Assembly: GCA_025526995.1 (NCBI GenBank)
Contig: JAHLKG010000014.1
Span: 124,001 to 188,000, forward strand
Source: Powellomyces hirtus
Lineage: Eukaryota > Chytridiomycota > Chytridiomycetes > Spizellomycetales > Powellomycetaceae
DNA: 64,000 bases
Direction: 5' to 3'
Shown here: in pieces, positions 1 through 64,000 of the stretch
Numbering within the stretch: position 1 is the first letter of the stretch
How the letters are laid out: every line of letters starts with the position of its first letter
Made by a program: the position numbers and the translations under genes
Notes under the pieces: model-generated
Databases searched by the model: none
The model's input: the letters and a program-made list of their open reading frames with translations, nothing else
Told to the model about the DNA's origin: nothing

Positions 1-1260
1 TCGATCTGCTGCACTACATCCTCTCTCCGCTGCAGAGCAATCAAGCTGCTCTTCCATTGATGTACAAGCTGCCTCTTCTCAAATTGGATAGCCTATGTAA
101 AGATTCCGTAATTTGGGGATATTTAAGACCGAGATGCGTATTGGACGTGAACATCCATTGTATACCTCCATCTCGGTTGCGGCGTCCTGAAGCGTTTCCA
201 AAGCAGCCTTGGTTTCCCGTTGCTGTGCGATTAGCTGAGTTTCAAATAGCGCGCGACGCTCCTGCAACCGCCGCAGCTGCTCTGTCAGGTGGTCGATAAA
301 GTAGTCCTACAAACAGGCAGCGAAAGAAACTTAGAATTCTGCGCCCCCAAGCGCGACCATGAAGCGAAGGAGTTTACCTGCCGCTTCTTGTCCTGCTCTT
401 GCCTGACAAGATCTTCCTCTGCCTTCATTGTTGTGCGCTTTGCAACCAAGATCTTGGACCGCAGCTGCTCGTTGTACAAATCAACCTGCTTGATGGTACG
501 CGAGATTTTTTCCAGCTCCTGCTTCTGCTGGTCCACTGAAAAGTCGAGTAGGGTGTCAGCAGCTTCAACAGTATACATAGCACCAATGAGTGAAACGTCA
601 TCTCACAATTGCGGACATGGTGATCCGACTTCACTTTGTGGTCCTTCCACTCGGAGTTCGCCTGCTTGAGAACACGTTCGGCCTCCTCGCGGAGACCACG
701 GACAACAGCAAGGTTGTCCTGAGTGCCTTCGAGCATGGCTTGCTGACGAGCAAGCTGTTGCTGCAGGGAGTACAGCTCAACTCCAACCGCTTCGCGACGC
801 CCGAGTGTCACCCGGACGGCCTCCTCCCTCTCCCGCAGCTCGAGCTGCATCTTGGTGCGTTGTTCCGACAGTTGCTTGTAGAGCGCGGCTTGCACCCGTT
901 CCATGAGTGGCTGTTATGATAGAATGCAGAGGAGAACATTTCAAGCTTGTTCTTAGTCCTCCTATCGGTCATTCACTTCTAAATCGCTCGGACTCTCACA
1001 TTGTCGGGGTCCATGGTCGCCTCATTTTCCGTGATCTCTTCATCCTCAGGTCCATTTGAGTTCTCTCTGTCGCCCGTTAAGCTGTCAGAGTCAGCGGCCA
1101 GATGATGCATTGTATTTGAGTGGTCAGGCGTCTGCTCCATCGCCGAATGGGTGTCATAGGATTCGTGCTGGTTCGTCATGGTCTGGAAGCTCACGTTCGG
1201 CGATAGAGCAGGAGGAGCGGTCCACGACTGGGGTGCGGCCGATGCTTCTGGATCGGACAT
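1..1260 (-). CDS. CCDC40: CCDC40/FAP172-like flagellar coiled-coil protein (partial, 3' end beyond window)
   Basis: In known homologues this protein works with CCDC39 as the 96-nm molecular ruler that places inner dynein arms and the nexin-dynein regulatory complex on axonemes. I read exons 1000-1260, 607-910, 378-535, 166-306 and 1-92, all in phase, running off the left edge. The first ~87 residues are acidic and disordered, starting at the ATG at 1258-1260. The rest is continuous coiled coil. Segments such as VGVELYSLQQQLARQQ, DLYNEQLRSKILVAKRTT and a block like LFETQLIAQQRETK, followed by KRQLVHQWKSSLIAL, match the order of CCDC40 landmarks. Only the N-terminal third or so is present. The alternative is a generic coiled-coil protein, but the ordered matches favour CCDC40. 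It implies a flagellated zoospore stage. Confidence 0.85.
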
Positions 1261-2336
1261 TGCTCTTACAACTTATCCAGACCAGCTGGTTACTCTCAAG
1301 CGTTAGGAAGTGATAAATCTGAGCTCCGAGATTGACAAAGCAGTGTATATCTAAATTGGTATTTTATTGTTTCATTATTTTGGCATTGCCAGTTGCCGTC
1401 GGCGGAGTTTCACTGCGTGCTTACGAAATCGCAACTGACCACTCCCAGGATTCTCAAGTAGGACTGAATCTTTCAACAGTTTGTGACTTTCAAAGAACCC
1501 AGCGTTGTCACTTAACCCATCCACAACACTTCCGCAGGCCTGATCAGTCATGAATGCAGTATACCATGTTAGACTATATATAACATACTCTCAGGAGTTT
1601 TTAACCGCCAAGCAACAAACAGGTGGAGGAACTTTGAAAGGATCTCCTTCCAGTTCTGCACTTTGATCTCTTATTTCCCAATCTATAATACTGGCATGAA
1701 AGTTACCGGAATTTTCCGTTTCAGGAGGTTGATCAAATGTCAACGCTGTTGAATGATTCATGTTGCACATCCAAATCATTTTATTGCGAAGTTCTTTGAG
1801 AAAACAACACAGTCTTCATTCACCCAATGGTCATTTTTCAGAACTGAATTATACAGCTTCTATCTTCGGCTGTCTGAGCAGCTCTTGATCACACTTTTCT
1901 CGCACCTAATTTCATGTCCGTAGTGGCTCTCTGGCGATTGCGCATGAATGCACTCATGATTGTGAACATAATGGTCTGTGGTTTCCCGGCAAGATGCTCA
2001 CTGAAATCATGAAACTGAGATAAGCGTTTGGATTCACTTCCGTCAGCCCTTTCTCGCTTAGAGCATTGCAGACGCCATTTCTCTTCCTCGGACAAAATCT
2101 CTTTGCATACAAGACCCAAAATCAAAAATAAATAAATAAAAACTGACAAAACAGTGTCAGATTACCTATTGTGTTCTCTTTTTTTGTTAAGTTCATGTGA
2201 TCAATCTGGTGTTTCATGTTGTGTGTAGTACTAAAAATGATTTCTGTCTATCAATATTACATCAATATTCTGCCGCACATCTTGTCTTGATTTGAAAATT
2301 GAAATGTGAAGTCAGATTTCTGAAGTGGTGCAAATG
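1261..2336. other. Gene-poor interval between CCDC40 and the F-box gene
   Basis: This is upstream DNA of the CCDC40-like gene and downstream DNA of the F-box/RCC1 gene, visibly more AT-rich than the flanking exons. On the minus strand an open frame at about 2090-1889 (beginning ILSEEEKWRLQCSKRE) and a short ATG-initiated one at 1779-1591 read somewhat like protein. Neither has a recognisable family or clear exon borders, so I leave them uncalled. Confidence 0.4.
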
Positions 2337-3599
2337 CTATTGGACCCGAACTGCCAAACACGCCGTGTGCCATCCACCGCACGCCACCTGGAATACAAAC
2401 CAACTTTGCTCCTTCAATAACCTTACGAGTCGCGGAGTGTCCTCATTTTGCCCCGTTCCATGACCAAGCTGTCCACCACCGTCGCCTCCCCATGTGTAAA
2501 TATCCCCTTGTTCCGAGAGGCATGCTGAATGCCAGTCGCCGAAGGACATCTGGATAATCCTATCCCTGGTGCCCGTTAGGGTTTCCCGATCAGGGAGACA
2601 TACGGGGGAGAATTGAGCAGTGTGGTTCGAGAAGACCTGGACGGGAGCTTGCTCCCCGCTGCGTCTTTGTGGCGAAGGCGGCTTGAATAGCGCGTAGTGG
2701 CGGAAAGCGGCTGAGAGGTGGGTGTATCCCTTGCCGCTGACTTCAGAGACAAAGGCAGGTTCTCCTCCGGTCTCCCAACGGTAAACGTCCCCGTTGCGCG
2801 TCAGAGCCACCGTGAAGCCTTCCCCGCCAGCAACCTGTACCCATTTGTTCCCTGGAGCCGGCGGTGGGTGCTGAGCAGGGTAATTTGGTCGTTCGGGGTT
2901 TGTGTACTCAAGAATGTGGCCTTCCTCGGTCAGCGCCAGCGCATGTGCCCATCCCGCCGCAACGTGCGTGATTCGCATCGGGGGCCCTTCAACTGCCTGT
3001 TCCATATGAAGAACATCCGATACGGAAGTGACCACGTATCCAATGCCTGAATCCGCCAGCACAACGCCAAAAAATCTTCCACCAGCAATCTGCCGAATAC
3101 GGCCATGATCGTGCCTCACCGGCGTCGGCCGATCATGCTGCTCCCCCGCGTTCCCATAATAGCTATTCCCATTTAAGCGACCCCAGACATACACCGATCC
3201 CGTACGTGACAGCGCCATCATCCCCCACCCCATGCAGCATATCTGCACAACCCCCACCTGATCTAAGGCTTCCACACGCCCCGGGAACATGTGATGCCCA
3301 TCGCGTGCAATAGTTTCGTTGCCTGCCCCGCCCCAGGTGAAACAAACGGGCGAGCGCAGGCGGGAATACAACACTTTCCACCCCAGCGCTCGAAACGTTA
3401 CCGAGTCTTGGACGCGGAAATCTTGCACGCAGAGGCGTTTCCACAGATATTCCTCGTTACACGCCTTGTGCAGTTGTTTCGAAGCAGTTGATAAGGTGCA
3501 AAGAGCATGCGCCGGAAGGCGTTGCAGGACGCAGGCAAGAGCGTCGAACGAGAGGCTCTCCAGTGTGGGAGGGCCCCCGGGAGAAGGGAGAGGGGGCAT
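2337..3599 (-). CDS. F-box protein with RCC1-type beta-propeller repeats
   Basis: This is an intronless 420-residue frame. Residues ~12-60 form an F-box (LSFDALACVLQRLPAHALCT, then a YLWKRLCVQDF tail), the module that binds Skp1 in SCF ubiquitin ligases. The rest carries RCC1-type blades, with repeated glycine-rich strands around FTWGGAGNE, VYVWGRLNG, IYTWGGDGGGQLGHG and a closing GGWHTACLAV. By analogy with yeast Saf1, which has this F-box plus propeller layout, it probably recruits a substrate to an SCF complex; the substrate cannot be told. The start is the first ATG and leaves a proline-rich leader before the F-box. It shares a ~0.9-kb divergent upstream region with the CDC50 gene. Confidence 0.85.
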   Translation of the reverse strand: MPPLPSPGGPPTLESLSFDALACVLQRLPAHALCTLSTASKQLHKACNEEYLWKRLCVQDFRVQDSVTFRALGWKVLYSRLRSPVCFTWGGAGNETIARDGHHMFPGRVEALDQVGVVQICCMGWGMMALSRTGSVYVWGRLNGNSYYGNAGEQHDRPTPVRHDHGRIRQIAGGRFFGVVLADSGIGYVVTSVSDVLHMEQAVEGPPMRITHVAAGWAHALALTEEGHILEYTNPERPNYPAQHPPPAPGNKWVQVAGGEGFTVALTRNGDVYRWETGGEPAFVSEVSGKGYTHLSAAFRHYALFKPPSPQRRSGEQAPVQVFSNHTAQFSPVCLPDRETLTGTRDRIIQMSFGDWHSACLSEQGDIYTWGGDGGGQLGHGTGQNEDTPRLVRLLKEQSWFVFQVACGGWHTACLAVRVQ

Positions 3600-4525
3600 T
3601 CGCTCGGGCGTTGAAGAGTGTTGATATTGAGCGTGACCGATAGGATGCCTTTGAAACCTCTAGGTAAGATAACTATTTATGAGTTCCATCCATGCGCCAC
3701 GCACACGACCACTGTAGCCCGGCCCCGTCGAGCTTGGGAATGCGATGTCGAGTGGCGGTAGAAACCGTAACGCTGCACTGTAGTGTTACCAACCTTCAGA
3801 TCTCAGCTTTGACTTGCATCTCTCCCTATGACCCGATCTGTCATTTCTACCGCAAGTTGGTCAATTGGTCACAGCCGCGTGGCTTGGCCATTCAACGGCT
3901 CGCCACTATACAGTGCCCTCCAAGAAAGACGCGAACTTCCCCCTCCCCCTCCCCCCCCTCCCCCACAAATTGAGATGATATCCAAGGTGGAGAGAAACGA
4001 GGTTTTCAGAGATTGGATGCTTTCTCATTGATGCGTGAAGTCTTCCCCACGCCCCTCTTCCTGATTGAGAGTGTCGGGTAATATCACAATTATGCTAAGA
4101 TTTCATAGGTAACCCAATGAACGGAGGAAGTCAAGGGTCTGCCACGGCCCCCAGTCCTCAAATGAATGATGAGCGCTCCTACTATCTGCCCGTCATGTTG
4201 TCAGTGTCACCGCATTGTCACAACATTCCTGTCAAAAACTCCAATGACGTTTCTTGCCAAGCGCGGGGCTTACGGCTTACGCGAGCCGAGACAGCCCCTT
4301 GTTGCCCGCAACTGCGGCGAGCTACAGTATCATTAGCGAAATTATCTTCTCGTTATCCAGCTGCTCGCTCTTTGTCGCTTCTTCTCCATCCGTCACAGCT
4401 TCGCAGCAGTCAGTTATCCTGCCTCGTCGTCTTGCGGGGTCTGTGGAAACCCACACCTATATTGAACCCACCGCTCCTCCGCCTGCGTGCTCCTCCTCCT
4501 CTTTTCTCCCTCAAACGGAAAAGCA
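3600..4525. promoter_or_regulatory. Divergent intergenic region (F-box gene / CDC50 gene)
   Basis: This holds the upstream sequences of two diverging genes. A C-rich stretch (CCCCCTCCCC type) lies at about 3943-3964, and a pyrimidine-rich segment precedes the CDC50 start. I see no gene and no convincing TATA box. Confidence 0.35.
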
Positions 4526-6211
4526 ATGTCAGACGGCGCCAAGAGCAAAAAGCCTGCCAGTGCGTAACTTAGTCCCGCCACTGTTCTGCCCGGTCACCTC
4601 TTATTTCACTAGCAATGCTCATACGTGACTTTTGGGTCGTTTGCAGACACGGCGTTCAAACAACAACGGTTAAGGGCGTGGCAGCCCATCCTGACTCCGA
4701 AGACTGTCCTCCCGACGTTCTTTCTGATTGGCGCTATCTTTATTCCTCTTGGCATTGGACTTTACATCGCGTCCGATAAGGTAGGGGCGGACTGATGGAC
4801 ACGGGGTTGAATGGAATGGAATGGAATGGAATGGAATGGAATGAAATTGTCAACGTCGGAGTTCGAAGGAAACCAGCTTTTGGGACTTTGAGTGGGCCGC
4901 CAATACAGGCTTCTTATCCTCTCATCCTAATATACTTGGTGCCCATTCATAGGTTCGAGAGCTGACCTTCGACTACACCGAATGCCGGAAACCTGGCGCA
5001 ACGCCCGAATCACCCATCACAGAATGGTCCTTTAATGAAGCCACTCAAGACTGTACCATCACGTTCAGAGTGCCGGAGTTTTTCAACCCACCCGTCTTTA
5101 TGTACTACCGCTTAACAAACTTCTATCAGAACCACCGCCGCTACGTGAAGTCGTTTTCTGCCAATCAACTCAAGGGGGACATCATAGGACCTGGTGACAA
5201 GAACATGGCGACGTGCGATCCTTTGAAAAGCCCACCTGCAGGGACTCTGGTGGGTGGTAGTAAAGAGGCTGTAGCTGCGAGCGCACAGTATTATCCGTGC
5301 GGACTGATTGCCAATTCCATGTACTCCGGTAATTAAACTGCGCAGAAAGGCTATCAGAAGCCATGGTTAATGGGCTAATTAAATGCTGACTCTGTTTCTA
5401 TCCACCTCCTTCATTAGACGAAATATCCGGACTCACGTGCGTTGACGCTTCTGGAGCAGCTTGTGCCGGGCAGACGACCTACGAGTTCTCTGAGCAAGGC
5501 ATCAGCTGGCCCACGGACAAGGACCGATTCAAACAAACCAAATTTCTCGAGACTCTTACCACACCCGAAGTTCTCGCCACTACTCTGATTCCACCCCCGC
5601 TTTGGCAAAAGGCGTGGCCAAAGTGGCAGGACGGCTACAACTCGACCAATTTCCCGAACATCAACACCTGGGAGCGGTTCCAGGTCTGGATGCGTACCGC
5701 TGCGCTGCCCACGTTCCGCAAACTGTGGGGCCGCAACATGGACACCACGCTGTCGCCGGGTACTTGGACCATCACGATCCATGACACGTTCGATGTTAAC
5801 AAATTTAGTGGAACAAAATCGATCGTCATCTCGACGGTTTCACTCTTGGGCGGAAAGAACCCGTTCTTGGGCGCAGCTTACATCACCGTCGGCGTCATCT
5901 GCTGGGTTCTTGGATTGGCGTTCTTGTTCCGCCATATGATCAAACCAAGGTTTGCGTCGTTTCACCTGTTCCTTCTCTGCATGCCCAGAACTTCTCACTG
6001 ATTTGCTCGCCCCTGTCATTTGCAGAAAATTGGGCGATCACACCTATCTGTCGTGGAACCAGCCACAAGCGGCTCCACAAGCACGGGCTCCCGAAGTGGT
6101 AAGCAAAATTGTTGTCAGTCTTTTTCACATGATTGTTTCTGGGAAATCTCATTCGCCCAGCTGGTTTCTCTGTAGGGTGGAGAACGGTCGTCCCTCATGA
6201 CGACGCGTTAG
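4526..6211 (+). CDS. CDC50: CDC50/LEM3-family beta subunit of P4-ATPase phospholipid flippases
   Basis: Six exons (4526-4559, 4647-4780, 4953-5328, 5418-5949, 6026-6098, 6176-6211) give 394 residues. CDC50 proteins bind P4-ATPases and are needed for their ER exit and for flipping aminophospholipids to the cytosolic leaflet. The cytosolic start carries the family motif [19 protein letters not shown], followed by a first membrane span (~res 32-52). A long lumenal domain holds paired cysteines, the signature [16 protein letters not shown] and a glycosylation sequon (GYNSTNF). A second span follows [11 protein letters not shown], then a short cytosolic tail. Intron 2 carries a GGAAT-type pentamer repeat. 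The last exon is only 36 nt and its TAG runs into a 17-G tract. The gene is complete. Confidence 0.95.
4811..4844 (+). repeat. GGAAT pentanucleotide microsatellite in CDC50 intron 2
   Basis: About six to seven tandem copies of the pentamer ATGGA (equivalent to GGAAT) lie 30 nt past the donor site at 4781. It is intronic and should not affect the protein. Confidence 0.9.
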
Positions 6212-6227
6212 GGGGGGGGGGGGGGGG
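6211..6227 (+). repeat. 17-nt poly-G run at the CDC50 stop codon
   Basis: An uninterrupted G run starts with the third base of the TAG stop codon of the CDC50 gene, so it would form the first bases of the 3' UTR. Confidence 0.9.
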
Positions 6228-6763
6228 TTCCATGGGGGTACACCAAAACGCCGGTTGGGGGCCGTGGTAAAGGCAACAGGCGTTTGCGCTTTTTACCTCC
6301 TTGTCGTTCACTTCCTCCCTTCGTAATCTGAGATCAAACAAACAAACAAACTGTCGATCGCTTGTTTTTGCGAAGGTGTCACATTGACTCAGATTCATGA
6401 CATCACCTTAGAGATACAGAAAGCGTATGAAAGTGGCAAGCTTTGAAATGTGGAGAGCGAACAACATTTTTACAATGACTGACTTTGTAATAAAAACCAT
6501 ATGGAAGGAATACTGTTGGAATAATCTCTGCCTTTTTGGAATCTCAGCCAAATGTGTCGAACGAGACTTTGACGCGCGCACCACACACGCGACTTTTGTC
6601 ACAAGTCGATCAACTCCACAAGTCACAAGAACGCCCTCCTTCCTTCCTGTCAGACTCTCGTCTTGTCATTCGGAAAACTGCCAAGGTGAAGGACCTGTCA
6701 CTTTCAGCTACATAACCTTTGGTGTTCTCCTGTCTGCTCTCAAAGCATACACATCATCAAGAC
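6228..6763. other. Intergenic, CDC50 to ligase gene
   Basis: Nothing recognisable beyond the poly-G run at its left edge. The last ~60 bases before the next ATG are the expected 5' UTR and promoter area, with no clear TATA box. Confidence 0.4.
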
Positions 6764-8876
6764 ATGGGACTCACTGACCGCCTTCGCCGCCCCGCACCCC
6801 CGCCTCCGCCAGCACCTGACGCCCCCTCTGCGTATGGCAACCTCAACGAGATCCTGACTGACTCTTACAGTCCCGCCCTCATTCTCCCTAAGCGAAGCGA
6901 GGACCAACCCGCTTACAAGATCTACTATTCGCACTTGCGCCACGTTATTGCCGCCCTGGCCGCCCAGGCGCCCTTCTCTCATTGTCAGCCTCGAGATGTC
7001 ATTACGTTCCTCATCCCAAATTCGCTGGAAAACGTGGCCGTGTTCTTCGCCACGACGAGTGTGCGAGCTATCGCAAACCCTTTGAACCCATCTTATACGG
7101 CCGAGGAGATTGCATATTATTTGAAAGATGTAGGGAGCAAAGCGGTCGTCGTGCCTCAGGGTGACAAAAGCATCTTGGAGAATGTGAAGAAGGCTGTCGA
7201 GAGTGTGGGTGGGGGAATACCCATTTTTGAAGTGTTTGCAGACGTAGGACAAGTGTTGCGAAAGGACCGACCAGTGAGGAAATTGAGGGAAAAAAGGGTT
7301 GCGGTCATCGACCCAGTGGTGAACGCGAAGCTTGTTGTTGGTTCGTCAGCATCGTCTTTGGGACGACCTGTGCAGCCGGAACAACGTGGGGCTCCTGTGG
7401 CAGACGATGTAGCGCTGATGTTGCATACCAGCGGTACTACCGGAAGACCGAAAGGTAAATGGCCGCACAAGTTGAGCAGTTTTTTGCGCTTGACACTTGT
7501 TCTAAACCGTCCCCTTTCGTTTAGGCGTCCCGCTATCCCACGGCAACATCCTCCGCACCCTCAAAAACATTGAAGAGACGTACCGCCTTTCGGCAGGAGA
7601 TACGTCGTATCTTGTTATGCCACTCTTCCACGTACATGGACTGATTGGCGCATTGCTGTCCACGTTCCACTCTGGTGGGACAGTGGTTGTCCCACCCAAG
7701 TTCTCGGTCACGCATTTCTGGACCGATTTTATTGAGCACGGGGTGAGTCTCACCTTGCATTGTCGGCGTTGATCGCAGATTGAAGATTGTAACCTATCTG
7801 CACTGGATTCTTTAGGCGACCTGGTATTCTGCGGTGCCGACCATCCACCAGATGCTGCTTCTGAAAGCGAAAGAAACATACAAAGGAAACAGCGGCAAAC
7901 TCCGTTTCATTCGCAGCTGTAGCTCTAGCTTGTAAGTGCCGGACTTTACACGAATGGTTTTATTGCGTGATACGTCAGTCGATTGATATGTTGTACATCA
8001 GGGCTCCTGCGACACTGTTTCAGTTGGAAAAGACCTTTAGAGCCCCCGTGATTGAGGCGTACGCCATGTCAGAAGCCGCGCATCAGATGACTGCCAACTT
8101 TTTGCCGCCAGGGATGCGGAAACCGGGCTCAGTGGGCAAAGGTCGCGGAGTTGAGGTGCGCATTTTGGATGGTGAGGGCAAGCCCGTCAAATTCAGGGCG
8201 ACAGGCGAGGTCTGCATTCGTGGTGCGAACGTAATCACTGGTATGGAAACTCCGCCAACAGATTAGCGAGTCGAGCAAATGGATAACCCCGCTGGTTCTC
8301 TGTCCTTCAGCTTATCATAACAACGAGAAAGCGACCGCAGAATCTTTCTTCTCGGACTCCATCTCGCCATCTGCTGGCAAATGGTTCCGGACAGGCGACT
8401 TGGGGTACATAGATGAAATGGGCTTTTTGTTCTTGGTCGGCCGCATCAAGGAACAGATCAACCGAGGTGGCGAGAAGATCAGCCCGATTGAAATTGACCA
8501 GGTCAGGGAGTTCATTTCATTATCAACTCGTTGCAATGGCGTGGCAATGGCGTGGCGTGTATCTAAAAGGGCTGGGCTCTCCCTTTTTGCGTTACAGGTC
8601 CTGTTACAATGCCGCGGAGTAGGTGAAGCGGTGACGTTTGGCGTGGACAGTGCCGTCTACGGACAAGAAATCGAAGCCGCTGTCGTCGCCAAGGACGAGT
8701 ATAAAGGCGAGCTGAAAGAAGCGGATGTCATTGCGCACGCCAAGAAGAGCCTGGCCTCTTTTAAAGTGCCGAGGAAGATCCATGTCGTGGATGCAGTGCC
8801 GAAGACTGCAACGGGCAAAGTGCAGCGGCGGCACGTTGCTGATGCGTTTGCGGCGGCCTCAAAGGCGAAATTGTAA
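6764..8876 (+). CDS. PCS60: Peroxisomal AMP-forming acyl/oxalyl-CoA synthetase (Pcs60-like)
   Basis: Six exons (6764-7454, 7525-7742, 7816-7931, 8002-8240, 8311-8501, 8598-8876) give 577 residues. ANL-superfamily enzymes activate a carboxylate with ATP and pass it to CoA. Motifs seen in order: the P-loop-like LHTSGTTGRPKG (split by intron 1), AYAMSEAAHQM, KWFRTGDLGYID, the hinge NRGGEKISP, and the C-terminal catalytic lysine in TATGKVQRR. The protein ends in AKL, a type-1 peroxisome signal. This layout matches yeast Pcs60/Fat2 and plant AAE3 oxalyl-CoA synthetases, so oxalate is the likely substrate, though sequence alone does not exclude a medium-chain acid. I chose the ATG at 6764, since the frame upstream lacks another ATG. 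Confidence 0.88.
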
Positions 8877-9202
8877 TTGTAATTGTAGGAAGCACAAGAC
8901 ACAAGGATAGGATTGTTTGGATAGTTTTTCGACGTAGTTAGAGCGGACTCTTGTCATCTATATCTTGCTTTCTTTCACCACAAGGGTAGAATTGATGGAA
9001 ATCAAAGCGAAGTTCTATAAATCCGCTGAGTCACACGCGTCAGGTGGCTTGCAAGTTGATTTGTTCCCAAAAGGGCAGGGCGCTGTCACAAAGAAATTAC
9101 TGACAGTTGTTCTTCTTCCGCGAAAAAGAAAGAATAGAAATACTGTGAAAAGTTTAGGGTCCCATTTGGTCAGTCTTCCCAACGCAATCACACAGGCTTA
9201 CA
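8877..9202. other. Intergenic, ligase gene to PRS
   Basis: This holds the 3' end of the ligase transcript and the upstream region of the prolyl-tRNA synthetase gene. No gene or strong promoter motif is seen. Confidence 0.4.
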
Positions 9203-11828
9203 ATGAGCCCCTCGCTCAAGGACCTTCTGTCCGCCCATCCCTCCGTCACCCACACTCTCAAAAGCCATGACACAACCACCGACCTCCCTACCTGGATCTC
9301 CGTCGTCACCAACCTCAATGCCATTGCCGCCAAAACCGTAGTCTACAAGGTCAAGGGCGCCTCCATCAAGGGGGACCACTACGCTGCTGTGGTCGCTCTG
9401 TTTACTTCCGATGTGCCCGCTGGTGTTGTCGCCAAAACCGCCGGTGCCAAGGAAGGCCGTGTGATTGGGGAGGATGTTGCTACCAAATTGTTTGGTGTTG
9501 CAAGGAAGGATGGTGAGAGAATATAAACACATTCAATGCCTTGTTTGCATCAGATGTCCTGACATTATGTCTGGTCTCGTGTTTATCAAGTGACCCCATT
9601 CCATCTGCCTGCCATCACCGACAAGTCCGCCCTCACCGTCATTGTCGACTCGCGCCTGCTTGCCATTCCCGACGACAAGACGGTCGCATTCCGCGCGTGC
9701 GCTGACGACACCAGCCTGCTGATTGCTGCCCCGCGACTCCAGGAGTTTTTGGAAAAGGCACAGATCGAGTTCACCACTGTGGAGTTTGCGGTTGCGGGTG
9801 ACAAGCCCGTGAAGAGTGAAGCTGCACCTAAGAAGCCGGTGGAAAAGCAGGCCAAGAAGCCCGCTGCCAAGGCGGCAGCAGATGCAACTACAGGTGCGTT
9901 GAGAGTGGCGATATGTTACGCATTTCGCTGAGGACAAGATGCGATTGCTCTGAGTTGGCCACGAAATCTTGTCTCGATTGCGCTGGTCCCGATTGTGATC
10001 TAAAGAAAATGTTCTAATCTTCGCTCTTCTATCTATTCTTGAAGAGAACAAGGAGCTCATTGGTCTCACTGTGAGGAAAGAAGAAGACTTTCCTGTTTGG
10101 TATCAGCAGGTTCTGACCCGCACAGAGATGATGGACTACTATGACATCAGCGGATGCTACATTATCCGTCCCTGGGCTTACAAAATTTGGAAATCCATAC
10201 AACGTAAGCGATACTCGGTCGCCTTTCGATATTAGCGGACTTTGGTTGCTCATGGATAGTGCTATCTGTCTTCAGGATTTTTTGGTGATGCCATTGAGGA
10301 GAGCGGTGTGGATGACTGCTACTTCCCAATGTTCGTTTCGGAGAAGGCGTTGAACCGTGAAAAGGACCACGTCGAGGGATTCTCCCCTGAAGTCGCCTGG
10401 GTCACGAAAGCGTAAGCGGCTGAACTATGTCGCCGAGGAAGCCGCCTGTTTGATTATTCACATACGATTTTGTCACATTTAACAGAGGACAATCTGACCT
10501 CGCCGAGCCAATCGCCGTCCGTCCAACTTCCGAAACTGTCATGTACCCGTACTACGCATCGTGGATCCGCAGTCACCGTGACCTTCCTTTGCGTCTCAAC
10601 CAGTGGTGCAACGTTGTCAGATGGGAGTTCAAGCACCCACAGCCTTTCCTCCGCACCCGCGAGTTCCTGTGGCAGGAGGGCCACACTGCATTCGCCACCA
10701 AGGAGGAAGCTGACGCCGAAGTGCGTGAAATCTTGGAGCTCTACCGTCGCGTCTACGAGGAGCTCCTTGCCGTTCCCGTCGTTCCGGGAGTGAAATCCGA
10801 GAAAGAGAAATTTGCCGGAGGTCTCTACACTACGACCGTTGAGGGTTTCATCCCCACCACTGGCCGCGCCATCCAGGGTGCCACCTCCCACTGCCTCGGT
10901 CAGAACTTCTCCAAAATGTTCGAAATCCTCATTGAGAATGAGGCTAAGGAACGCGTCAACGTGTGGCAAAACTCGTGGGGTCTCACCACCCGTACTATCG
11001 GCGTCATGGTCATGATCCACGGTGACGACAAGGGTCTGGTCCTGCCCCCCCGCGTCGCCTCCATCCAGGCCGTTGTCATCCCCGTCGGTATCACCGCCAA
11101 GACCACCCAAGAGGAGCGCAAGGCTCTCGCTGCCAAGGCAGAAGAGCTGGTCAAGATTCTGCATAAGGGTGGAATTCGCGCCAAGAGCGACACCCGTGAC
11201 AATTACACTCCGGGATGGAAGTACAACCACTGGGAATTGAAGGTATGGCAAGATCAACAGCCAAACAGAATTGCGTCAAACTTCTGCCGGTATGGAGTTG
11301 TCTCGGCTCTTACAAATCTAATCTCTTTTATCGTATTTTCCGCGTCGTCAGGGTGTTCCAGTCCGTCTCGAGATCGGCCCCAAAGACCTCGCCAACAACT
11401 CCACCCGCGCCGTCGTCCGCCACAACGGCACATCTCAAAACATCTCGCTTGCCACCCTCGTTCCGGATCTCACCACCCTCCTCGACACGATCCAATCCTC
11501 CATGTTCGCCAAAGCCAAGCAGCAACGCGACGCCCAAACCGTCCGCCTCGAAACCTGGGACAAGTTCGTCGAGTCCCTTAACAACAAGTGTCTCGTCCTC
11601 GCCCCCTGGTGCGAACGCGTCGTGTGCGAAGACGCTGTTAAAGAAAACTCGGCCCGCCCGGACCCTGCCAATACGGAAGAGGTCGATGACAAGGCTCCCT
11701 CCATGGGCGCGAAAACACTGTGCATCCCCTTCACGCAGCCCGAGGACGGTGTCAAACCCGGCGTCACCAAATGCTTTGCCTGTGAGGAGAAGGCGAAGAG
11801 CTACACCTTGTGGGGACGTAGTTACTAG
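9203..11828 (+). CDS. PRS1: Cytosolic prolyl-tRNA synthetase with N-terminal YbaK-like domain
   Basis: Six exons (9203-9512, 9591-9893, 10045-10203, 10276-10411, 10486-11242, 11352-11828) give 713 residues. The enzyme charges tRNA-Pro. Residues 1-~165 resemble a YbaK/ProX editing-type domain ([20 protein letters not shown]), joined by a Lys/Ala-rich linker to an archaeal/eukaryotic-type class II core. That core starts at [20 protein letters not shown] and includes motif 2 ([14 protein letters not shown]) and motif 3 ([19 protein letters not shown]). An anticodon-binding domain and the eukaryotic C-terminal domain follow, ending in WGRSY with the usual terminal tyrosine. The domain layout matches fungal cytosolic ProRS. 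Whether the N-terminal domain still edits Ala-tRNA-Pro cannot be judged here. Confidence 0.96.
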
Positions 11829-12484
11829 TTCATTTCAGGACATTAACATACACACACACAAAACTCTAGTCTTTCCTTCTGTCGCACTTGCCCCTACCCG
11901 ATTTGTTTGCCCCCCTGCCTTCCCTCCAACACCATACAATAAGGATCAACATCTCAATGTGCTTGGTTTGTGAATACTTAACCCCTCTTGCCATTTGTGC
12001 ACAAGCTCTTTGGTTGCACTGGCAATCACTGCTATCCGTTGGTGTATGTGGCATGGCATGACATCTGGCCATTCCAGTGGATCAGAAGAAAAAAAAAAAG
12101 AAAAGTCCGTAAATGGTCAATTTGCAACTTTGAACAATCGGGTGGGCATCTCCTTCCAATGACTCTTTCTTCGCTGGCTCAAAGCAAAATGTGGGACTTT
12201 CCAAGCAGAGGATGGCCGAAGAACACCGCTCTCAGTAAACGGGCCTCGATATCTCGCGGCATGTGTCGCCACTTCCGCACATGAGGCCCTATTATGGATC
12301 GCAGCCGTTCGAGAATGATTTGAGATTGATTATATGGTAGGCCAGGAAGACGGCGGACGAGAATTCACGGCGTTATTTATAACGGATGAAGCATGTTATG
12401 TGTCGCTAAGGCGAAGTACTTGATGCATTTAGCACTCGCTGCACCCGGCACGCAAACATGTATTTTTCGTTGCCGTTCGGGTAG
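11829..12484. other. Intergenic, downstream of PRS
   Basis: This is the 3' flank of the prolyl-tRNA synthetase gene, then DNA leading to the TATA box at 12485. No protein gene is recognised. Confidence 0.4.
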
Positions 12485-12493
12485 TATAAAAGG
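12485..12493 (+). promoter_or_regulatory. TATA box (TATAAAAGG) facing the hairpin array
   Basis: A textbook TATAAAAGG lies ~150 nt before the long foldback, reading rightward. No protein gene follows it, so it is a candidate RNA polymerase II promoter for a noncoding transcript through the array. This is inferred from position and sequence only. Confidence 0.45.
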
Positions 12494-12641
12494 AAAGCGT
12501 TCTGCCCCGGCGCCTGTGGTTCGAAGTTGCCTACAGCTGTATGGTGTCGTGGATCAGAAAGCGTTGATGAGTTTTCTAGCCGCCACGATGTTGTCTAGTG
12601 ATATGAGTTGCTTCCTTCTGCCAGCACTGCAGCTGACTATA

Positions 12642-12843
12642 GTCCCGACTTGAAGATAACGTGCCCGACTCATTCTTCAATGGGAGCCTGAACCTCAGGT
12701 GGTCTATCGCAAGGCCGTCGCCAGATCCGCCCGTTGACTGCGCTTCTTGCTTGTATCTGGCTTTGAATGAACATATCCGGACCACCTGAGGTCCAGGCTC
12801 CCGTTACAGAATGAGTCGGGCACGACACCTTCAAGTCGGGAGA
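12642..12843 (+). repeat. Long imperfect inverted repeat (foldback, arms ~62 nt)
   Basis: The left arm (12642-12704, including CGTGCCCGACTCATTCT and GGGAGCCTGAACCTCAGG) is an imperfect reverse complement of the right arm (12779-12843, including CCTGAGGTCCAGGCTCCC and AGAATGAGTCGGGCACG). They are separated by a ~75-nt loop. As RNA this would make a ~60-bp hairpin. Its sequence is unrelated to the ten hairpin units that begin 15 nt downstream, but it lies in the same orientation series. It could be the first member of the same transcript, or a small MITE-like element; I see no clear target-site duplication. Confidence 0.8.
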
Positions 12844-12857
12844 CAGTGGAGGAAAAA

Positions 12858-14318
12858 CGATTACCACTCTCCAATCCAAGTTATGAGTTCCTTCTTTCCG
12901 GCCAAAAAAGGATAGAAATGCAAAGGAAGTCAAGACTTGGTAAGGGAAAAGCAGTGATCGATGCCCTCCGTACTTTGGACATTTGAATGAGGGGATTACC
13001 AATCTCCGATCCAAGTTACGAGTTGGTGATTTCCTCATGATGGCAAGAACAAGGCAGCAAGTCGAGACTTGGTACGGGAAGACCAGTGATCTACACTCTC
13101 CGCACCGGAAGAGGTGGTGAAGTGAGACAGAGAGCAAGGGGTTACCACTCTCCGATCCAAGTTACGAGTTGCTCGGTTTCCCAGTAAGCCGAAGGAAAGG
13201 AAGCAAGTCGAAACTTGGTAAGGGAAAAAGCAGTGATCCATGCTTTCCATATCGGAGAGATGAGACGGGGGAACGGGATTACCACTCTCCAATCCAAGTT
13301 ATGAGTTCCTTCTTCCGGCCAAAGAAGGATAGAAATGCAAAGGAAGTCAAGACTTGGTAAGGGAAAAGCAGTGATCGATGCCATCCGTACTTTGGAAGTT
13401 TGAATGAAGAAAGTAAGAGGATTACCAATCTCCGATCTAAGTTACGAGTTGGTGCTTTCCTCATGATGGCAAGGAAAAGACAGCAAGTCGAGACTTGGTA
13501 AGGGAAGACCAGTGATCCACACTCTCCGCACCGGGAAGAAGTGGTGAAGTGAGACAGAGAGCAAGGGGTTACCACTCTCCGATCCAAGTTATGAGTTCTT
13601 CTGTCTGGCCTCAGTCAAGGGCGCGGCAATGCAGAGGAAGTCAAGACTTGGTAAGGGAAGGAGCAGTGATCCATACTCTCCACACTGTAAGAATATTGAA
13701 TGAAGGAAGATGAGGAAGGGGAGGGTGCGGTTACCACTCTCCAATCCAAGTTACGAGTTGCTGTTTTCCCAGGATGAGGAAGGGAATCAAGCAAGTCGAG
13801 ACTTGGTAAGGGAAGAAGCAGTAATCTATACTCGCCGCAGGAAGGAAGAAGGGGAGGAAGGGATTACTATTCTCCGATCCAAGTTACGAGTTGCTGCTTT
13901 CCCCGCGCAAGGCATTGGGAATGAAAGCAAGTCGAGACTTGGTAAGGGAAGAAACAGTAATCCACACTCGCCGCAGGAAACGAGAAGAAGAGGAAGGGAT
14001 TACCATTCTCCGATCCAAGTTACGAGTTGCTGCTTTCCCCGTAAGCCAATGGGAAAGAAAGCAAGTCGAGACTTGGTAAGGGAAGAAACAGTAATCCATC
14101 CTCTCCTGATCTCGACGAGAGAACCGAAACAGTCTCCTCGCCGATGTGGGAAGGGAGAAGGGGACGTGGGAACTCACAAACGGTAGAGTGGTTGGTTGGA
14201 GGCATTACCACTCTCCTATCCAAGTTACGAGCTGCGTTGTGATCGTTGGTTGACAGGAGGATGTCCAGTCATCGTGCGACAACAGCAAGTCGAGACTTGG
14301 TATAGGAAGACGCAGTAA
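12858..14318 (+). ncRNA. Tandem array of ten covarying hairpin units (candidate structured RNA family)
   Basis: Units: 12858-12960, 12993-13092, 13139-13239, 13276-13377, 13419-13518, 13566-13672, 13728-13827, 13861-13963, 13997-14097 and 14204-14318. Each has an outer 7-bp stem (typically GGATTAC with GTAATCC or GTGATCC). A one-sided-rich internal loop follows (ACTCTCCGAT facing AAGGGAAGAAGCA). The inner ~17-bp stem pairs CCAAGTTACGAGTTGCT with AGCAAGTCGAGACTTGG, keeping A-A and G-G mismatches, and is topped by a variable loop. Units with TTATGAG (1, 4, 6) all carry GTCAAGAC; the other seven with TTACGAG carry GTCGA-AC or GTCGAGAC. This is a perfect C-G/U-A compensatory change. Wobbles are almost all G-U when read on +, favouring + transcription. 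No known RNA family is recognised. Confidence 0.7.
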
Positions 14319-14396
14319 GACGCACCAACCCTCCAAGGGCGAACGGAGGAAGAGAAGTGAGTGTGGGGAGGGAGGGGGGATGAGCGGATTGCCTGC

Positions 14397-14406
14397 CTTT
14401 TTATAA
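14397..14406 (-). promoter_or_regulatory. Inward-facing TATA-like box at the right end of the array
   Basis: On the minus strand this reads TATAAAAAGG, pointing back into the array from its right edge, ~80 nt from unit 10. With the box at 12485-12493 it could allow convergent, antisense transcription. Evidence is the motif alone. Confidence 0.3.
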
Positions 14407-15568
14407 CAATTTGCGAGGGCAGCTGGCCCGGGTGGAAACGAATGGGAAAGTTGTCAGGCACAGCAAGGGCCAAAGGGGGATGAACGAAACCGACGCGTCG
14501 GGAAAAGGGACGGCTGGCTCCATGACTCATCACCACCCCATCGCGCAGCAAACCAACCATCAACACACAACAATATCAATATTCGTCTTCGATATTGGGA
14601 AGGGCCCGGGGCTCGAGGGGCTGCTCACAACGGTCGTCGATTATGATATCTGATGGGCGGGCGGATAGGGGGTGGACGGTGTCTTTAAATCGTTGCTTAC
14701 GATATCGATACAATATGTGCCCTCGCACAAAGTGACGCGTGTAACCAACCCCAAATCACTAATTACTTTCACCGCTGCCAGTGCTTGATGAGCAGCTTGA
14801 CTGCCAGTGACTGACTATCTTTATTACGATATCATACTGCCGCCGCGTGGAGCTCGAAAGGGAGAGTAAGGGTATCCACCGGCCAATGGGAGCCAGCGCG
14901 TGGTGCAACTTCACTCCCAAATTTGGGCTAATGGAGAATACTTCGGCGACCACGCTTTTGTGGACCTATGCGTTGGGACAAGCCTGAACTTTGGACATCA
15001 CCTTCCCTGTAGCCTGCTTTGACATATGCCACTGCTACCAACATGATCAGCAGGTTTGGGACGATCTTTTTTTTTGGCCCACACTCGTGCCGGGAGATGC
15101 TCACAGCTGTGGTCTGCAGGACAGCCAAGTTTGGGGAACCCGATGAGAGACTCGACCAGGCAGAAAAAGTCGCATGGACAGTCGGTGCAGCTTCCGCAGT
15201 CGCTAGTATGTGCTTCACCCATCCGTCAGCATTGAGTTGGAGAGATTAGAGGAGAAAGAGGGGTCAAAGGCGCAAGCGCAAGTGAAAGTCATGGTTGAGC
15301 GGATTGAAAGTGAAGAACTAGCGTGGAAAGAATTGTGGACCGCAGTGGTCTGAATGGTCAACCGCAGGTGAAATGCGGGTGCTGATCCATTATTCAAGCA
15401 TTCCGGGTCAACTGGAAATCGATGAGAGAACCGCTTTTAACAAGGCATATCTTCTTCGGAGCGAAAAACGCGGCCCTGGACTGCAAAATCTTGGAAGTTT
15501 CATTGTCCACAGTGACCTCACAAGTGTCTTTTCGTTGTGATGTAGCGGCGGCAGCGTCATCAGCAGCC
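14407..15568. other. Gene-poor interval right of the array
   Basis: It contains several ATATCGAT/GATATC-type stretches (14570-14720) and no convincing gene. An open stretch around 15220-14930 on the minus strand looks weakly protein-like but has no recognisable family, start or splice frame. Confidence 0.35.
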
Positions 15569-15895
15569 ATGTGGTACGCGGCCAAGCGTCGCGGGCGGCC
15601 GTTCCGCAAAGGCGCTCCTCTCGCCGTAGTTGCTCGTACGTCCGTCCATCTCTTTCACGTCGGCTCCATGCTTAACAAAGCGATCACATTCACTCACTCG
15701 TTGCTATCTATAGTCTCGACGTTGGTTGTTTCTCAACTCGTCATTGGGGGAACATATGTGCGGGGCCGCAATGAAATTGTATTCCAAGCCCGGCGAGAGG
15801 CCGCAGCGCGAGCAGAGGCCAGGCGGATGGAAGAATATGGCTGGGGCGAGCCGGCTGCCAAATCGGTGCCCGAACTGAACAGAGGAACTGTCTAA
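15569..15895 (+). CDS. Small single-pass membrane protein, unknown
   Basis: Two exons (15569-15635, 15714-15895) with proper GTACGT and CTATAG borders and matching phase give 82 residues. A basic N-terminus (MWYAAKRRGRPFRKG) precedes one hydrophobic segment (residues ~17-39, APLAVVALSTLVVSQLVIGG). After it comes a charged helix rich in Arg, Ala and Glu and a motif EEYGWGEPAAK. Size, a positive N-terminus and a single span resemble small mitochondrial inner-membrane assembly factors, but I cannot assign a family and this role is a guess. The gene model rests on spliced coherence only. It lies alone between long noncoding stretches. Confidence 0.5.
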   Translation: MWYAAKRRGRPFRKGAPLAVVARTSVHLFHVGSMLNKAITFTHSLLSIVSTLVVSQLVIGGTYVRGRNEIVFQARREAAARAEARRMEEYGWGEPAAKSVPELNRGTV

Positions 15896-17274
15896 AAGCC
15901 GCTGTATGTGTGCGAATGCACAAAATGTGACCGAGAAGGCATCGTGATCGCTTCTCCGTCATGCCTCGATTTTAGGCTCGTGCTGGAATCATTCGTCACT
16001 AGATTGCACGAGGCATGTGTCTCCAGCCAACGGTTGTCTTTGGCACGTGCATGAGTCGTAAATAGGAGCAAATGCTTCTTCACCGCCAACACTCCAATGC
16101 CCGAACTTCCATGGAACGTATAGTACATAGCTGCTAATGCATCAGGATGCTAGCTGGCGGAAAAGTAGAGGGGCAGCGGACTTGTGCTTTACATTTTCGC
16201 GGTAGCCAGACGTTTCTGTATTCAACCGAAACCGCAAGAATGTCGGCAACCATGGGTAAACAGTGTCTCTGTTACAGGAGATCACCAGGGTGAAAGGAGG
16301 AGGGAGGGCAGATCTCGGTGCACTTTGAATTCTCTTAATATCTGATGACAAACAGGCAGGATTACGTATGGCTTCTCTCATTTCCTGTATACGTATCGTG
16401 ACAAACGTAACTCTGTCACCCATCAGAAGGATCCCCAGCAATATCTGTGACGGCGAACGATGAGTTCGTATCAATAAATTTTCATGGCAATCTTTGTTAG
16501 TCAACCGACGGACTTCCAGGTGTAACATATCGGGCAATCCTTAGGACCTCCCAGCCTTCATTCTAATCGCTGGATCCAACCCTTGATGTCAACGCGAGCA
16601 AATGCCAATGTTTAATCGTATGTGGGCCGGCGACCAATGATTGTCGCTCAGCCCGACGATTAAATGCACTGCAAAGACCACCCATTTGTCAGCCCAAAGA
16701 ATGCTGTTCGAGCATGCCCAGTTCTGTCAACACTTTGTCGAAAGCCGGCAACTCACTGTATCTGTTCGCCAGCAAATTTACCCACCCGTCCACTGCGGCG
16801 CAACATGTTGGACAATGTATTACGGATACGAGGCTTTCGACGACTGCAACTTGCAAGCTCAATTACTTTCTCCGTGCTGCATCACACCAGTGATAACCAT
16901 GTGCAGCAATGAAGGGTGCTATAACCTGAAGATCCGCAGTGGAATACTCAAGCAATAGCATTCAGTTAATGGCCACAAGGAACGTCTCGTAATTACATGA
17001 GTACGCTTCCGTTTCCCCAGCTTCCCGAGCGATTTCCAGGGTTCTAAACCTGTTGACTCTGGCGGTTGAGGCTTTCACGCTACAAGTGTGCTGTGGCTGG
17101 GATCCGCGCCACCCGCTGCTAACGCAACGCGTCCTAGTTTAAATGTCATGGCAACAGGGTCGAAAAAAACGGTACTTGCTGCTTGTCCGGCTTCTGTTGG
17201 GTTTGCTTCTTCAGTCATCGGTCTAATTTAGCTACCGTTCTTGAAATTCTTACGAGCCCCTTGCACACTCAAAG
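15896..17274. other. Intergenic, upstream of RPP0
   Basis: About 1.4 kb without a recognisable gene. The last few hundred bases should hold the RPP0 promoter; I see a pyrimidine-rich stretch but no TATA box. Confidence 0.4.
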
Positions 17275-18374
17275 ATGTCAAAGGGAGACGGTATGTGAAC
17301 GATGGGATTGTTCTCGGCGGCTGGAAAAGACAAACAAAGACAAGATCTCTAACTTGTTCCCATTGCGGAATGTCGCTTAGGTCGCGCCAAGAAGGAAGCT
17401 TACTTCCAGAAGTTGGAGGGTCTCCTCGAGGAGTACCCCAGCATCTTCATTGTCAACGTTGACAATGTCGGCAGTAACCAGATGCACCAGGTCCGTGTCG
17501 CCCTCCGTGGCGAGGCCGTCGTGCTCATGGGAAAGAACACCATGGTCCGTCGTGCTCTGCGCAACCTGTTGCCCGACAACCCCAACTACGAGAAGCTCTT
17601 GAGCGTCATCCGCGGAAACGTCGGTTTCGTCTTCACCAAGGGCGACCTCAAGTCGATCCGTGAGCAGATTGTCTCGAACCGTGTCCAGGCCCCCGCCAAG
17701 GCCGGTGCCCTCGCCCCCGTCGATGTCACGATCCCGGGAGGTAACACTGGTATGGAACCCGGAAAAACCTCGTTCTTCCAGGCTCTTGGTATCCCAACCA
17801 AGATTGCCAAGGGTCTCATTGAAATCGTCAACGACGTGCCTCTGATCAAGAAGGGCAACAAGGTCGGAGCCTCCGAGGCCACCTTGTTGAACATGATGAA
17901 CATCTCCCCCTTCACCTACGGTCTGACCGTCGAGGCTGTCTACGACAACGGAACCATCTTCACTCCCGAGATTCTCGACATTGACGAGGCCCACCTCATC
18001 GGAAACTTGATGCAGGGTATCACCACCATTGCCGCCGTCTCCATGGCCATTGGTTACCCCACCGTCGCTTCCGTCCCTCACTTGTTGATCAACGGTTACA
18101 AGAACGTCATCAGCGTTGCTCTCAACTCTGACTACTCCTTCGAGGCTGTCGACCGCGTATGTACCCTTCTCATCTGTAGCTTCAAATTATATTGTGGTAC
18201 TCAACCCTTGCGTGCTTCTAGATCAAGGAGATTCTTGCTGACCCCTCCAAGTTCGCTGCCGCTGCTGCCCCCGCTGCCGCTGCTGGTGGTGACGCCCCCG
18301 CCGCCGCCGCCAAGGAGGAGGTTGCTGAGGAGTCTGAGGAGGAGGAGGACATGGGCTTCGGTCTTTTCGATTAG
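17275..18374 (+). CDS. RPP0: 60S acidic ribosomal protein P0
   Basis: Three exons (17275-17290, 17381-18156, 18222-18374) give 314 residues. P0 (uL10) anchors the P1/P2 stalk that recruits translation factors to the large ribosomal subunit. The body has the L10 domain ([34 protein letters not shown]), the insertion domain ([19 protein letters not shown]) and an Ala-rich hinge. It ends in the conserved acidic tail [15 protein letters not shown], shared with P1 and P2 and bound by elongation factors. The first coding exon is only 16 nt (MSKGD plus one base). Codon use is strongly C-ending, as expected of a highly expressed gene. The stop is TAG at 18372-18374, convergent with MCM5. Confidence 0.98.
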
Positions 18375-18664
18375 ATTATTCCGCATAACGGGTTGTCTCT
18401 CTGAATTACTGCTGGTCGATGCTGTTTGTGCCAATAATAAATCGCATTTCCAACAACTATTGTTACTTTCTTTTCCTTCCCTTATGAAATTGGTTGCGTC
18501 ATGCAAAAAAAAAAATGTTTCATGGTGTTATGTACAGAATTACGACCCCCACAAAATGGTCTACTACTAGTACTGGAGGACTTCACGTCTGACCAGCATT
18601 ACTGACAGCCTCCGAAATATATCATAACGGCATATGCAACGTGACGACCCACACACAGAATGAT

Positions 18665-21377
18665 CTACGCCATGGTCCTGAATAAGACCATTCTGCGCTG
18701 CGAGTACTGCAGGACATCGCGTCTGACGAGGATATCGATGGCTTTACTGACCGCCTGTTCCTCAAAGCCCTGCGATGTGAGCTCGGCCAGTATGACTTTG
18801 ACGCTGACTTTGCTGCCAGGCATGAGTCGTCTCCTAATCTGTTCCTCGATCATCATGACACGTTGGGAGAATTCGGATCTCGAGTCGAATCCATCCACGA
18901 GTCCACTCTGCACGGCGTCCATGGTGGAATGGTTGAACAGGCGCATGGCTTCGTCGACATGGACCTCTGACGCGGTGGGTGCGAGGCGGAGCTTGGCGAG
19001 AGATTCCGAGATGCGGATGATGGCTTCGAGTTGGCGGACGGTGATGGGGACGGCGGATTTGGTGGCGGTGGTGGCGCCGTCGGCGGGGTTCGCAAAGGAA
19101 CGGGCCTTGGAGCGCATTTCGACAAAGTGGGAGGACAGCTTTTTGGCGGCTTCTTCGGTGAGGCGCGGGGCGCATTTACTAGAGCGAGAGAGTAACAGAA
19201 GAAAAAAAGTTGGGGTAGATCAGAGACAGGCGCCCAGGTGAAGGGAGGAACGGACCGCACGGATTTCATAGTCTTACGTTTTGCAATAGCTGATGTAACT
19301 CCGCATCTTCTGGATATCAATGTCTCCCGCGGCTTCACGTTCTTTGACGTGCGTGTTCATGTGCACTTGCAGAACGTGGCGGGCGATTGTCTAAACAACG
19401 ACAAGGGGACAGGAGGTTGAGGATGCGGCAGTAAGGAAGAGCAGGGTCTGGGTTGGGTTGAGTTCTTACCGCATCTCGCACTTCATTGTGCTCGTCCTTG
19501 ACGATGAAGATGAGATCGAATCGGGAGAGAATGGTGGACTGGAAGTCGATGTTCTATGCGCGGAAAGAGAAACAATGATAGTTAGACCAAGATTCAGGGA
19601 AGCCGAGCGCCTTGTGATGCGCCTCCGATCCACATCGTGCAGAGGACGACTTACCTCTCCCGGACTCTTCATGTCATCATAGCGTCCAAAGACGGGGTTC
19701 GCCGCGGCCAGGACCGAGGTCCTCGAGTTCAAAATGGTGGTGATGCCGGCCTTGGCAATGGAAATGGTCTGCTGTTCCATGGCCTCGTGAATCGCAACTC
19801 GATCCTCTTCTCTCATCTTATCAAACTCGTCGATACAAACCACGCCCCCGTCGGCCAGGACCATTGCTCCGCCCTCAAGATAAAACTCGCGGGTTCCCGG
19901 GTCGCGAATCACGGACGCCGTGAGACCCGCTGCACTGCTGCCTTTTCCAGAGGTGTAAACGCCAATGGGGGCGACCTTTTCCACAAATTTCAGCAGTTGC
20001 GATTTGGCGGTTCCCGGGTCACCGAGGAGCAGCACGTTAATGTCACCTCGAAGCCGCATGCCATCAGGCAACACCTTTTTCGATCCTCCAAAGAGCAGAC
20101 ATGCGATGGCTTTCTTGATGTCGATGTGACCGTAGATGGATGGCGCGATGGAGGAGGCGAATTCCTCGTACAGGTTTTCTTTGCGCGACATGTGCAAGAA
20201 CTCATCTTCCTCTTCCTCGGTGAAGGTTCGGATCCCACGCCCATTGCCGTCCACATCGACCTGCATGCCGACGACCCGCAAATATGGAGACCGCACAGCC
20301 ACTGCTCCACCCGTCTTGTTGGAGTGGTTTTGATTGAAGATCGAGAAGATTCCCGTCACCGTCACTCGTGTTCCCGGTACAACCTTGTTGGTCAAAAACC
20401 TGTCGGCACTCAATAGCAAATGCCGGGGCAGTTCACCAACGGGAACCATCCCTGGGGTTTCTTGCAGTTTGAGCGTCTGTTGGTCGACAAACTTGCTCTT
20501 GTCGTGGACGATCACGTACGGATCCAATACGCATTCTTTGGTTCCTGTGGCGTCTGGATCGCTATCACATTTTCGTGGAAGTTGCACACCGGCAAATCCG
20601 CCATTCACAGGAAGCACCTTGTTGTGGCGACACGAGCGGCACATGATGTGCACGTATGTTGCCTTTGCGGCCAATGTGGATGCCGAAATAATGATACCAG
20701 AGATCCGAACCATTTTCGATATTGACAGGGCCTTTGAGAGAGACGAGTTGAGAAAAAGCAGACATTTACCGTGGAGCAGTAGACTACGCAACCTACATCG
20801 AGAGACCGGAGGGGAAACGGGTTCGCGTTTGACAGAAGCATAACCTGACAGTCTGGTATATCCCCACTCTCCGTGAAGTAGTTATTTTGTTTCGCTACAG
20901 TCTTGAGAGCGTCCTCGAACTAGCGATAGGTGACACAACGATAAATCATGTTGAGCCTAAAGACTTTGAGACCCAAGAGCAAACAGCCAGAAATTCACTC
21001 GCGCTCCCATCCGAGCAACCCCACGATCAGACAGACAGGAGCTGGCCCGGCCTAGGCATCACCCACCCTTCCTCTCAACCCCACTCCCTTCTTCCCGTCC
21101 TTACCAGCGGCAAATATTCCCCCGGCTTTTCCTTGACCATGTTCGTCAAATCCTCATCGTAACTCATCAGATGCGCCATATCGACTTCCAGAAAGTACTG
21201 CTTGATGATCAAGTTCTGTCGCAGTTGGTCTCTGTACAGAAAGACATTGTCGATTCTAAATGTGCGCAGGAATTCGACGAATTTCTTCTCAATGTTCGCT
21301 CGAGTGTCGGTGGCACTCTCGCTGGGATACACTTGCGTATCAAAAACTCGACCGGTGTCCCATCCGTAGCCGGCCAT
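18665..21377 (-). CDS. MCM5: DNA replication licensing factor MCM5
   Basis: Six exons (21105-21377, 20797-20919, 19655-20731, 19470-19553, 19278-19390, 18665-19178) give 727 residues. MCM5 is one subunit of the MCM2-7 replicative helicase. The N-terminal MCM domain shows [16 protein letters not shown] and [21 protein letters not shown] four-cysteine zinc finger follows ([20 protein letters not shown]). The AAA+ core has Walker [10 protein letters not shown], Walker B CIDEFDKM and arginine finger SRFDLIF, and a C-terminal winged helix ends in [13 protein letters not shown]5 is chosen over other MCMs for the N-terminal YRDQLRQNL and LPLFEDALK region. It diverges from FIBP across 328 bp and converges on RPP0. 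Confidence 0.96.
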
Positions 21378-21705
21378 GGTTGGGAATGTGATGTGTTAAT
21401 ACGTTGGGGGAAGGTGGGGGAAGAGCGAGACGGGGATGGGTGGTGGAACGACGAGAAGACGGAAAGGGGCGAGTGAGTTGTGTCCGGAATGTCCAGGATG
21501 TGATAGTTCCAAATATGGGTAAGTGGAATGTGGCTGGTTTGGCTTGAGAGCGTGATGGATCCAGCGCTGATGCCAGATATATGATTACCTGCAATGTCAT
21601 CAACGCTTCAGCTTTTGGCATTCATCCCGTTGACATTTGCACGGAATTGCACCACCCATTATCTTGGGATAATACTCTTGGGGAAGAGGGAGGAGACGCT
21701 CGCCA
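21378..21705. promoter_or_regulatory. Bidirectional promoter between MCM5 and FIBP
   Basis: Only 328 bp separate the two start codons, so upstream control of both genes must lie here or inside the genes. No TATA box is evident. I did not find an exact ACGCGT (MluI cell-cycle) box in this stretch. Confidence 0.5.
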
Positions 21706-23119
21706 ATGGACTTTTCCGTCTTTGTAGCAAACACACCGGTGTTTGACAAATCAATATGGCAGCTGTGGTTGTTTGGCCTCACGGGTATGTGCTTTATTCC
21801 GACCTCTCTCTTTGGAAGAAATGCCGCTCCGGTGGACACAGAACAGACACCTATGACGAACGTCCTCCTCCTGCGGAAGGAGGCTGCCTCTTCTACCTGA
21901 TTTGAAGAGGAATTGTCTAGCTGTTTCTGACCTGCCTCTTGACCCCCTTCTATAGTCGAGCAATCCACAGCGTTCATGTGCAAAAGGCGCCCCAACCTCC
22001 AATCCAGTCCACTCGCCCTCCGGCACTACATCATGTCGCAATACCGAACCTACGATCTCCTCGAACCGCACCTGCATCGCCCAAAACACCTCCTCCATAA
22101 CACCAACCTCCTCTTCCCAATATCCGCGACCACGCGCACGTATCTCATTGAAACGTTCTACTCATTTCACCCGTCTGTCATGCGACACGTTCTTGGCAAA
22201 AAGTTCTCGTCGAGAGTTAGGAAGGATTTGGAAGATGTTTGTGCAAAGACGAATGTTCCAATTGGAGGCTGCCGACGCATGTTTGATAACTTCAAACGCG
22301 TCGTGAAAGTCGTTGAGGATGCGGAGCGGGATGTCGGCGCAGTCGTGGCGAAAGAGTTCCTCTTGCCCAGGCCTTTGGCAGAGTGAGTAGGGCGGAGAGC
22401 GATCCTAGTGCAACTTTTGTCTGTGTGTGTGCAGATGTTGATTACTGCTATACCGTCCTGTGATCAACAGCCAATATGCGCACATCATCTTCATCAACAA
22501 CTACCGCCTCGACACATTCAAGCGCAAACTAACCTATCTCAAATTCTCCGATTTCGAATATGGTAAGTATCACCCTTTCCCTTTCCCTCTGAAGCACCGT
22601 CCCACCCCACTTGATTGATCCCTTTGGTTCCACCCAGTCGCCTCCATCTTCATGACAAACTTCACCCACCCCACCACGCCGATTCTCGACGATCTCGACG
22701 CAACTCTTTCCCAAGACGCGCGTGACATCAAGTCCATCCTGTTTACTCAAAAGGGCCTCCTCGATGACTACCGCACCCTCGTCGCATCGAAAATGTCACC
22801 CGTGCCCGCCAATTTCTCCGATAGCACTTTTAAAACCATCCTTCGCGGCGTCCTCGTCGTCGGTGCGGGTCTCGCCCACCGAAAGGAGTTGCGCGACGTG
22901 TTTGTCACGATCCAGGAACGCGTCGTCGATCCTGCCCTCGTGGCCGGCTGGAGCGTCACCGATCTTGACGTGTTTTTGAACACGGTCAAGAACATGTTTG
23001 TGGAACTGAGGCCACTTGACCCGCAATTGAGGAAACGCTATGCGAAATCGGTGCAGAGACTGTTTGAGAGCTTGAGACTGGCGGCGGTGAGGTTTTATGA
23101 AGCGGGTCAATCAATATGA
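21706..23119 (+). CDS. FIBP: FIBP-like protein (acidic FGF intracellular-binding protein family)
   Basis: Four exons (21706-21784, 21956-22382, 22471-22562, 22638-23119) give 359 residues, close to the ~360 of human FIBP. The N-terminus (MDFSVFVANTPVFDKSIWQL) aligns with the conserved FIBP start. YRTYDLLEPHLHRPKHLLH, VLGKKFSSRVRKDLEDV and GCRRMFDNFKRVVKVVED match the family core, and FINNYRLDTFKRKLTYLKF matches its middle. In animals FIBP binds intracellular FGF1, but its wider cellular role is unclear; a fungus has no FGF, so an older function is implied. Its strictly conserved length argues for a functional gene. It is convergent with the delta-COP gene. Confidence 0.88.
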
Positions 23120-23300
23120 CGCGGACAACGTATGCGCCCCACCCCACCCATCACATCATGTAAATACACTACTTTTTCTTGGCTTTTTACTGAATACTGT
23201 CCCATTTTCCTTTGGGAAATGAACCACGACCCGCCACAAGTCCAGCGCGAACTGTCTTTTGAGAGGCTATTCAGTCCGAGTTCAATTACACATGTATTCT

Positions 23301-25664
23301 TTATACTACAGAGTAATCTTCCGTCAACAGGACCGTTTCCTGGGAGAACAGCGTAGCGCTTCCATCCACACCGGTGATATCCTGGACCTTATAGTCAAAA
23401 AGAAAAAAGCGTTAACCACCAGCACCTCACTGACAGCTGGACAATGTTAGCTTTCCTACCCCAATGTTGCAGTAGGTTTTTTTGGAGGTAAACGAGACAC
23501 GGATTGGGAAAAAGGCACCGGCGTCGTCACCCTGTGCGCTGAATTCGAGGACCCCGCTCTTGTTGCTTTGGTCGATGATGGGAAGCTGCCACTGGATGAA
23601 TTTGCGGGCCCGGTCGATTTCGTACTGACCTTCGACGTCGCCGACGGTCGGCGGGGCGTTGCCACTGTTAAGAAAAAAAGAGAGTGGTTGGCATACGCGG
23701 GTGGGATGCCGCTTTTTTTTTTTAAGAGACTCACGCGTAAGGAATAGATATGATGACATCGTGAAGTTCCAAAGTGTCGCTTTGGAGCTCATATTCGATG
23801 TTCACGTCGCAGGTGCCGTTGCCAGAGGGGGATGGCCAGCAGTTGACTTTGCAGAAAGAAAAGACAAGGCGGGACGAGGAGCGAAAATAAGGAGAAGAAC
23901 GTCGATAGGCAGGCATGAGAGGAGGCGATATATGACAGGGCCTTTTTCTTCTTTGCACTTACTCGCCAGCGGCATCAAGCTTTCGTCTTTGGTGACAAAG
24001 CGCCATTTGAGAATCCCCAGAGACTGGTTGGTTGGGAAAGGCCTGCTGGGGTCACGAAGTCCAAGAATGCTGTTGTCGGCAAACAGTTTCTTGTCGACGT
24101 TGGGATGCGTCTACGCAGAGAGGGAACAAGCAACATTTACAGTCAAATATGCGATCTGCGACAGAGAGACCTCTTGTATCAAGGGTGAGACTGTGAGACG
24201 TTACTTCCTACCTTGTATTGAACATTGGGGTCCTGCTTCATGTCAAGGGCAACGCGGAGGTGCGCTCGTGACGGATCCGAGACTTTGAGCTGCATGTCTC
24301 CCTTGACTTCCATTGTCTGCAGGCCACCGTCGCGATTGGCGATGACAATGATCTTTTCTTCCAAGGCAACGTGAACGCTGACGGGGCGGCGAGATCCGTT
24401 TTAGAACTCGACAATCCCAAGAAGCAACCCCTTGGCCAAACTGCGGTCTGGACACTTTACCTCTCCGTTGATACAGCAGGGTGATGAACTGGGGCTGCGA
24501 AACCGCCAGCGTGTGTGACCGGACTCGGGAGCTGAGGGACAACGTCCGGAATGCCTTCGTCATGTTTGATGGTGTTGACGAACGCGCTATCGTTTTGCTT
24601 TCGGCCCAGCTGCATGCCCTTCCCACGCGCGGGTGCGCTGCTTGCAGCAACAGGACTGGTTTGTAAGAGACACCGGCAGGTTAGATCACATCGGCGCACA
24701 TACATGTGTCACATCAGGGCGCCAAGTACATACGCAGCGTAGGAGCTTCGATCGGGTTCCGGGGTCGACTGGCGAACAGCCTCGTACGGGCTTCCACTTC
24801 GGAAAGAGCCCGGTCCGGAACCACCATAGCCTCCGGTTCCACTGCCCCCGCTTCCATAACCGCCTGCACCAAAGCCACCAGAGCCACCACCCGAGTATCC
24901 CATCTTGGCCATTTCCTTCTTCTGCATTTCCATCATCTTGGCTTTCCTCTTTGCGTCCTCCTTGGCCTGCTTTTCCTGACTCTTTGCAATTTCTGCCTGG
25001 ACGCGTTCCTCGTGCGATTCCATTTCGGTGATGGTGCGAATCTGCGCCAAGTTGACGTTTTCGCGGTAGCCCAGGGAAATCACTTCGTCAAACACGTGCG
25101 CAAGCTCGAATGCTTGCAGAGCAATTTCACGTTCATTGAGAGACCGACAATAGTCGGAGATGAGCCGCGCGAAAAGATGCAGCGTGTTGATGTCTTGCAG
25201 GATGTTGGAATGCTTGTTGGTGACGAGAACCATATAGAGCTCGTCCAGTGGCTTTGCGTGACGGCATATCAGCCAAATACCGTAGCTACCCGCAGCAAGG
25301 CTCTATTGACGAGGCATACCTGGTACACGTATCGAACGGATTCCGTCTCCACAAACGTATGCTGACTATCTGCCGCACCAATCAGTTTCGGAAATGAGGC
25401 AAGGAGTCCCTCAATCCGCGACCGAGGCATTTCCACAAACTGACGCGACATGACCGCTGTGATGGAACGAGCACGCACAGACAATCACAACCTTACAATA
25501 AGCCACTGGTCCACGTCGAGAGCGAGAGAACCTTATCCAGGAGAGATCTACCTTTGCCTGCCTTTGTGCATATCGAAGCCGCAAGTACAACCTACAGCAA
25601 CGAGTGGACACCTGTAAGCACCGCAATATGATCCCGTCCTAGATGCTTTGTTCCAACGTACCAT
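23301..25664 (-). CDS. RET2: Coatomer subunit delta
   Basis: Ten exons (25662-25664, 25552-25591, 25320-25456, 25251-24734, 24655-24461, 24377-24212, 24110-23963, 23846-23735, 23664-23460, 23387-23301) give 536 residues. Delta-COP is part of the COPI coat for Golgi-to-ER retrograde transport. The longin-like N-terminus reads [13 protein letters not shown] then [20 protein letters not shown], followed by [20 protein letters not shown] and the [13 protein letters not shown] motif. A Lys/Met helical and Gly-rich linker leads to the C-terminal mu-homology domain ([39 protein letters not shown]). The first coding exon is just the ATG, followed at once by GTACGT. It diverges from the J-protein gene over 245 bp. 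Confidence 0.95.
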
Positions 25665-25909
25665 TGTGAAGGAAACAGATTTCTTTGAGAGGTCGGATAG
25701 TCTACTGCGGAGGTGTGGCGAGTGGAGAGGAGCCGGTAGAGTGGAGGAGACGTATAGGTTCTCACTCTGCCTGGTCCAATGCTGAAGAAGCTGCGAACCT
25801 GTCACCAGCTGTGACTGCGGCAAGCAAACCGAGCGCGTTCGTCAATTTTATGGCGTGGCTTCTTCAAGCATTCTAATTTACATTTCACACTACTTTGTCC
25901 ACCACCGCC

Positions 25910-27388
25910 ATGACATCGGCCGAAGAAGATTACTACGGCCTTCTGGAGGTGCCGTACGGAGCTACCGATGCCCAAATCCGAAAAGCATACCGGAAGCGTG
26001 CCCTCAAATTCCATCCTGATAAAGTTGGGCCGGACGATGCCAAGGCTGGTATGTTTTGTGAGGATGTTTGTGTCAAATGCAGGCCGAGATTCTAGGGACG
26101 ACTAGGGTGGGGGATAGGTGGGATTTGAATGTCGGAGTGCGGCGGGCCATGTTTGATGTGGCTGCGGAGTGGTGTGTTGGCAGCGGATAATGGAGAGCAT
26201 TCGAGATTCGCGGAGCGAACGGCGATAGAGGAGGATTTACCTATTGGACAATGGAGTGCCTAGCGGAACAGGGATCAAGTGCGCCCGAGTGCGTGCAACA
26301 AATGCATACATCCTTCTGTTGTGTTGTGCGCTCTAAACCTGTCTCTGAAGCGTGAATGATGGATCAGATGCCGGATGTTGAAGGGCGGACTGGTGTGGAT
26401 GGCAAAACTTGACGATTTGATTCCATCTCACCTTTTTCTCTTTTATCGCGCGCACAGCGCACATGTTCCACCTCCTTTCCGTGGCCTCCGACACGCTCTC
26501 GGACCCCGCCAAGCGCAGCGTTTACGATTCGCTGTACAAGGCGCGGATTGCCCAAAAACGCAAACTGGACGCCATGGACGCGTCTCTCCGACAAGCCCGG
26601 TCTGACCTGGAAGCGCGAGAAGGCGCCGCCAAGCGGGCAAAGGACACGGGCTTCGCAGCCGCCGTGCAGCGGCGCAACGAGATTGACCGGTTGCGCGAAG
26701 AGGGACTCAAGAAGGCGCAGGCGGCCGAAGAACAACGACGCCAGATGAGCACGGCCCACGTGCAAGAGGCGGTTCGAGAGGCGATGAGGCACCGCGTCGA
26801 GACGGCGGCAAGTGTCGCGGACTGTACGGTCAGAGCGAAATGGAAGACCCGGAATGTGACCTTCACAGTGGCGGATTTGCAAAACGCGTTTGGACGCTAT
26901 GGAAAGGTGGATAAGGTCATCATGAACAGCAAGGGCAAGGGATCAGCAATGGTCGTTTTCGAGTCCATATTTGATGCGGTACGTGTTCAATACACAGACA
27001 CCCCACACTCACTCCCACTCGTGTCCCTCAAAGGACCACGCATCGTGTTTTTACTTATCGAGACACTCCCACTTGTCCGTCCCAGCAATCAGCAATACGC
27101 GACCAATACTCGAAACACCTGCGAGACCTGCAACTCTCGTGGGCCAACGGATCCGAACCGTCCTGCCTTTCCACCACCCACCCCGCCACGCCACCACCAC
27201 CCTCCTCCACACCCACCTCCCAACCACAACCCTCAGCCAAACCCCCACCACCACCGAAACCAGCCCCAACACCTGCATCACACCCCCAACCGATCTTCAC
27301 ACCGGGCGGCTTTGACGACGACTATGAAGTGATCACGTTGATGAAGATGCGCCAGGCCGCGGCGGACAAGGCAAGCCTCGCGACGTGA
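25910..27388 (+). CDS. DNAJC17: DNAJC17/Cwf23-like J-domain protein with RRM
   Basis: Three exons (25910-26048, 26458-26978, 27086-27388) give 320 residues. Homologues (human DNAJC17, fission yeast Cwf23) are spliceosome-associated J proteins. The J domain is at the start ([20 protein letters not shown]) with its HPD at residues 35-37, split by a ~410-nt intron. An Arg/Lys/Ala-rich helical segment follows, then an RRM-like stretch ([20 protein letters not shown]) and a Pro/Thr-rich linker. The C-terminal family tail is [17 protein letters not shown]. That tail and the J-helix-RRM order distinguish it from other J proteins. Acceptor 27085 was chosen because only that frame gives [19 protein letters not shown] and reaches the tail. 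Confidence 0.9.
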
Positions 27389-28360
27389 TCCTCGACACAC
27401 ACGTGCCCCCAGCCAGCAGAATCTCGAACCACACTGTACATATATATATATCCCACGCCCATTTTCTCCCGTAGTGCAAATTTTGATTTTATTTCCATTG
27501 CGCTTCCTTTCTTTTGGACATGTACGATACGAGAGCGGGATATATACGGTTTCGTATTTGCTTCTCCCCTTGCTCCCTCTTGTTATCGCCCGCATGCAGT
27601 CACTACCGCATTGCCCCAAAACCGTTTCTCCCCTCCGCTTCTCAAGTCCTCGAGGTGTGGTGTCGTCCCCACCCGAAAAAAAAAAAACATGCTTCAGACA
27701 ATTAACATTTTTCTCTCCACAAGCGGGCGGGGATGTGTGTGCCCCCCACGGGGCGTATTTCATGAGCTCTGCATTTGCGTGCGTGGTCCCGTCGGTCGTG
27801 TCGACCACCCACCCACAAAACCCACAAAACCCTCTACGGCACCCCTAACCCGCACATTGCCGAATGCAGGCGGCTGGGTACATGTGTATGATACGATATT
27901 GTATGTACGTGTAACAAGGAAAAAGAAAGACGGGAAAACGTAGGGGTGCGGGTTTGGGAAGGGGGTTAGAGAGTCCGTGTCCCCGGGAAGATCGGAACCA
28001 AAAAATAGAATACAGGAACAAACATAGTGGGGGGTGGAGCCTCCAAAGAATATGGGGGGGGGGGGGGGGGGGGGGGTATAACAGAAACACGGGGAGGTGG
28101 TATGTGTGGGTGAGAAATGCAAAAAAAAGGGATCCGAACGGGATGCGATCAAACGGGAGATGAGAAGTGTTGTGGAACGGGAGGGGGTGCGGGGGTGTCG
28201 ATGCGCGAAATATGGAGAGTTGCGTGAATGCGTCAAGTGGCGAGAGGTGGGGTAGCTTGTGGCAGAGTTGCGTTGATGGCGAGGGGGGAGGGGGGGGTGG
28301 GCATATGTTGGGCAGGAGGGGGGACTGGCCACCCAGAATCGCATGGTGCTTCTAGGGTTT
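27389..28360. other. Gene-poor interval with long poly-G run
   Basis: This lies between the 3' ends of two convergent genes. It contains an AT microsatellite near 27440, an A-run near 27677 and a 23-G run at 28054-28076, and becomes G-rich toward 28330. No gene is seen. Confidence 0.45.
28054..28076 (+). repeat. 23-nt poly-G run
   Basis: An uninterrupted G run in the spacer between two convergent genes, among the longest homopolymers in the window. Confidence 0.9.
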
Positions 28361-30017
28361 CTAGGTAGGTAGCAGCCCGGGCATTTCGCGCACCGCGTCC
28401 ATCAGAGCCTTGAGGACTTTGTCGGGTCCGACGAGATAAAGGACACAGGTGCCATCCGTGATTCTCGCGAGGGATTCCTTTTCGGCGACCGGGGCCAGGA
28501 CGTGCGCGGCGGTGAGGTGGGTGAGAGCGCGGACGAGTTCGAGTTGTTCCGTTGCAGGGACCGGGGGGGCCGTGGCGGTGAGATGGAGGAGGTTGGTTTG
28601 CGGTGGTGGGCCGGTGGTGGGTGGGGCCAGATCCAGGGTAGGTCGTCGCCGATGGGGTGGTAGTGTGGTGGTGGTGGTGGTGGTGTTGTTGTTATTCGCA
28701 TTGGGCCTTCGAGGCGCACACCACAACAACCTCGATCCAATAACGTAGAACGGGTACTGCACACCGGCGAGGGACGCGATGCCGTTTTCGCTCAAGAGCG
28801 CAGCGGCGTCCTCTCCCGCACCCGCCCCCGCTCCGCCCGCACGTTCATTCTGCTTGCACAGTTTGCCGACGCGCCACTCATACACGCGGCCAATGCGTTC
28901 TCGCTCGACGCGTTTCTTGCCCTTCTTCTTGGTCCCGCGTTCAACCACGGTCGTGAGGTCCAGGGCGCCCGTCCAGTCGCGCTCGACGTATTTAACGACG
29001 CGGAGCTCGGTCGGGGCCGCGAAATAGAGTCTCGCATCTGTGGCGGCGTCGTCGGTAGTGTGCTTGTGGGTATTGCTGTTTGAGTGCGAAGAGAGTGTGG
29101 TGGCGGGGTCAACGAGGCGGTGCAGGATAGCCGCACCGGCAGTCGTGGCTTCGAATTCGCGTTTGCGTTCATTGCACTGCCGGACCGCATCCGCCACGCG
29201 CTTCTGGGCCGTGTCCACATGCGCGCACTCGGGGTGGTCGGGCGGGGTGACTTTGAGCAACTGGTCGACGAGCAGTTTGTATCGCGGCAGTCTTTGCACG
29301 GGGAGGATCAAGAAACTCTGGAGGTTGAGTTGCGACGCATGGAGAGGGTTTTGTTTGGCGTGGGTGGTGAATTGGCGGAATCGTTTCGCGAGCGGTTTGA
29401 GATGGGCGTGCCGTTTGTCGATGGACGATTTATGTTTTTTCGAGTTGTGGCTGTTGCTGCTGCTGCTGTGGGTATTGGAAGTGGAGCTGTTGGCGATGGA
29501 TTCAAGCAGTGTGATGAAACTCGTCGCGGCGTCAAACTTGTTGTAATACGTTTCGTACGCCTGCAGATGGGGCGCCATATCCACCAAAGTCTTCCCCAAC
29601 GCCTGCGTCGGGTCCTTCAATCGCAGTTCAAACTCGGGCAGGAGCTGTTCTTTATGGTACTTTAGCAGACTTTCCAGATTTCCAAAAACAAGCTCCATTT
29701 GGGTGTCGGTGAAGATGTGTTCTTGTTGCAGCGGGTGGAGGTAGAGCGTGACGAGGGCTTCGAGTTCGCGGACGTAAGTGCGTTCGGTCGTGACGATTTC
29801 CGCGATAACCTGGGTGCGGCGGTCGGAGACAGCAGTGTTGGCGGGTTCGGAAGATTTATTGGGATTGTGGTATTGGTTGTTGTTGACGCTCTTCTCAGGA
29901 TTCGGGGTGGTCGCGGGAACGACCGCGCTCGAAAGTAACGCGTTGACGGCACAGACCGGGTCCAACTTGGGAAGGGTCGGGGGCGGACCCAACAGAGTGC
30001 CAACTTCCGGTTGCGGT

Positions 30018-30053
<36 letters not shown>

Positions 30054-32353
30054 GTCAAGATAGTCGGGTCGTCCTGCGAGTTTCGCCGGGAAGAAGGTCC
30101 GACGAGATTGAGGTCATTGACGTCGCGGAGGTAGTTGAGGAGTCGATGGAGGTGAATGGCGTAGGCGGCGGATGCGGGGCTGCTGCGGGGACGGGAAATT
30201 GAGGTTAGGCCCGGGGGCACCAGGAGATCCGGGTCGCTGTAGTGTAGGCGGGTGAGGATCTCATGGGATTTCGCATCTAGGGTTACAGAGTCGGGATAAG
30301 TAGACGATCAAAACGGGATAGTAAAACGCTGCGCCCACTCACCATCCTCGACGCCCGTTCGGTTCTTGATCAACAAAGCCCTACGATCCACGTCTGCCAC
30401 GCCACTGTCAAACGAAGCCATGCTTTTCCGGTCCTCCTCGCTCAACTGCAGATTGGCGTCATCCATGCTCGTGTTGACTTCCAATGCGGCGTCATCTTTG
30501 CGTCGACCGCTCATTCCCGCCAAGATGGACTTGATGTTGCCCGCGCTTTGCTGCGCTTTCAGCACCGATGACGATGACGCAGCCGAGAAGGAGGGGTCGC
30601 GGGTCCTGCGGGAGGTGGTGAGAATCGGGTTCACAAGTTTGATGAGTGACTGCTCGATGGGGTTATCGTCCACAAGCAATTTCTGCAAGGTCGATGCAAC
30701 GGCGTGTAAAGCAGGAGGGAGAGTGCGGAGATAATTTGAGGAGAGGTCAAGGATTCTGAGATGGGCAAGCGTGGTGATGGCCGCGGGGGCAATTTCATAC
30801 AGCCTGTTTCTCGAGAGTCCGATGATCTCGACGTGTACGCACGCGCCCAATTCCGCCTCGAGCCGCTCGATGCCGTTTCCCGCCAGATAGAGCTCCTTGA
30901 GCCTGTTGAGGCGGCCGAGACCCGGGGGTACACTTTTGAGGAGGTTGTCGGAGAGGTCAAGCGTTCTGATATTGGGCATGTGGTCAAGGACCAAATCGGG
31001 GAGGTGGGTGAGTTTGTTGCGGGCGAGGAGGACGCGGGTGAGAACTCGGCAGTGGTCGGTGGAGAGGGTGGGGAGGGCGGTGAGGTTGCGTTTGGACAGA
31101 TCGAGGAAGGTTGGGAGGTGTGGAGATTTCGGGGATAAGGAAAGAGTGTGTTGCTGTGGGTGAAGGGTATTTGCGGCGGATTCATCGGGTTCGGACTCGG
31201 AGGAGAGTTCGGGGGAGAGGTTTTGAGGTGGTGAGGGCAACTCTTTACCATAGCGGCCGGAAGGGCGCCATTCGGCAGAGGACGCAGAGCTGAAGCTCCG
31301 GCGGTAGTCATTGACGGCACCGGGTTTGTCAGGGACAGGTGGGAGTGGTAGAGGACGGTAGCTCTGTTTCCTGGATGTGGACGGACGGACAGGCTGTGGT
31401 GGTGGCGGTGACGATAAACGTGCGGCCGCTTGTGCCGGAGTGTCTTTGAGCGACTCTTGCAGTTCCGCCAGCACGGCTGACGTTGAGGCAGAGATGTCTG
31501 CGTAGCCACCAGAAGAGTCTGTCAGGAACGAGGAGCCTGAGTCTCGGGAAGGTCGCGTCAAACTGGTTTGAAAGCGCTCTGACTTCGCGTCTGGATATCG
31601 TGGCGAGGTTACGGACGATTCTTTGGTGGTGGTGCTCTCGCCGTCAGAGTTCCGTTCGACAGCTTTCCAGAACTCGTCGCCGAAACTTTCGTCGCCTGTG
31701 GTACTATGCTCACTCGCAAAAGAAGATGTCGCTGCATCCGCATTCGCATTGGTCCTAGTGTTGATGTGATGCAATAGCGCGTCGTGGTATGCCACATTGG
31801 AAATGACGGACCCTATGATAGGCGGGGATTGTGTTTTTGGCTCATTGATTGCTGCTGGTTCAGATGGCAAGACAACGTCTGCGATGTCGCCGAGAAACTC
31901 TCCATCGGTGATAGGAATCATGGGTATCTCCAGCATCGTATTTCCGCGTCTAGAATAGCCATTCGCAGCCTCGCCATGATGGGTCCTGCTTTTGTCCAGC
32001 ACATTGGCGTCAACCGCCGCCGCCGCGACATGATTTTCCATGTGCTGCGAGTGGTGAGCCCTCTGCTGCAATCTTCCAACGATATGGTCCTTCTCCTTCT
32101 GCAACGGAACTGGCTTGATTGTCGCATTGACTTTAGGCAATGTTGACGGAGCTCTAACCCCTGGCGGACGCGCAGGCCGAGCGCCCCTTTGGACAGACGT
32201 GCAGTCCTTGTCGTCACCTGTCCTGATGCCGCGTCGTTGGTTGACCCGCTTCCAGGGCCGCTGGCCAATTGTCCACACGCTCCTCGCAGCAATCAGCGTC
32301 AGCACAACGTACAAGAAATTCCACATTGCGTCTACGCGTGGGCTTCTCGTCAT
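28361..32353 (-). CDS. Membrane-anchored leucine-rich-repeat RhoGEF (LRR-DH-PH)
   Basis: Two exons (30343-32353, 28361-30276) join in phase (EDDAKSHEILTRLHYS across the junction) into ~1308 residues. A signal-anchor span (MWNFLYVVLTLIAARSVW, ~res 10-29) leads to a long Ser/Pro-rich region. LRRs follow at ~410-575 (LDLSDNLLKSVPPGLGRLNR, LYLAGNGIERL), then a poly-Gln tract. A Dbl-homology domain lies at ~815-1040 (EIVTTERTYVRELEALVTLY, FLILPVQRLPRYKLLVDQL) and a PH-like region from ~1075 to ~1300. DH-PH proteins load GTP onto Rho GTPases, so the protein may couple LRR contacts at a membrane to Rho signalling. The frame also opens upstream to an ATG at 32653, which would add 100 residues and a second hydrophobic stretch; a TATA-like TATATAC at ~32690 makes 32353 my choice. 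Confidence 0.82.
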
Positions 32354-33134
32354 GCTCTTCCGAGGAGGAGGAGGAGGCCAAAGCAGTCGGAGTAGCGGGT
32401 GGTGGCGTTGTAGTGGGAGTGAACGGCGGAGGAAGAGTGTTTCCAGAAGGGCAATGAAGAGCGTCGAGGAGAGAAAGTAGAATGCAATGTAGCGAATGCC
32501 CTGTGGGATGCTGGGCACGGTCGAGTTTTTCGTTGAGCGGTTTGCCCGTGCTGGGCCAAATGTAGCTGTCAAAGTTACGCTTGCAATGGTCTTGGTATCA
32601 CATCTCGTGGATGGCGCTCGGGTGCATTCCGAGTCGAGAGCAGTATCTTGCATGCAGGACTCTATGGGGAGTGTGCAAGTGTTGTATATACCCACCACTA
32701 TGTGTGCTAATGGGCGCTGTGGACCTTTGCGATTATCGGGGGGTTGGGTAACGCCTCCGCTCTCATGTTACACAAGGCCGTTCAAGGGAGAACGGCCGTC
32801 AACACACTGTCAATCTAGACAGGCAACAGGAAGGTGACAGGCAGGCGACAGGCGCAGATACTAATTGTAGGGCGAGAGACAGAAGGAGCATATATGTAGC
32901 ATGCATGACAAATGGATAGAAATGGATAGAAATGGATAGAGTGTTTATCACCAAGTCACAAACGCAACTGGCAGCCACGAAGGGAGTCGCAGTCGGTCGT
33001 CGCAGTCGTCGGAAGAAGGGCAGCAACCAACCAACGTCACTTGCGAAGGGACATTCCTTCCATGGGGTTCCATGATGCAGCCTATTCCTAGGCACCCCAT
33101 CCTACATGCAGGCTCCGGTCTGCGCGTCACTCAG

Positions 33135-33265
33135 TGAGTCATTTCGAGTTGAATCCATTTCTCATGAAGTGACTGAAAGCGACCGGAGCCTTTTCAACCC
33201 TCCTGAGTGAGTGAAATGACCCTCCGCCCCAACAAACCAAACTGACTAACTGAGTGACTGACTCA
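33135..33265 (+). promoter_or_regulatory. Cluster of AP-1/Yap1-like sites upstream of peroxiredoxin
   Basis: Perfect or consensus bZIP sites lie at 33135-33141 (TGAGTCA), 33243-33249 (TGACTAA, reverse of TTAGTCA) and 33259-33265 (TGACTCA), with further TGACTGA near-matches between. The last is 14 nt before the TATA box. Yap1-family factors use such sites to induce peroxiredoxins under oxidative stress. The link here is inferred. Confidence 0.5.
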
Positions 33266-33278
33266 ATGACTGACCCCA

Positions 33279-33286
33279 TATAAAGG
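33279..33286 (+). promoter_or_regulatory. TATA box of the peroxiredoxin gene
   Basis: TATAAAGG lies 93 nt upstream of the start codon, followed by a pyrimidine-rich stretch typical of a fungal transcription start region. Confidence 0.7.
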
Positions 33287-33371
33287 CGGGCCCCTCTCTT
33301 CCGTCTTCCTCCTCCCATCTATCTATCTATCCATTCAACACTCTCTCACGCTCTCAACTCACTACTGCACA

Positions 33372-34141
33372 ATGGGTATGTCCAACAGCTCCCCCCCACA
33401 CACACACACTCCCCCACACTCGCCCGCCCTCGTTTGTGCTCAACCCCTCTCTCCCTCTCTCTCTGCTCACACACACAGCCCCCATCATCGGACAAAAAGC
33501 CCCTGCCTTCAAGGCCGCCGCCGTCGTCGACGGTCAGTTCAAGGACGTCTCCCTCGACCAGTACAAGGGCAAATACCTCGTCCTCTTCTTCTACCCCATG
33601 GACTGTGAGTTCACCCAACACTCGCCGACCCATCACCCGCGCACAACTGACTGACCTTCCTTCGCTCTCCCCTATAGTCACCTTTGTGTGCCCCACCGAA
33701 ATCATTGCTTTTTCGGACAAGATTGACCAGTTCCGTGCCCTCGGCGCCGAGGTCGTCGCTTGCTCCACCGACACCAAATTCTCTCACCTCGCCTGGGTCA
33801 ACCAGCCCCGCAAACAGGGCGGTCTCGGTGAAATGAAGATCCCCATCCTTGCCGACGTGACAAAACAAATTGCCTCCGACTATGGAGTCCTCATCAACCA
33901 CGGTGAGGATGCCGGTGTTGCGCTCCGCGGTACCTTTATCATCGACCCCGAGCAGAACCTCCGCATTGCCCACATCAACGACCTCCCCATTGGCCGTAAC
34001 GTGGACGAGTACATTCGTCTCATCGAGGCCCTCAACTTTCACGCAGAGCACGGTGAAGTCTGCCCGGCCGGATGGGCCAAAGGTGGCAAAACAATCAAGC
34101 CGGACCCAACTGCCTCCAAGGAATACTTTTCCTCGGCTTAA
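33372..34141 (+). CDS. TSA1: Typical 2-Cys peroxiredoxin (thioredoxin peroxidase)
   Basis: Three exons (33372-33375, 33479-33604, 33678-34141) give 197 residues. The enzyme reduces H2O2 and organic peroxides using thioredoxin. The peroxidatic cysteine is Cys48 in FVCPTE, and the resolving cysteine is ~Cys172 in GEVCPAGW. Both GGLG (in KQGGLGEMK) and the C-terminal YF motif (KEYFSSA) are present; together they mark the overoxidation-sensitive eukaryotic type that can signal or turn into a chaperone. The first coding exon is 4 nt (ATG plus G). TATA and bZIP sites upstream suggest strong, stress-induced expression. Confidence 0.97.
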
Positions 34142-34689
34142 CTTAAACTCAATTCCACATAAGCAGTTGTCGACTTCGGATAATAGCACCACCAGGGTTC
34201 GATCCTGGGGCCTCAGTTATGAAAATCGCTGTGGCTCTACACGTAGTGTGCATACCGTTGCGCGCAGGTCTATGAAGCGGGCGGCCGCGCAACAAAATTC
34301 TACACGTTGTATTTTTACTCACTACTCATTCAAAAATGGTCCAAATAACAAAAGGAAGACAATTCCACGTTCCCCTATGAATGTTCTACGATGATGTATG
34401 TTCTACGATGTAATGTTGTCTCACAGATAGTATCTGAGCTGGTGCGGGAAAGAAATGAGCAGATGTGCGAAAATGCGTAGGCATGTATTTTCCTCACCAC
34501 TCCCTCAAAAATGGTCCAAATAATGAAAGGAAGACAGTTCTAGACTCGCGGGGGTCTGTGCTACGATTTGGTCACGTTGCGAGTCTGGTATCTGTGCAGG
34601 GGCGGAAGAGGTATGAGCAGGTGGGCAAAAAGCCGTCGAAAAACGCGAAATCAAACAACTCAGTCAATTACCCACTTTAACAGTTGCTC
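34142..34689. repeat. Intergenic with a diverged direct repeat
   Basis: A ~55-nt block around AAAAATGGTCCAAATAA occurs twice, at about 34312-34368 and 34488-34543, with further weak similarity around GAAATGAGCAG and GGTATGAGCAG. It looks like an old local duplication. A T-arm-like CCAGGGTTCGATCCTGG near 34191 is not part of a full tRNA. No gene is seen. Confidence 0.5.
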
Positions 34690-35569
34690 TTATAAGTCCA
34701 CTCCCGTTGCCTCTCCTAAGCCAGCATCCAGAGCAAACGATTGCGCTAGATTACAACCAGAATTATGCTCTGGCCTCACTCGGTGAATATGTCTTAAAAG
34801 TTGCTTTACTTCACCGTCTGTTCCAAGTTGAAGCAGAGGAAGAGATAAGCACAGAGCAGACCGCTGCGTTGCCTCCTGGAAAACGACATCGCAAAGACGA
34901 TGAACAGCCAACCTCTTCTTCACCTGGAAAGAAGCCCCGAGCAGAGGATACTGGTGGTGCTGGGCGTAAGTCGCGGAGATCATCCACAAGGGGTCGAATC
35001 ATAATGAAAGCTTATTTAGATGGACGCCTTGCCATCAACCGGATCTTCAATATCGCTACCAAAGCTTTGCAATTGAGCAATCGCTGTATGGCAAAAGATA
35101 AAAAGGCATGCGTACTGTCAGAGCATTGGTTGGTGCGGTACATCTTGACGCTGAGCGCACAACTGAAGGCAGTGGGCTGAGAGTTGCTGAAAAGAACTTT
35201 ATTGATTGGGAAACTGCCGCTGGCTACTTTGTGGATTCCAACTATTTCCCTCCCACTTTGCGACCCCCTGCTGCCGGTTCCACTGCAAATCCCGTCAGCA
35301 TCATTGAGAACCTGCCCCACGCGTTCGGTAATGCTCCGTGGGCTGAGCTGGCATTGAACAATAATCGCAATGGTGCTTTGCGATATTTGGGAGATTCGGT
35401 GTTGGGGTTGGCTGTAACGGCAGAGATCTTGTCGTCGCGCAGTGCAGATGGACGCGGAGACCAGGCTTTAGGAGCGGACATGGAGATAAGGTGCTTTCAT
35501 AAGCGTGCAACGGTGCGATATAGCAAATTCCATCTTCCCCCTTCTAACTTGAAAGTAGACTGCATGTGA
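34690..35569 (+). pseudogene. Tandem RNase III-like gene, frameshifted or decayed
   Basis: Two reading frames together resemble two RNase III folds. In the first frame, ALDYNQNYALASLGEYVLKV resembles the RNase III signature, followed by a Lys/Arg-rich insert (~60 residues). The second frame, from ~35105, gives RTVRALVGAVHLDAE, the usual ALIGAIYLD helix, then a second signature, GALRYLGDSVLGLAV. The frames join if one base is added in the AAAAA run at ~35099-35103. Catalytic acids look partly lost (Ala at the usual Glu in both signatures, Glu for Asp in the first), the frame lacks a good ATG, and the second domain stops early. It may be a Dicer-like or mL44-like relic. A sequencing error or recoding at the A-run is possible. 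Confidence 0.5.
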
Positions 35570-35847
35570 CTATCAGACTGTAGATATGTTTGATGTTTTG
35601 CAAAGAGAGTTTCTCTTTGTTTTCTTTCATTGCAAAAAAAACAACCTGCGGCTAGAAATACTTCAATACAGTACTACTGGATATTCTGTTGGCCGTTCGA
35701 AAAGAGTGACATGACGTTTTGCCCTTCCCACCGTCGCGTCGACGCGTAAAGGAAGGATGAGGGAAATGTCATTCCCCTACTAACCCCTTGTCCATAATCT
35801 TTCCTATTCTCAAACGAGCTTTTTTGCATTTGGGTTTTTTTTTCACA

Positions 35848-37057
35848 ATGACGGACCCCGACAAAGACCTCAAGGAGCGCTTTGAAAAACTCAAGCTCAA
35901 TCCAAACTCGACCGACGCTCCCAAACTGCCATCGTAAGAGCACGCTTGTTACAAAACAACCATCCCTGTACCATTCCCCCCCCCCCCCTCGCATAACACT
36001 CAGTCTCTCTATCGTATATCTAGTGACGAAGAACTATACAGCCGTCTCAAATCACTCACGGGCACCGACCCCATCGCCTCCATCACCCAGCACCAACCTG
36101 CTCCCAACACCCCGCGCAAATACGGGTCCATCCCACACCAACCCACGCCCTATTTCGGTCTCGACGCCGAAATCGCCTCCCTGCTGCAAGGCGACCTCCT
36201 CAGGGACGTCGATGTTGATGTCGGGTACGAGGAGGAACGTATTGGGGTGCCCAATTTGCCTGTGCCCGGTATCGACGATAGTGCCAATGGCGATCCACGA
36301 CCGGGGGCCATGTCGCGAGGCGCCTCGTTTGATGGCAAATATGTCGATTACACGAATCTCGTGTTGACGTCCCCGACCCAAACCACCACCACGACCCGCG
36401 CAACCGATTATTTGAGTCTCGAGGACGAGAATGAGGATGTGGCGGACATCTTGGCCAAAGTTGGGCATGAAGTGGAACTGGAAAAGAAATTCGGACGGTC
36501 GGATAGTGGTAGCACTACGGCGGATTTTGAGAAACGGATACAGGGTTTGAAGGCGTTTGTACCCTCCCCGACGAAAAATGGGAAGAGCAACGATGGGAGT
36601 AAGAAGAGTGGGGGTGGGGCAGAGGATGCGAGTCCGGCTCTGGGGAGGAAGAAAGGGGCGGCTGCTGGTGGGGATGTGGATGCGATTGGACCCCCGCCGC
36701 GACCTCCGTCGTTGGAGGATTTTGCGGATGAGGAGGAAGACATGTGGTGTTGTACGTATTCCAGGCTGACTCAACCTTCCCACCGCTCCCTCCTCCGGTG
36801 CGGCAATTGCCGTTTAGTATCCTTCCTCAATGGCCCCCTAACGCATCTTTTCCTAAATTCTTCTCTATCCTTTTTCTTGCCTCACCTTTCATCTCATTCA
36901 AACCCCAACAGGCATATGCAACGACGACGCCACCGTCCGCTGCAAAGAATGCGACGACGATCTCTACTGCAACACGTGTTTCCGCGAGGGCCACCAGGAC
37001 GATTACGAGCTGAAACGACATGTGCCGACCAAAGTCGAGCAGAAGCGCGGGCGGTAG
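35848..37057 (+). CDS. ANCHR/ZFYVE19-like abscission checkpoint protein
   Basis: Three exons (35848-35933, 36024-36751, 36912-37057) give 319 residues. The short helical N-terminus ([17 protein letters not shown]) and a motif around [12 protein letters not shown] lead to a long acidic disordered middle. The C-terminal cysteine-rich domain ([20 protein letters not shown], then CFREGH and ELKRH) closely matches the end of ANCHR, which with VPS4 and CHMP4C delays cytokinetic abscission. The FYVE-type finger of the animal protein is absent here, so lipid binding may be missing. The cysteine-rich exon begins mid-codon at acceptor 36911. The stop is followed nine bases later by a 17-C run. Confidence 0.82.
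35976..35988 (+). repeat. 13-nt poly-C run in ANCHR intron 1
   Basis: An uninterrupted C run inside the 90-nt first intron, upstream of the acceptor. Confidence 0.85.
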
Positions 37058-37065
37058 GGAACCCA

Positions 37066-37082
37066 CCCCCCCCCCCCCCCCC
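37066..37082 (+). repeat. 17-nt poly-C run after the ANCHR stop codon
   Basis: It starts 9 nt after the stop codon, in the presumed 3' UTR. Confidence 0.9.
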
Positions 37083-38135
37083 AACCACCACAAATAATAG
37101 ATAAAAATGAAAAATAGCGCTTTGGCCTGCAGGCGATGGAGATCGTGGTGGGTTGAGGGCGGCGGTATGGGCGTGGGGAGAATATGGGGACCGCGGGGAG
37201 GCGGTAATTTTGTATATAGATTTTTTTTTTCGTTTTGTTAGAATGGATCATTCATCACCCATCCTTCGTGTTTTCGTTTCTCGGGTTGTGCCTTTTGTTT
37301 CCAATACATCCTTCCCACTGACACCTCCCTGCGTTTGCGCTGGAGGGAGGGGGGGGGGGGGGGGGGCGTTCCTTTACTCGTTATCTCTTCCCCATGGTGC
37401 TGTATACGGTGCAGACAGCGTCGGGTGGTTCACTTTTCGTAAAGTCACGAACGAGACTGTACCACTATTTCTCAACTTGATCATATACCATTTGCCTCGC
37501 ACCCACATTTTTTCATCTTCTTTTTTTTTGTTTTGGCTGATAATCAATGGGGTCAGCAAAACGACCCGGAAGCAAGGACCCCTCGGACAGAGACGTTGCT
37601 TTCTCCGTCAATGCATCTGGCGGGCCACCGCATCCTCGTTCCCTTTACGGATTGTCCACATGGTGCAACACTCGGAGCGTATCATCGTACGTGTAGTTTG
37701 TTCGTCCCAGCGACCGTGAACACCACGTCATGTGGGCTGAAGAACGTGCACCCCCCGCGCTTTTGGGTGTTGTGAAAGAGCAGAGTACTTGGAAAGTGGG
37801 CATGGATGGAGACATGGGACGAGAATGTGAATGGATAGATGGGTCAAAGATGAATGGGTCTTTCACGATATGTGTGAAAACGATGTGTGACGTTTGCACT
37901 GGATGTGCGGCACACCTGCATTTTGAAAGAAGGTTGACGATTCCTTGGATGCGCCCCATGTTTTGCCGTTACGCTGCGAAGGTAACCGTACTTGCGCTCG
38001 TGGTAATAGAGTAGCAGTAGTCGGTATCGACGCGTGCGCTGACTCACAAAACGGGGCGCAAACGTCTCTCCTCTCCGCGCAAGAACCCACCGAGAAAAAC
38101 AACGATTAACCAACCCAAACCCGCAACAAACAAGA
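37083..38135. other. Gene-poor interval with poly-G run
   Basis: It contains an 18-G run (37349-37366) and T-rich stretches. A 50-codon plus-strand frame starts at ATG 37547 (MGSAKRPGSKDPSDRD) and has a GTACGT donor-like site at its end, but no acceptor-side exon is convincing, so I do not call it a gene. Confidence 0.4.
37349..37366 (+). repeat. 18-nt poly-G run
   Basis: An intergenic, uninterrupted G run ~290 nt past the ANCHR stop. Confidence 0.9.
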
Positions 38136-38525
38136 ATGGAGCCCACCCTATTCCATCCCTGGTCGTCACCGGCGCCCATCCTCTCGGACGGCGAATTCCA
38201 ATGCTACAATGACCCGGTCTGGCGCGTCGCCAAAATGTCGCGCATGATGCGGCAACTGCAGGCCCTCGTGCACACATGGAAAGACCTTGCCACGCAACCC
38301 GACCTGCGGGCATTCGCGCGCCACAGCGCCCTGCTGCAGAACCTCACCACGGAACTGTCCATCTACGCGCGCGAATCCGCAACTTCAATGTCGGTCGGGA
38401 GGAACGAATGGCCCCATTTTGCGCTGGGGAACTACACCCACACGGACATTGCACTCGCGTTTCAGAGCGATGCGAATCTTGCCGACTGCGGCGTCGAAAA
38501 TGCCGTCGAGGACCCCGAGCTGTAG
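38136..38525 (+). CDS. Hypothetical 129-residue protein
   Basis: A single ATG-initiated frame (context ACAAGAATGG) with C/G-rich codon use like the neighbouring genes. No known domain is recognised. The middle (KMSRMMRQLQALVHTWKDLA) would make an amphipathic helix and the C-terminus is acidic (ENAVEDPEL). There is no signal peptide or membrane segment. A 14-C run follows 47 nt after the stop, the same arrangement as behind two confident genes here, which slightly supports it as a real gene. Confidence 0.5.
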   Translation: MEPTLFHPWSSPAPILSDGEFQCYNDPVWRVAKMSRMMRQLQALVHTWKDLATQPDLRAFARHSALLQNLTTELSIYARESATSMSVGRNEWPHFALGNYTHTDIALAFQSDANLADCGVENAVEDPEL

Positions 38526-38572
38526 ATTACGAGACCAATTCCCATATTCGATTACCGAAAACTGATCATTTG

Positions 38573-38586
38573 CCCCCCCCCCCCCC
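38573..38586 (+). repeat. 14-nt poly-C run
   Basis: An uninterrupted C run 47 nt after the stop codon of the hypothetical gene at 38136-38525. Confidence 0.9.
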
Positions 38587-39111
38587 GCCTATTGATGCCG
38601 CTCGCTATATGCCGTACCCCTCTGCACATTGACTTTATCGATACATAGGCGCATTCCTCTTCGTTTCCCCCAACTCCACGCTCCGCTTCTCGATTGGACC
38701 CTTTGGTTCCGTGTCCTGCAGCAGCACCCCATCTGGACTTTGTTGAAACCAACGGGGAAAAAAAGTAGGGCTGTGGGTGACACGGACTCCTATCTCTCCC
38801 ATTTCACAAATGTCAGCAAAGGGATTTTTTCTTGTTCTCTGTTTTTTATCTGGGGGTCCGCATTGAACCCCGACATTGAAATCATGCGAGCGAGGGGCTG
38901 TAAATATGTATACTTTCTCAAAACACCCAGATAAACAATTGGCGGCTTCGCGCCCATTTTTTGTCTTTTTCTGGTGTGCGGTGGGGGCAAAAGGGAATCA
39001 CCAACCTCCTAGCCTACCCCTCACAAACAGAGATGTTCTGGCCGTTTAGCGGGGGGTATATCCCTGCCAGGACGCCCTATTTTCGCGGCCGCACTCCTCG
39101 CAAACGGCTGC
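38587..39111. other. Intergenic, downstream of the photolyase gene
   Basis: 3' flanks of two convergent genes; no further feature is seen. Confidence 0.4.
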
Positions 39112-41157
39112 TCACACCTTCCCCAACGCGGTCTTGAATGCCTTCAAGCACCTCGCCCTCGCGAATTTATGGTCGACGATGGGGGCGGGATATCCCAAAC
39201 GGGCAAACTCCGCGGCGGGTAGTTCCGCATATGGGTTGTGCAGGGCTTTTCCATGCAGGTGGGTGAGTTCAGGGACCCAGTGGCGGATGTAGGTTCCGTC
39301 CGGGTCGCATTTCTGCGATTGGAGGAGCGGGTTGAAGATGCGGAAATAGGGTTGCGGGTCGACGCCCGAGGACGCGCTCCACTGCCACCCGCCATTATTG
39401 TTGGCAAAGTCCCCGTCAATGAGGTGTTGCATAAAATAGCGTTCGCCGCGGCGCCAGTCGTGGAGGAGGTGTTTCGTAAGGAACATGGCGGTGATCATGC
39501 GGCAGCGGTTATGCATCCAGCCGAGAGTGTTGAGTTGGCGCATGCCGGCGTCGACGATGGGGTAGCCCGTCCTGCCGCGCGTCCAGGCGTCGAACGCTAG
39601 TGGGTCGTTTAGCCAGGGGACGTTTTTGTATTCGGGTTTGAAGGGCTGGTGTTTACACACGTGCGGGAACGCGACGAGAATGTGGCGGTAGAATTCACGC
39701 CAGACGAGTTCCGAGATCCATTTCGCAATCCCGGGCGATCCGCCCTCGATCCGCCCGTTGTTGGCGCGCATGGCTGCGTGCAGGGCTTGCCGCGTCGTGA
39801 GGATGCCGGAAGAGAGGTACGGCGAGAGAGACGATGTGCCTGCTTGCGCCACCAGATCGCGGTGCGTCGTGTACGTCGGGGACCGGTCCACCAAAAAGGT
39901 CGCGAGCCGCGCATGGGCTTCCGCCTCCCCCGCCGGAAAGTGGGTGCGGGCCAATATCGCCTGCGCAGGGTCGACCCGCAACACGTCCCCGGCAAGCTGT
40001 GTGGGTACCTCACTCCACCTCGCGAGATACGCCGCCACCGCACTCCCCGCCCCGCACGCACCCTTCGGATTCGGGCGCGGGTCCGGGATGACTTTATCCC
40101 ACATCCGGTCCCGCACCACATGGGTGATCCACGTTGTCCGGAACATCGAATACACCTTGTACACCTTTCCCTCCTTTGTGCGCACCGACCCCGGGTCCAT
40201 CACACATTGGTCCTGGAAGGTGTGCACGGTGCGCCCATCGGCCTCCAGCATGTGTTGCGTGACTTTATCGCGTCGGGTTTCATCGACCTCGAATTCGCGG
40301 TTGAAGAAGACGTGGCGGGCGTGGACCCGCCGCGCAACCTCGAGCACGGCTGTGGGTGCAGCCACGGGGTGATGGCGATCTTCGATATGATCCGCGGCGT
40401 CGTCGTCGGGTTCGACAACGCGCACAATGAGCGGGATGTGGAGTTTAGCCAATTCGTGTTTGAGACACTCGAGGTTGCGCAGGATAAAGTCCGCTCTAAG
40501 GGGCGCCATATCATGCAAAGCCCATTCAGCGACATTGATAAGGAAGAGTGCAATAACGGGCAAGTTGGATGCGGATGATGCGGCGGTCGTCGCACTACCG
40601 CCCACCCTATTCGGTTTCATTCCGCTGTTGATATTTGCAGTGCCGGGTTCGAACGTGGTCGCAGCATACAGCGCCGGATTATCCCTCACTCTCAAATCCG
40701 ATTTAAACCAGACGAGACACGTGGGCTGCGGCATCGTCGTTTCCTCCACTGTCGCAGACGTTGCCACCGACAACACATCAGCAGCAGCATGTGATAAACG
40801 TACTGGCTCTTCAACCGCCTCGTCCTCTCTCCCTCCCGCCTCGGCTCCGCCGCGCATGTCCGCTCGAACCTTCTTCACCACCTCCTCCCCGCCCGCGGTC
40901 TCACATATTGCGAGCTCCGCTTTGCGTTTCTGCAGCGGCATTTTTATATGTGTATGTGATGTGTGTGATGTGCGGGTTATTGGTAGTTTGGGAATTGCTG
41001 GGTTTTGATGAAAGAGGAGGTATTTGGGGATGAAATGGGCGGGTTCGCATGCTATCTTTCGCAACGGTGGGATTTTTATCCGCGCGGAAAGGCATCGTTG
41101 TGCGTCGTGTGGCTTAGACGTGGCGTAGGGGTGAACCGCGATCTGAGAAAATGCCAT
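39112..41157 (-). CDS. PHR1: Class I CPD DNA photolyase
   Basis: An intronless frame of up to 681 residues. Photolyases split UV-induced cyclobutane pyrimidine dimers using blue light, FAD and an antenna chromophore. The N-terminal alpha/beta domain starts at CLVWFKSDLRVRDNPALYA. The FAD domain shows KWISELVWREFYRHILVAF, GYPIVDAGMRQLNTLGWMHN and NNGGWQWSASSGVDPQPYF, typical of fungal CPD photolyases rather than cryptochromes. Before the core lies a ~145-residue leader. A second in-frame ATG at 40941 (MPLQKRKAEL, basic, possibly nuclear) follows a stretch rich in basic and hydroxylated residues, so the longer form could be mitochondrial. The true start is uncertain; the core is intact. Confidence 0.95.
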   Translation of the reverse strand: MAFSQIAVHPYATSKPHDAQRCLSARIKIPPLRKIACEPAHFIPKYLLFHQNPAIPKLPITRTSHTSHTHIKMPLQKRKAELAICETAGGEEVVKKVRADMRGGAEAGGREDEAVEEPVRLSHAAADVLSVATSATVEETTMPQPTCLVWFKSDLRVRDNPALYAATTFEPGTANINSGMKPNRVGGSATTAASSASNLPVIALFLINVAEWALHDMAPLRADFILRNLECLKHELAKLHIPLIVRVVEPDDDAADHIEDRHHPVAAPTAVLEVARRVHARHVFFNREFEVDETRRDKVTQHMLEADGRTVHTFQDQCVMDPGSVRTKEGKVYKVYSMFRTTWITHVVRDRMWDKVIPDPRPNPKGACGAGSAVAAYLARWSEVPTQLAGDVLRVDPAQAILARTHFPAGEAEAHARLATFLVDRSPTYTTHRDLVAQAGTSSLSPYLSSGILTTRQALHAAMRANNGRIEGGSPGIAKWISELVWREFYRHILVAFPHVCKHQPFKPEYKNVPWLNDPLAFDAWTRGRTGYPIVDAGMRQLNTLGWMHNRCRMITAMFLTKHLLHDWRRGERYFMQHLIDGDFANNNGGWQWSASSGVDPQPYFRIFNPLLQSQKCDPDGTYIRHWVPELTHLHGKALHNPYAELPAAEFARLGYPAPIVDHKFARARCLKAFKTALGKV

Positions 41158-41682
41158 TTACGTCAAGGCACTGTAGTACACGCCCATAAGCATATCGACA
41201 TCTCGATCGAAAACTACAAAGCGCCACCCCCCCCCCCCCCCCCCCCCCCCCATCCCCCAACAAGAAAAAGTATAGAAAAAAGGAAAACATGACACCCAAT
41301 AGAGTGTATGTGATGTCGATGCCAATCCCACCAGAAAAAAAGATATATTCAGTTCACAGCAACGAAAAAGCGCACTACTATTCAATCAAGTTGGACCCAT
41401 CCCATATATATATGGGGAGGGTAGGCAGACTGTGAATTGAGGGGTATATCGCGGAACGAAACGGGAGGATGGAGAGCGAGGAAGAGGTGGGGGGCGGTCT
41501 CGCGTAGAAAGTATGAAAGAGGGGGGAGGCGGGCAAATGGGGCTATTGTCTTCTGACCCGCAGAGAAACGCGCCCACGCGAGCCCGTCTGCATCCCAATA
41601 GCTGTCAGCTCCCAAACCACCACTCAATCAAACAAAAAAGAAGAATGCACATAGGAACCGGGGGTTTTCAACTTTTTATAGT
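41158..41682. other. Intergenic with 25-nt poly-C run
   Basis: Upstream of the photolyase and downstream of the RhoGAP gene. It holds a 25-C run (41227-41251) and an ATATATAT stretch near 41405. No gene is seen. Confidence 0.45.
41227..41251 (+). repeat. 25-nt poly-C run upstream of the photolyase gene
   Basis: The longest uninterrupted homopolymer in the window. On the photolyase coding strand it is poly-G, ~70 nt upstream of the distal start codon, so it lies in the promoter or 5' UTR. Confidence 0.9.
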
Positions 41683-43860
41683 TCACGTCGCCCCCTCCGG
41701 ATTCGCCGCAGTCGGTTTCCACGAATCAAATCTCGCGGGCGGTTGCAGATCCATTTGCTGCTGCTGCTGCTGTTGCATATTCTGTTGTTGCTGTTGAGTG
41801 TATTGCTGCTGCTGCTGTGGCTGTTGCTGCATCCCATGGGTATACATCCCGTTATTTCCCATCCAATTCTTCTGCTGCTGTTGCTGATATTGCTGGTTCT
41901 GCGGCGTTTGCATCCCATACTGCTGTCCGGTATACTCCAGACTTCCCACGCGCGGGGGTGTCCATATCGGTTGCTGTTGCTGTTGCTGCTGCAGGGAAAA
42001 GGGGGATGATTGTGGCTGCTGTTGCGGATTATGTCGGGGTGGCGGGGCCGGTGTGGGGATCATGGTAGGCATGAGCGGGGTAGCGACTTGGTCATCCGCA
42101 AACGGATCCATATCGTCCATTAAATTCATCAACGCCGACGTGTCATCGGCTCGGGTCGACGGTGTTACGACTGTTGTTGCCGAGGGTAATGGGTTGCCGT
42201 TGTTGTTGGTATAGCTGTGATTGCTACTGGCGGAGAAGGTAGAGTTGGGGTTTGTGGTGTTGGTAAAAGATTCCTTCCCGCTGCCCCAGCTTACGCGCAT
42301 GGTCGCCGACGGGACGGGGCGAGACGTGGGGATGGTTGTGGTGGTGACTGTGTCCCAGGGTGCGGACACCGTTGAGGCTGTGGGTGAAGAGATGACGGAA
42401 GGGGATGATGTTTCGCCGGCAGAAGACGGACGGAGGATAGCGGCCCTGCTGCCGCTGTTGGTGATCGTGTTGCTCGGGGGGCTGGAGGAGGTATATTGGG
42501 AAGGCGTGAATGCTGATGTGGCAGAAATGGAGGATGGACGGGGGCGGACGGGTTTATTGGGCGGCGAGACACCAGCGGTGGAAGAAGAGAGGGTTGACAC
42601 TGACGATTTCTTCATGACGTCGGCAGATTGACTCCCGACTCGCGAGGACCGCTGGGGGATTGACGGTGGTGTTTGTACCACCGGGAGCGGAGGCGGGGTT
42701 TCCGTCTTTATTCCCCCAAACAGCATTTCGTATTCCGAGACGAGACATCTAAAGAGTGCACTTCCAATACCCAGTGTCGGGCAAAAAATGACTTGCAAAT
42801 TTCCCACCGACATTTTGTTCACGCCTTCTTTGCTCGCCACGTTCGCGAGGTGTCCAAAGAGGGTGTAACACAGCGCGCGGGTCAGGTACGGCAGGTTGGC
42901 CGCGGCGATTGTAGCGCGGGTTTCAGCAATCAATTGCGGGGTGGGTTCATTGTCGGCCGTGTTGGAGTAGAGGCGGGAGAGTTGGAGTGCAACGGGATCG
43001 GTGAGGATGGATTCGGGGAGTTCGCGCAACCATGCTTTGAAGAGGGATGCGACCGCATTGCAGTCAATGTGTTGCAAAGTCAAATCCACGTCGAGACCTG
43101 AATTGAACTGGGCGCGGATTTGGGCGACTTCGGAGGTGGAGCCGGATATGCGGTAGATTCCAATTTCGTCTAATCCACGCAAATTCAGAAACTCGACGCA
43201 GCGGTAAAACACCGCAGGCAAGTGACGGATGAGGTGGTCGGGGAGGTTGCACTGGGTCGTGTCGACGACGGGGAGGGTGATGCGGGACCGCTCGAGAGCA
43301 TCGGCGACGGAAACGCCAAAGATGGGGTTGGTGATAGAGACGCTGTCTGCACTCCCGTTTCCGTTTGGGCTGTTGGTGGTCCCGCTGTTGCTGCGATGGC
43401 TCCCCGTGCGTTCTTTTGCTTTGGACTCCCACTCTGCGACGGCGACTTTGGCTTTTGCTTGCAGCTCGGTCCCCTTTTCGGCAGCCTTGGCGCGCCATTC
43501 GGCCGTCACTTTGGCGGCTTCGGATGCTTTTGTTCGGAACTTTTGCTTGAATGTCGATAAGGATGGTTTGGCCCCTCCACCACCTCCACCGCTGTTCGAA
43601 TGCCCACTTCCGTGTGAGCTAAAGGACGCCGTTTTACTGTCCCCCAAATCAACATCATCTTGCGCCACGTCATCATCGTCCAGCAGAGCATTGTAGTCAT
43701 TATTATTGAAAGATGCCGCAAACCCCGAGGATACCTCTTTTGCCCCCGATGTGGTGGGGTAATTGGGTGATATTTTATTGTCGAATCCAAGTGTGGTGGC
43801 ACCAGAGGACGAAGTGCGGGGCTGTGGGCGCGGCGGCATGGGGGGCGGCGGATGAGACAT
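41683..43860 (-). CDS. RhoGAP-domain protein
   Basis: A single exon of 725 residues from the ATG at 43860 (MSHPPPPMPPRPQ). A proline- and serine-rich start is followed by a Lys/Ala/Glu-rich helical segment (KFRTKASEAAKVTAEWRAKA). The RhoGAP domain spans about residues 195-375 and opens with FGVSVADALER. The catalytic arginine finger is in GIYRISGSTSEV, and later helices include LFKAWLRELPESILTDP and KMSVGNLQVIFCPTLGIG. The second half is low-complexity, ending in long Gln/Asn tracts from CAG/CAA repeats. The protein should switch off Rho-family GTPases; no membrane or lipid-binding domain is evident. It lies 9 kb from the RhoGEF gene, but I see no sign of shared control. Confidence 0.92.
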   Translation of the reverse strand: MSHPPPPMPPRPQPRTSSSGATTLGFDNKISPNYPTTSGAKEVSSGFAASFNNNDYNALLDDDDVAQDDVDLGDSKTASFSSHGSGHSNSGGGGGGAKPSLSTFKQKFRTKASEAAKVTAEWRAKAAEKGTELQAKAKVAVAEWESKAKERTGSHRSNSGTTNSPNGNGSADSVSITNPIFGVSVADALERSRITLPVVDTTQCNLPDHLIRHLPAVFYRCVEFLNLRGLDEIGIYRISGSTSEVAQIRAQFNSGLDVDLTLQHIDCNAVASLFKAWLRELPESILTDPVALQLSRLYSNTADNEPTPQLIAETRATIAAANLPYLTRALCYTLFGHLANVASKEGVNKMSVGNLQVIFCPTLGIGSALFRCLVSEYEMLFGGIKTETPPPLPVVQTPPSIPQRSSRVGSQSADVMKKSSVSTLSSSTAGVSPPNKPVRPRPSSISATSAFTPSQYTSSSPPSNTITNSGSRAAILRPSSAGETSSPSVISSPTASTVSAPWDTVTTTTIPTSRPVPSATMRVSWGSGKESFTNTTNPNSTFSASSNHSYTNNNGNPLPSATTVVTPSTRADDTSALMNLMDDMDPFADDQVATPLMPTMIPTPAPPPRHNPQQQPQSSPFSLQQQQQQQPIWTPPRVGSLEYTGQQYGMQTPQNQQYQQQQQKNWMGNNGMYTHGMQQQPQQQQQYTQQQQQNMQQQQQQQMDLQPPARFDSWKPTAANPEGAT

Positions 43861-44858
43861 GTCCGCTGGGAAGGCAAGATCCCTCAAGTGTGTGTGTGGT
43901 CCTTGCTTTTTCCCTTATGTGTCGCCTTGTGGGGGAGCGCTGCAGTGTGGGGATGGGGATTAATGGATAATTTGGGTCCAGCAACAGCAACGGAGACGTT
44001 GAAAGAAAAGCCCAAGCAAGGCAAGACGGGCGCGGGAGCGGGAGCCAACTTTGGGGCGTTTATCAGCTACAGTACAGTTACAGTTACAGTTGTACTGACT
44101 GACAGACTACGGTACTTTATGCAGGCGTCAATAATCAAGAAGATCCAACTGGGGGGGACAAACAGAAACAGACCAGACTCATCGTGAGATCGATCAGTAG
44201 TAGTATCATAGTAGTTAGTGGCGAAATTGGGGACATGGACTTGACCGCGGCACAATCTAATATGGATAGTCTCCGTTTCTCTAATAAGAGATCAAGTTGG
44301 TCAATCAATCAACCCCATCGCATCACAGCATTATTATTACTGACATATTAATACTATCGTAATACTATTGACGTCCCTCCTTTCCGCTCTACGCCATGCT
44401 AGATATGATATGATGAGGGGTTGATAGAATCATGGCAGACATTACGTACCCGTATTCTGGCTTGTACAAGCCATACGCGACGCCACTCACGTGCACTCGC
44501 ATCCCCGCAGTGGCTGTCATTTGTCCCTCCTCCCACATTCATTGACTTGGGTCGAGGGATCTGGAACTGATTAATCTGACTCCTGAGCGCGGCCGCCACC
44601 AATTCCCACTCGTGCACAAATCTCATGGGTGTGGATGAGACCCCCGGCTTCTCATATATGAGCAAACAGCAGCTATGATCAAAACAAATGGAAGCTCTTG
44701 GTATATTCAAAATTTGCAAGATTCAACAGCTAACAAACATCAAAAAACAGCAAAACGGAGGCGCTATATACAGTATCTAGATGCGGACAGGCCGCAGCGT
44801 GGGGGGTATGGAAACCGAGGGGAGCTGAGAGGGGTGACGACGACCATCGAATGTTCGG
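43861..44858. other. Gene-poor interval
   Basis: Contains the upstream region of the RhoGAP gene, with a TACAGT/TTACAG run near 44068-44095. No gene is recognised. Confidence 0.4.
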
Positions 44859-45275
44859 CTAGTGATATCGCAGCTTCATCGGCGGTGTGCGCAATGAAAC
44901 TGGGTGTGACGACAAAGGAGCTTGCTTGGATGGTAGCACCTGCGGCTTGCTTACGGAGGATTCTGTGTCGCCGTCCCGACTCGCTTTTCGGCTATTGCGG
45001 AGGGAGAACCCATCGAAAGCGATACCATGATGACACGCCGTTAACCGCACATCAGCAGTACTGCTTGCTGGTGGCGCCGGTACAACTGATGACTGCTGGG
45101 ACTTGAGTTCTTGTTTGGGGAGCAACGGCAGAGTCTCAGAGTTGTTGGAGTGGGAGTACTCTTGATTGGAGATGGATGCGGCCTTGAGAGACTTGGAGTT
45201 GCCGATTGGGATGCCGTCGAACGAGACGATGGGAGACGGGACAAAGAGTGCGGGGGATGATGGGTGAGCGGACAT
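44859..45275 (-). CDS. Small disordered protein with an internal repeat, TATA-driven
   Basis: An ATG-initiated frame of 138 residues (MSAHPSSPALFVPSP), without domain, signal peptide or membrane span. It is rich in Ser, Pro and Gln. Two segments look like copies of one motif: SFDGIPIGNSKSLKAAS near the N-terminus and AFDGFSLRNSRKASRDG in the second half, sharing FDG-(x)4-NS-(x)1-2-KA. A textbook TATAAAAGG lies 121 nt upstream of the ATG, which supports an expressed gene. The repeated motif could be a short binding or phosphorylation element. I do not recognise a family. Confidence 0.5.
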   Translation of the reverse strand: MSAHPSSPALFVPSPIVSFDGIPIGNSKSLKAASISNQEYSHSNNSETLPLLPKQELKSQQSSVVPAPPASSTADVRLTACHHGIAFDGFSLRNSRKASRDGDTESSVSKPQVLPSKQAPLSSHPVSLRTPPMKLRYH

Positions 45276-45395
45276 GGTTTGTTGTGCTGATGGGTGCTTT
45301 GAATTGCGAATGTATGGTCTGCAGTTGATGCAGTTGTTGCGGTGTGGTAGCGTTGTGGGGTGGATGAAACTCGTTCTGTCCTTCCCCCACCTCCT

Positions 45396-45404
45396 CCTTT
45401 TATA
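45396..45404 (-). promoter_or_regulatory. TATA box (TATAAAAGG), minus strand
   Basis: It lies 121 nt upstream of the start codon of the small gene at 45275 and reads toward it. Confidence 0.6.
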
Positions 45405-46284
45405 TCCGTCCATCCCCGCCCATCGCCCAATTCCCATCACATATGGTTTAGCATGGGAATTCATGAGTTTCATGCATCCATGACGGCAAATGTACCAACT
45501 CCTACGAAAATATGAGCAACCACAGCAAGCCCATGAGAAAATGCTCCGCGACGCCCGACTAAGCCCACGAAACGCACCCCGTTCCACGGCGGTCCATTAG
45601 GCAGTCCACCACGTCCACTTGCTGGTCCACTGGGTTGTGGACATTGTGAGCAGGTCCACCGCTGATTGCGATGTGGGCCTGTCGACTCGACCGACACCTT
45701 CGTTTTTTTTGCATTGTGGGCGAGGCTGATGAGAGAGGATTTTTAGTGAAGGTTGTGAGAAGCAGCGTGGGGATGTGGCACGATCAAATAGTATGACGGC
45801 GCTTTATTACGGTACAGCTCTTTCTCGCCGCTTGCTGTCCATATGAGACGAGCTGCCATATTAAGCCTCGATGGAAAGCTCATCTATTGAGCGCATGCCC
45901 CGGATGTCTCCGCAGATCCCGACGCCCCACAGCTCTTGGCCGTGATGCACCCTCCCCTTCACGCCGTGCTGCATATAGGCCCACGACTTTTCACTTCCCA
46001 TTTCATCCCGGACTGTGCCGGCCGCCCGTGCCACCCAACCACCCATCCACCGCTGCTGCGCCACGATTCCCTGCTATAAAAGCTGACGCACTCCCGCATC
46101 CCCCTCCCAGTTTACTTTCAAGTCCTCCGTGAGGTTTGCACATTACCACGCATACAACCCTCGCCTTTTACTAGAGTTGTCCGTGTGTAAGCCTCGCTAT
46201 GCGGAGTGTGAAACTATTTTTTGCTCAACCCATCTTCTCTTTCTGAGAGAGAGGGATTTGTTTGAATACAAGGAAGAAAAGAAT
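45405..46284. other. Gene-poor interval with a second TATA box
   Basis: Noncoding as far as I can see. A TATAAAAG at 46075-46082 faces right and is followed by a pyrimidine-rich stretch. Confidence 0.4.
46075..46082 (+). promoter_or_regulatory. TATA box (TATAAAAG), plus strand
   Basis: A canonical TATA motif 210 nt upstream of an ATG at 46285. It may drive a small transcript in the 46.1-46.5 kb segment. Confidence 0.4.
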
Positions 46285-46520
46285 ATGTTGTTTGAGAAGA
46301 AAAAGGTCGCTATAGAGACGGGGAACTCTTCTCGAACTTCGGGGCAAGAAAACCTCAGCGCTTATTGGTCCACCTTGTTTTGCAGAGGCTGATGTTTATC
46401 GTATTGAACGCAATCTGGCAGAGGTACTGAATGGATTGGGGAAAAGGAAAACGCTGGAAGTAGAACACCTGGACTATGAAGAAGAACCGACAGGGCTGCG
46501 TTCAGTTTATACAGGATGAA
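46285..46520 (+). CDS. Possible small gene, structure unresolved
   Basis: Downstream of the 46075 TATA box, an ATG (MLFEKKKVAIET) is followed by a good acceptor, TTGTTTTGCAG, at ~46385. After it comes a protein-like stretch of ~45 codons (ADVYRIERNLAEVLNGLGKR then VEHLDYEEEPTGLRSVYTG) ending at a TGA near 46518. I could not fix the donor, so the exon structure is open. No family is recognised. It could also be a gene remnant. Confidence 0.3.
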
Positions 46521-47193
46521 AATGAGGCCTTTGTGAAAGGAAACGCGCCCGGCCCCCATCCATCTCTTCTGCTGGTGGACTGCGCAATTTTCTTCGGAAG
46601 CTTTTTGCACCGGTTCGAAGAGATTAACTCGGCCGCACACAACACAAGACTATAGATAGCGCCGTAGGTGACCTTTTTTGGTGGCGTGGCATCATTGTAG
46701 AGTTTGAGAGTCATGGTGCCAATCGGAATGAAGAGCTGGATTGCTCCGGCGCTTGATTTCCATAGGCCGCCTTCCCATGGCTTTCAACATCACTGGCATT
46801 GCGAAACCAAAACCCATCGTGAAATACGGCTAGTATCCCACAAAGTGCCTGGTTCGATCGAGACTCCAACATCCCTCAGTACAGTCTCACATACTAAGAC
46901 CACTGAGCGATGCTATAGACGAGTTTGCTGACCTCGGCACGCTGTAAGCGGCTAATTGCTCTGCCATGCTTTCGGGACCCCGTTCCTGAACTCGTGGCTT
47001 GATCCGTTTGTCACTAATTTGTAAATTGAGACCTTGAAAGTGGTTGCGAAGATCCAGAACTCCCTCGGACCGCCGCCGTTTGTCACTCTTGGCTTGATCC
47101 TGATGGGTGATGTAATGTTATGGTCGCTTCTTACACCAGCGGTTCAAAATAAAATGTAATGACATGATCAAATAGCAATACCAAGGCACAGTC
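46521..47193. other. Gene-poor interval
   Basis: No coherent coding region or structured repeat was found. Confidence 0.35.
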
Positions 47194-47949
47194 ATGAGAC
47201 TTGTCACCGTTGCCACACACGATTTAAGCAACTATAGCGCTCTGAATGATTCATGCAAGCGATATGGCGTCAACATTGATGGAGGCATGGAAAGGGTTCT
47301 CTTGGCGAATGGAACTCTTGATCACGTATCTCTCGGCACTTGCAGAAGACGAAGTTGTTTGTTTCGCTGACGCCTATGACCTTGTGCTATTGCGGCCTCT
47401 TGCCAAGCGAAATCCGAGCTGGTATGATTTGGACTGTAGGTCCGTGTTTCGACAAATGCCTCGGTGCTCCTGTGAACGCAGGGGCCTATATCGGAATGGC
47501 AGGAGCTTTGCTCGACATGTAAGAGTCCATTTGCTCCAACGGAGCGTGTAAAGAACCCGACGCCCGATAACCAGCGAATAGTTACAAAGGTTTGCAATGC
47601 GAACCGAGGGAAGATCGCCATAGACACCAGCTTTAACTGGTTTCTCGTTTGGGGCCTTCTGGATTGTCACGTCGGCGAGAAACAAGTATCGGAGGAAATG
47701 GCGACTTGACTCCAGGAGGTCACCTTCGACCGTTTATCATCCATTGTCCAGCGAACAGCGACATGCCATACATTCTGCATAGACTGCGTTATGGGCTGTG
47801 ACGAAACGTGGACTCATGTACTTTTTAAATCAGTTCCCCATCACTCAAAGCATCTTGTCAAAAGTAAGCCCATCCTTCTTGTCTACATTGCAGCAACGTT
47901 GTTTATCATTTGGCACATCTTTGGTAGACGGAAAGGAGCTAGACGCTAG
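47194..47949 (+). pseudogene. Decayed PLOD-type glycosyltransferase with C-terminal membrane anchor
   Basis: Pieces in three frames line up in the order of the glycosyltransferase domain of lysyl hydroxylases and similar single-domain enzymes. The start is MRLVTVATHDLSNYSALND; next comes EAWKGFSWRMELLITYLSAL with the nucleotide-sugar/metal motif FADAYDLVLL. The 'N-G-G-Y-I-G'-like block is PVNAGAYIGMAGALLDM, then DNQRIVTKVCNANRG and RPFIIHCPANSDMPYILHR. A hydrophobic C-terminal anchor (PILLVYIAATLFIIWHIFG) with basic tail ends at TAG 47947-47949. At least three frameshifts separate the blocks, without splice sites that repair them. Read as a pseudogene of a membrane-bound sugar transferase. 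Its stop overlaps the stop of the opposing gene in a shared CTAG. Confidence 0.6.
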
Positions 47950-48389
47950 ACTAGATTAGCGTGATATCGTTTGGCAAAGTCGGCCACTGATAACTCAGGC
48001 TCGTTGTTCACGGCGATCGTGATCTCATTGTCCTCGTAGACGCGTATTTCGTACAGGCAGCCCCGCTGCTGGGATTCACTCCCAACCGGGAGAAGATAGA
48101 CGCCTCCAACAATGCTTCCGGGTGTGAACGAGCCACCGAGAAGATTTTTCAGATAGGTAACCATCTGAGCGTAGAGACATCCCGCAACGTTGGCGAACTC
48201 AGATGCTATGTTATCGTTGCCGATCTGCATCGCATCCAGAAAGTTGCACAGCTTTGCGCCCAGTGCTTCAGGTTCACCATCCTTATCGATAAGGATGCTT
48301 CCGTAGTGGTCCCAGTTCGTCTCGCTGCTTTGCGCCTGTGTCTTGGTCCTCCTGCAGCCCAGAAGCTTGATCGTCGCCATAGTGGTCAT
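47946..48389 (-). CDS. Hypothetical 147-residue protein, resembles 'DGYPEG'-type viral/phage proteins
   Basis: An intact ATG-initiated frame. A conserved-looking core reads HYGSILIDKDGEPEALGAKL then CNFLDAMQIGNDNIASEFAN, GCLYAQMVTYLKN, YLLPVGSESQ and LYEIRVYEDNEI. This order (an aromatic-DG-x-P-E-x-x-G motif, an alpha helix, a small glycine motif, then Y-I/L-x-P and Y-x-Y/E-I) recalls small proteins common in giant viruses and some phages; that match is from memory and needs a profile search. No catalytic motif is known. Convergent with the glycosyltransferase pseudogene, sharing its stop bases. Confidence 0.45.
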   Translation of the reverse strand: MTTMATIKLLGCRRTKTQAQSSETNWDHYGSILIDKDGEPEALGAKLCNFLDAMQIGNDNIASEFANVAGCLYAQMVTYLKNLLGGSFTPGSIVGGVYLLPVGSESQQRGCLYEIRVYEDNEITIAVNNEPELSVADFAKRYHANLV

Positions 48390-48994
48390 TCTTGATCTTC
48401 AAACGTTGGATCAGAAAGTTGCGATGGACGATGATGTCGATCGAACGTTCATTCAGTTGGTCTGCTGTCATGCGGTGACGGAATAACATGTTAGCCCTGT
48501 ATCTAGTATGTACGCCGGTCGTGAAACACGCGCAAATCCTTGTTGTCGAATCATCGAACAATCAGGTCTCAAAGGTCTCCATTGCAACAGTACCTCGCAA
48601 AGCGTTTCAAAATAGCTCCGCATCTCATTCGCATAGAGAAACAGCAGTCCCGGGACGACGCTCTCAAGCCCACTGCCAGCCGACATGACCCTTTCGTCAA
48701 AATGGAGCATTGTGGTAATCATTTCTACATGATTTTGTCAGAACACTATGCCGAGCTTCGTTGTCACGATGAGAATTGCAAAGGCAAAGTCACCAAGGTC
48801 AAGCTCGACGCGCTTTACAGAATCCATTCTGGGCGAACTGGAAGGATTTATTGATCTGGAGGCAGCGATAAATGAGAACGCTGGACAGCTATGTTGAACA
48901 CCTTGGATAAGATTCAGCAGAGGTATCCAAAAATGGATTGTAATGTTGATCCCAACTCAATCAATCATCGCAACTCGGAGGATCTAGATACATC

Positions 48995-49234
48995 ATGAAA
49001 TTGCCAAACAACAAATGGTGCCCTATCTGCAACCGGGAACATGTTGGATCTTCATTGTCTCTTGACATTACAAATGGAACAGCAAATCTCCGAGGACGAA
49101 GAGCGAATCGACTGATCTTTGCCAATTTGAAGGGATTCGACAGAGATCGCGCGCGGGTCTTTTATTATACGGGCAAAGGGAAGATCGGAGTTGCCGCATC
49201 CGATGACACCTGGTGGGCATGGAAGGAAAACTGA
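48995..49234 (+). CDS. Short zinc-ribbon-like ORF (possible remnant)
   Basis: An ATG-initiated frame of 79 residues. Near its start NKWCPICNREHVGSSLSLDI resembles the Cys-x2-Cys...His zinc-binding start of some primase-type zinc domains, but the second metal pair is missing. The rest (FANLKGFDRDRARVFYYTGK) has no known match. A 50-codon frame just upstream (48702-48854, CHDENCKGKVTKV) also carries a Cys pair. Probably a relic of a larger gene. Confidence 0.35.
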   Translation: MKLPNNKWCPICNREHVGSSLSLDITNGTANLRGRRANRLIFANLKGFDRDRARVFYYTGKGKIGVAASDDTWWAWKEN

Positions 49235-49244
49235 AGGCAAATGG

Positions 49245-49631
49245 TCAGAGAATGTGAGAATGGCGGGGACATGCATGTGTCAACTTTTCCACTGAAGATG
49301 GAAGCTGCGCCGGCGGATCTGGGTAAAACTCCCGTGGCGCAACTTGCATCCGATGCACGCGTGCCTTGCATGGTGACGATGACAAAGTTCTGCGGCACAG
49401 CGCATGCTTCGAGGCACACACCGGACAGTAGCGGTTGCTGGATAGACTGCACATGAGATGCCCCATCGTTGTCATCCGAACATTGGTAGGAGTGAGATTC
49501 ATAAGAGCTGTGTCACGTGGAGGACCGATCGGCTCTGAAAGAATGTCTTTGAATCGGTCCACAAGATCCTCATCAGTTTCGGCACTCGCGCTTTCAGCTC
49601 CAATTTTCTCACACTGCTTCCACTTGCCCAT
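49245..49631 (-). CDS. Hypothetical 128-residue ORF with Cys pair
   Basis: An ATG-initiated frame (MGKWKQCEKIGAESASAETD) with an acidic N-terminal helix (EDLVDRFKDILSEP) and a segment NRYCPVCASKHALCRR. That segment resembles the CPICNREH motif of the plus-strand ORF nearby, but on the opposite strand. No family is recognised. It may be coding or part of the same decayed insertion. Confidence 0.3.
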   Translation of the reverse strand: MGKWKQCEKIGAESASAETDEDLVDRFKDILSEPIGPPRDTALMNLTPTNVRMTTMGHLMCSLSSNRYCPVCASKHALCRRTLSSSPCKARVHRMQVAPREFYPDPPAQLPSSVEKLTHACPRHSHIL

Positions 49632-50251
49632 TTCACTCACAACAGGAAGAAGGAAAGGGACAAACACGCATTCGGGCCCCGGCAGTGCGTGGGGGGGGGG
49701 GGGGCACACTGCTCAGTGTTGCTACCTCATTTCTCAATTCGCAATCCATGCGCATCCCACAACCGTACACGCATTCCCACGCGCATACTGCGGGGGAAAC
49801 CGCATTTGCGCAACCCCAGCTCTCGTTGCCACTCTCGTCCCGCCTATCTATCACGCACAAACGTTACAGTGGGGGTTCCCAAGCTGCTAGAACGCAAAAG
49901 AAAAGAATTCTTTATTTTGGGGACGCGGGGGGGATGCGTGAGACAACCGTCAATTTGCTTGGTCCGTAACGTAACGAACCTCATCCTACGCGATAACGTA
50001 GCGCGGACACAACAATAATGCAGAATGGGGTATGTGTGTTATGTATGCCCGCCTCAAGATCCGTCCGGCACAGTTGGTGATTCTGAAACGAACGCTGACA
50101 GGCACGCACTAGCAAGCCCAAATGTTTGATTCAGGGTTGATTCAGGACATTACAGAACACACTATACAGCTAGTTTGCAAATGCAGCTCGGATATGCAGA
50201 GCCCCTGTATCAGAAAAAATATGTAGCAGTTTGACGGGTCGTATCAGATCC
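49632..50251. other. Gene-poor interval with poly-G run
   Basis: Contains a 14-G run (49691-49704). Downstream side of the BRAP2 gene. No gene is seen. Confidence 0.4.
49691..49704 (+). repeat. 14-nt poly-G run
   Basis: An intergenic, uninterrupted G run ~60 nt upstream of the ORF at 49631 (minus strand, where it reads as C). Confidence 0.85.
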
Positions 50252-52666
50252 TCATTTCCTTCCCTTCGCCTTCCGCTTGGGTGTGCCCGGGGTCGGATTC
50301 GGTGCCGGCACGGCCAACAATGACGCGCCCTGGAGATCCGAGTTTTGACACTGTTCTCTCGTATCCAAGAACGCCATCAAATCTCTAATCTGTTCATTCA
50401 ACTCTTTCACCTCCTCCTCCTTCTTCCCTGCCTCCATTCGCAACCCCGCAATTGTGCGTTTATAATGATCCTGGTTGGCCAGCAACGAAGCCGTGAGTGC
50501 GCGTTCCTCCACTAACTGTTTCTCCGTCGCCACAGTTCGGTCCAGGAGTTTCGTGACGCGCGCCTCCATAGTCCGGAGATCCTTTTGCGCGCGGGTCAAG
50601 GCGGTGAGAGTTTCGGTTTGCGTTGCGATGGCGGCGTCGCGGTCTTGATGTGCTTTGAGGAGGAGCGCGGTGGTACTGTCGATGCGGGACGAGAGGTGGG
50701 ATTCGAGGCTGGCGAGGCGGGATTCGTACCAGAGGCGTTGCGACTCGAGTTGGGATGTGAGGAGGTAGGTGTATTCCAGGCCGAGGGATTCCATTTTCTT
50801 TGTGGATACCATATTGTCGTTATGGTAGTTGCGGTTATCATAGTAATGTGCAGAGGTGGTGGTCATGCCGCCAGTGTGGTTGTTATTGCTGTCGGGAACG
50901 GTGTGATTGTCATCGTTTTGGTTGTGGTGGCGGTCGGCGAGTTCCGCCGAGTGCGTGCGGGACGGGGCCGGGAGCTCGACAAGTTTCCCATCGGTTCGGT
51001 TCTGGATCAGTCGATGCACGTAGCCGTCGCCCGCATAGTCCCACACGCGTTGAGTTTCCAGTTCCATGGCATACAAATGCTGTGTTTCACCGAAATGGCT
51101 TTGCGCGTGCCCTTCCTGGTATCGCCCGCAGCCAATATTTCCACAAATAAGACATATCCACACATTGTCGGTAGACCCGCATTCCATGCACTCATTTAGC
51201 ATATCGTCATCATCCGGGTCCGTTGCCGAAGAGGAGAATTTAGACGAGTATCGACAAACGGGGCAGGACGAGTCGCCCCATTTAGATAAACAATGGCAGT
51301 GGAATGTGTGATGGCAGACAATGGTCAGCAACCCGCTGGCAGAGGCGTCCATTCGGTCGAGACATACAGGGCAAGTAGGAAGTTCCAGCAGTTGGGTTGT
51401 CGTCACTGCACCCGTTGGCGATTTGACTGGACTCGTTAAGCGCAGCTCGGTCGCGTCGTCAGCAGGGGCGGTGGAGGACCTAATGTCCGGGTAGCTTGAA
51501 GCGGCGGTGGTGGTGGAGGAGGTGGTGACGAGGCGACTTGGGAGAAACAGCGAGCTTGGATCATCCGGCAGCGGCGGGAACGCGTACGGCGGGATAGCAT
51601 GAGATTTGAACTCTACAGATTTGATGTACACAACATGACACATTTCCGGTTCGAGCGAACTGTATTCTCGGCCATTGTATTCTTTGTAAAATTCTTGTGC
51701 CGACGACGGATCGCGGAACTTGATGAGGACCATGTATCGATTCGGAATCGAGTCTCGCACAATGCGGAGATGCGCCATGTCCTGGCGTAAGGGACCCACA
51801 AAGGTAAGGAAATCCTGCGCGGTCATGTAGGAAGGAACAGCCAACACACAGAGGATGGTTCCGGTCCCCTTTGCAGTCTCCATTTGGTTTGCAGTAGCTG
51901 TATTCTGCCCTGGCTCGGGTTGGAGCGGGATGCTGGATTGCGCTAGCACATTTTCGACTTCGGCTCGCTCACGATAGAGATGCAAGATCCCGGCGTTGAG
52001 TTCGGTTTTCCCGCATTGGAAGGGGATGAACGCTCCGCTGGTGGGTGTCGTATGCGCCTTCTGGCGCTTCTTTGCGGATCTCGTCCGGGATCGCCGGTAA
52101 GGTGATGGGTCTGATTGGGTCCCTGCGGTAATATCACCAGCTACCCGGCTGGCCTCTTCTTCCGAAGAAACATGTACATCCGCTGACCGCGAGCGTTCCA
52201 CGCCATAATCAGGATGTTCTCCCGTCTTGTCCTCGTTCCCTCCTACCAGTCCCGCATCCTGCTCTTCATTCATATCGAACCACTCGATCTCAAGCCCGCC
52301 GATCCTCCAATCCAAGGGTACGTTGGCACGATTCTGAAACCAGGCTTTCCGCAAAGCCGCCCTAGAGTCGTTCCTATCTTTGATCTGCGGACGCTTCGCG
52401 GCGTCCAGAGTCTGTTCCCGAATGCCCGACGCCGCGGCCGACCCTGCTTTCCTACTCTTGGTCTTCGATTTAGCCTTTGACCCCTTTTTCACTCTCTGAA
52501 CTGTCCCTACTCGATAGGTTGGGAGCAAATGCGTATCAAAGATGTCGGCGGGGAACGGAGATAGTGGGCCTTTGTCAATGGTGTCGGTGGTGAAAGATCG
52601 CCTTGGGTTCGTGGTGGAAAGGGTTTCGGGAACAAGTACTTCAAAGCATAGATGAAACCAATGCAT
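50252..52666 (-). CDS. ETP1: BRAP2/ETP1-type RING E3 ubiquitin ligase
   Basis: A single exon of 804 residues. The N-terminal third is basic and disordered. A BRAP2 RRM-like domain follows (~265-370: LCVLAVPSYMTAQDFLTFVG and NRYMVLIKFRDPSSAQEFYK). The RING finger starts at CPVCLDRMDASASG, with HHTFHCHCLSKWGDSSCPVC. The UBP-type zinc finger (CMECGSTDNVWICLICGNIG, RYQEGHAQSHFGETQHLYA) binds ubiquitin C-termini. A long C-terminal coiled coil follows. The order is that of human BRAP/IMP and yeast Etp1, which link ubiquitination to Ras-MAPK scaffolding or ethanol and nutrient responses. It is complete, without introns, and diverges from APC11. Confidence 0.95.
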   Translation of the reverse strand: MHWFHLCFEVLVPETLSTTNPRRSFTTDTIDKGPLSPFPADIFDTHLLPTYRVGTVQRVKKGSKAKSKTKSRKAGSAAASGIREQTLDAAKRPQIKDRNDSRAALRKAWFQNRANVPLDWRIGGLEIEWFDMNEEQDAGLVGGNEDKTGEHPDYGVERSRSADVHVSSEEEASRVAGDITAGTQSDPSPYRRSRTRSAKKRQKAHTTPTSGAFIPFQCGKTELNAGILHLYRERAEVENVLAQSSIPLQPEPGQNTATANQMETAKGTGTILCVLAVPSYMTAQDFLTFVGPLRQDMAHLRIVRDSIPNRYMVLIKFRDPSSAQEFYKEYNGREYSSLEPEMCHVVYIKSVEFKSHAIPPYAFPPLPDDPSSLFLPSRLVTTSSTTTAASSYPDIRSSTAPADDATELRLTSPVKSPTGAVTTTQLLELPTCPVCLDRMDASASGLLTIVCHHTFHCHCLSKWGDSSCPVCRYSSKFSSSATDPDDDDMLNECMECGSTDNVWICLICGNIGCGRYQEGHAQSHFGETQHLYAMELETQRVWDYAGDGYVHRLIQNRTDGKLVELPAPSRTHSAELADRHHNQNDDNHTVPDSNNNHTGGMTTTSAHYYDNRNYHNDNMVSTKKMESLGLEYTYLLTSQLESQRLWYESRLASLESHLSSRIDSTTALLLKAHQDRDAAIATQTETLTALTRAQKDLRTMEARVTKLLDRTVATEKQLVEERALTASLLANQDHYKRTIAGLRMEAGKKEEEVKELNEQIRDLMAFLDTREQCQNSDLQGASLLAVPAPNPTPGTPKRKAKGRK

Positions 52667-52904
52667 TGGGATCGGGAGTGGCGGGGAGGGGAAGGCAGGC
52701 TACGCCTTATGTGTGAGAGACTAATTTCAAGGTGGTGAATTGGAGAAGCAGAGAGTCGGTACGAGATCTGACGTGGACGCGAATGGAGGTAGGCCTGTCA
52801 AGATCGCCACCTCAAACGCAATGTAAGACAGGTTCAATAATGGTTTTGTTCTACCCTTTCACGCTCTATATGCTCATATAAGATGTTGTCACAGTGCCAT
52901 CATC
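52667..52904. promoter_or_regulatory. Shared promoter of BRAP2/ETP1 and APC11
   Basis: 238 bp between two diverging start codons; no TATA box was found. Confidence 0.5.
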
Positions 52905-53251
52905 ATGAAAGTCACCATCAAGAAATGGAAGGCCGTCGCGGCCTGGACATGGGACGTTGGCGAAGTCGGCGATGAAGAAACCTGCGGTATCTGCTACAAC
53001 CCGTTTGACGGATGCTGTCCCGATTGCAAAGTTCCGGGCGATGATTGTCCTTTGGGTAAAACTCCGTTTCCCACTTGTCTCCTCACCGTACTTAGAAACC
53101 CAGCGCTGACGCACCTGTTCTTTGGGAATTAGTGTGGGGAGAATGCAAACATGTCTTCCATATGCACTGTATCGAAAAATGGATCGGCAAGGAACATTCG
53201 CGCGAACAGTGTCCGATGGATCGCCGGCCATGGCGTATACGTTCGGAGTAG
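52905..53251 (+). CDS. APC11: Anaphase-promoting complex subunit 11 (RING-H2)
   Basis: Two exons (52905-53055, 53133-53251) give 89 residues. APC11 is the catalytic RING subunit of the APC/C, which marks securin and cyclins for destruction. The start MKVTIKKWKAVAAWTWDVG is typical. The RING-H2 ligands lie in [40 protein letters not shown] and REQCPMDRRPW. The intron splits the LVWG block. Length is close to the 84-165 of other APC11 proteins. It ends at TAG 53249-53251 after a short basic tail. Confidence 0.96.
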
Positions 53252-56200
53252 CCTCGAATCAAATTGGTTATCTAACGGTGGTTTGCTGGATATGATCGAG
53301 AAGGAACAAGTCGGCCGGCACGACCTGTTTGCTTTTTTTTCTACCATCATACGACGAGAGGGTAGCTTTTACTTTCCGTTTCGTACCGCTCCCGATACAT
53401 TGGAGTTGTGTTACGACATCCATCCCGCTCTGATTGCCGATGCACCACTGCGCCTGGGGTATAGCTTCATTCTTGCTCGTGTCTCGCGAATCTCTGTGTA
53501 GCAAGAGTCAAACTCTCGTCTAGCCCTCGACCTACAACGGGGATATCCCGTCAACGAGCTACACGAACTACATCAACGATCGTTACATCTGCTACCACTA
53601 AATGCTGGTTCTCCATGACATTACTTTGAACCGAGGTGTTTTTCTCCCTGAAAGGCGTGACAATAGTCCAAGCGCCTGAAAGATTGGCTTTAACATTTGC
53701 GCATCATTGGGCTCCCGCAAACGTCACATTGCGCGACGAGGGTTTCGACGCCAAACTGGTGGGTCAATATGGACGTGGTTTTCGTTGGGGTGCAGCACCT
53801 GCACCTCTAATCGTCCGAAGCTACTGCCGCTGCTACGGTGGCTCCAGCTGCTGATCCTTCCAGGCTATGGAGACTAAGTCACTCTGACCGCATAGAGCTG
53901 ATATACGACCGTGGAACCCAATGCCTGGATATACAGTACACTCCGGTTATGGAATCGTTCTAAGCCGAGGCGTCTTTCAAGCTCCACTGGTCAACAAGGA
54001 TACTGTGCAGGGCATGTTTTTCGAGCGATATGAGCGACAGGGAATATATTTGTTGGCGGTGGTAGCTCCCAGTCATGTAATGATAGCCCTTGCTCGAAAT
54101 GCTGGGATTCTCCAGCCTCTGGATGATATAATCAGAAAGGCAAAAGTACACGTATGCGTTCACGAGGTATATTTTTGTTCATTGATCGCACGACATATTT
54201 CACAAAGAGCCCTTGGTTTCACGTCAGATCTTACAAAAGAAGAGCTATCCGAATTACTGTGAATACAAGATGGATATCATTTATTTCATCCTGATCATCC
54301 ACATCATTCTCATCTTCCACCCCGCCATCTACATTGAGCAGGAAGTGGTTAGAACCCATGCGTTCCTTGTTATCTCTTTTGACTTCATTTTGCATCAAGC
54401 CCTTTGAAGTTGCAACCCATGGATATTATATGGCGTGCAGGGGGCTAGCTAGATTCGCGCACCACACCCACAATTTAAACTAGACCGACATCGAGTGCCG
54501 CGTTGAATTTGATCTCTATTTTTTTTTCACTCAGCACGCGAGCATAGATACATTGCAATGGAAAGCAAGCGTCGGCGAAATGTAGCCGTTCAGACTTGGG
54601 GATGGGTATTCCAATCCCGTGGCGTTGAAACGAATGCTTTGGGATTGCATCGCGGCATCGAAAATGTTTGCCACTGCAGCGAAAGAAACGCCGCTTGGGA
54701 TAGAAGTCTCTTGTCGCCCGCCCTGTTTGTATCAATGGACTTTTCAAACAACATATCTCGTTTGCTGCTCTGTTGCCGTTGGCCTGCATGGTAGGTAGTC
54801 GAGCACCGTGAGCTTGCAGATCTAAAGGGGCTTGGCAAGTGGCGCAGAAGCTGGTCTGCATCCGCAGGTCTTCTTTCACTGCTTCGTACGGACGAAGCTT
54901 CCGCTGCTTCTGCTGCAGACGCTCCTCCGCCGTCCACCGATGCTTAAGTCGAGCAAGAAGAAGAAGCGGAAGGACCGGAGTGCACCCAAGGCCCCTAAAG
55001 CAAAGAGGAGGACGGCGGAGGAAGTGGAAGAGCCTACTACTGAGGGTGAATGACACATGTTCAAAATAAAACTTCTTCTTTTACTTTATATACTTGACTG
55101 CATTTCCCTTTGACGAGTGGCCTTTATCTGAGATTGCTGGATCTGTTCTCTGTGCAACAGTGACACACCGTGCTTCTTTTCGTCCTGATGGGTCTTTCCT
55201 CATCTCTTGATCCATCTGTGGCAGGCAGGCGCATGGCTTCGGCTCCCTGCCCCGCGTCCCACGCTGCAATTGTTTGCGGCAATCTGACACTGCCACGCAG
55301 TCCTCGCAGACTGGGATGGCGAGTGGCGCGACAACTGAAGGGTCAGCGGTTCGTCCGCCCAGCATGCAGCTCCATGTGCAGGGGTAAGTTATGCCCTTAC
55401 AAGTGCGTTGTTGAGTCCTGGATCATAACCCAGGCTCGTACTTCGGATATTCGAAATACCCCAACCAATTCTGGGGCCTGGTGATCTTCCCCATTGCCGC
55501 CTTTCTATGCGCGCTTCGCGTGGACGTCATCATCATCCTCACCGACGACCTGGAAGTGACGATCCTCACCGCGGCACCCATCCGACGTATGTTTGGCCGG
55601 GATGCCAGATGTGAGTGTACATATCAGCCTCGCCAAAGATGTTTGAGACAAACAACATACTCTGGAGGGGGGTTTATTCAGCTGCCCTCGTTGCACAAAG
55701 TGTGACCAGACGGGAGCGCATTGGCCGACCCTATGCAGGATGCTGAACTTTTGAGACGCTAACTTTCAGCCAGGCGATTTAGGATTTAGGAGTGGTGTTG
55801 CCACCTGAACCGGCTTTTGTAGAAAGGGCCCTCTTCTGTGTTAGCAATAAATAACGTGTACTACCCGTAGAATAAATGCTCGCTCCCCCCCCCCCCCCCC
55901 CCCCTCGGTAACTGTTGTAGTAGCGTCACCCTGACTTAACGGATCCTTGGTCACTCTGTGAAGGCTTGTAGTCGCGTCTCGGCGCGCTCCTTGGTGCTCT
56001 CCCTTTTACGCTTGACGCCCTCAACCCTACCACAGAAGATTGCGACCTGGGGATGGTTCAAGTGAAGATGATGGCGCGGATGGCCGGACGATGACCTGGG
56101 TGCTCAAGTATGTGTGAAAAGGAGAGGCAAGCCTCTCACCACGCATAATGCAAAGCCCAAATTCAGCGGGAATGGAGCGTGATTCAAATGTCAGTTTTGG

Positions 56201-57228
56201 GAGATCACATTCCTCCCATCCATGAGTCGCTCGAGGGTATATTTGTTGCATCGCTGGGGTCGACAGAGATGACCACGACTCACCCAGTAGCTCGGGCTGC
56301 GCTTGCTCACTTTGAATTTCTTTGGATACTCCCATTTGAATATGGAAATGGGCGTATGGCCCGCTTGAGATACTCAAGCAACAATTACAGCAGACGTCAC
56401 CCAGTTTCCCGCGACACCTTGGAGCCCAATAATGCTCGCGATTGATAGTTAGTAGAGCACGCACACTTTGCTGTGGCTCAGACAAAATCCACCTTCCTTT
56501 ACAATAAGTTTCTGTGGCGAATAACAAGGCTGTGCCCTGAAAGTGGCTTTGCGCATGCCCACCTAAGGGGCACCAACCTTGACATGGGTGGGCCGGAACC
56601 AATTGCAGCAAAATCAATGAAATGCTTAGTCTTACCAGGTAGACGTGGATTGGTCCAGCAAGCCACGTTGGAAGCAACGTCCGGTGAATTTACTGTAAGG
56701 GAGCGATTCGCGCAAATCGTTGATCAGCCACAAGATGGTGCGACATAATCTTGCTCGAACGCAAATATGTCCTCATTGGGATCTGAACATCGATTCCAAT
56801 TGTCTCTGGTCACACACACATGCGAAACATGTGCCAGTCAAGGTGGTTTGTGTGAAGAAATAACAAAAAGCGACGCGCTTTCGAGCGGGGTCTACGCGCG
56901 CGCGTTTCAACTGGTGCCGTCACTGTCAAAAATCCCAGAAGACGAACGACAGGGGTGCCGTCTGAGAAAAAGAATCTCTTGTTTCTCGTTTTTTACTTGT
57001 CACCAGTCAAATTGTGACCTTTTCTTTGCGTTCTCTCCACCCGGCACATTCACTCCAACAGATGGGTACATGCCATACCCGCACTTTCTCTCGCAGATAG
57101 AATTCTTTCCCAATAAATAACGATGGATGTTGTTCGTCGCCCCCGTTTCCATTCTGCATCACACTGTCTGCAGTTTCCTGGCATCTTTTTCATCACCGGA
57201 ATCCTAACTCATACTTATATTACACATA
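53252..57228. other. Gene-poor region with short or decayed reading frames
   Basis: Nearly 4 kb lacks a confident gene. The more protein-like frames are a plus-strand one at 53921-54262 (FQAPLVNKDTVQGMFFER, LLAVVAPSHVMIALARNAG), a minus-strand acidic stretch near 54400-54280, and plus-strand pieces around 55380-55700. None has a recognised family or sound exon borders. A 20-C run is at 55885-55904. A short similarity to the BRAP2 zinc finger lies at 56541-56561. Confidence 0.4.
55885..55904 (+). repeat. 20-nt poly-C run
   Basis: An uninterrupted C run in gene-poor DNA. Confidence 0.9.
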
Positions 57229-57669
57229 ATGGCTATCCTTGAATTCATCAACCGCCAACGCGAGCTCCGCAGTATCGCCAAATACACCAAACGGAGAAGC
57301 AACTCCTCGTTTCCCGTCACCGCCATCAAGATCCCCAAAATGCACTACGATTGGGAATCGAAAGAAGCCGTGGACCGTCATGCACACGAGTACTATAGCG
57401 CGAGTTACGCTTCGCCACGATCGGCATCTTCAACACGCTCCACATCATCCTCGTCCACAACCTCCTCTTCCTCTTCCTTCTCCTCCACCTGCTCTTCACG
57501 CAGCTCCGTCAGCAGCACGAGCGACTGTGGCAGTCCACGAGAAGAAGTTCTTGTGGTTCTCGCGACGGAACAAGATGAGAACGCGTGGCAGAATGAAATT
57601 ACGTGCATGTCCTTTGATCCGTTGCCAGCCCCAACACCATACCGACCAGGCAGACAATGCCCTCGCTGA
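57229..57669 (+). CDS. Hypothetical Ser-rich 146-residue protein
   Basis: An ATG-initiated frame (MAILEFINRQRELRSIAKY, ATAATGG context). A basic helical N-terminus is followed by a ~50-residue serine/threonine tract (TSSSSTTSSSSSFSSTCSS) and an acidic C-terminal part (ATEQDENAWQNE). No known domain. C-ending codons are preferred, as in nearby genes. It could be a small disordered regulator; a chance frame over a TCC-rich repeat is the alternative. Confidence 0.45.
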   Translation: MAILEFINRQRELRSIAKYTKRRSNSSFPVTAIKIPKMHYDWESKEAVDRHAHEYYSASYASPRSASSTRSTSSSSTTSSSSSFSSTCSSRSSVSSTSDCGSPREEVLVVLATEQDENAWQNEITCMSFDPLPAPTPYRPGRQCPR

Positions 57670-60600
57670 TCCCGCAAACGATGCGAGCCGTTTATAGTAT
57701 CTTATAGGAACTTTGAGGAACCCTCCCCTGCCCATATATACCAACTCACCATTCCTACGTGCGCAACTCCGGCGCACTTGCATATAGAAATATTAGTTTA
57801 TAAACCTAATGAACATAATAAACTTGCCATCACCCGAACATTCTATCAGCAAATCACGATGTCCGTGGAGGTTTTCGTGGACTCTGCCAAATTGCTAACG
57901 ATAGTCGCAAGGCTTCACGCAACACTATTCAGAATGAAAAAAAAAAAAAAATCCTTCTTGGACACGTGTAGGGTTAATGTCGGTCTGTTTATGTATTGAA
58001 ATATTTTTGTGATTTTTGCAAGAGATCATCGATCTCTGCTTTTTTCTATTGTTTTCTTGTGCCCATTCCAGGCCTTCTCTTGCCGAAGACAGTCGCAAGG
58101 CGCGCGCGCCAACACAGCGGAACAAAGCAGTGTTCTTTGCCCCTGAACCGGACCAGGTGGCGACGTGGCCTTGGGGCGAGGTATGCTCCGATATAGCTCA
58201 GCTCAGGGAACGGGCGGATGTACTGGCTATAGCCTTGTCTTTTGCCGAGTCCAATTTTTGAGCTCGTTGTGCGGCTTGCTCTTCCTTCTTAGCGGACTTG
58301 CGATCAGCCGCTCTTGCTCTTCTTTGGCCGCGCTTGAGTTTGCTGCGGCAGCTTCTTCGGCGGCGCGCTTTGCGGCCTTCGCTTCGGCCTTTGTGCGTCT
58401 TTTTTGAACTTGACCAAGTTGGCAGTGGCACGTTTCAGCCGCTTTATGCTCATTGGCACGGTGCTCCTCCTCTTCTTTAGCGCGGTTGGCAAGTTCCTTG
58501 GCTGCGGCCTTTGCCACCTCCTTAGCCGCCTTACGCTCAGCCTCTAGCCGATCTTGTTCGTCTTTGGTAGCATGTACCGCTTCTGCTCTTCGGCGGTGCG
58601 CTTTGCGTCTTTGGCTTCAGCCTTCGCGAGACAAGTGGCGACCCATGTCCGCCAGGATACCATTTTTGATGTCGCAAAGCATACCGAGATGCGGAGAGCT
58701 AGGAGGGTGTTTCGCTAGCTACGGGACATTTTGGCGAAAATCATCAAGTGGACTCTGCTGCGGCTCTCACCACGGACAGGAGGCTTTGGGATGGTGCAGC
58801 TATGAGGAGTTGGAAGAACTCTATGGAAGGACCTCAAACTCAAGGACAGATTATCGCCGAGTAAATGGCGCGGAAAGATCGCGCAAAAGCCAAGCCAAGG
58901 TGCCGTCGAGCGGACAAAGCATCTTTTCGAATCTGATGGATTCCACGCGCTTGAGGGGAGCGAGAGACGACGTTTCGTTGTAGAGATTTGTCACGACGCA
59001 AACTTCAGCCTTGTACTGGCCGACGAGATTAAAGTTACTGAGAGATACTTCAACTCCAATGAGGTGGAACCGAGTCAGGCGCAAGCAGCCGCCGCCTTAG
59101 CTACCGTCGTTTCCCTCTCGTGCAGCTTGTAATCACTCATCGAAGTGGTAGTTGCGAGGTGAGTTCGCCCATGGGAACGAATTCACCCAAAGTGCGCCGA
59201 GGAGCGTGGGGCAAAAATGTCAACATAAGATTGAACTTTCAGCTGCCGCTCGTAGTGCGTTTCGTTCGAGAAGTAGGTTGGGGCGGCGCCAGTTGCTCCT
59301 CTGGTGCCTTTCTTTGTGCGACCTGGCTCGTTCCGCACTTTCTTCCGGACACGGTGCGCTTCTGCTTAGATGCATCGGAACATTCTCAAACACCGATGGC
59401 CAAAGTCTAGCTAGTGAAGCTTCGTCCTCGGCAGGCCCCCAACGGAAGAACATTCTGTACCAGCAACCTCCTTCACCAAGGGCGTCAAAACGAGGACAGA
59501 CGCCGATCCCGATCAACAACAAAAGCCTGCCACGTCACTGAACATCTTCACGGTCGAGATAGCCGAACCACCGCGTTGGCCAACGTACTGGCGTTCGAGA
59601 CGCCGGCGATGATGCTTAGAGTATCCATGTAATCTTGGGGCTTGCTCGCCACGTTGTTTTCTCAAGGACTTTTGTAAGGACCTGTCCACCACAGAGATCA
59701 GCAAGATGATTGGGGCGTTACGCCAGATGGTTGGGAGAACTTGAATTTTCGCGGGCACGTTGTCGTTCAGAACCAGGGGCAAATCCTCGTCCTGTCAAAC
59801 ATACTCTCTGCTCTTTTGGTCCAACAGTACAGCAGAAGGCATTTGCGCAGGATCGATGGGACGATTCCGAGCAGAGTACCCAACATCTTGGTAAGCGTTC
59901 AGAAACCGGGGAGAGTCAGTTCCTCGAAGGGAAAGACTGGGTGTACTACTCCGACGGAGAGTAGCGTGGTGAAAGACCTGCAAGGTTCCCGCCAACGGTC
60001 TTTCTCATTGTTGAGTCCATCATCCGATTACATCCGCACGAATATGTCAACGAAATGAGTGGGCAAAATCATCGAGACAAAAGACAGCGTCAAAACGTTC
60101 AAAATGTCTTTCGGAACGAGCGACGGCACCTCATTCGGCATCCGGGAAATGGCCTCCGCCTGATATCACCCCGGAAGGAGGCGCCTACTGCGCTGATGGG
60201 ATTCCTTTCTCCGCAACACCACATTTCTTTTGATCGTTCGTTCGGAAAACAATCACGCTGGATTGATTGAACCGGAGCATTGTGTGGACTACTTCAATCC
60301 GACAGTTCCAGAAAGCGTCTTCTCGTCGACTAACTAACGTGTAAGGACCGCTGAGGCAGTCCACCATTTCCACGAAGAAAAATATGGGACACGCGGTCAT
60401 AACATTGTGGGGCCTTGCTTCAATCATGGAGTCTGAGGCCGAGGCTATGAGTTCGGCCCGCCGGTCACTCTTCTTCTTTGCTCTTGAAGGCGGTCCAAGG
60501 ACACCATGCTGTTTGCTTTCGCGGTCCCATTGTGGCGGTGAGAGGGGGTGTTTGTTGCGCGCCTTGGGGTAATACCTCCAAATACAAAAGAACCCCGTTT

Positions 60601-61307
60601 CTGCGACGAGCTCATCCACCAGACCAAAGCCTGATGCCATGTGTAACCCGCCTGTGTCAAGCCGCTCGTCCTTGTACATTTCCTCCCGTGTCGGTGCGCA
60701 GAAAGTGGCCTATCGTCGGGCTCGCACCCAGGGTAGGCAGTTGCACCTTGTCTGTCGCCGAATCGCGCCTTCCATACAAATCCGCCGGGTCAATATGGTT
60801 TGAACGGCCTTCACTGGTTTGAGCTGGGCGTTACGAGTGGTGCGGAATAATCGGTTTCTGAAATGCCAGGGAGGATGTTTTGCGGTCAGCGGGGCGAACG
60901 TACAGATGTTGAGGTGGCGTGGGGAGGGTGAGACTTACGCATATTTGGAGTGAGATGCATCAAGGGATGTGGATCCGGGCGGGAAAGTATCCGAAGGTCA
61001 CTGCAGACATGGTCGTTTTGTGCGGGCGGGATGTGCGGGGACCTTTCAAGTCCTGACAGAAACCTTTACGATAATTTCTCCAGGCGAACGTCGAGCGGAG
61101 ATTGAGGTGACGCTGACGCAATCATCTCAACTTGCAATCTCTCTTCAACGTGCGATCTCCGTGTCCAAGCCACACAAGCCACAGGCGCGCCCCCATCCAT
61201 CCATCGAATCTCCCCCTTTCGCTTCTTGCCCCCCACAGACATTGACATTGACACTGACATTCTTTTTCTCCGCCCGCAATTCCCATCGACTCAAAGATAC
61301 ACACATC
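57670..61307. other. Gene-poor region with decayed frames and a Lys/Ala/Glu-rich coil remnant
   Basis: A minus-strand stretch (58600-58227) encodes broken alanine/lysine/glutamate-rich coiled coil (ERKAAKEVAKAAAKELANRA). Plus-strand frames without ATG run at ~58807-59130 (RTLWKDLKLKDRLSPSKWRG, LVLADEIKVTERYFNSNEV) and ~59666-60058 (DDWGVTPDGWENLNFRGHVV). Their coherent composition suggests former genes, but no family is recognised and stops and frame changes interrupt them. An A13 run is at ~57938. Confidence 0.35.
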
Positions 61308-62786
<1,479 letters not shown>

Positions 62787-63158
62787 AAAACAATTTGAAG
62801 GTCTCTCTTCCATAGCGGGCTGGTTCGCCTCGCGACACAATAATATATATACAACAACACCATATGATGTGGCTTGATCACACCGCCCCGTCAATTCACT
62901 TCTTTTTTTTCCTTCTTTCCTTGTTGCATCTGCACCGGACATTGGCCGGCAAAAGGGACAGTTCACCCTGCCGGGTCCCTTCCTGCCCGTGAGGACTTGG
63001 AAGCAGAGAATAAACAAACAAACAACACCCACAACGCTGTTGACGCCCCTTGCTTCCTCTCTCGACTCCTTACTCGCACTCTCCACCATCTCCATCTCAA
63101 CCCCCCCACCGGCGACACGGAACACATGACGCATCTGCGCAGAGAGCGTGGGGGTGTG

Positions 63159-63196
63159 TGATGTGATGTGATGTGATGTGATGTGATGTGATGTGA
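63159..63196 (+). repeat. (GTGAT)n pentanucleotide microsatellite
   Basis: About seven tandem GTGAT copies. Confidence 0.9.
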
Positions 63197-63286
63197 CGAT
63201 CCCATGCCACATGAGCATGTCCCGCAACCGGGGTGTGTGCGAAATACGCGACATAACATACCATACCATACCATGCAGAGAGAGTC

Positions 63287-63303
63287 GGGGGGGGGGGGGG
63301 GGG
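63287..63303 (+). repeat. 17-nt poly-G run
   Basis: An uninterrupted G run, intergenic. Confidence 0.9.
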
Positions 63304-63575
63304 TATGAGATTCAGCGTACGCGAGCCACACAAAAAAAGACACGCACACACAATCCACACTCGCACGGGGTGTGATGCAGCGTGCTAAAGCCGCGGGGGG
63401 AGGAGAGAGGAGTTGGTTTTTGCGCGGGGTGTGTGTGTTGTGTGTGTATGGACGGGGATGAGAAAAAAATCGCAAAAGGAAATAAAAAAAAAAGAAAAAG
63501 AAAAGAAAAGTGTGTGTGTGTGGGTGGGTGGGTGAGGATTTTTTTTTTAATGTTATTATTACTATTCGTATAGGC

Positions 63576-64000
63576 CTACGCCAGCGCGACCCTCCTCATT
63601 TTTTTCCAGAAGCGGGCCGCGAGTGATTGGAGGTCGCGTTTGAGGAAGCCCGTGTAGAGGATGGCGGCCACATTTTGCGCGAGGGTTTCTGCGGCGTCGA
63701 TGAGGAGGATGCGGGTCGAGTCGCTCATGGGTGCGGCGGTCGTGGTGGAGGGGTTGTTGATGAGGTGTTGGTGCAGTGATGCGAGCGGGGTGACGGTCGC
63801 GAGGACGCGGACGAGGGCGTCGCGGTATGCGGTTGGGGAGGTGGTGGTGGTGGGGTGGTGATGGGGTGCTGGGGTGGGTGTTGTGGGTGTGGGTGGTGGT
63901 GGGTTGAGCGCGGCTGGTATGGATGCGGAGGGTGTTGCTGATGTGGAGTGGTGGGTGGGTTGTGGATGTGTGGCGAGTGTATCGAGTGAAAGTGCGGGCT
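63576..64000 (-). CDS. C-terminal part of an unknown protein (5' part beyond window)
   Basis: The minus strand is open from the right edge to a TAG at 63576-63578, 140 codons without an internal stop, and heavily C-ending like the other genes. The visible part has a His/Pro/Thr-rich linker, then helices (TAYRDALVRVLATVTPLASL; RILLIDAAETLAQNVAAIL) and a basic end (RFWKKMRRVALA). No known domain is recognised. No start codon is in the window. Confidence 0.55.
   Translation of the reverse strand, partial: PALSLDTLATHPQPTHHSTSATPSASIPAALNPPPPTPTTPTPAPHHHPTTTTSPTAYRDALVRVLATVTPLASLHQHLINNPSTTTAAPMSDSTRILLIDAAETLAQNVAAILYTGFLKRDLQSLAARFWKKMRRVALA

Follow-up and report, generated by a model that had tools for sequence, protein, structure and literature searches.

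The 64-kb window, by which we mean the whole stretch of Powellomyces hirtus DNA that was analysed (64,000 nt), contains an array of ten related hairpin units of 98-118 nt each at 12858-14321, with a unit-to-unit spacing of 133-205 nt (Table 1). A tandem array of ten hairpins had been claimed in an earlier sequence-only reading of this DNA, and alignment and folding of the units confirmed it within these limits. The four top-scoring rows of Tandem Repeats Finder all fell within 13142-14106. A long foldback lies on one side of the array and a candidate minus-strand promoter on the other.

Table 1. Features of the hairpin array and its flanks, in window coordinates.
Feature	Position	Strand	Basis
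TATAAAAG, possible competing plus promoter	12485..12492	+	motif; lacks the CATCCCC element
Foldback: 62-nt arms, 89% complementary, 75-nt loop	12643..12841	-	inverted-repeat search and fold; strand predicted
Unit 1, U-A haplotype	12858..12960	-	alignment and folds; strand predicted
Unit 2, weakest fold relative to shuffles	12993..13092	-	alignment and folds; strand predicted
Unit 3	13139..13239	-	alignment and folds; strand predicted
Unit 4, U-A haplotype	13276..13377	-	alignment and folds; strand predicted
Unit 5	13419..13518	-	alignment and folds; strand predicted
Unit 6, U-A haplotype	13566..13672	-	alignment and folds; strand predicted
Unit 7	13728..13827	-	alignment and folds; strand predicted
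Unit 8	13861..13963	-	alignment and folds; strand predicted
Unit 9	13997..14097	-	alignment and folds; strand predicted
Unit 10, the most divergent; would lead the minus transcript	14202..14321	-	alignment and folds; strand predicted
Predicted transcription start, some 40 nt ahead of unit 10	14362..14364	-	analogy with U2/U4, ~43 nt from TATA box
CATCCCCCCTCCC element past the TATA box, like that of snRNA genes	14370..14382	-	motif; comparison with snRNA loci
TATA box TATAAAAA of the predicted minus promoter	14398..14405	-	motif and context

On the plus strand, all ten units folded into the hairpin that had been described; the outer stem was weaker in unit 10. The shared register is an imperfect hairpin of 35 positions, whose stem (in plus alignment columns) comprises 3-9/117-123, 12-13/113-114, 15-17/107-109, 20/104, 21-27/96-102, 29-31/92-94, and 33-37/86-90; some of these pair registers are alignment-dependent. 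Column 103 is bulged, and the stem is broken by a tandem mismatch (18-19/105-106) and by A-A (columns 28/95) and G-G (32/91) mismatches which, as previously claimed, are fixed in all ten units. Within the tandem mismatch, columns 18 and 106 are mismatched in nine of the ten units and columns 19 and 105 are unpaired on the plus strand in nine of ten, and there are bulges besides; in unit 10 the tandem mismatch is replaced by two Watson-Crick pairs. The "asymmetric loop" of the sequence-only reading is in fact partly paired (conserved pairs 12/114, 13/113, and 15-17/107-109). The flip that it noted at the outermost pair was also seen: 3/123 is G-C in six units, C-G in one (unit 1), G-U in one, and unpaired in two. 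Against 200 dinucleotide shuffles of its own sequence, every unit folded better than the shuffle mean, with z from -2.1 to -6.7 on the plus strand and from -2.1 to -6.3 on the minus; the fold of unit 2 is weak, being matched by 7/200 shuffles on plus and 6/200 on minus. When the window was scanned for folding in 110-nt segments, an array position ranked first (13861, plus strand, z -3.4), barely ahead of the next two at -3.3 and -3.2, and the mean z of the array region was only -0.8 (plus) and -0.6 (minus); single 110-nt segments do not distinguish the array.

Mean pairwise identity among the units is 90% in the 5' arm and 86% in the 3' arm, as against 42% in the tip and 36% in the outer linker (linker identity is ungapped, linkers 9 and 10 having been trimmed to 36-37 nt). 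Similarity is higher over the linker's first 12 nt, at 61% identity versus 36% for the remainder. Conserved arms with diverged tips and linkers are the usual pattern among miRNA paralogues. The 22-column segments with least variation in each arm, 13-34 and 89-110, lie opposite each other, without a 2-nt 3' overhang, and conservation spans more than 22 nt per arm. After most hairpins the linkers carry a CAYACTCTCCGCA-like motif (e.g., 13092-13103 and 13518-13529) that resembles CACTCTCCG in the plus 5' arm; both copies could pair with one opposing strand, a possible alternative pairing. Protein coding was rejected, as six of nine unit spacings are not multiples of three and every frame contains 7-22 stops.

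Searched at the DNA level, the genome (29,264,165 bases) gave nine matches, every one inside the array, and no second hairpin was found elsewhere in the genome with 21-mer patterns of each arm. A hairpin model (R1) run on the window plus 11 loci (115061 bases) at E up to 10 returned 18 matches, namely the ten units and eight of these again on the minus strand; it gave no match at four stray 21-mer sites outside the array. Viral and prokaryotic contig collections contained 0 matches to the exact 3'-arm pattern, a weak test for relatives, as that pattern itself fits 7/10 units. Within the array, near-identical pieces are shared by units 1 and 4 (95 nt, 96%), 2 and 5 (119 nt, 93%), and 3 and 6 (71 nt spanning linker and the beginning of the hairpin, 93%).

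The array had been put forward as a structured RNA belonging to no known family, and a covariance-model check against Rfam 15 bore this out: no family matched the array at its gathering score, and U5 (46124-46253) was the sole match over gathering in the window. At E up to 10, the region 12000-15000 contained six sub-threshold matches (E 0.15-7), none of them to a snoRNA family. Three of the six were miRNA families inside the array, far under their gathering scores, and the highest-scoring, MIR1219, matched units 7 and 8 on the minus strand (23.3 and 21.5 bits versus a gathering score of 79). These sub-threshold matches are likely due to chance. A 5S rRNA ancestry, considered for a likeness in ACTTGG...GGGA, was rejected because RF00001 did not match in the array; with 47 of 1612 candidates scored, its 6 matches all lay elsewhere, none of them on C14. 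A tRNA-like origin was likewise rejected, with no tRNA in the window.

Of the 270 cells in the 27-pair structure, 95.9% form pairs; column shuffles reach 91.8%, and sliding the partners by 1-3 columns leaves no more than 52.6%. The score for covariation (0.160 vs. 0.097 in shuffles) and the number of double-change cells (9 vs. 2.6) were equalled by none of 500 shuffles, while the four pairs changed on both sides were equalled by 42/500 and the ten further pair types were the same as the shuffle mean; the favourable figures are inflated by the relatedness of the units. When all 1431 pairs of variable, ungapped columns were ranked by covariation, pair 12/114 came first, with 29/94 and 35/88 tied at rank 5, and a partner permutation gave p = 0.0024 for the 7 testable of 16 varying structural pairs. 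The compensatory change claimed at pair 29/94 does exist (C-G in seven units, U-A in three), but it is best read as one event rather than three. Since ten alignment columns split units 1, 4, and 6 exactly from the rest, and since pieces of the units are near-identical, 29/94 and 35/88 count as one haplotype. The covariation reflects few independent events. The claim that apical stems change on both sides together is supported, as the tips still pair though their sequences differ. Tips beat their own 300 mononucleotide shuffles (p below 0.05) in 8/10 units on the plus strand (not units 2 and 10) and 8/10 on the minus (not 2 and 6), with Stouffer z of -7.8 (plus) and -8.4 (minus), a statistic that treats related units as independent. 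The tips are the strongest evidence for selected pairing, though they are not mutually independent.

The candidate promoter resembles those of snRNA genes in the same genome. TATAAAA occurs in the 64 kb twice on the plus strand and four times on the minus, and CATCCCCCC?TCCC occurs in the window only at the array promoter and at 46097 (U5). TATAAAA with CATCCCC 4-25 nt downstream is found at just two places in the window, the U5 gene (46075, spacing 15) and minus 14405 (spacing 16). The U5 snRNA gene (46075-46253) has a promoter of TATAAAAG and CATCCCCCTCCC; a second U5-like gene, on C2 (L062), was recognised by eye. Since the motif was first noticed at U5 and L062 was found by motif search, the two U5 genes are not independent support. 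Three U2 and two U4 loci were identified by Rfam models, independently of the motif, and in all five TATAAAAG lies some 41-43 nt upstream of where the model begins, the element after it being CATCCCC in four and TACCCC in one. At L072, L073, and L075 the RNA seems to begin ~43-44 nt past the first T of the TATA box (5' ends placed by eye). The snRNA comparison comprised U2, U4, and U5. Genome-wide, the promoter pattern at a spacing of 14-18 occurred 217 times versus once for a reversed control. Among the 100 matches listed, out of 217, 89 lay in one repeated element and 11 outside it; four of these 11 were examined, of which one was a U5 gene, one stood before a 416-aa open frame, and two stood before nothing recognised. 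Considering the matches at the repeated element and at other genes, the motif marks strong promoters, snRNA genes included but not exclusively. The repeated element carries the promoter TATAAAAGGACGCCCTCTGGGCATCCCC or a close variant and is clustered, usually with one cluster per contig listed (e.g., C12:334802-392662, C8:385960-444720, and C6:595504-644320); it is possibly a centromere-clustered transposon.

The sequence-only reading held that nearly all wobbles are G-U on the plus strand and that selection acts on a plus-strand RNA. Counted over the full register, 254 of the 350 cells are Watson-Crick pairs, and wobbles of plus type number 21 against 31 of minus type, with 44 cells of other kinds, so the first statement does not hold. 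Six varying positions have plus-type wobbles and six have minus-type, and the column pair 11/115 is minus-type in all ten units; some of these positions are alignment-dependent, and wobble counts alone leave the strand undecided. At the top covarying pair, 12/114, two cells that are A-C on plus become G-U on minus, and the pair is intact in 10/10 units on the minus strand only. The snRNA-like promoter also lies on the minus strand. Fold energies do lean plus, both in the sum of the ten units (-400.3 vs. -369.9 kcal/mol on minus) and by RNAalifold (-28.5 vs. -18.8 on minus). On balance the second statement is not supported either, and the array is probably a non-coding hairpin gene transcribed from the minus strand. 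Downstream of the plus-strand TATAAAAG at 12485, the segment 12565-12636 (+) contains TGATGA (12565) and CTGA (12633) at a weak C/D snoRNA-like spacing, without Rfam support.

The neighbouring foldback is the longest inverted repeat of the window (arms of at least 25 nt, within 600 nt), the next being 33 nt and homopolymer-rich. Its folding energy is -124.7 kcal/mol on plus and -131.0 on minus (z -12.0 and -13.3), and its 62 positions include four minus-type wobbles, one plus-type, and two other mismatches. No other match to it was found in the 29.3-Mb genome. Homology with the units was rejected, the best local score being 19 versus a shuffle mean of 19.3. On the minus strand, the foldback would come after unit 1 as the 3'-most hairpin.

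Genes for RNAi are present in this genome. Piwi-domain matches number 13 at seven loci (C1, C2, C4, C5, C6, C18, and C24, the last weak). An 1826-aa frame on C6 has Dicer architecture, combining helicase and Dicer-dimer domains with a pair of RNase III domains and a PAZ match narrowly below the cut-off. RNase III gave seven matches at four loci, three of them double, with a second Dicer on C17, a further double locus on C3, and a single match on C27. RdRP gave 12 matches at three loci. With such genes, dicing would be possible. Genome searches with the arm 21-mers yielded no convincing target: 3 of 13 matches to the 3' arm and 1 of 9 to the 5' arm lay outside the array, versus one control match in each case. 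The nearest 3'-arm site, L034:1501-1521 (C3:345814), has two mismatches, with the seed mismatched in the assumed register, and lies upstream of an open frame that, by the look of its sequence, may encode selenoprotein O.

Considering the conserved arms with free tips, the tandem paralogy, the adjoining foldback, the Pol II-type promoter, and the RNAi genes, a microRNA-like or hpRNA cluster fits best. Our reading, held tentatively and with somewhat less than even confidence, is that the array is a non-coding hairpin polycistron feeding RNAi; the cluster is possibly a source of gene-silencing small RNAs. An snRNA-like Pol II promoter (TATA 14405, CATCCCC 14382) would start a minus-strand RNA near 14363, which would pass through the ten hairpins, with their mostly pyrimidine-rich linkers, and then the long, near-perfect foldback at 12841-12643, for a predicted transcript of ~1.7 kb. 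The hairpins would be Dicer substrates, each giving a duplex of ~22 nt where stem conservation is highest, with the consensus minus 5' arm TTCCCTTACCAAGTCTCGACTT opposite AACTCGTAACTTGGATCGGAGA. These duplexes would load Argonaute to form a family of near-identical small RNAs, like a clustered microRNA-like locus, that may act on targets. Both arms of each duplex lie within one foldback stem, and Dicer and Argonaute are found in the host genome, as is usual for microRNAs. The two fixed single mismatches, the tandem mismatch in most units, and the bulges, along with conservation reaching past 22 nt per arm, look like a poor fit to strict miRNA criteria. Also counting against this reading are the missing 2-nt 3' overhang of the conserved segments, the plus-leaning fold energies, the plus-strand TATA at 12485, the promoter motif at the repeat and other genes, and the unconvincing targets. 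In the fullest version of the reading, an snRNA-type promoter would drive a polycistron made up of ten paralogous microRNA-like hairpins and one long hairpin RNA, with pairing maintained by selection, possibly the first such cluster in an early-diverging lineage of fungi; taken whole, this version appears rather unlikely.

Its chief rival, unlikely yet a serious contender, is an intact, structured long non-coding RNA, in which the hairpins are repeated sites for one protein and the undiced transcript is a scaffold or sponge. Sequence is kept as well as pairing, and protein recognition could explain the fixed A-A and G-G mismatches; the promoter is like that of stable snRNAs, and the likeness of the linkers' first 12 nt also suits a scaffold. 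However, the adjoining foldback suits dicing better than protein binding, and a simple binding site would not require long stems with free tips. It is distinctly improbable that the array is a polycistron encoding ten small, stable RNAs, whether snoRNA-like or of another kind, each excised as a ~100-nt hairpin, for instance by RNase III. The snRNA-like promoter, the unit length, the conserved sequence at the hairpin base, and the RNase III matches in the genome, including the single-match locus on C27, would agree with it, but no Rfam family matched over gathering and the six sub-threshold matches include no snoRNA family. In plus-strand folds, a pocket-to-box distance of 14-15 nt made an H/ACA snoRNA tempting; this identity was rejected, as ACA follows the stem only in units 2, 5, and 8 (3/10, by eye). 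C/D boxes were sought by eye alone.

It is very unlikely that the array is an element of DNA without RNA function, a local tandem duplication with quasi-palindromes whose copies gene conversion and template switching keep alike. Recent duplication and exchange are indeed evident from the block similarity of units 1-3 to 4-6 and from haplotype sharing, independent compensatory events are few, and two covariation measures are little or no better than shuffles. Nevertheless, the arms are conserved while tips and linkers have diverged, the tips still pair, mismatches that template switching could erase are fixed in all units, and a promoter motif adjoins. A transposon or satellite remnant, for which an inverted repeat beside tandem repeats could speak, is scarcely credible, since no second copy of array or foldback was found in the 29.3-Mb genome and inspection of the surrounding ORFs by eye revealed no transposase.

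Several known systems bear comparison with the preferred reading, a hairpin polycistron feeding RNAi. In animals and plants, clustered pri-miRNAs are single Pol II transcripts with several hairpins, conserved arms, and variable loops, and hpRNAs have a long foldback; by comparison, the stems of the array carry more fixed mismatches, and the arm searches identified no convincing target. The U2, U4, and U5 genes of the same genome have a like promoter, TATAAAA then CATCCCC, but each yields a single snRNA, whereas the predicted transcript of the array is ~1.7 kb of repeated hairpins. Fungal milRNA loci likewise encode small-RNA precursors in the form of hairpins, in hosts that possess Dicer and Argonaute, although the products of the array are predicted from sequence and it differs in having ten related tandem hairpins with a common snRNA-like promoter. 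According to PMC9757828, a re-analysis, fewer than half of 1727 reported fungal microRNA-like loci met basic standards, 25 were conserved in several species, and genomically conserved hairpins rate as strong milRNA candidates; "tandem" and "polycistron" have 0 occurrences in its main text. In A. subglobosum (Amoebozoa), several paralogues of asu-mir-1204 (eight reported, PMC11014262) give one miRNA duplex, as proposed for the array, with the difference that reads are proven there. Of the literature matches listed (titles and abstract openings, with subscription journals largely uncovered), none dealt with clusters of tandem hairpin RNAs in chytrids. Thus, as far as these sources extend, fungal hairpin small RNAs and multi-copy protist miRNAs are known, and the matches listed contain no instance of this variant, ten tandem units under an snRNA-like promoter.

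Having ten copies within a single array, the hairpin family supplies its own evolutionary replication, which makes pairing, arm choice, and processing testable at one locus. In addition, the promoter match suggests a route to other structured RNA genes in this genome.
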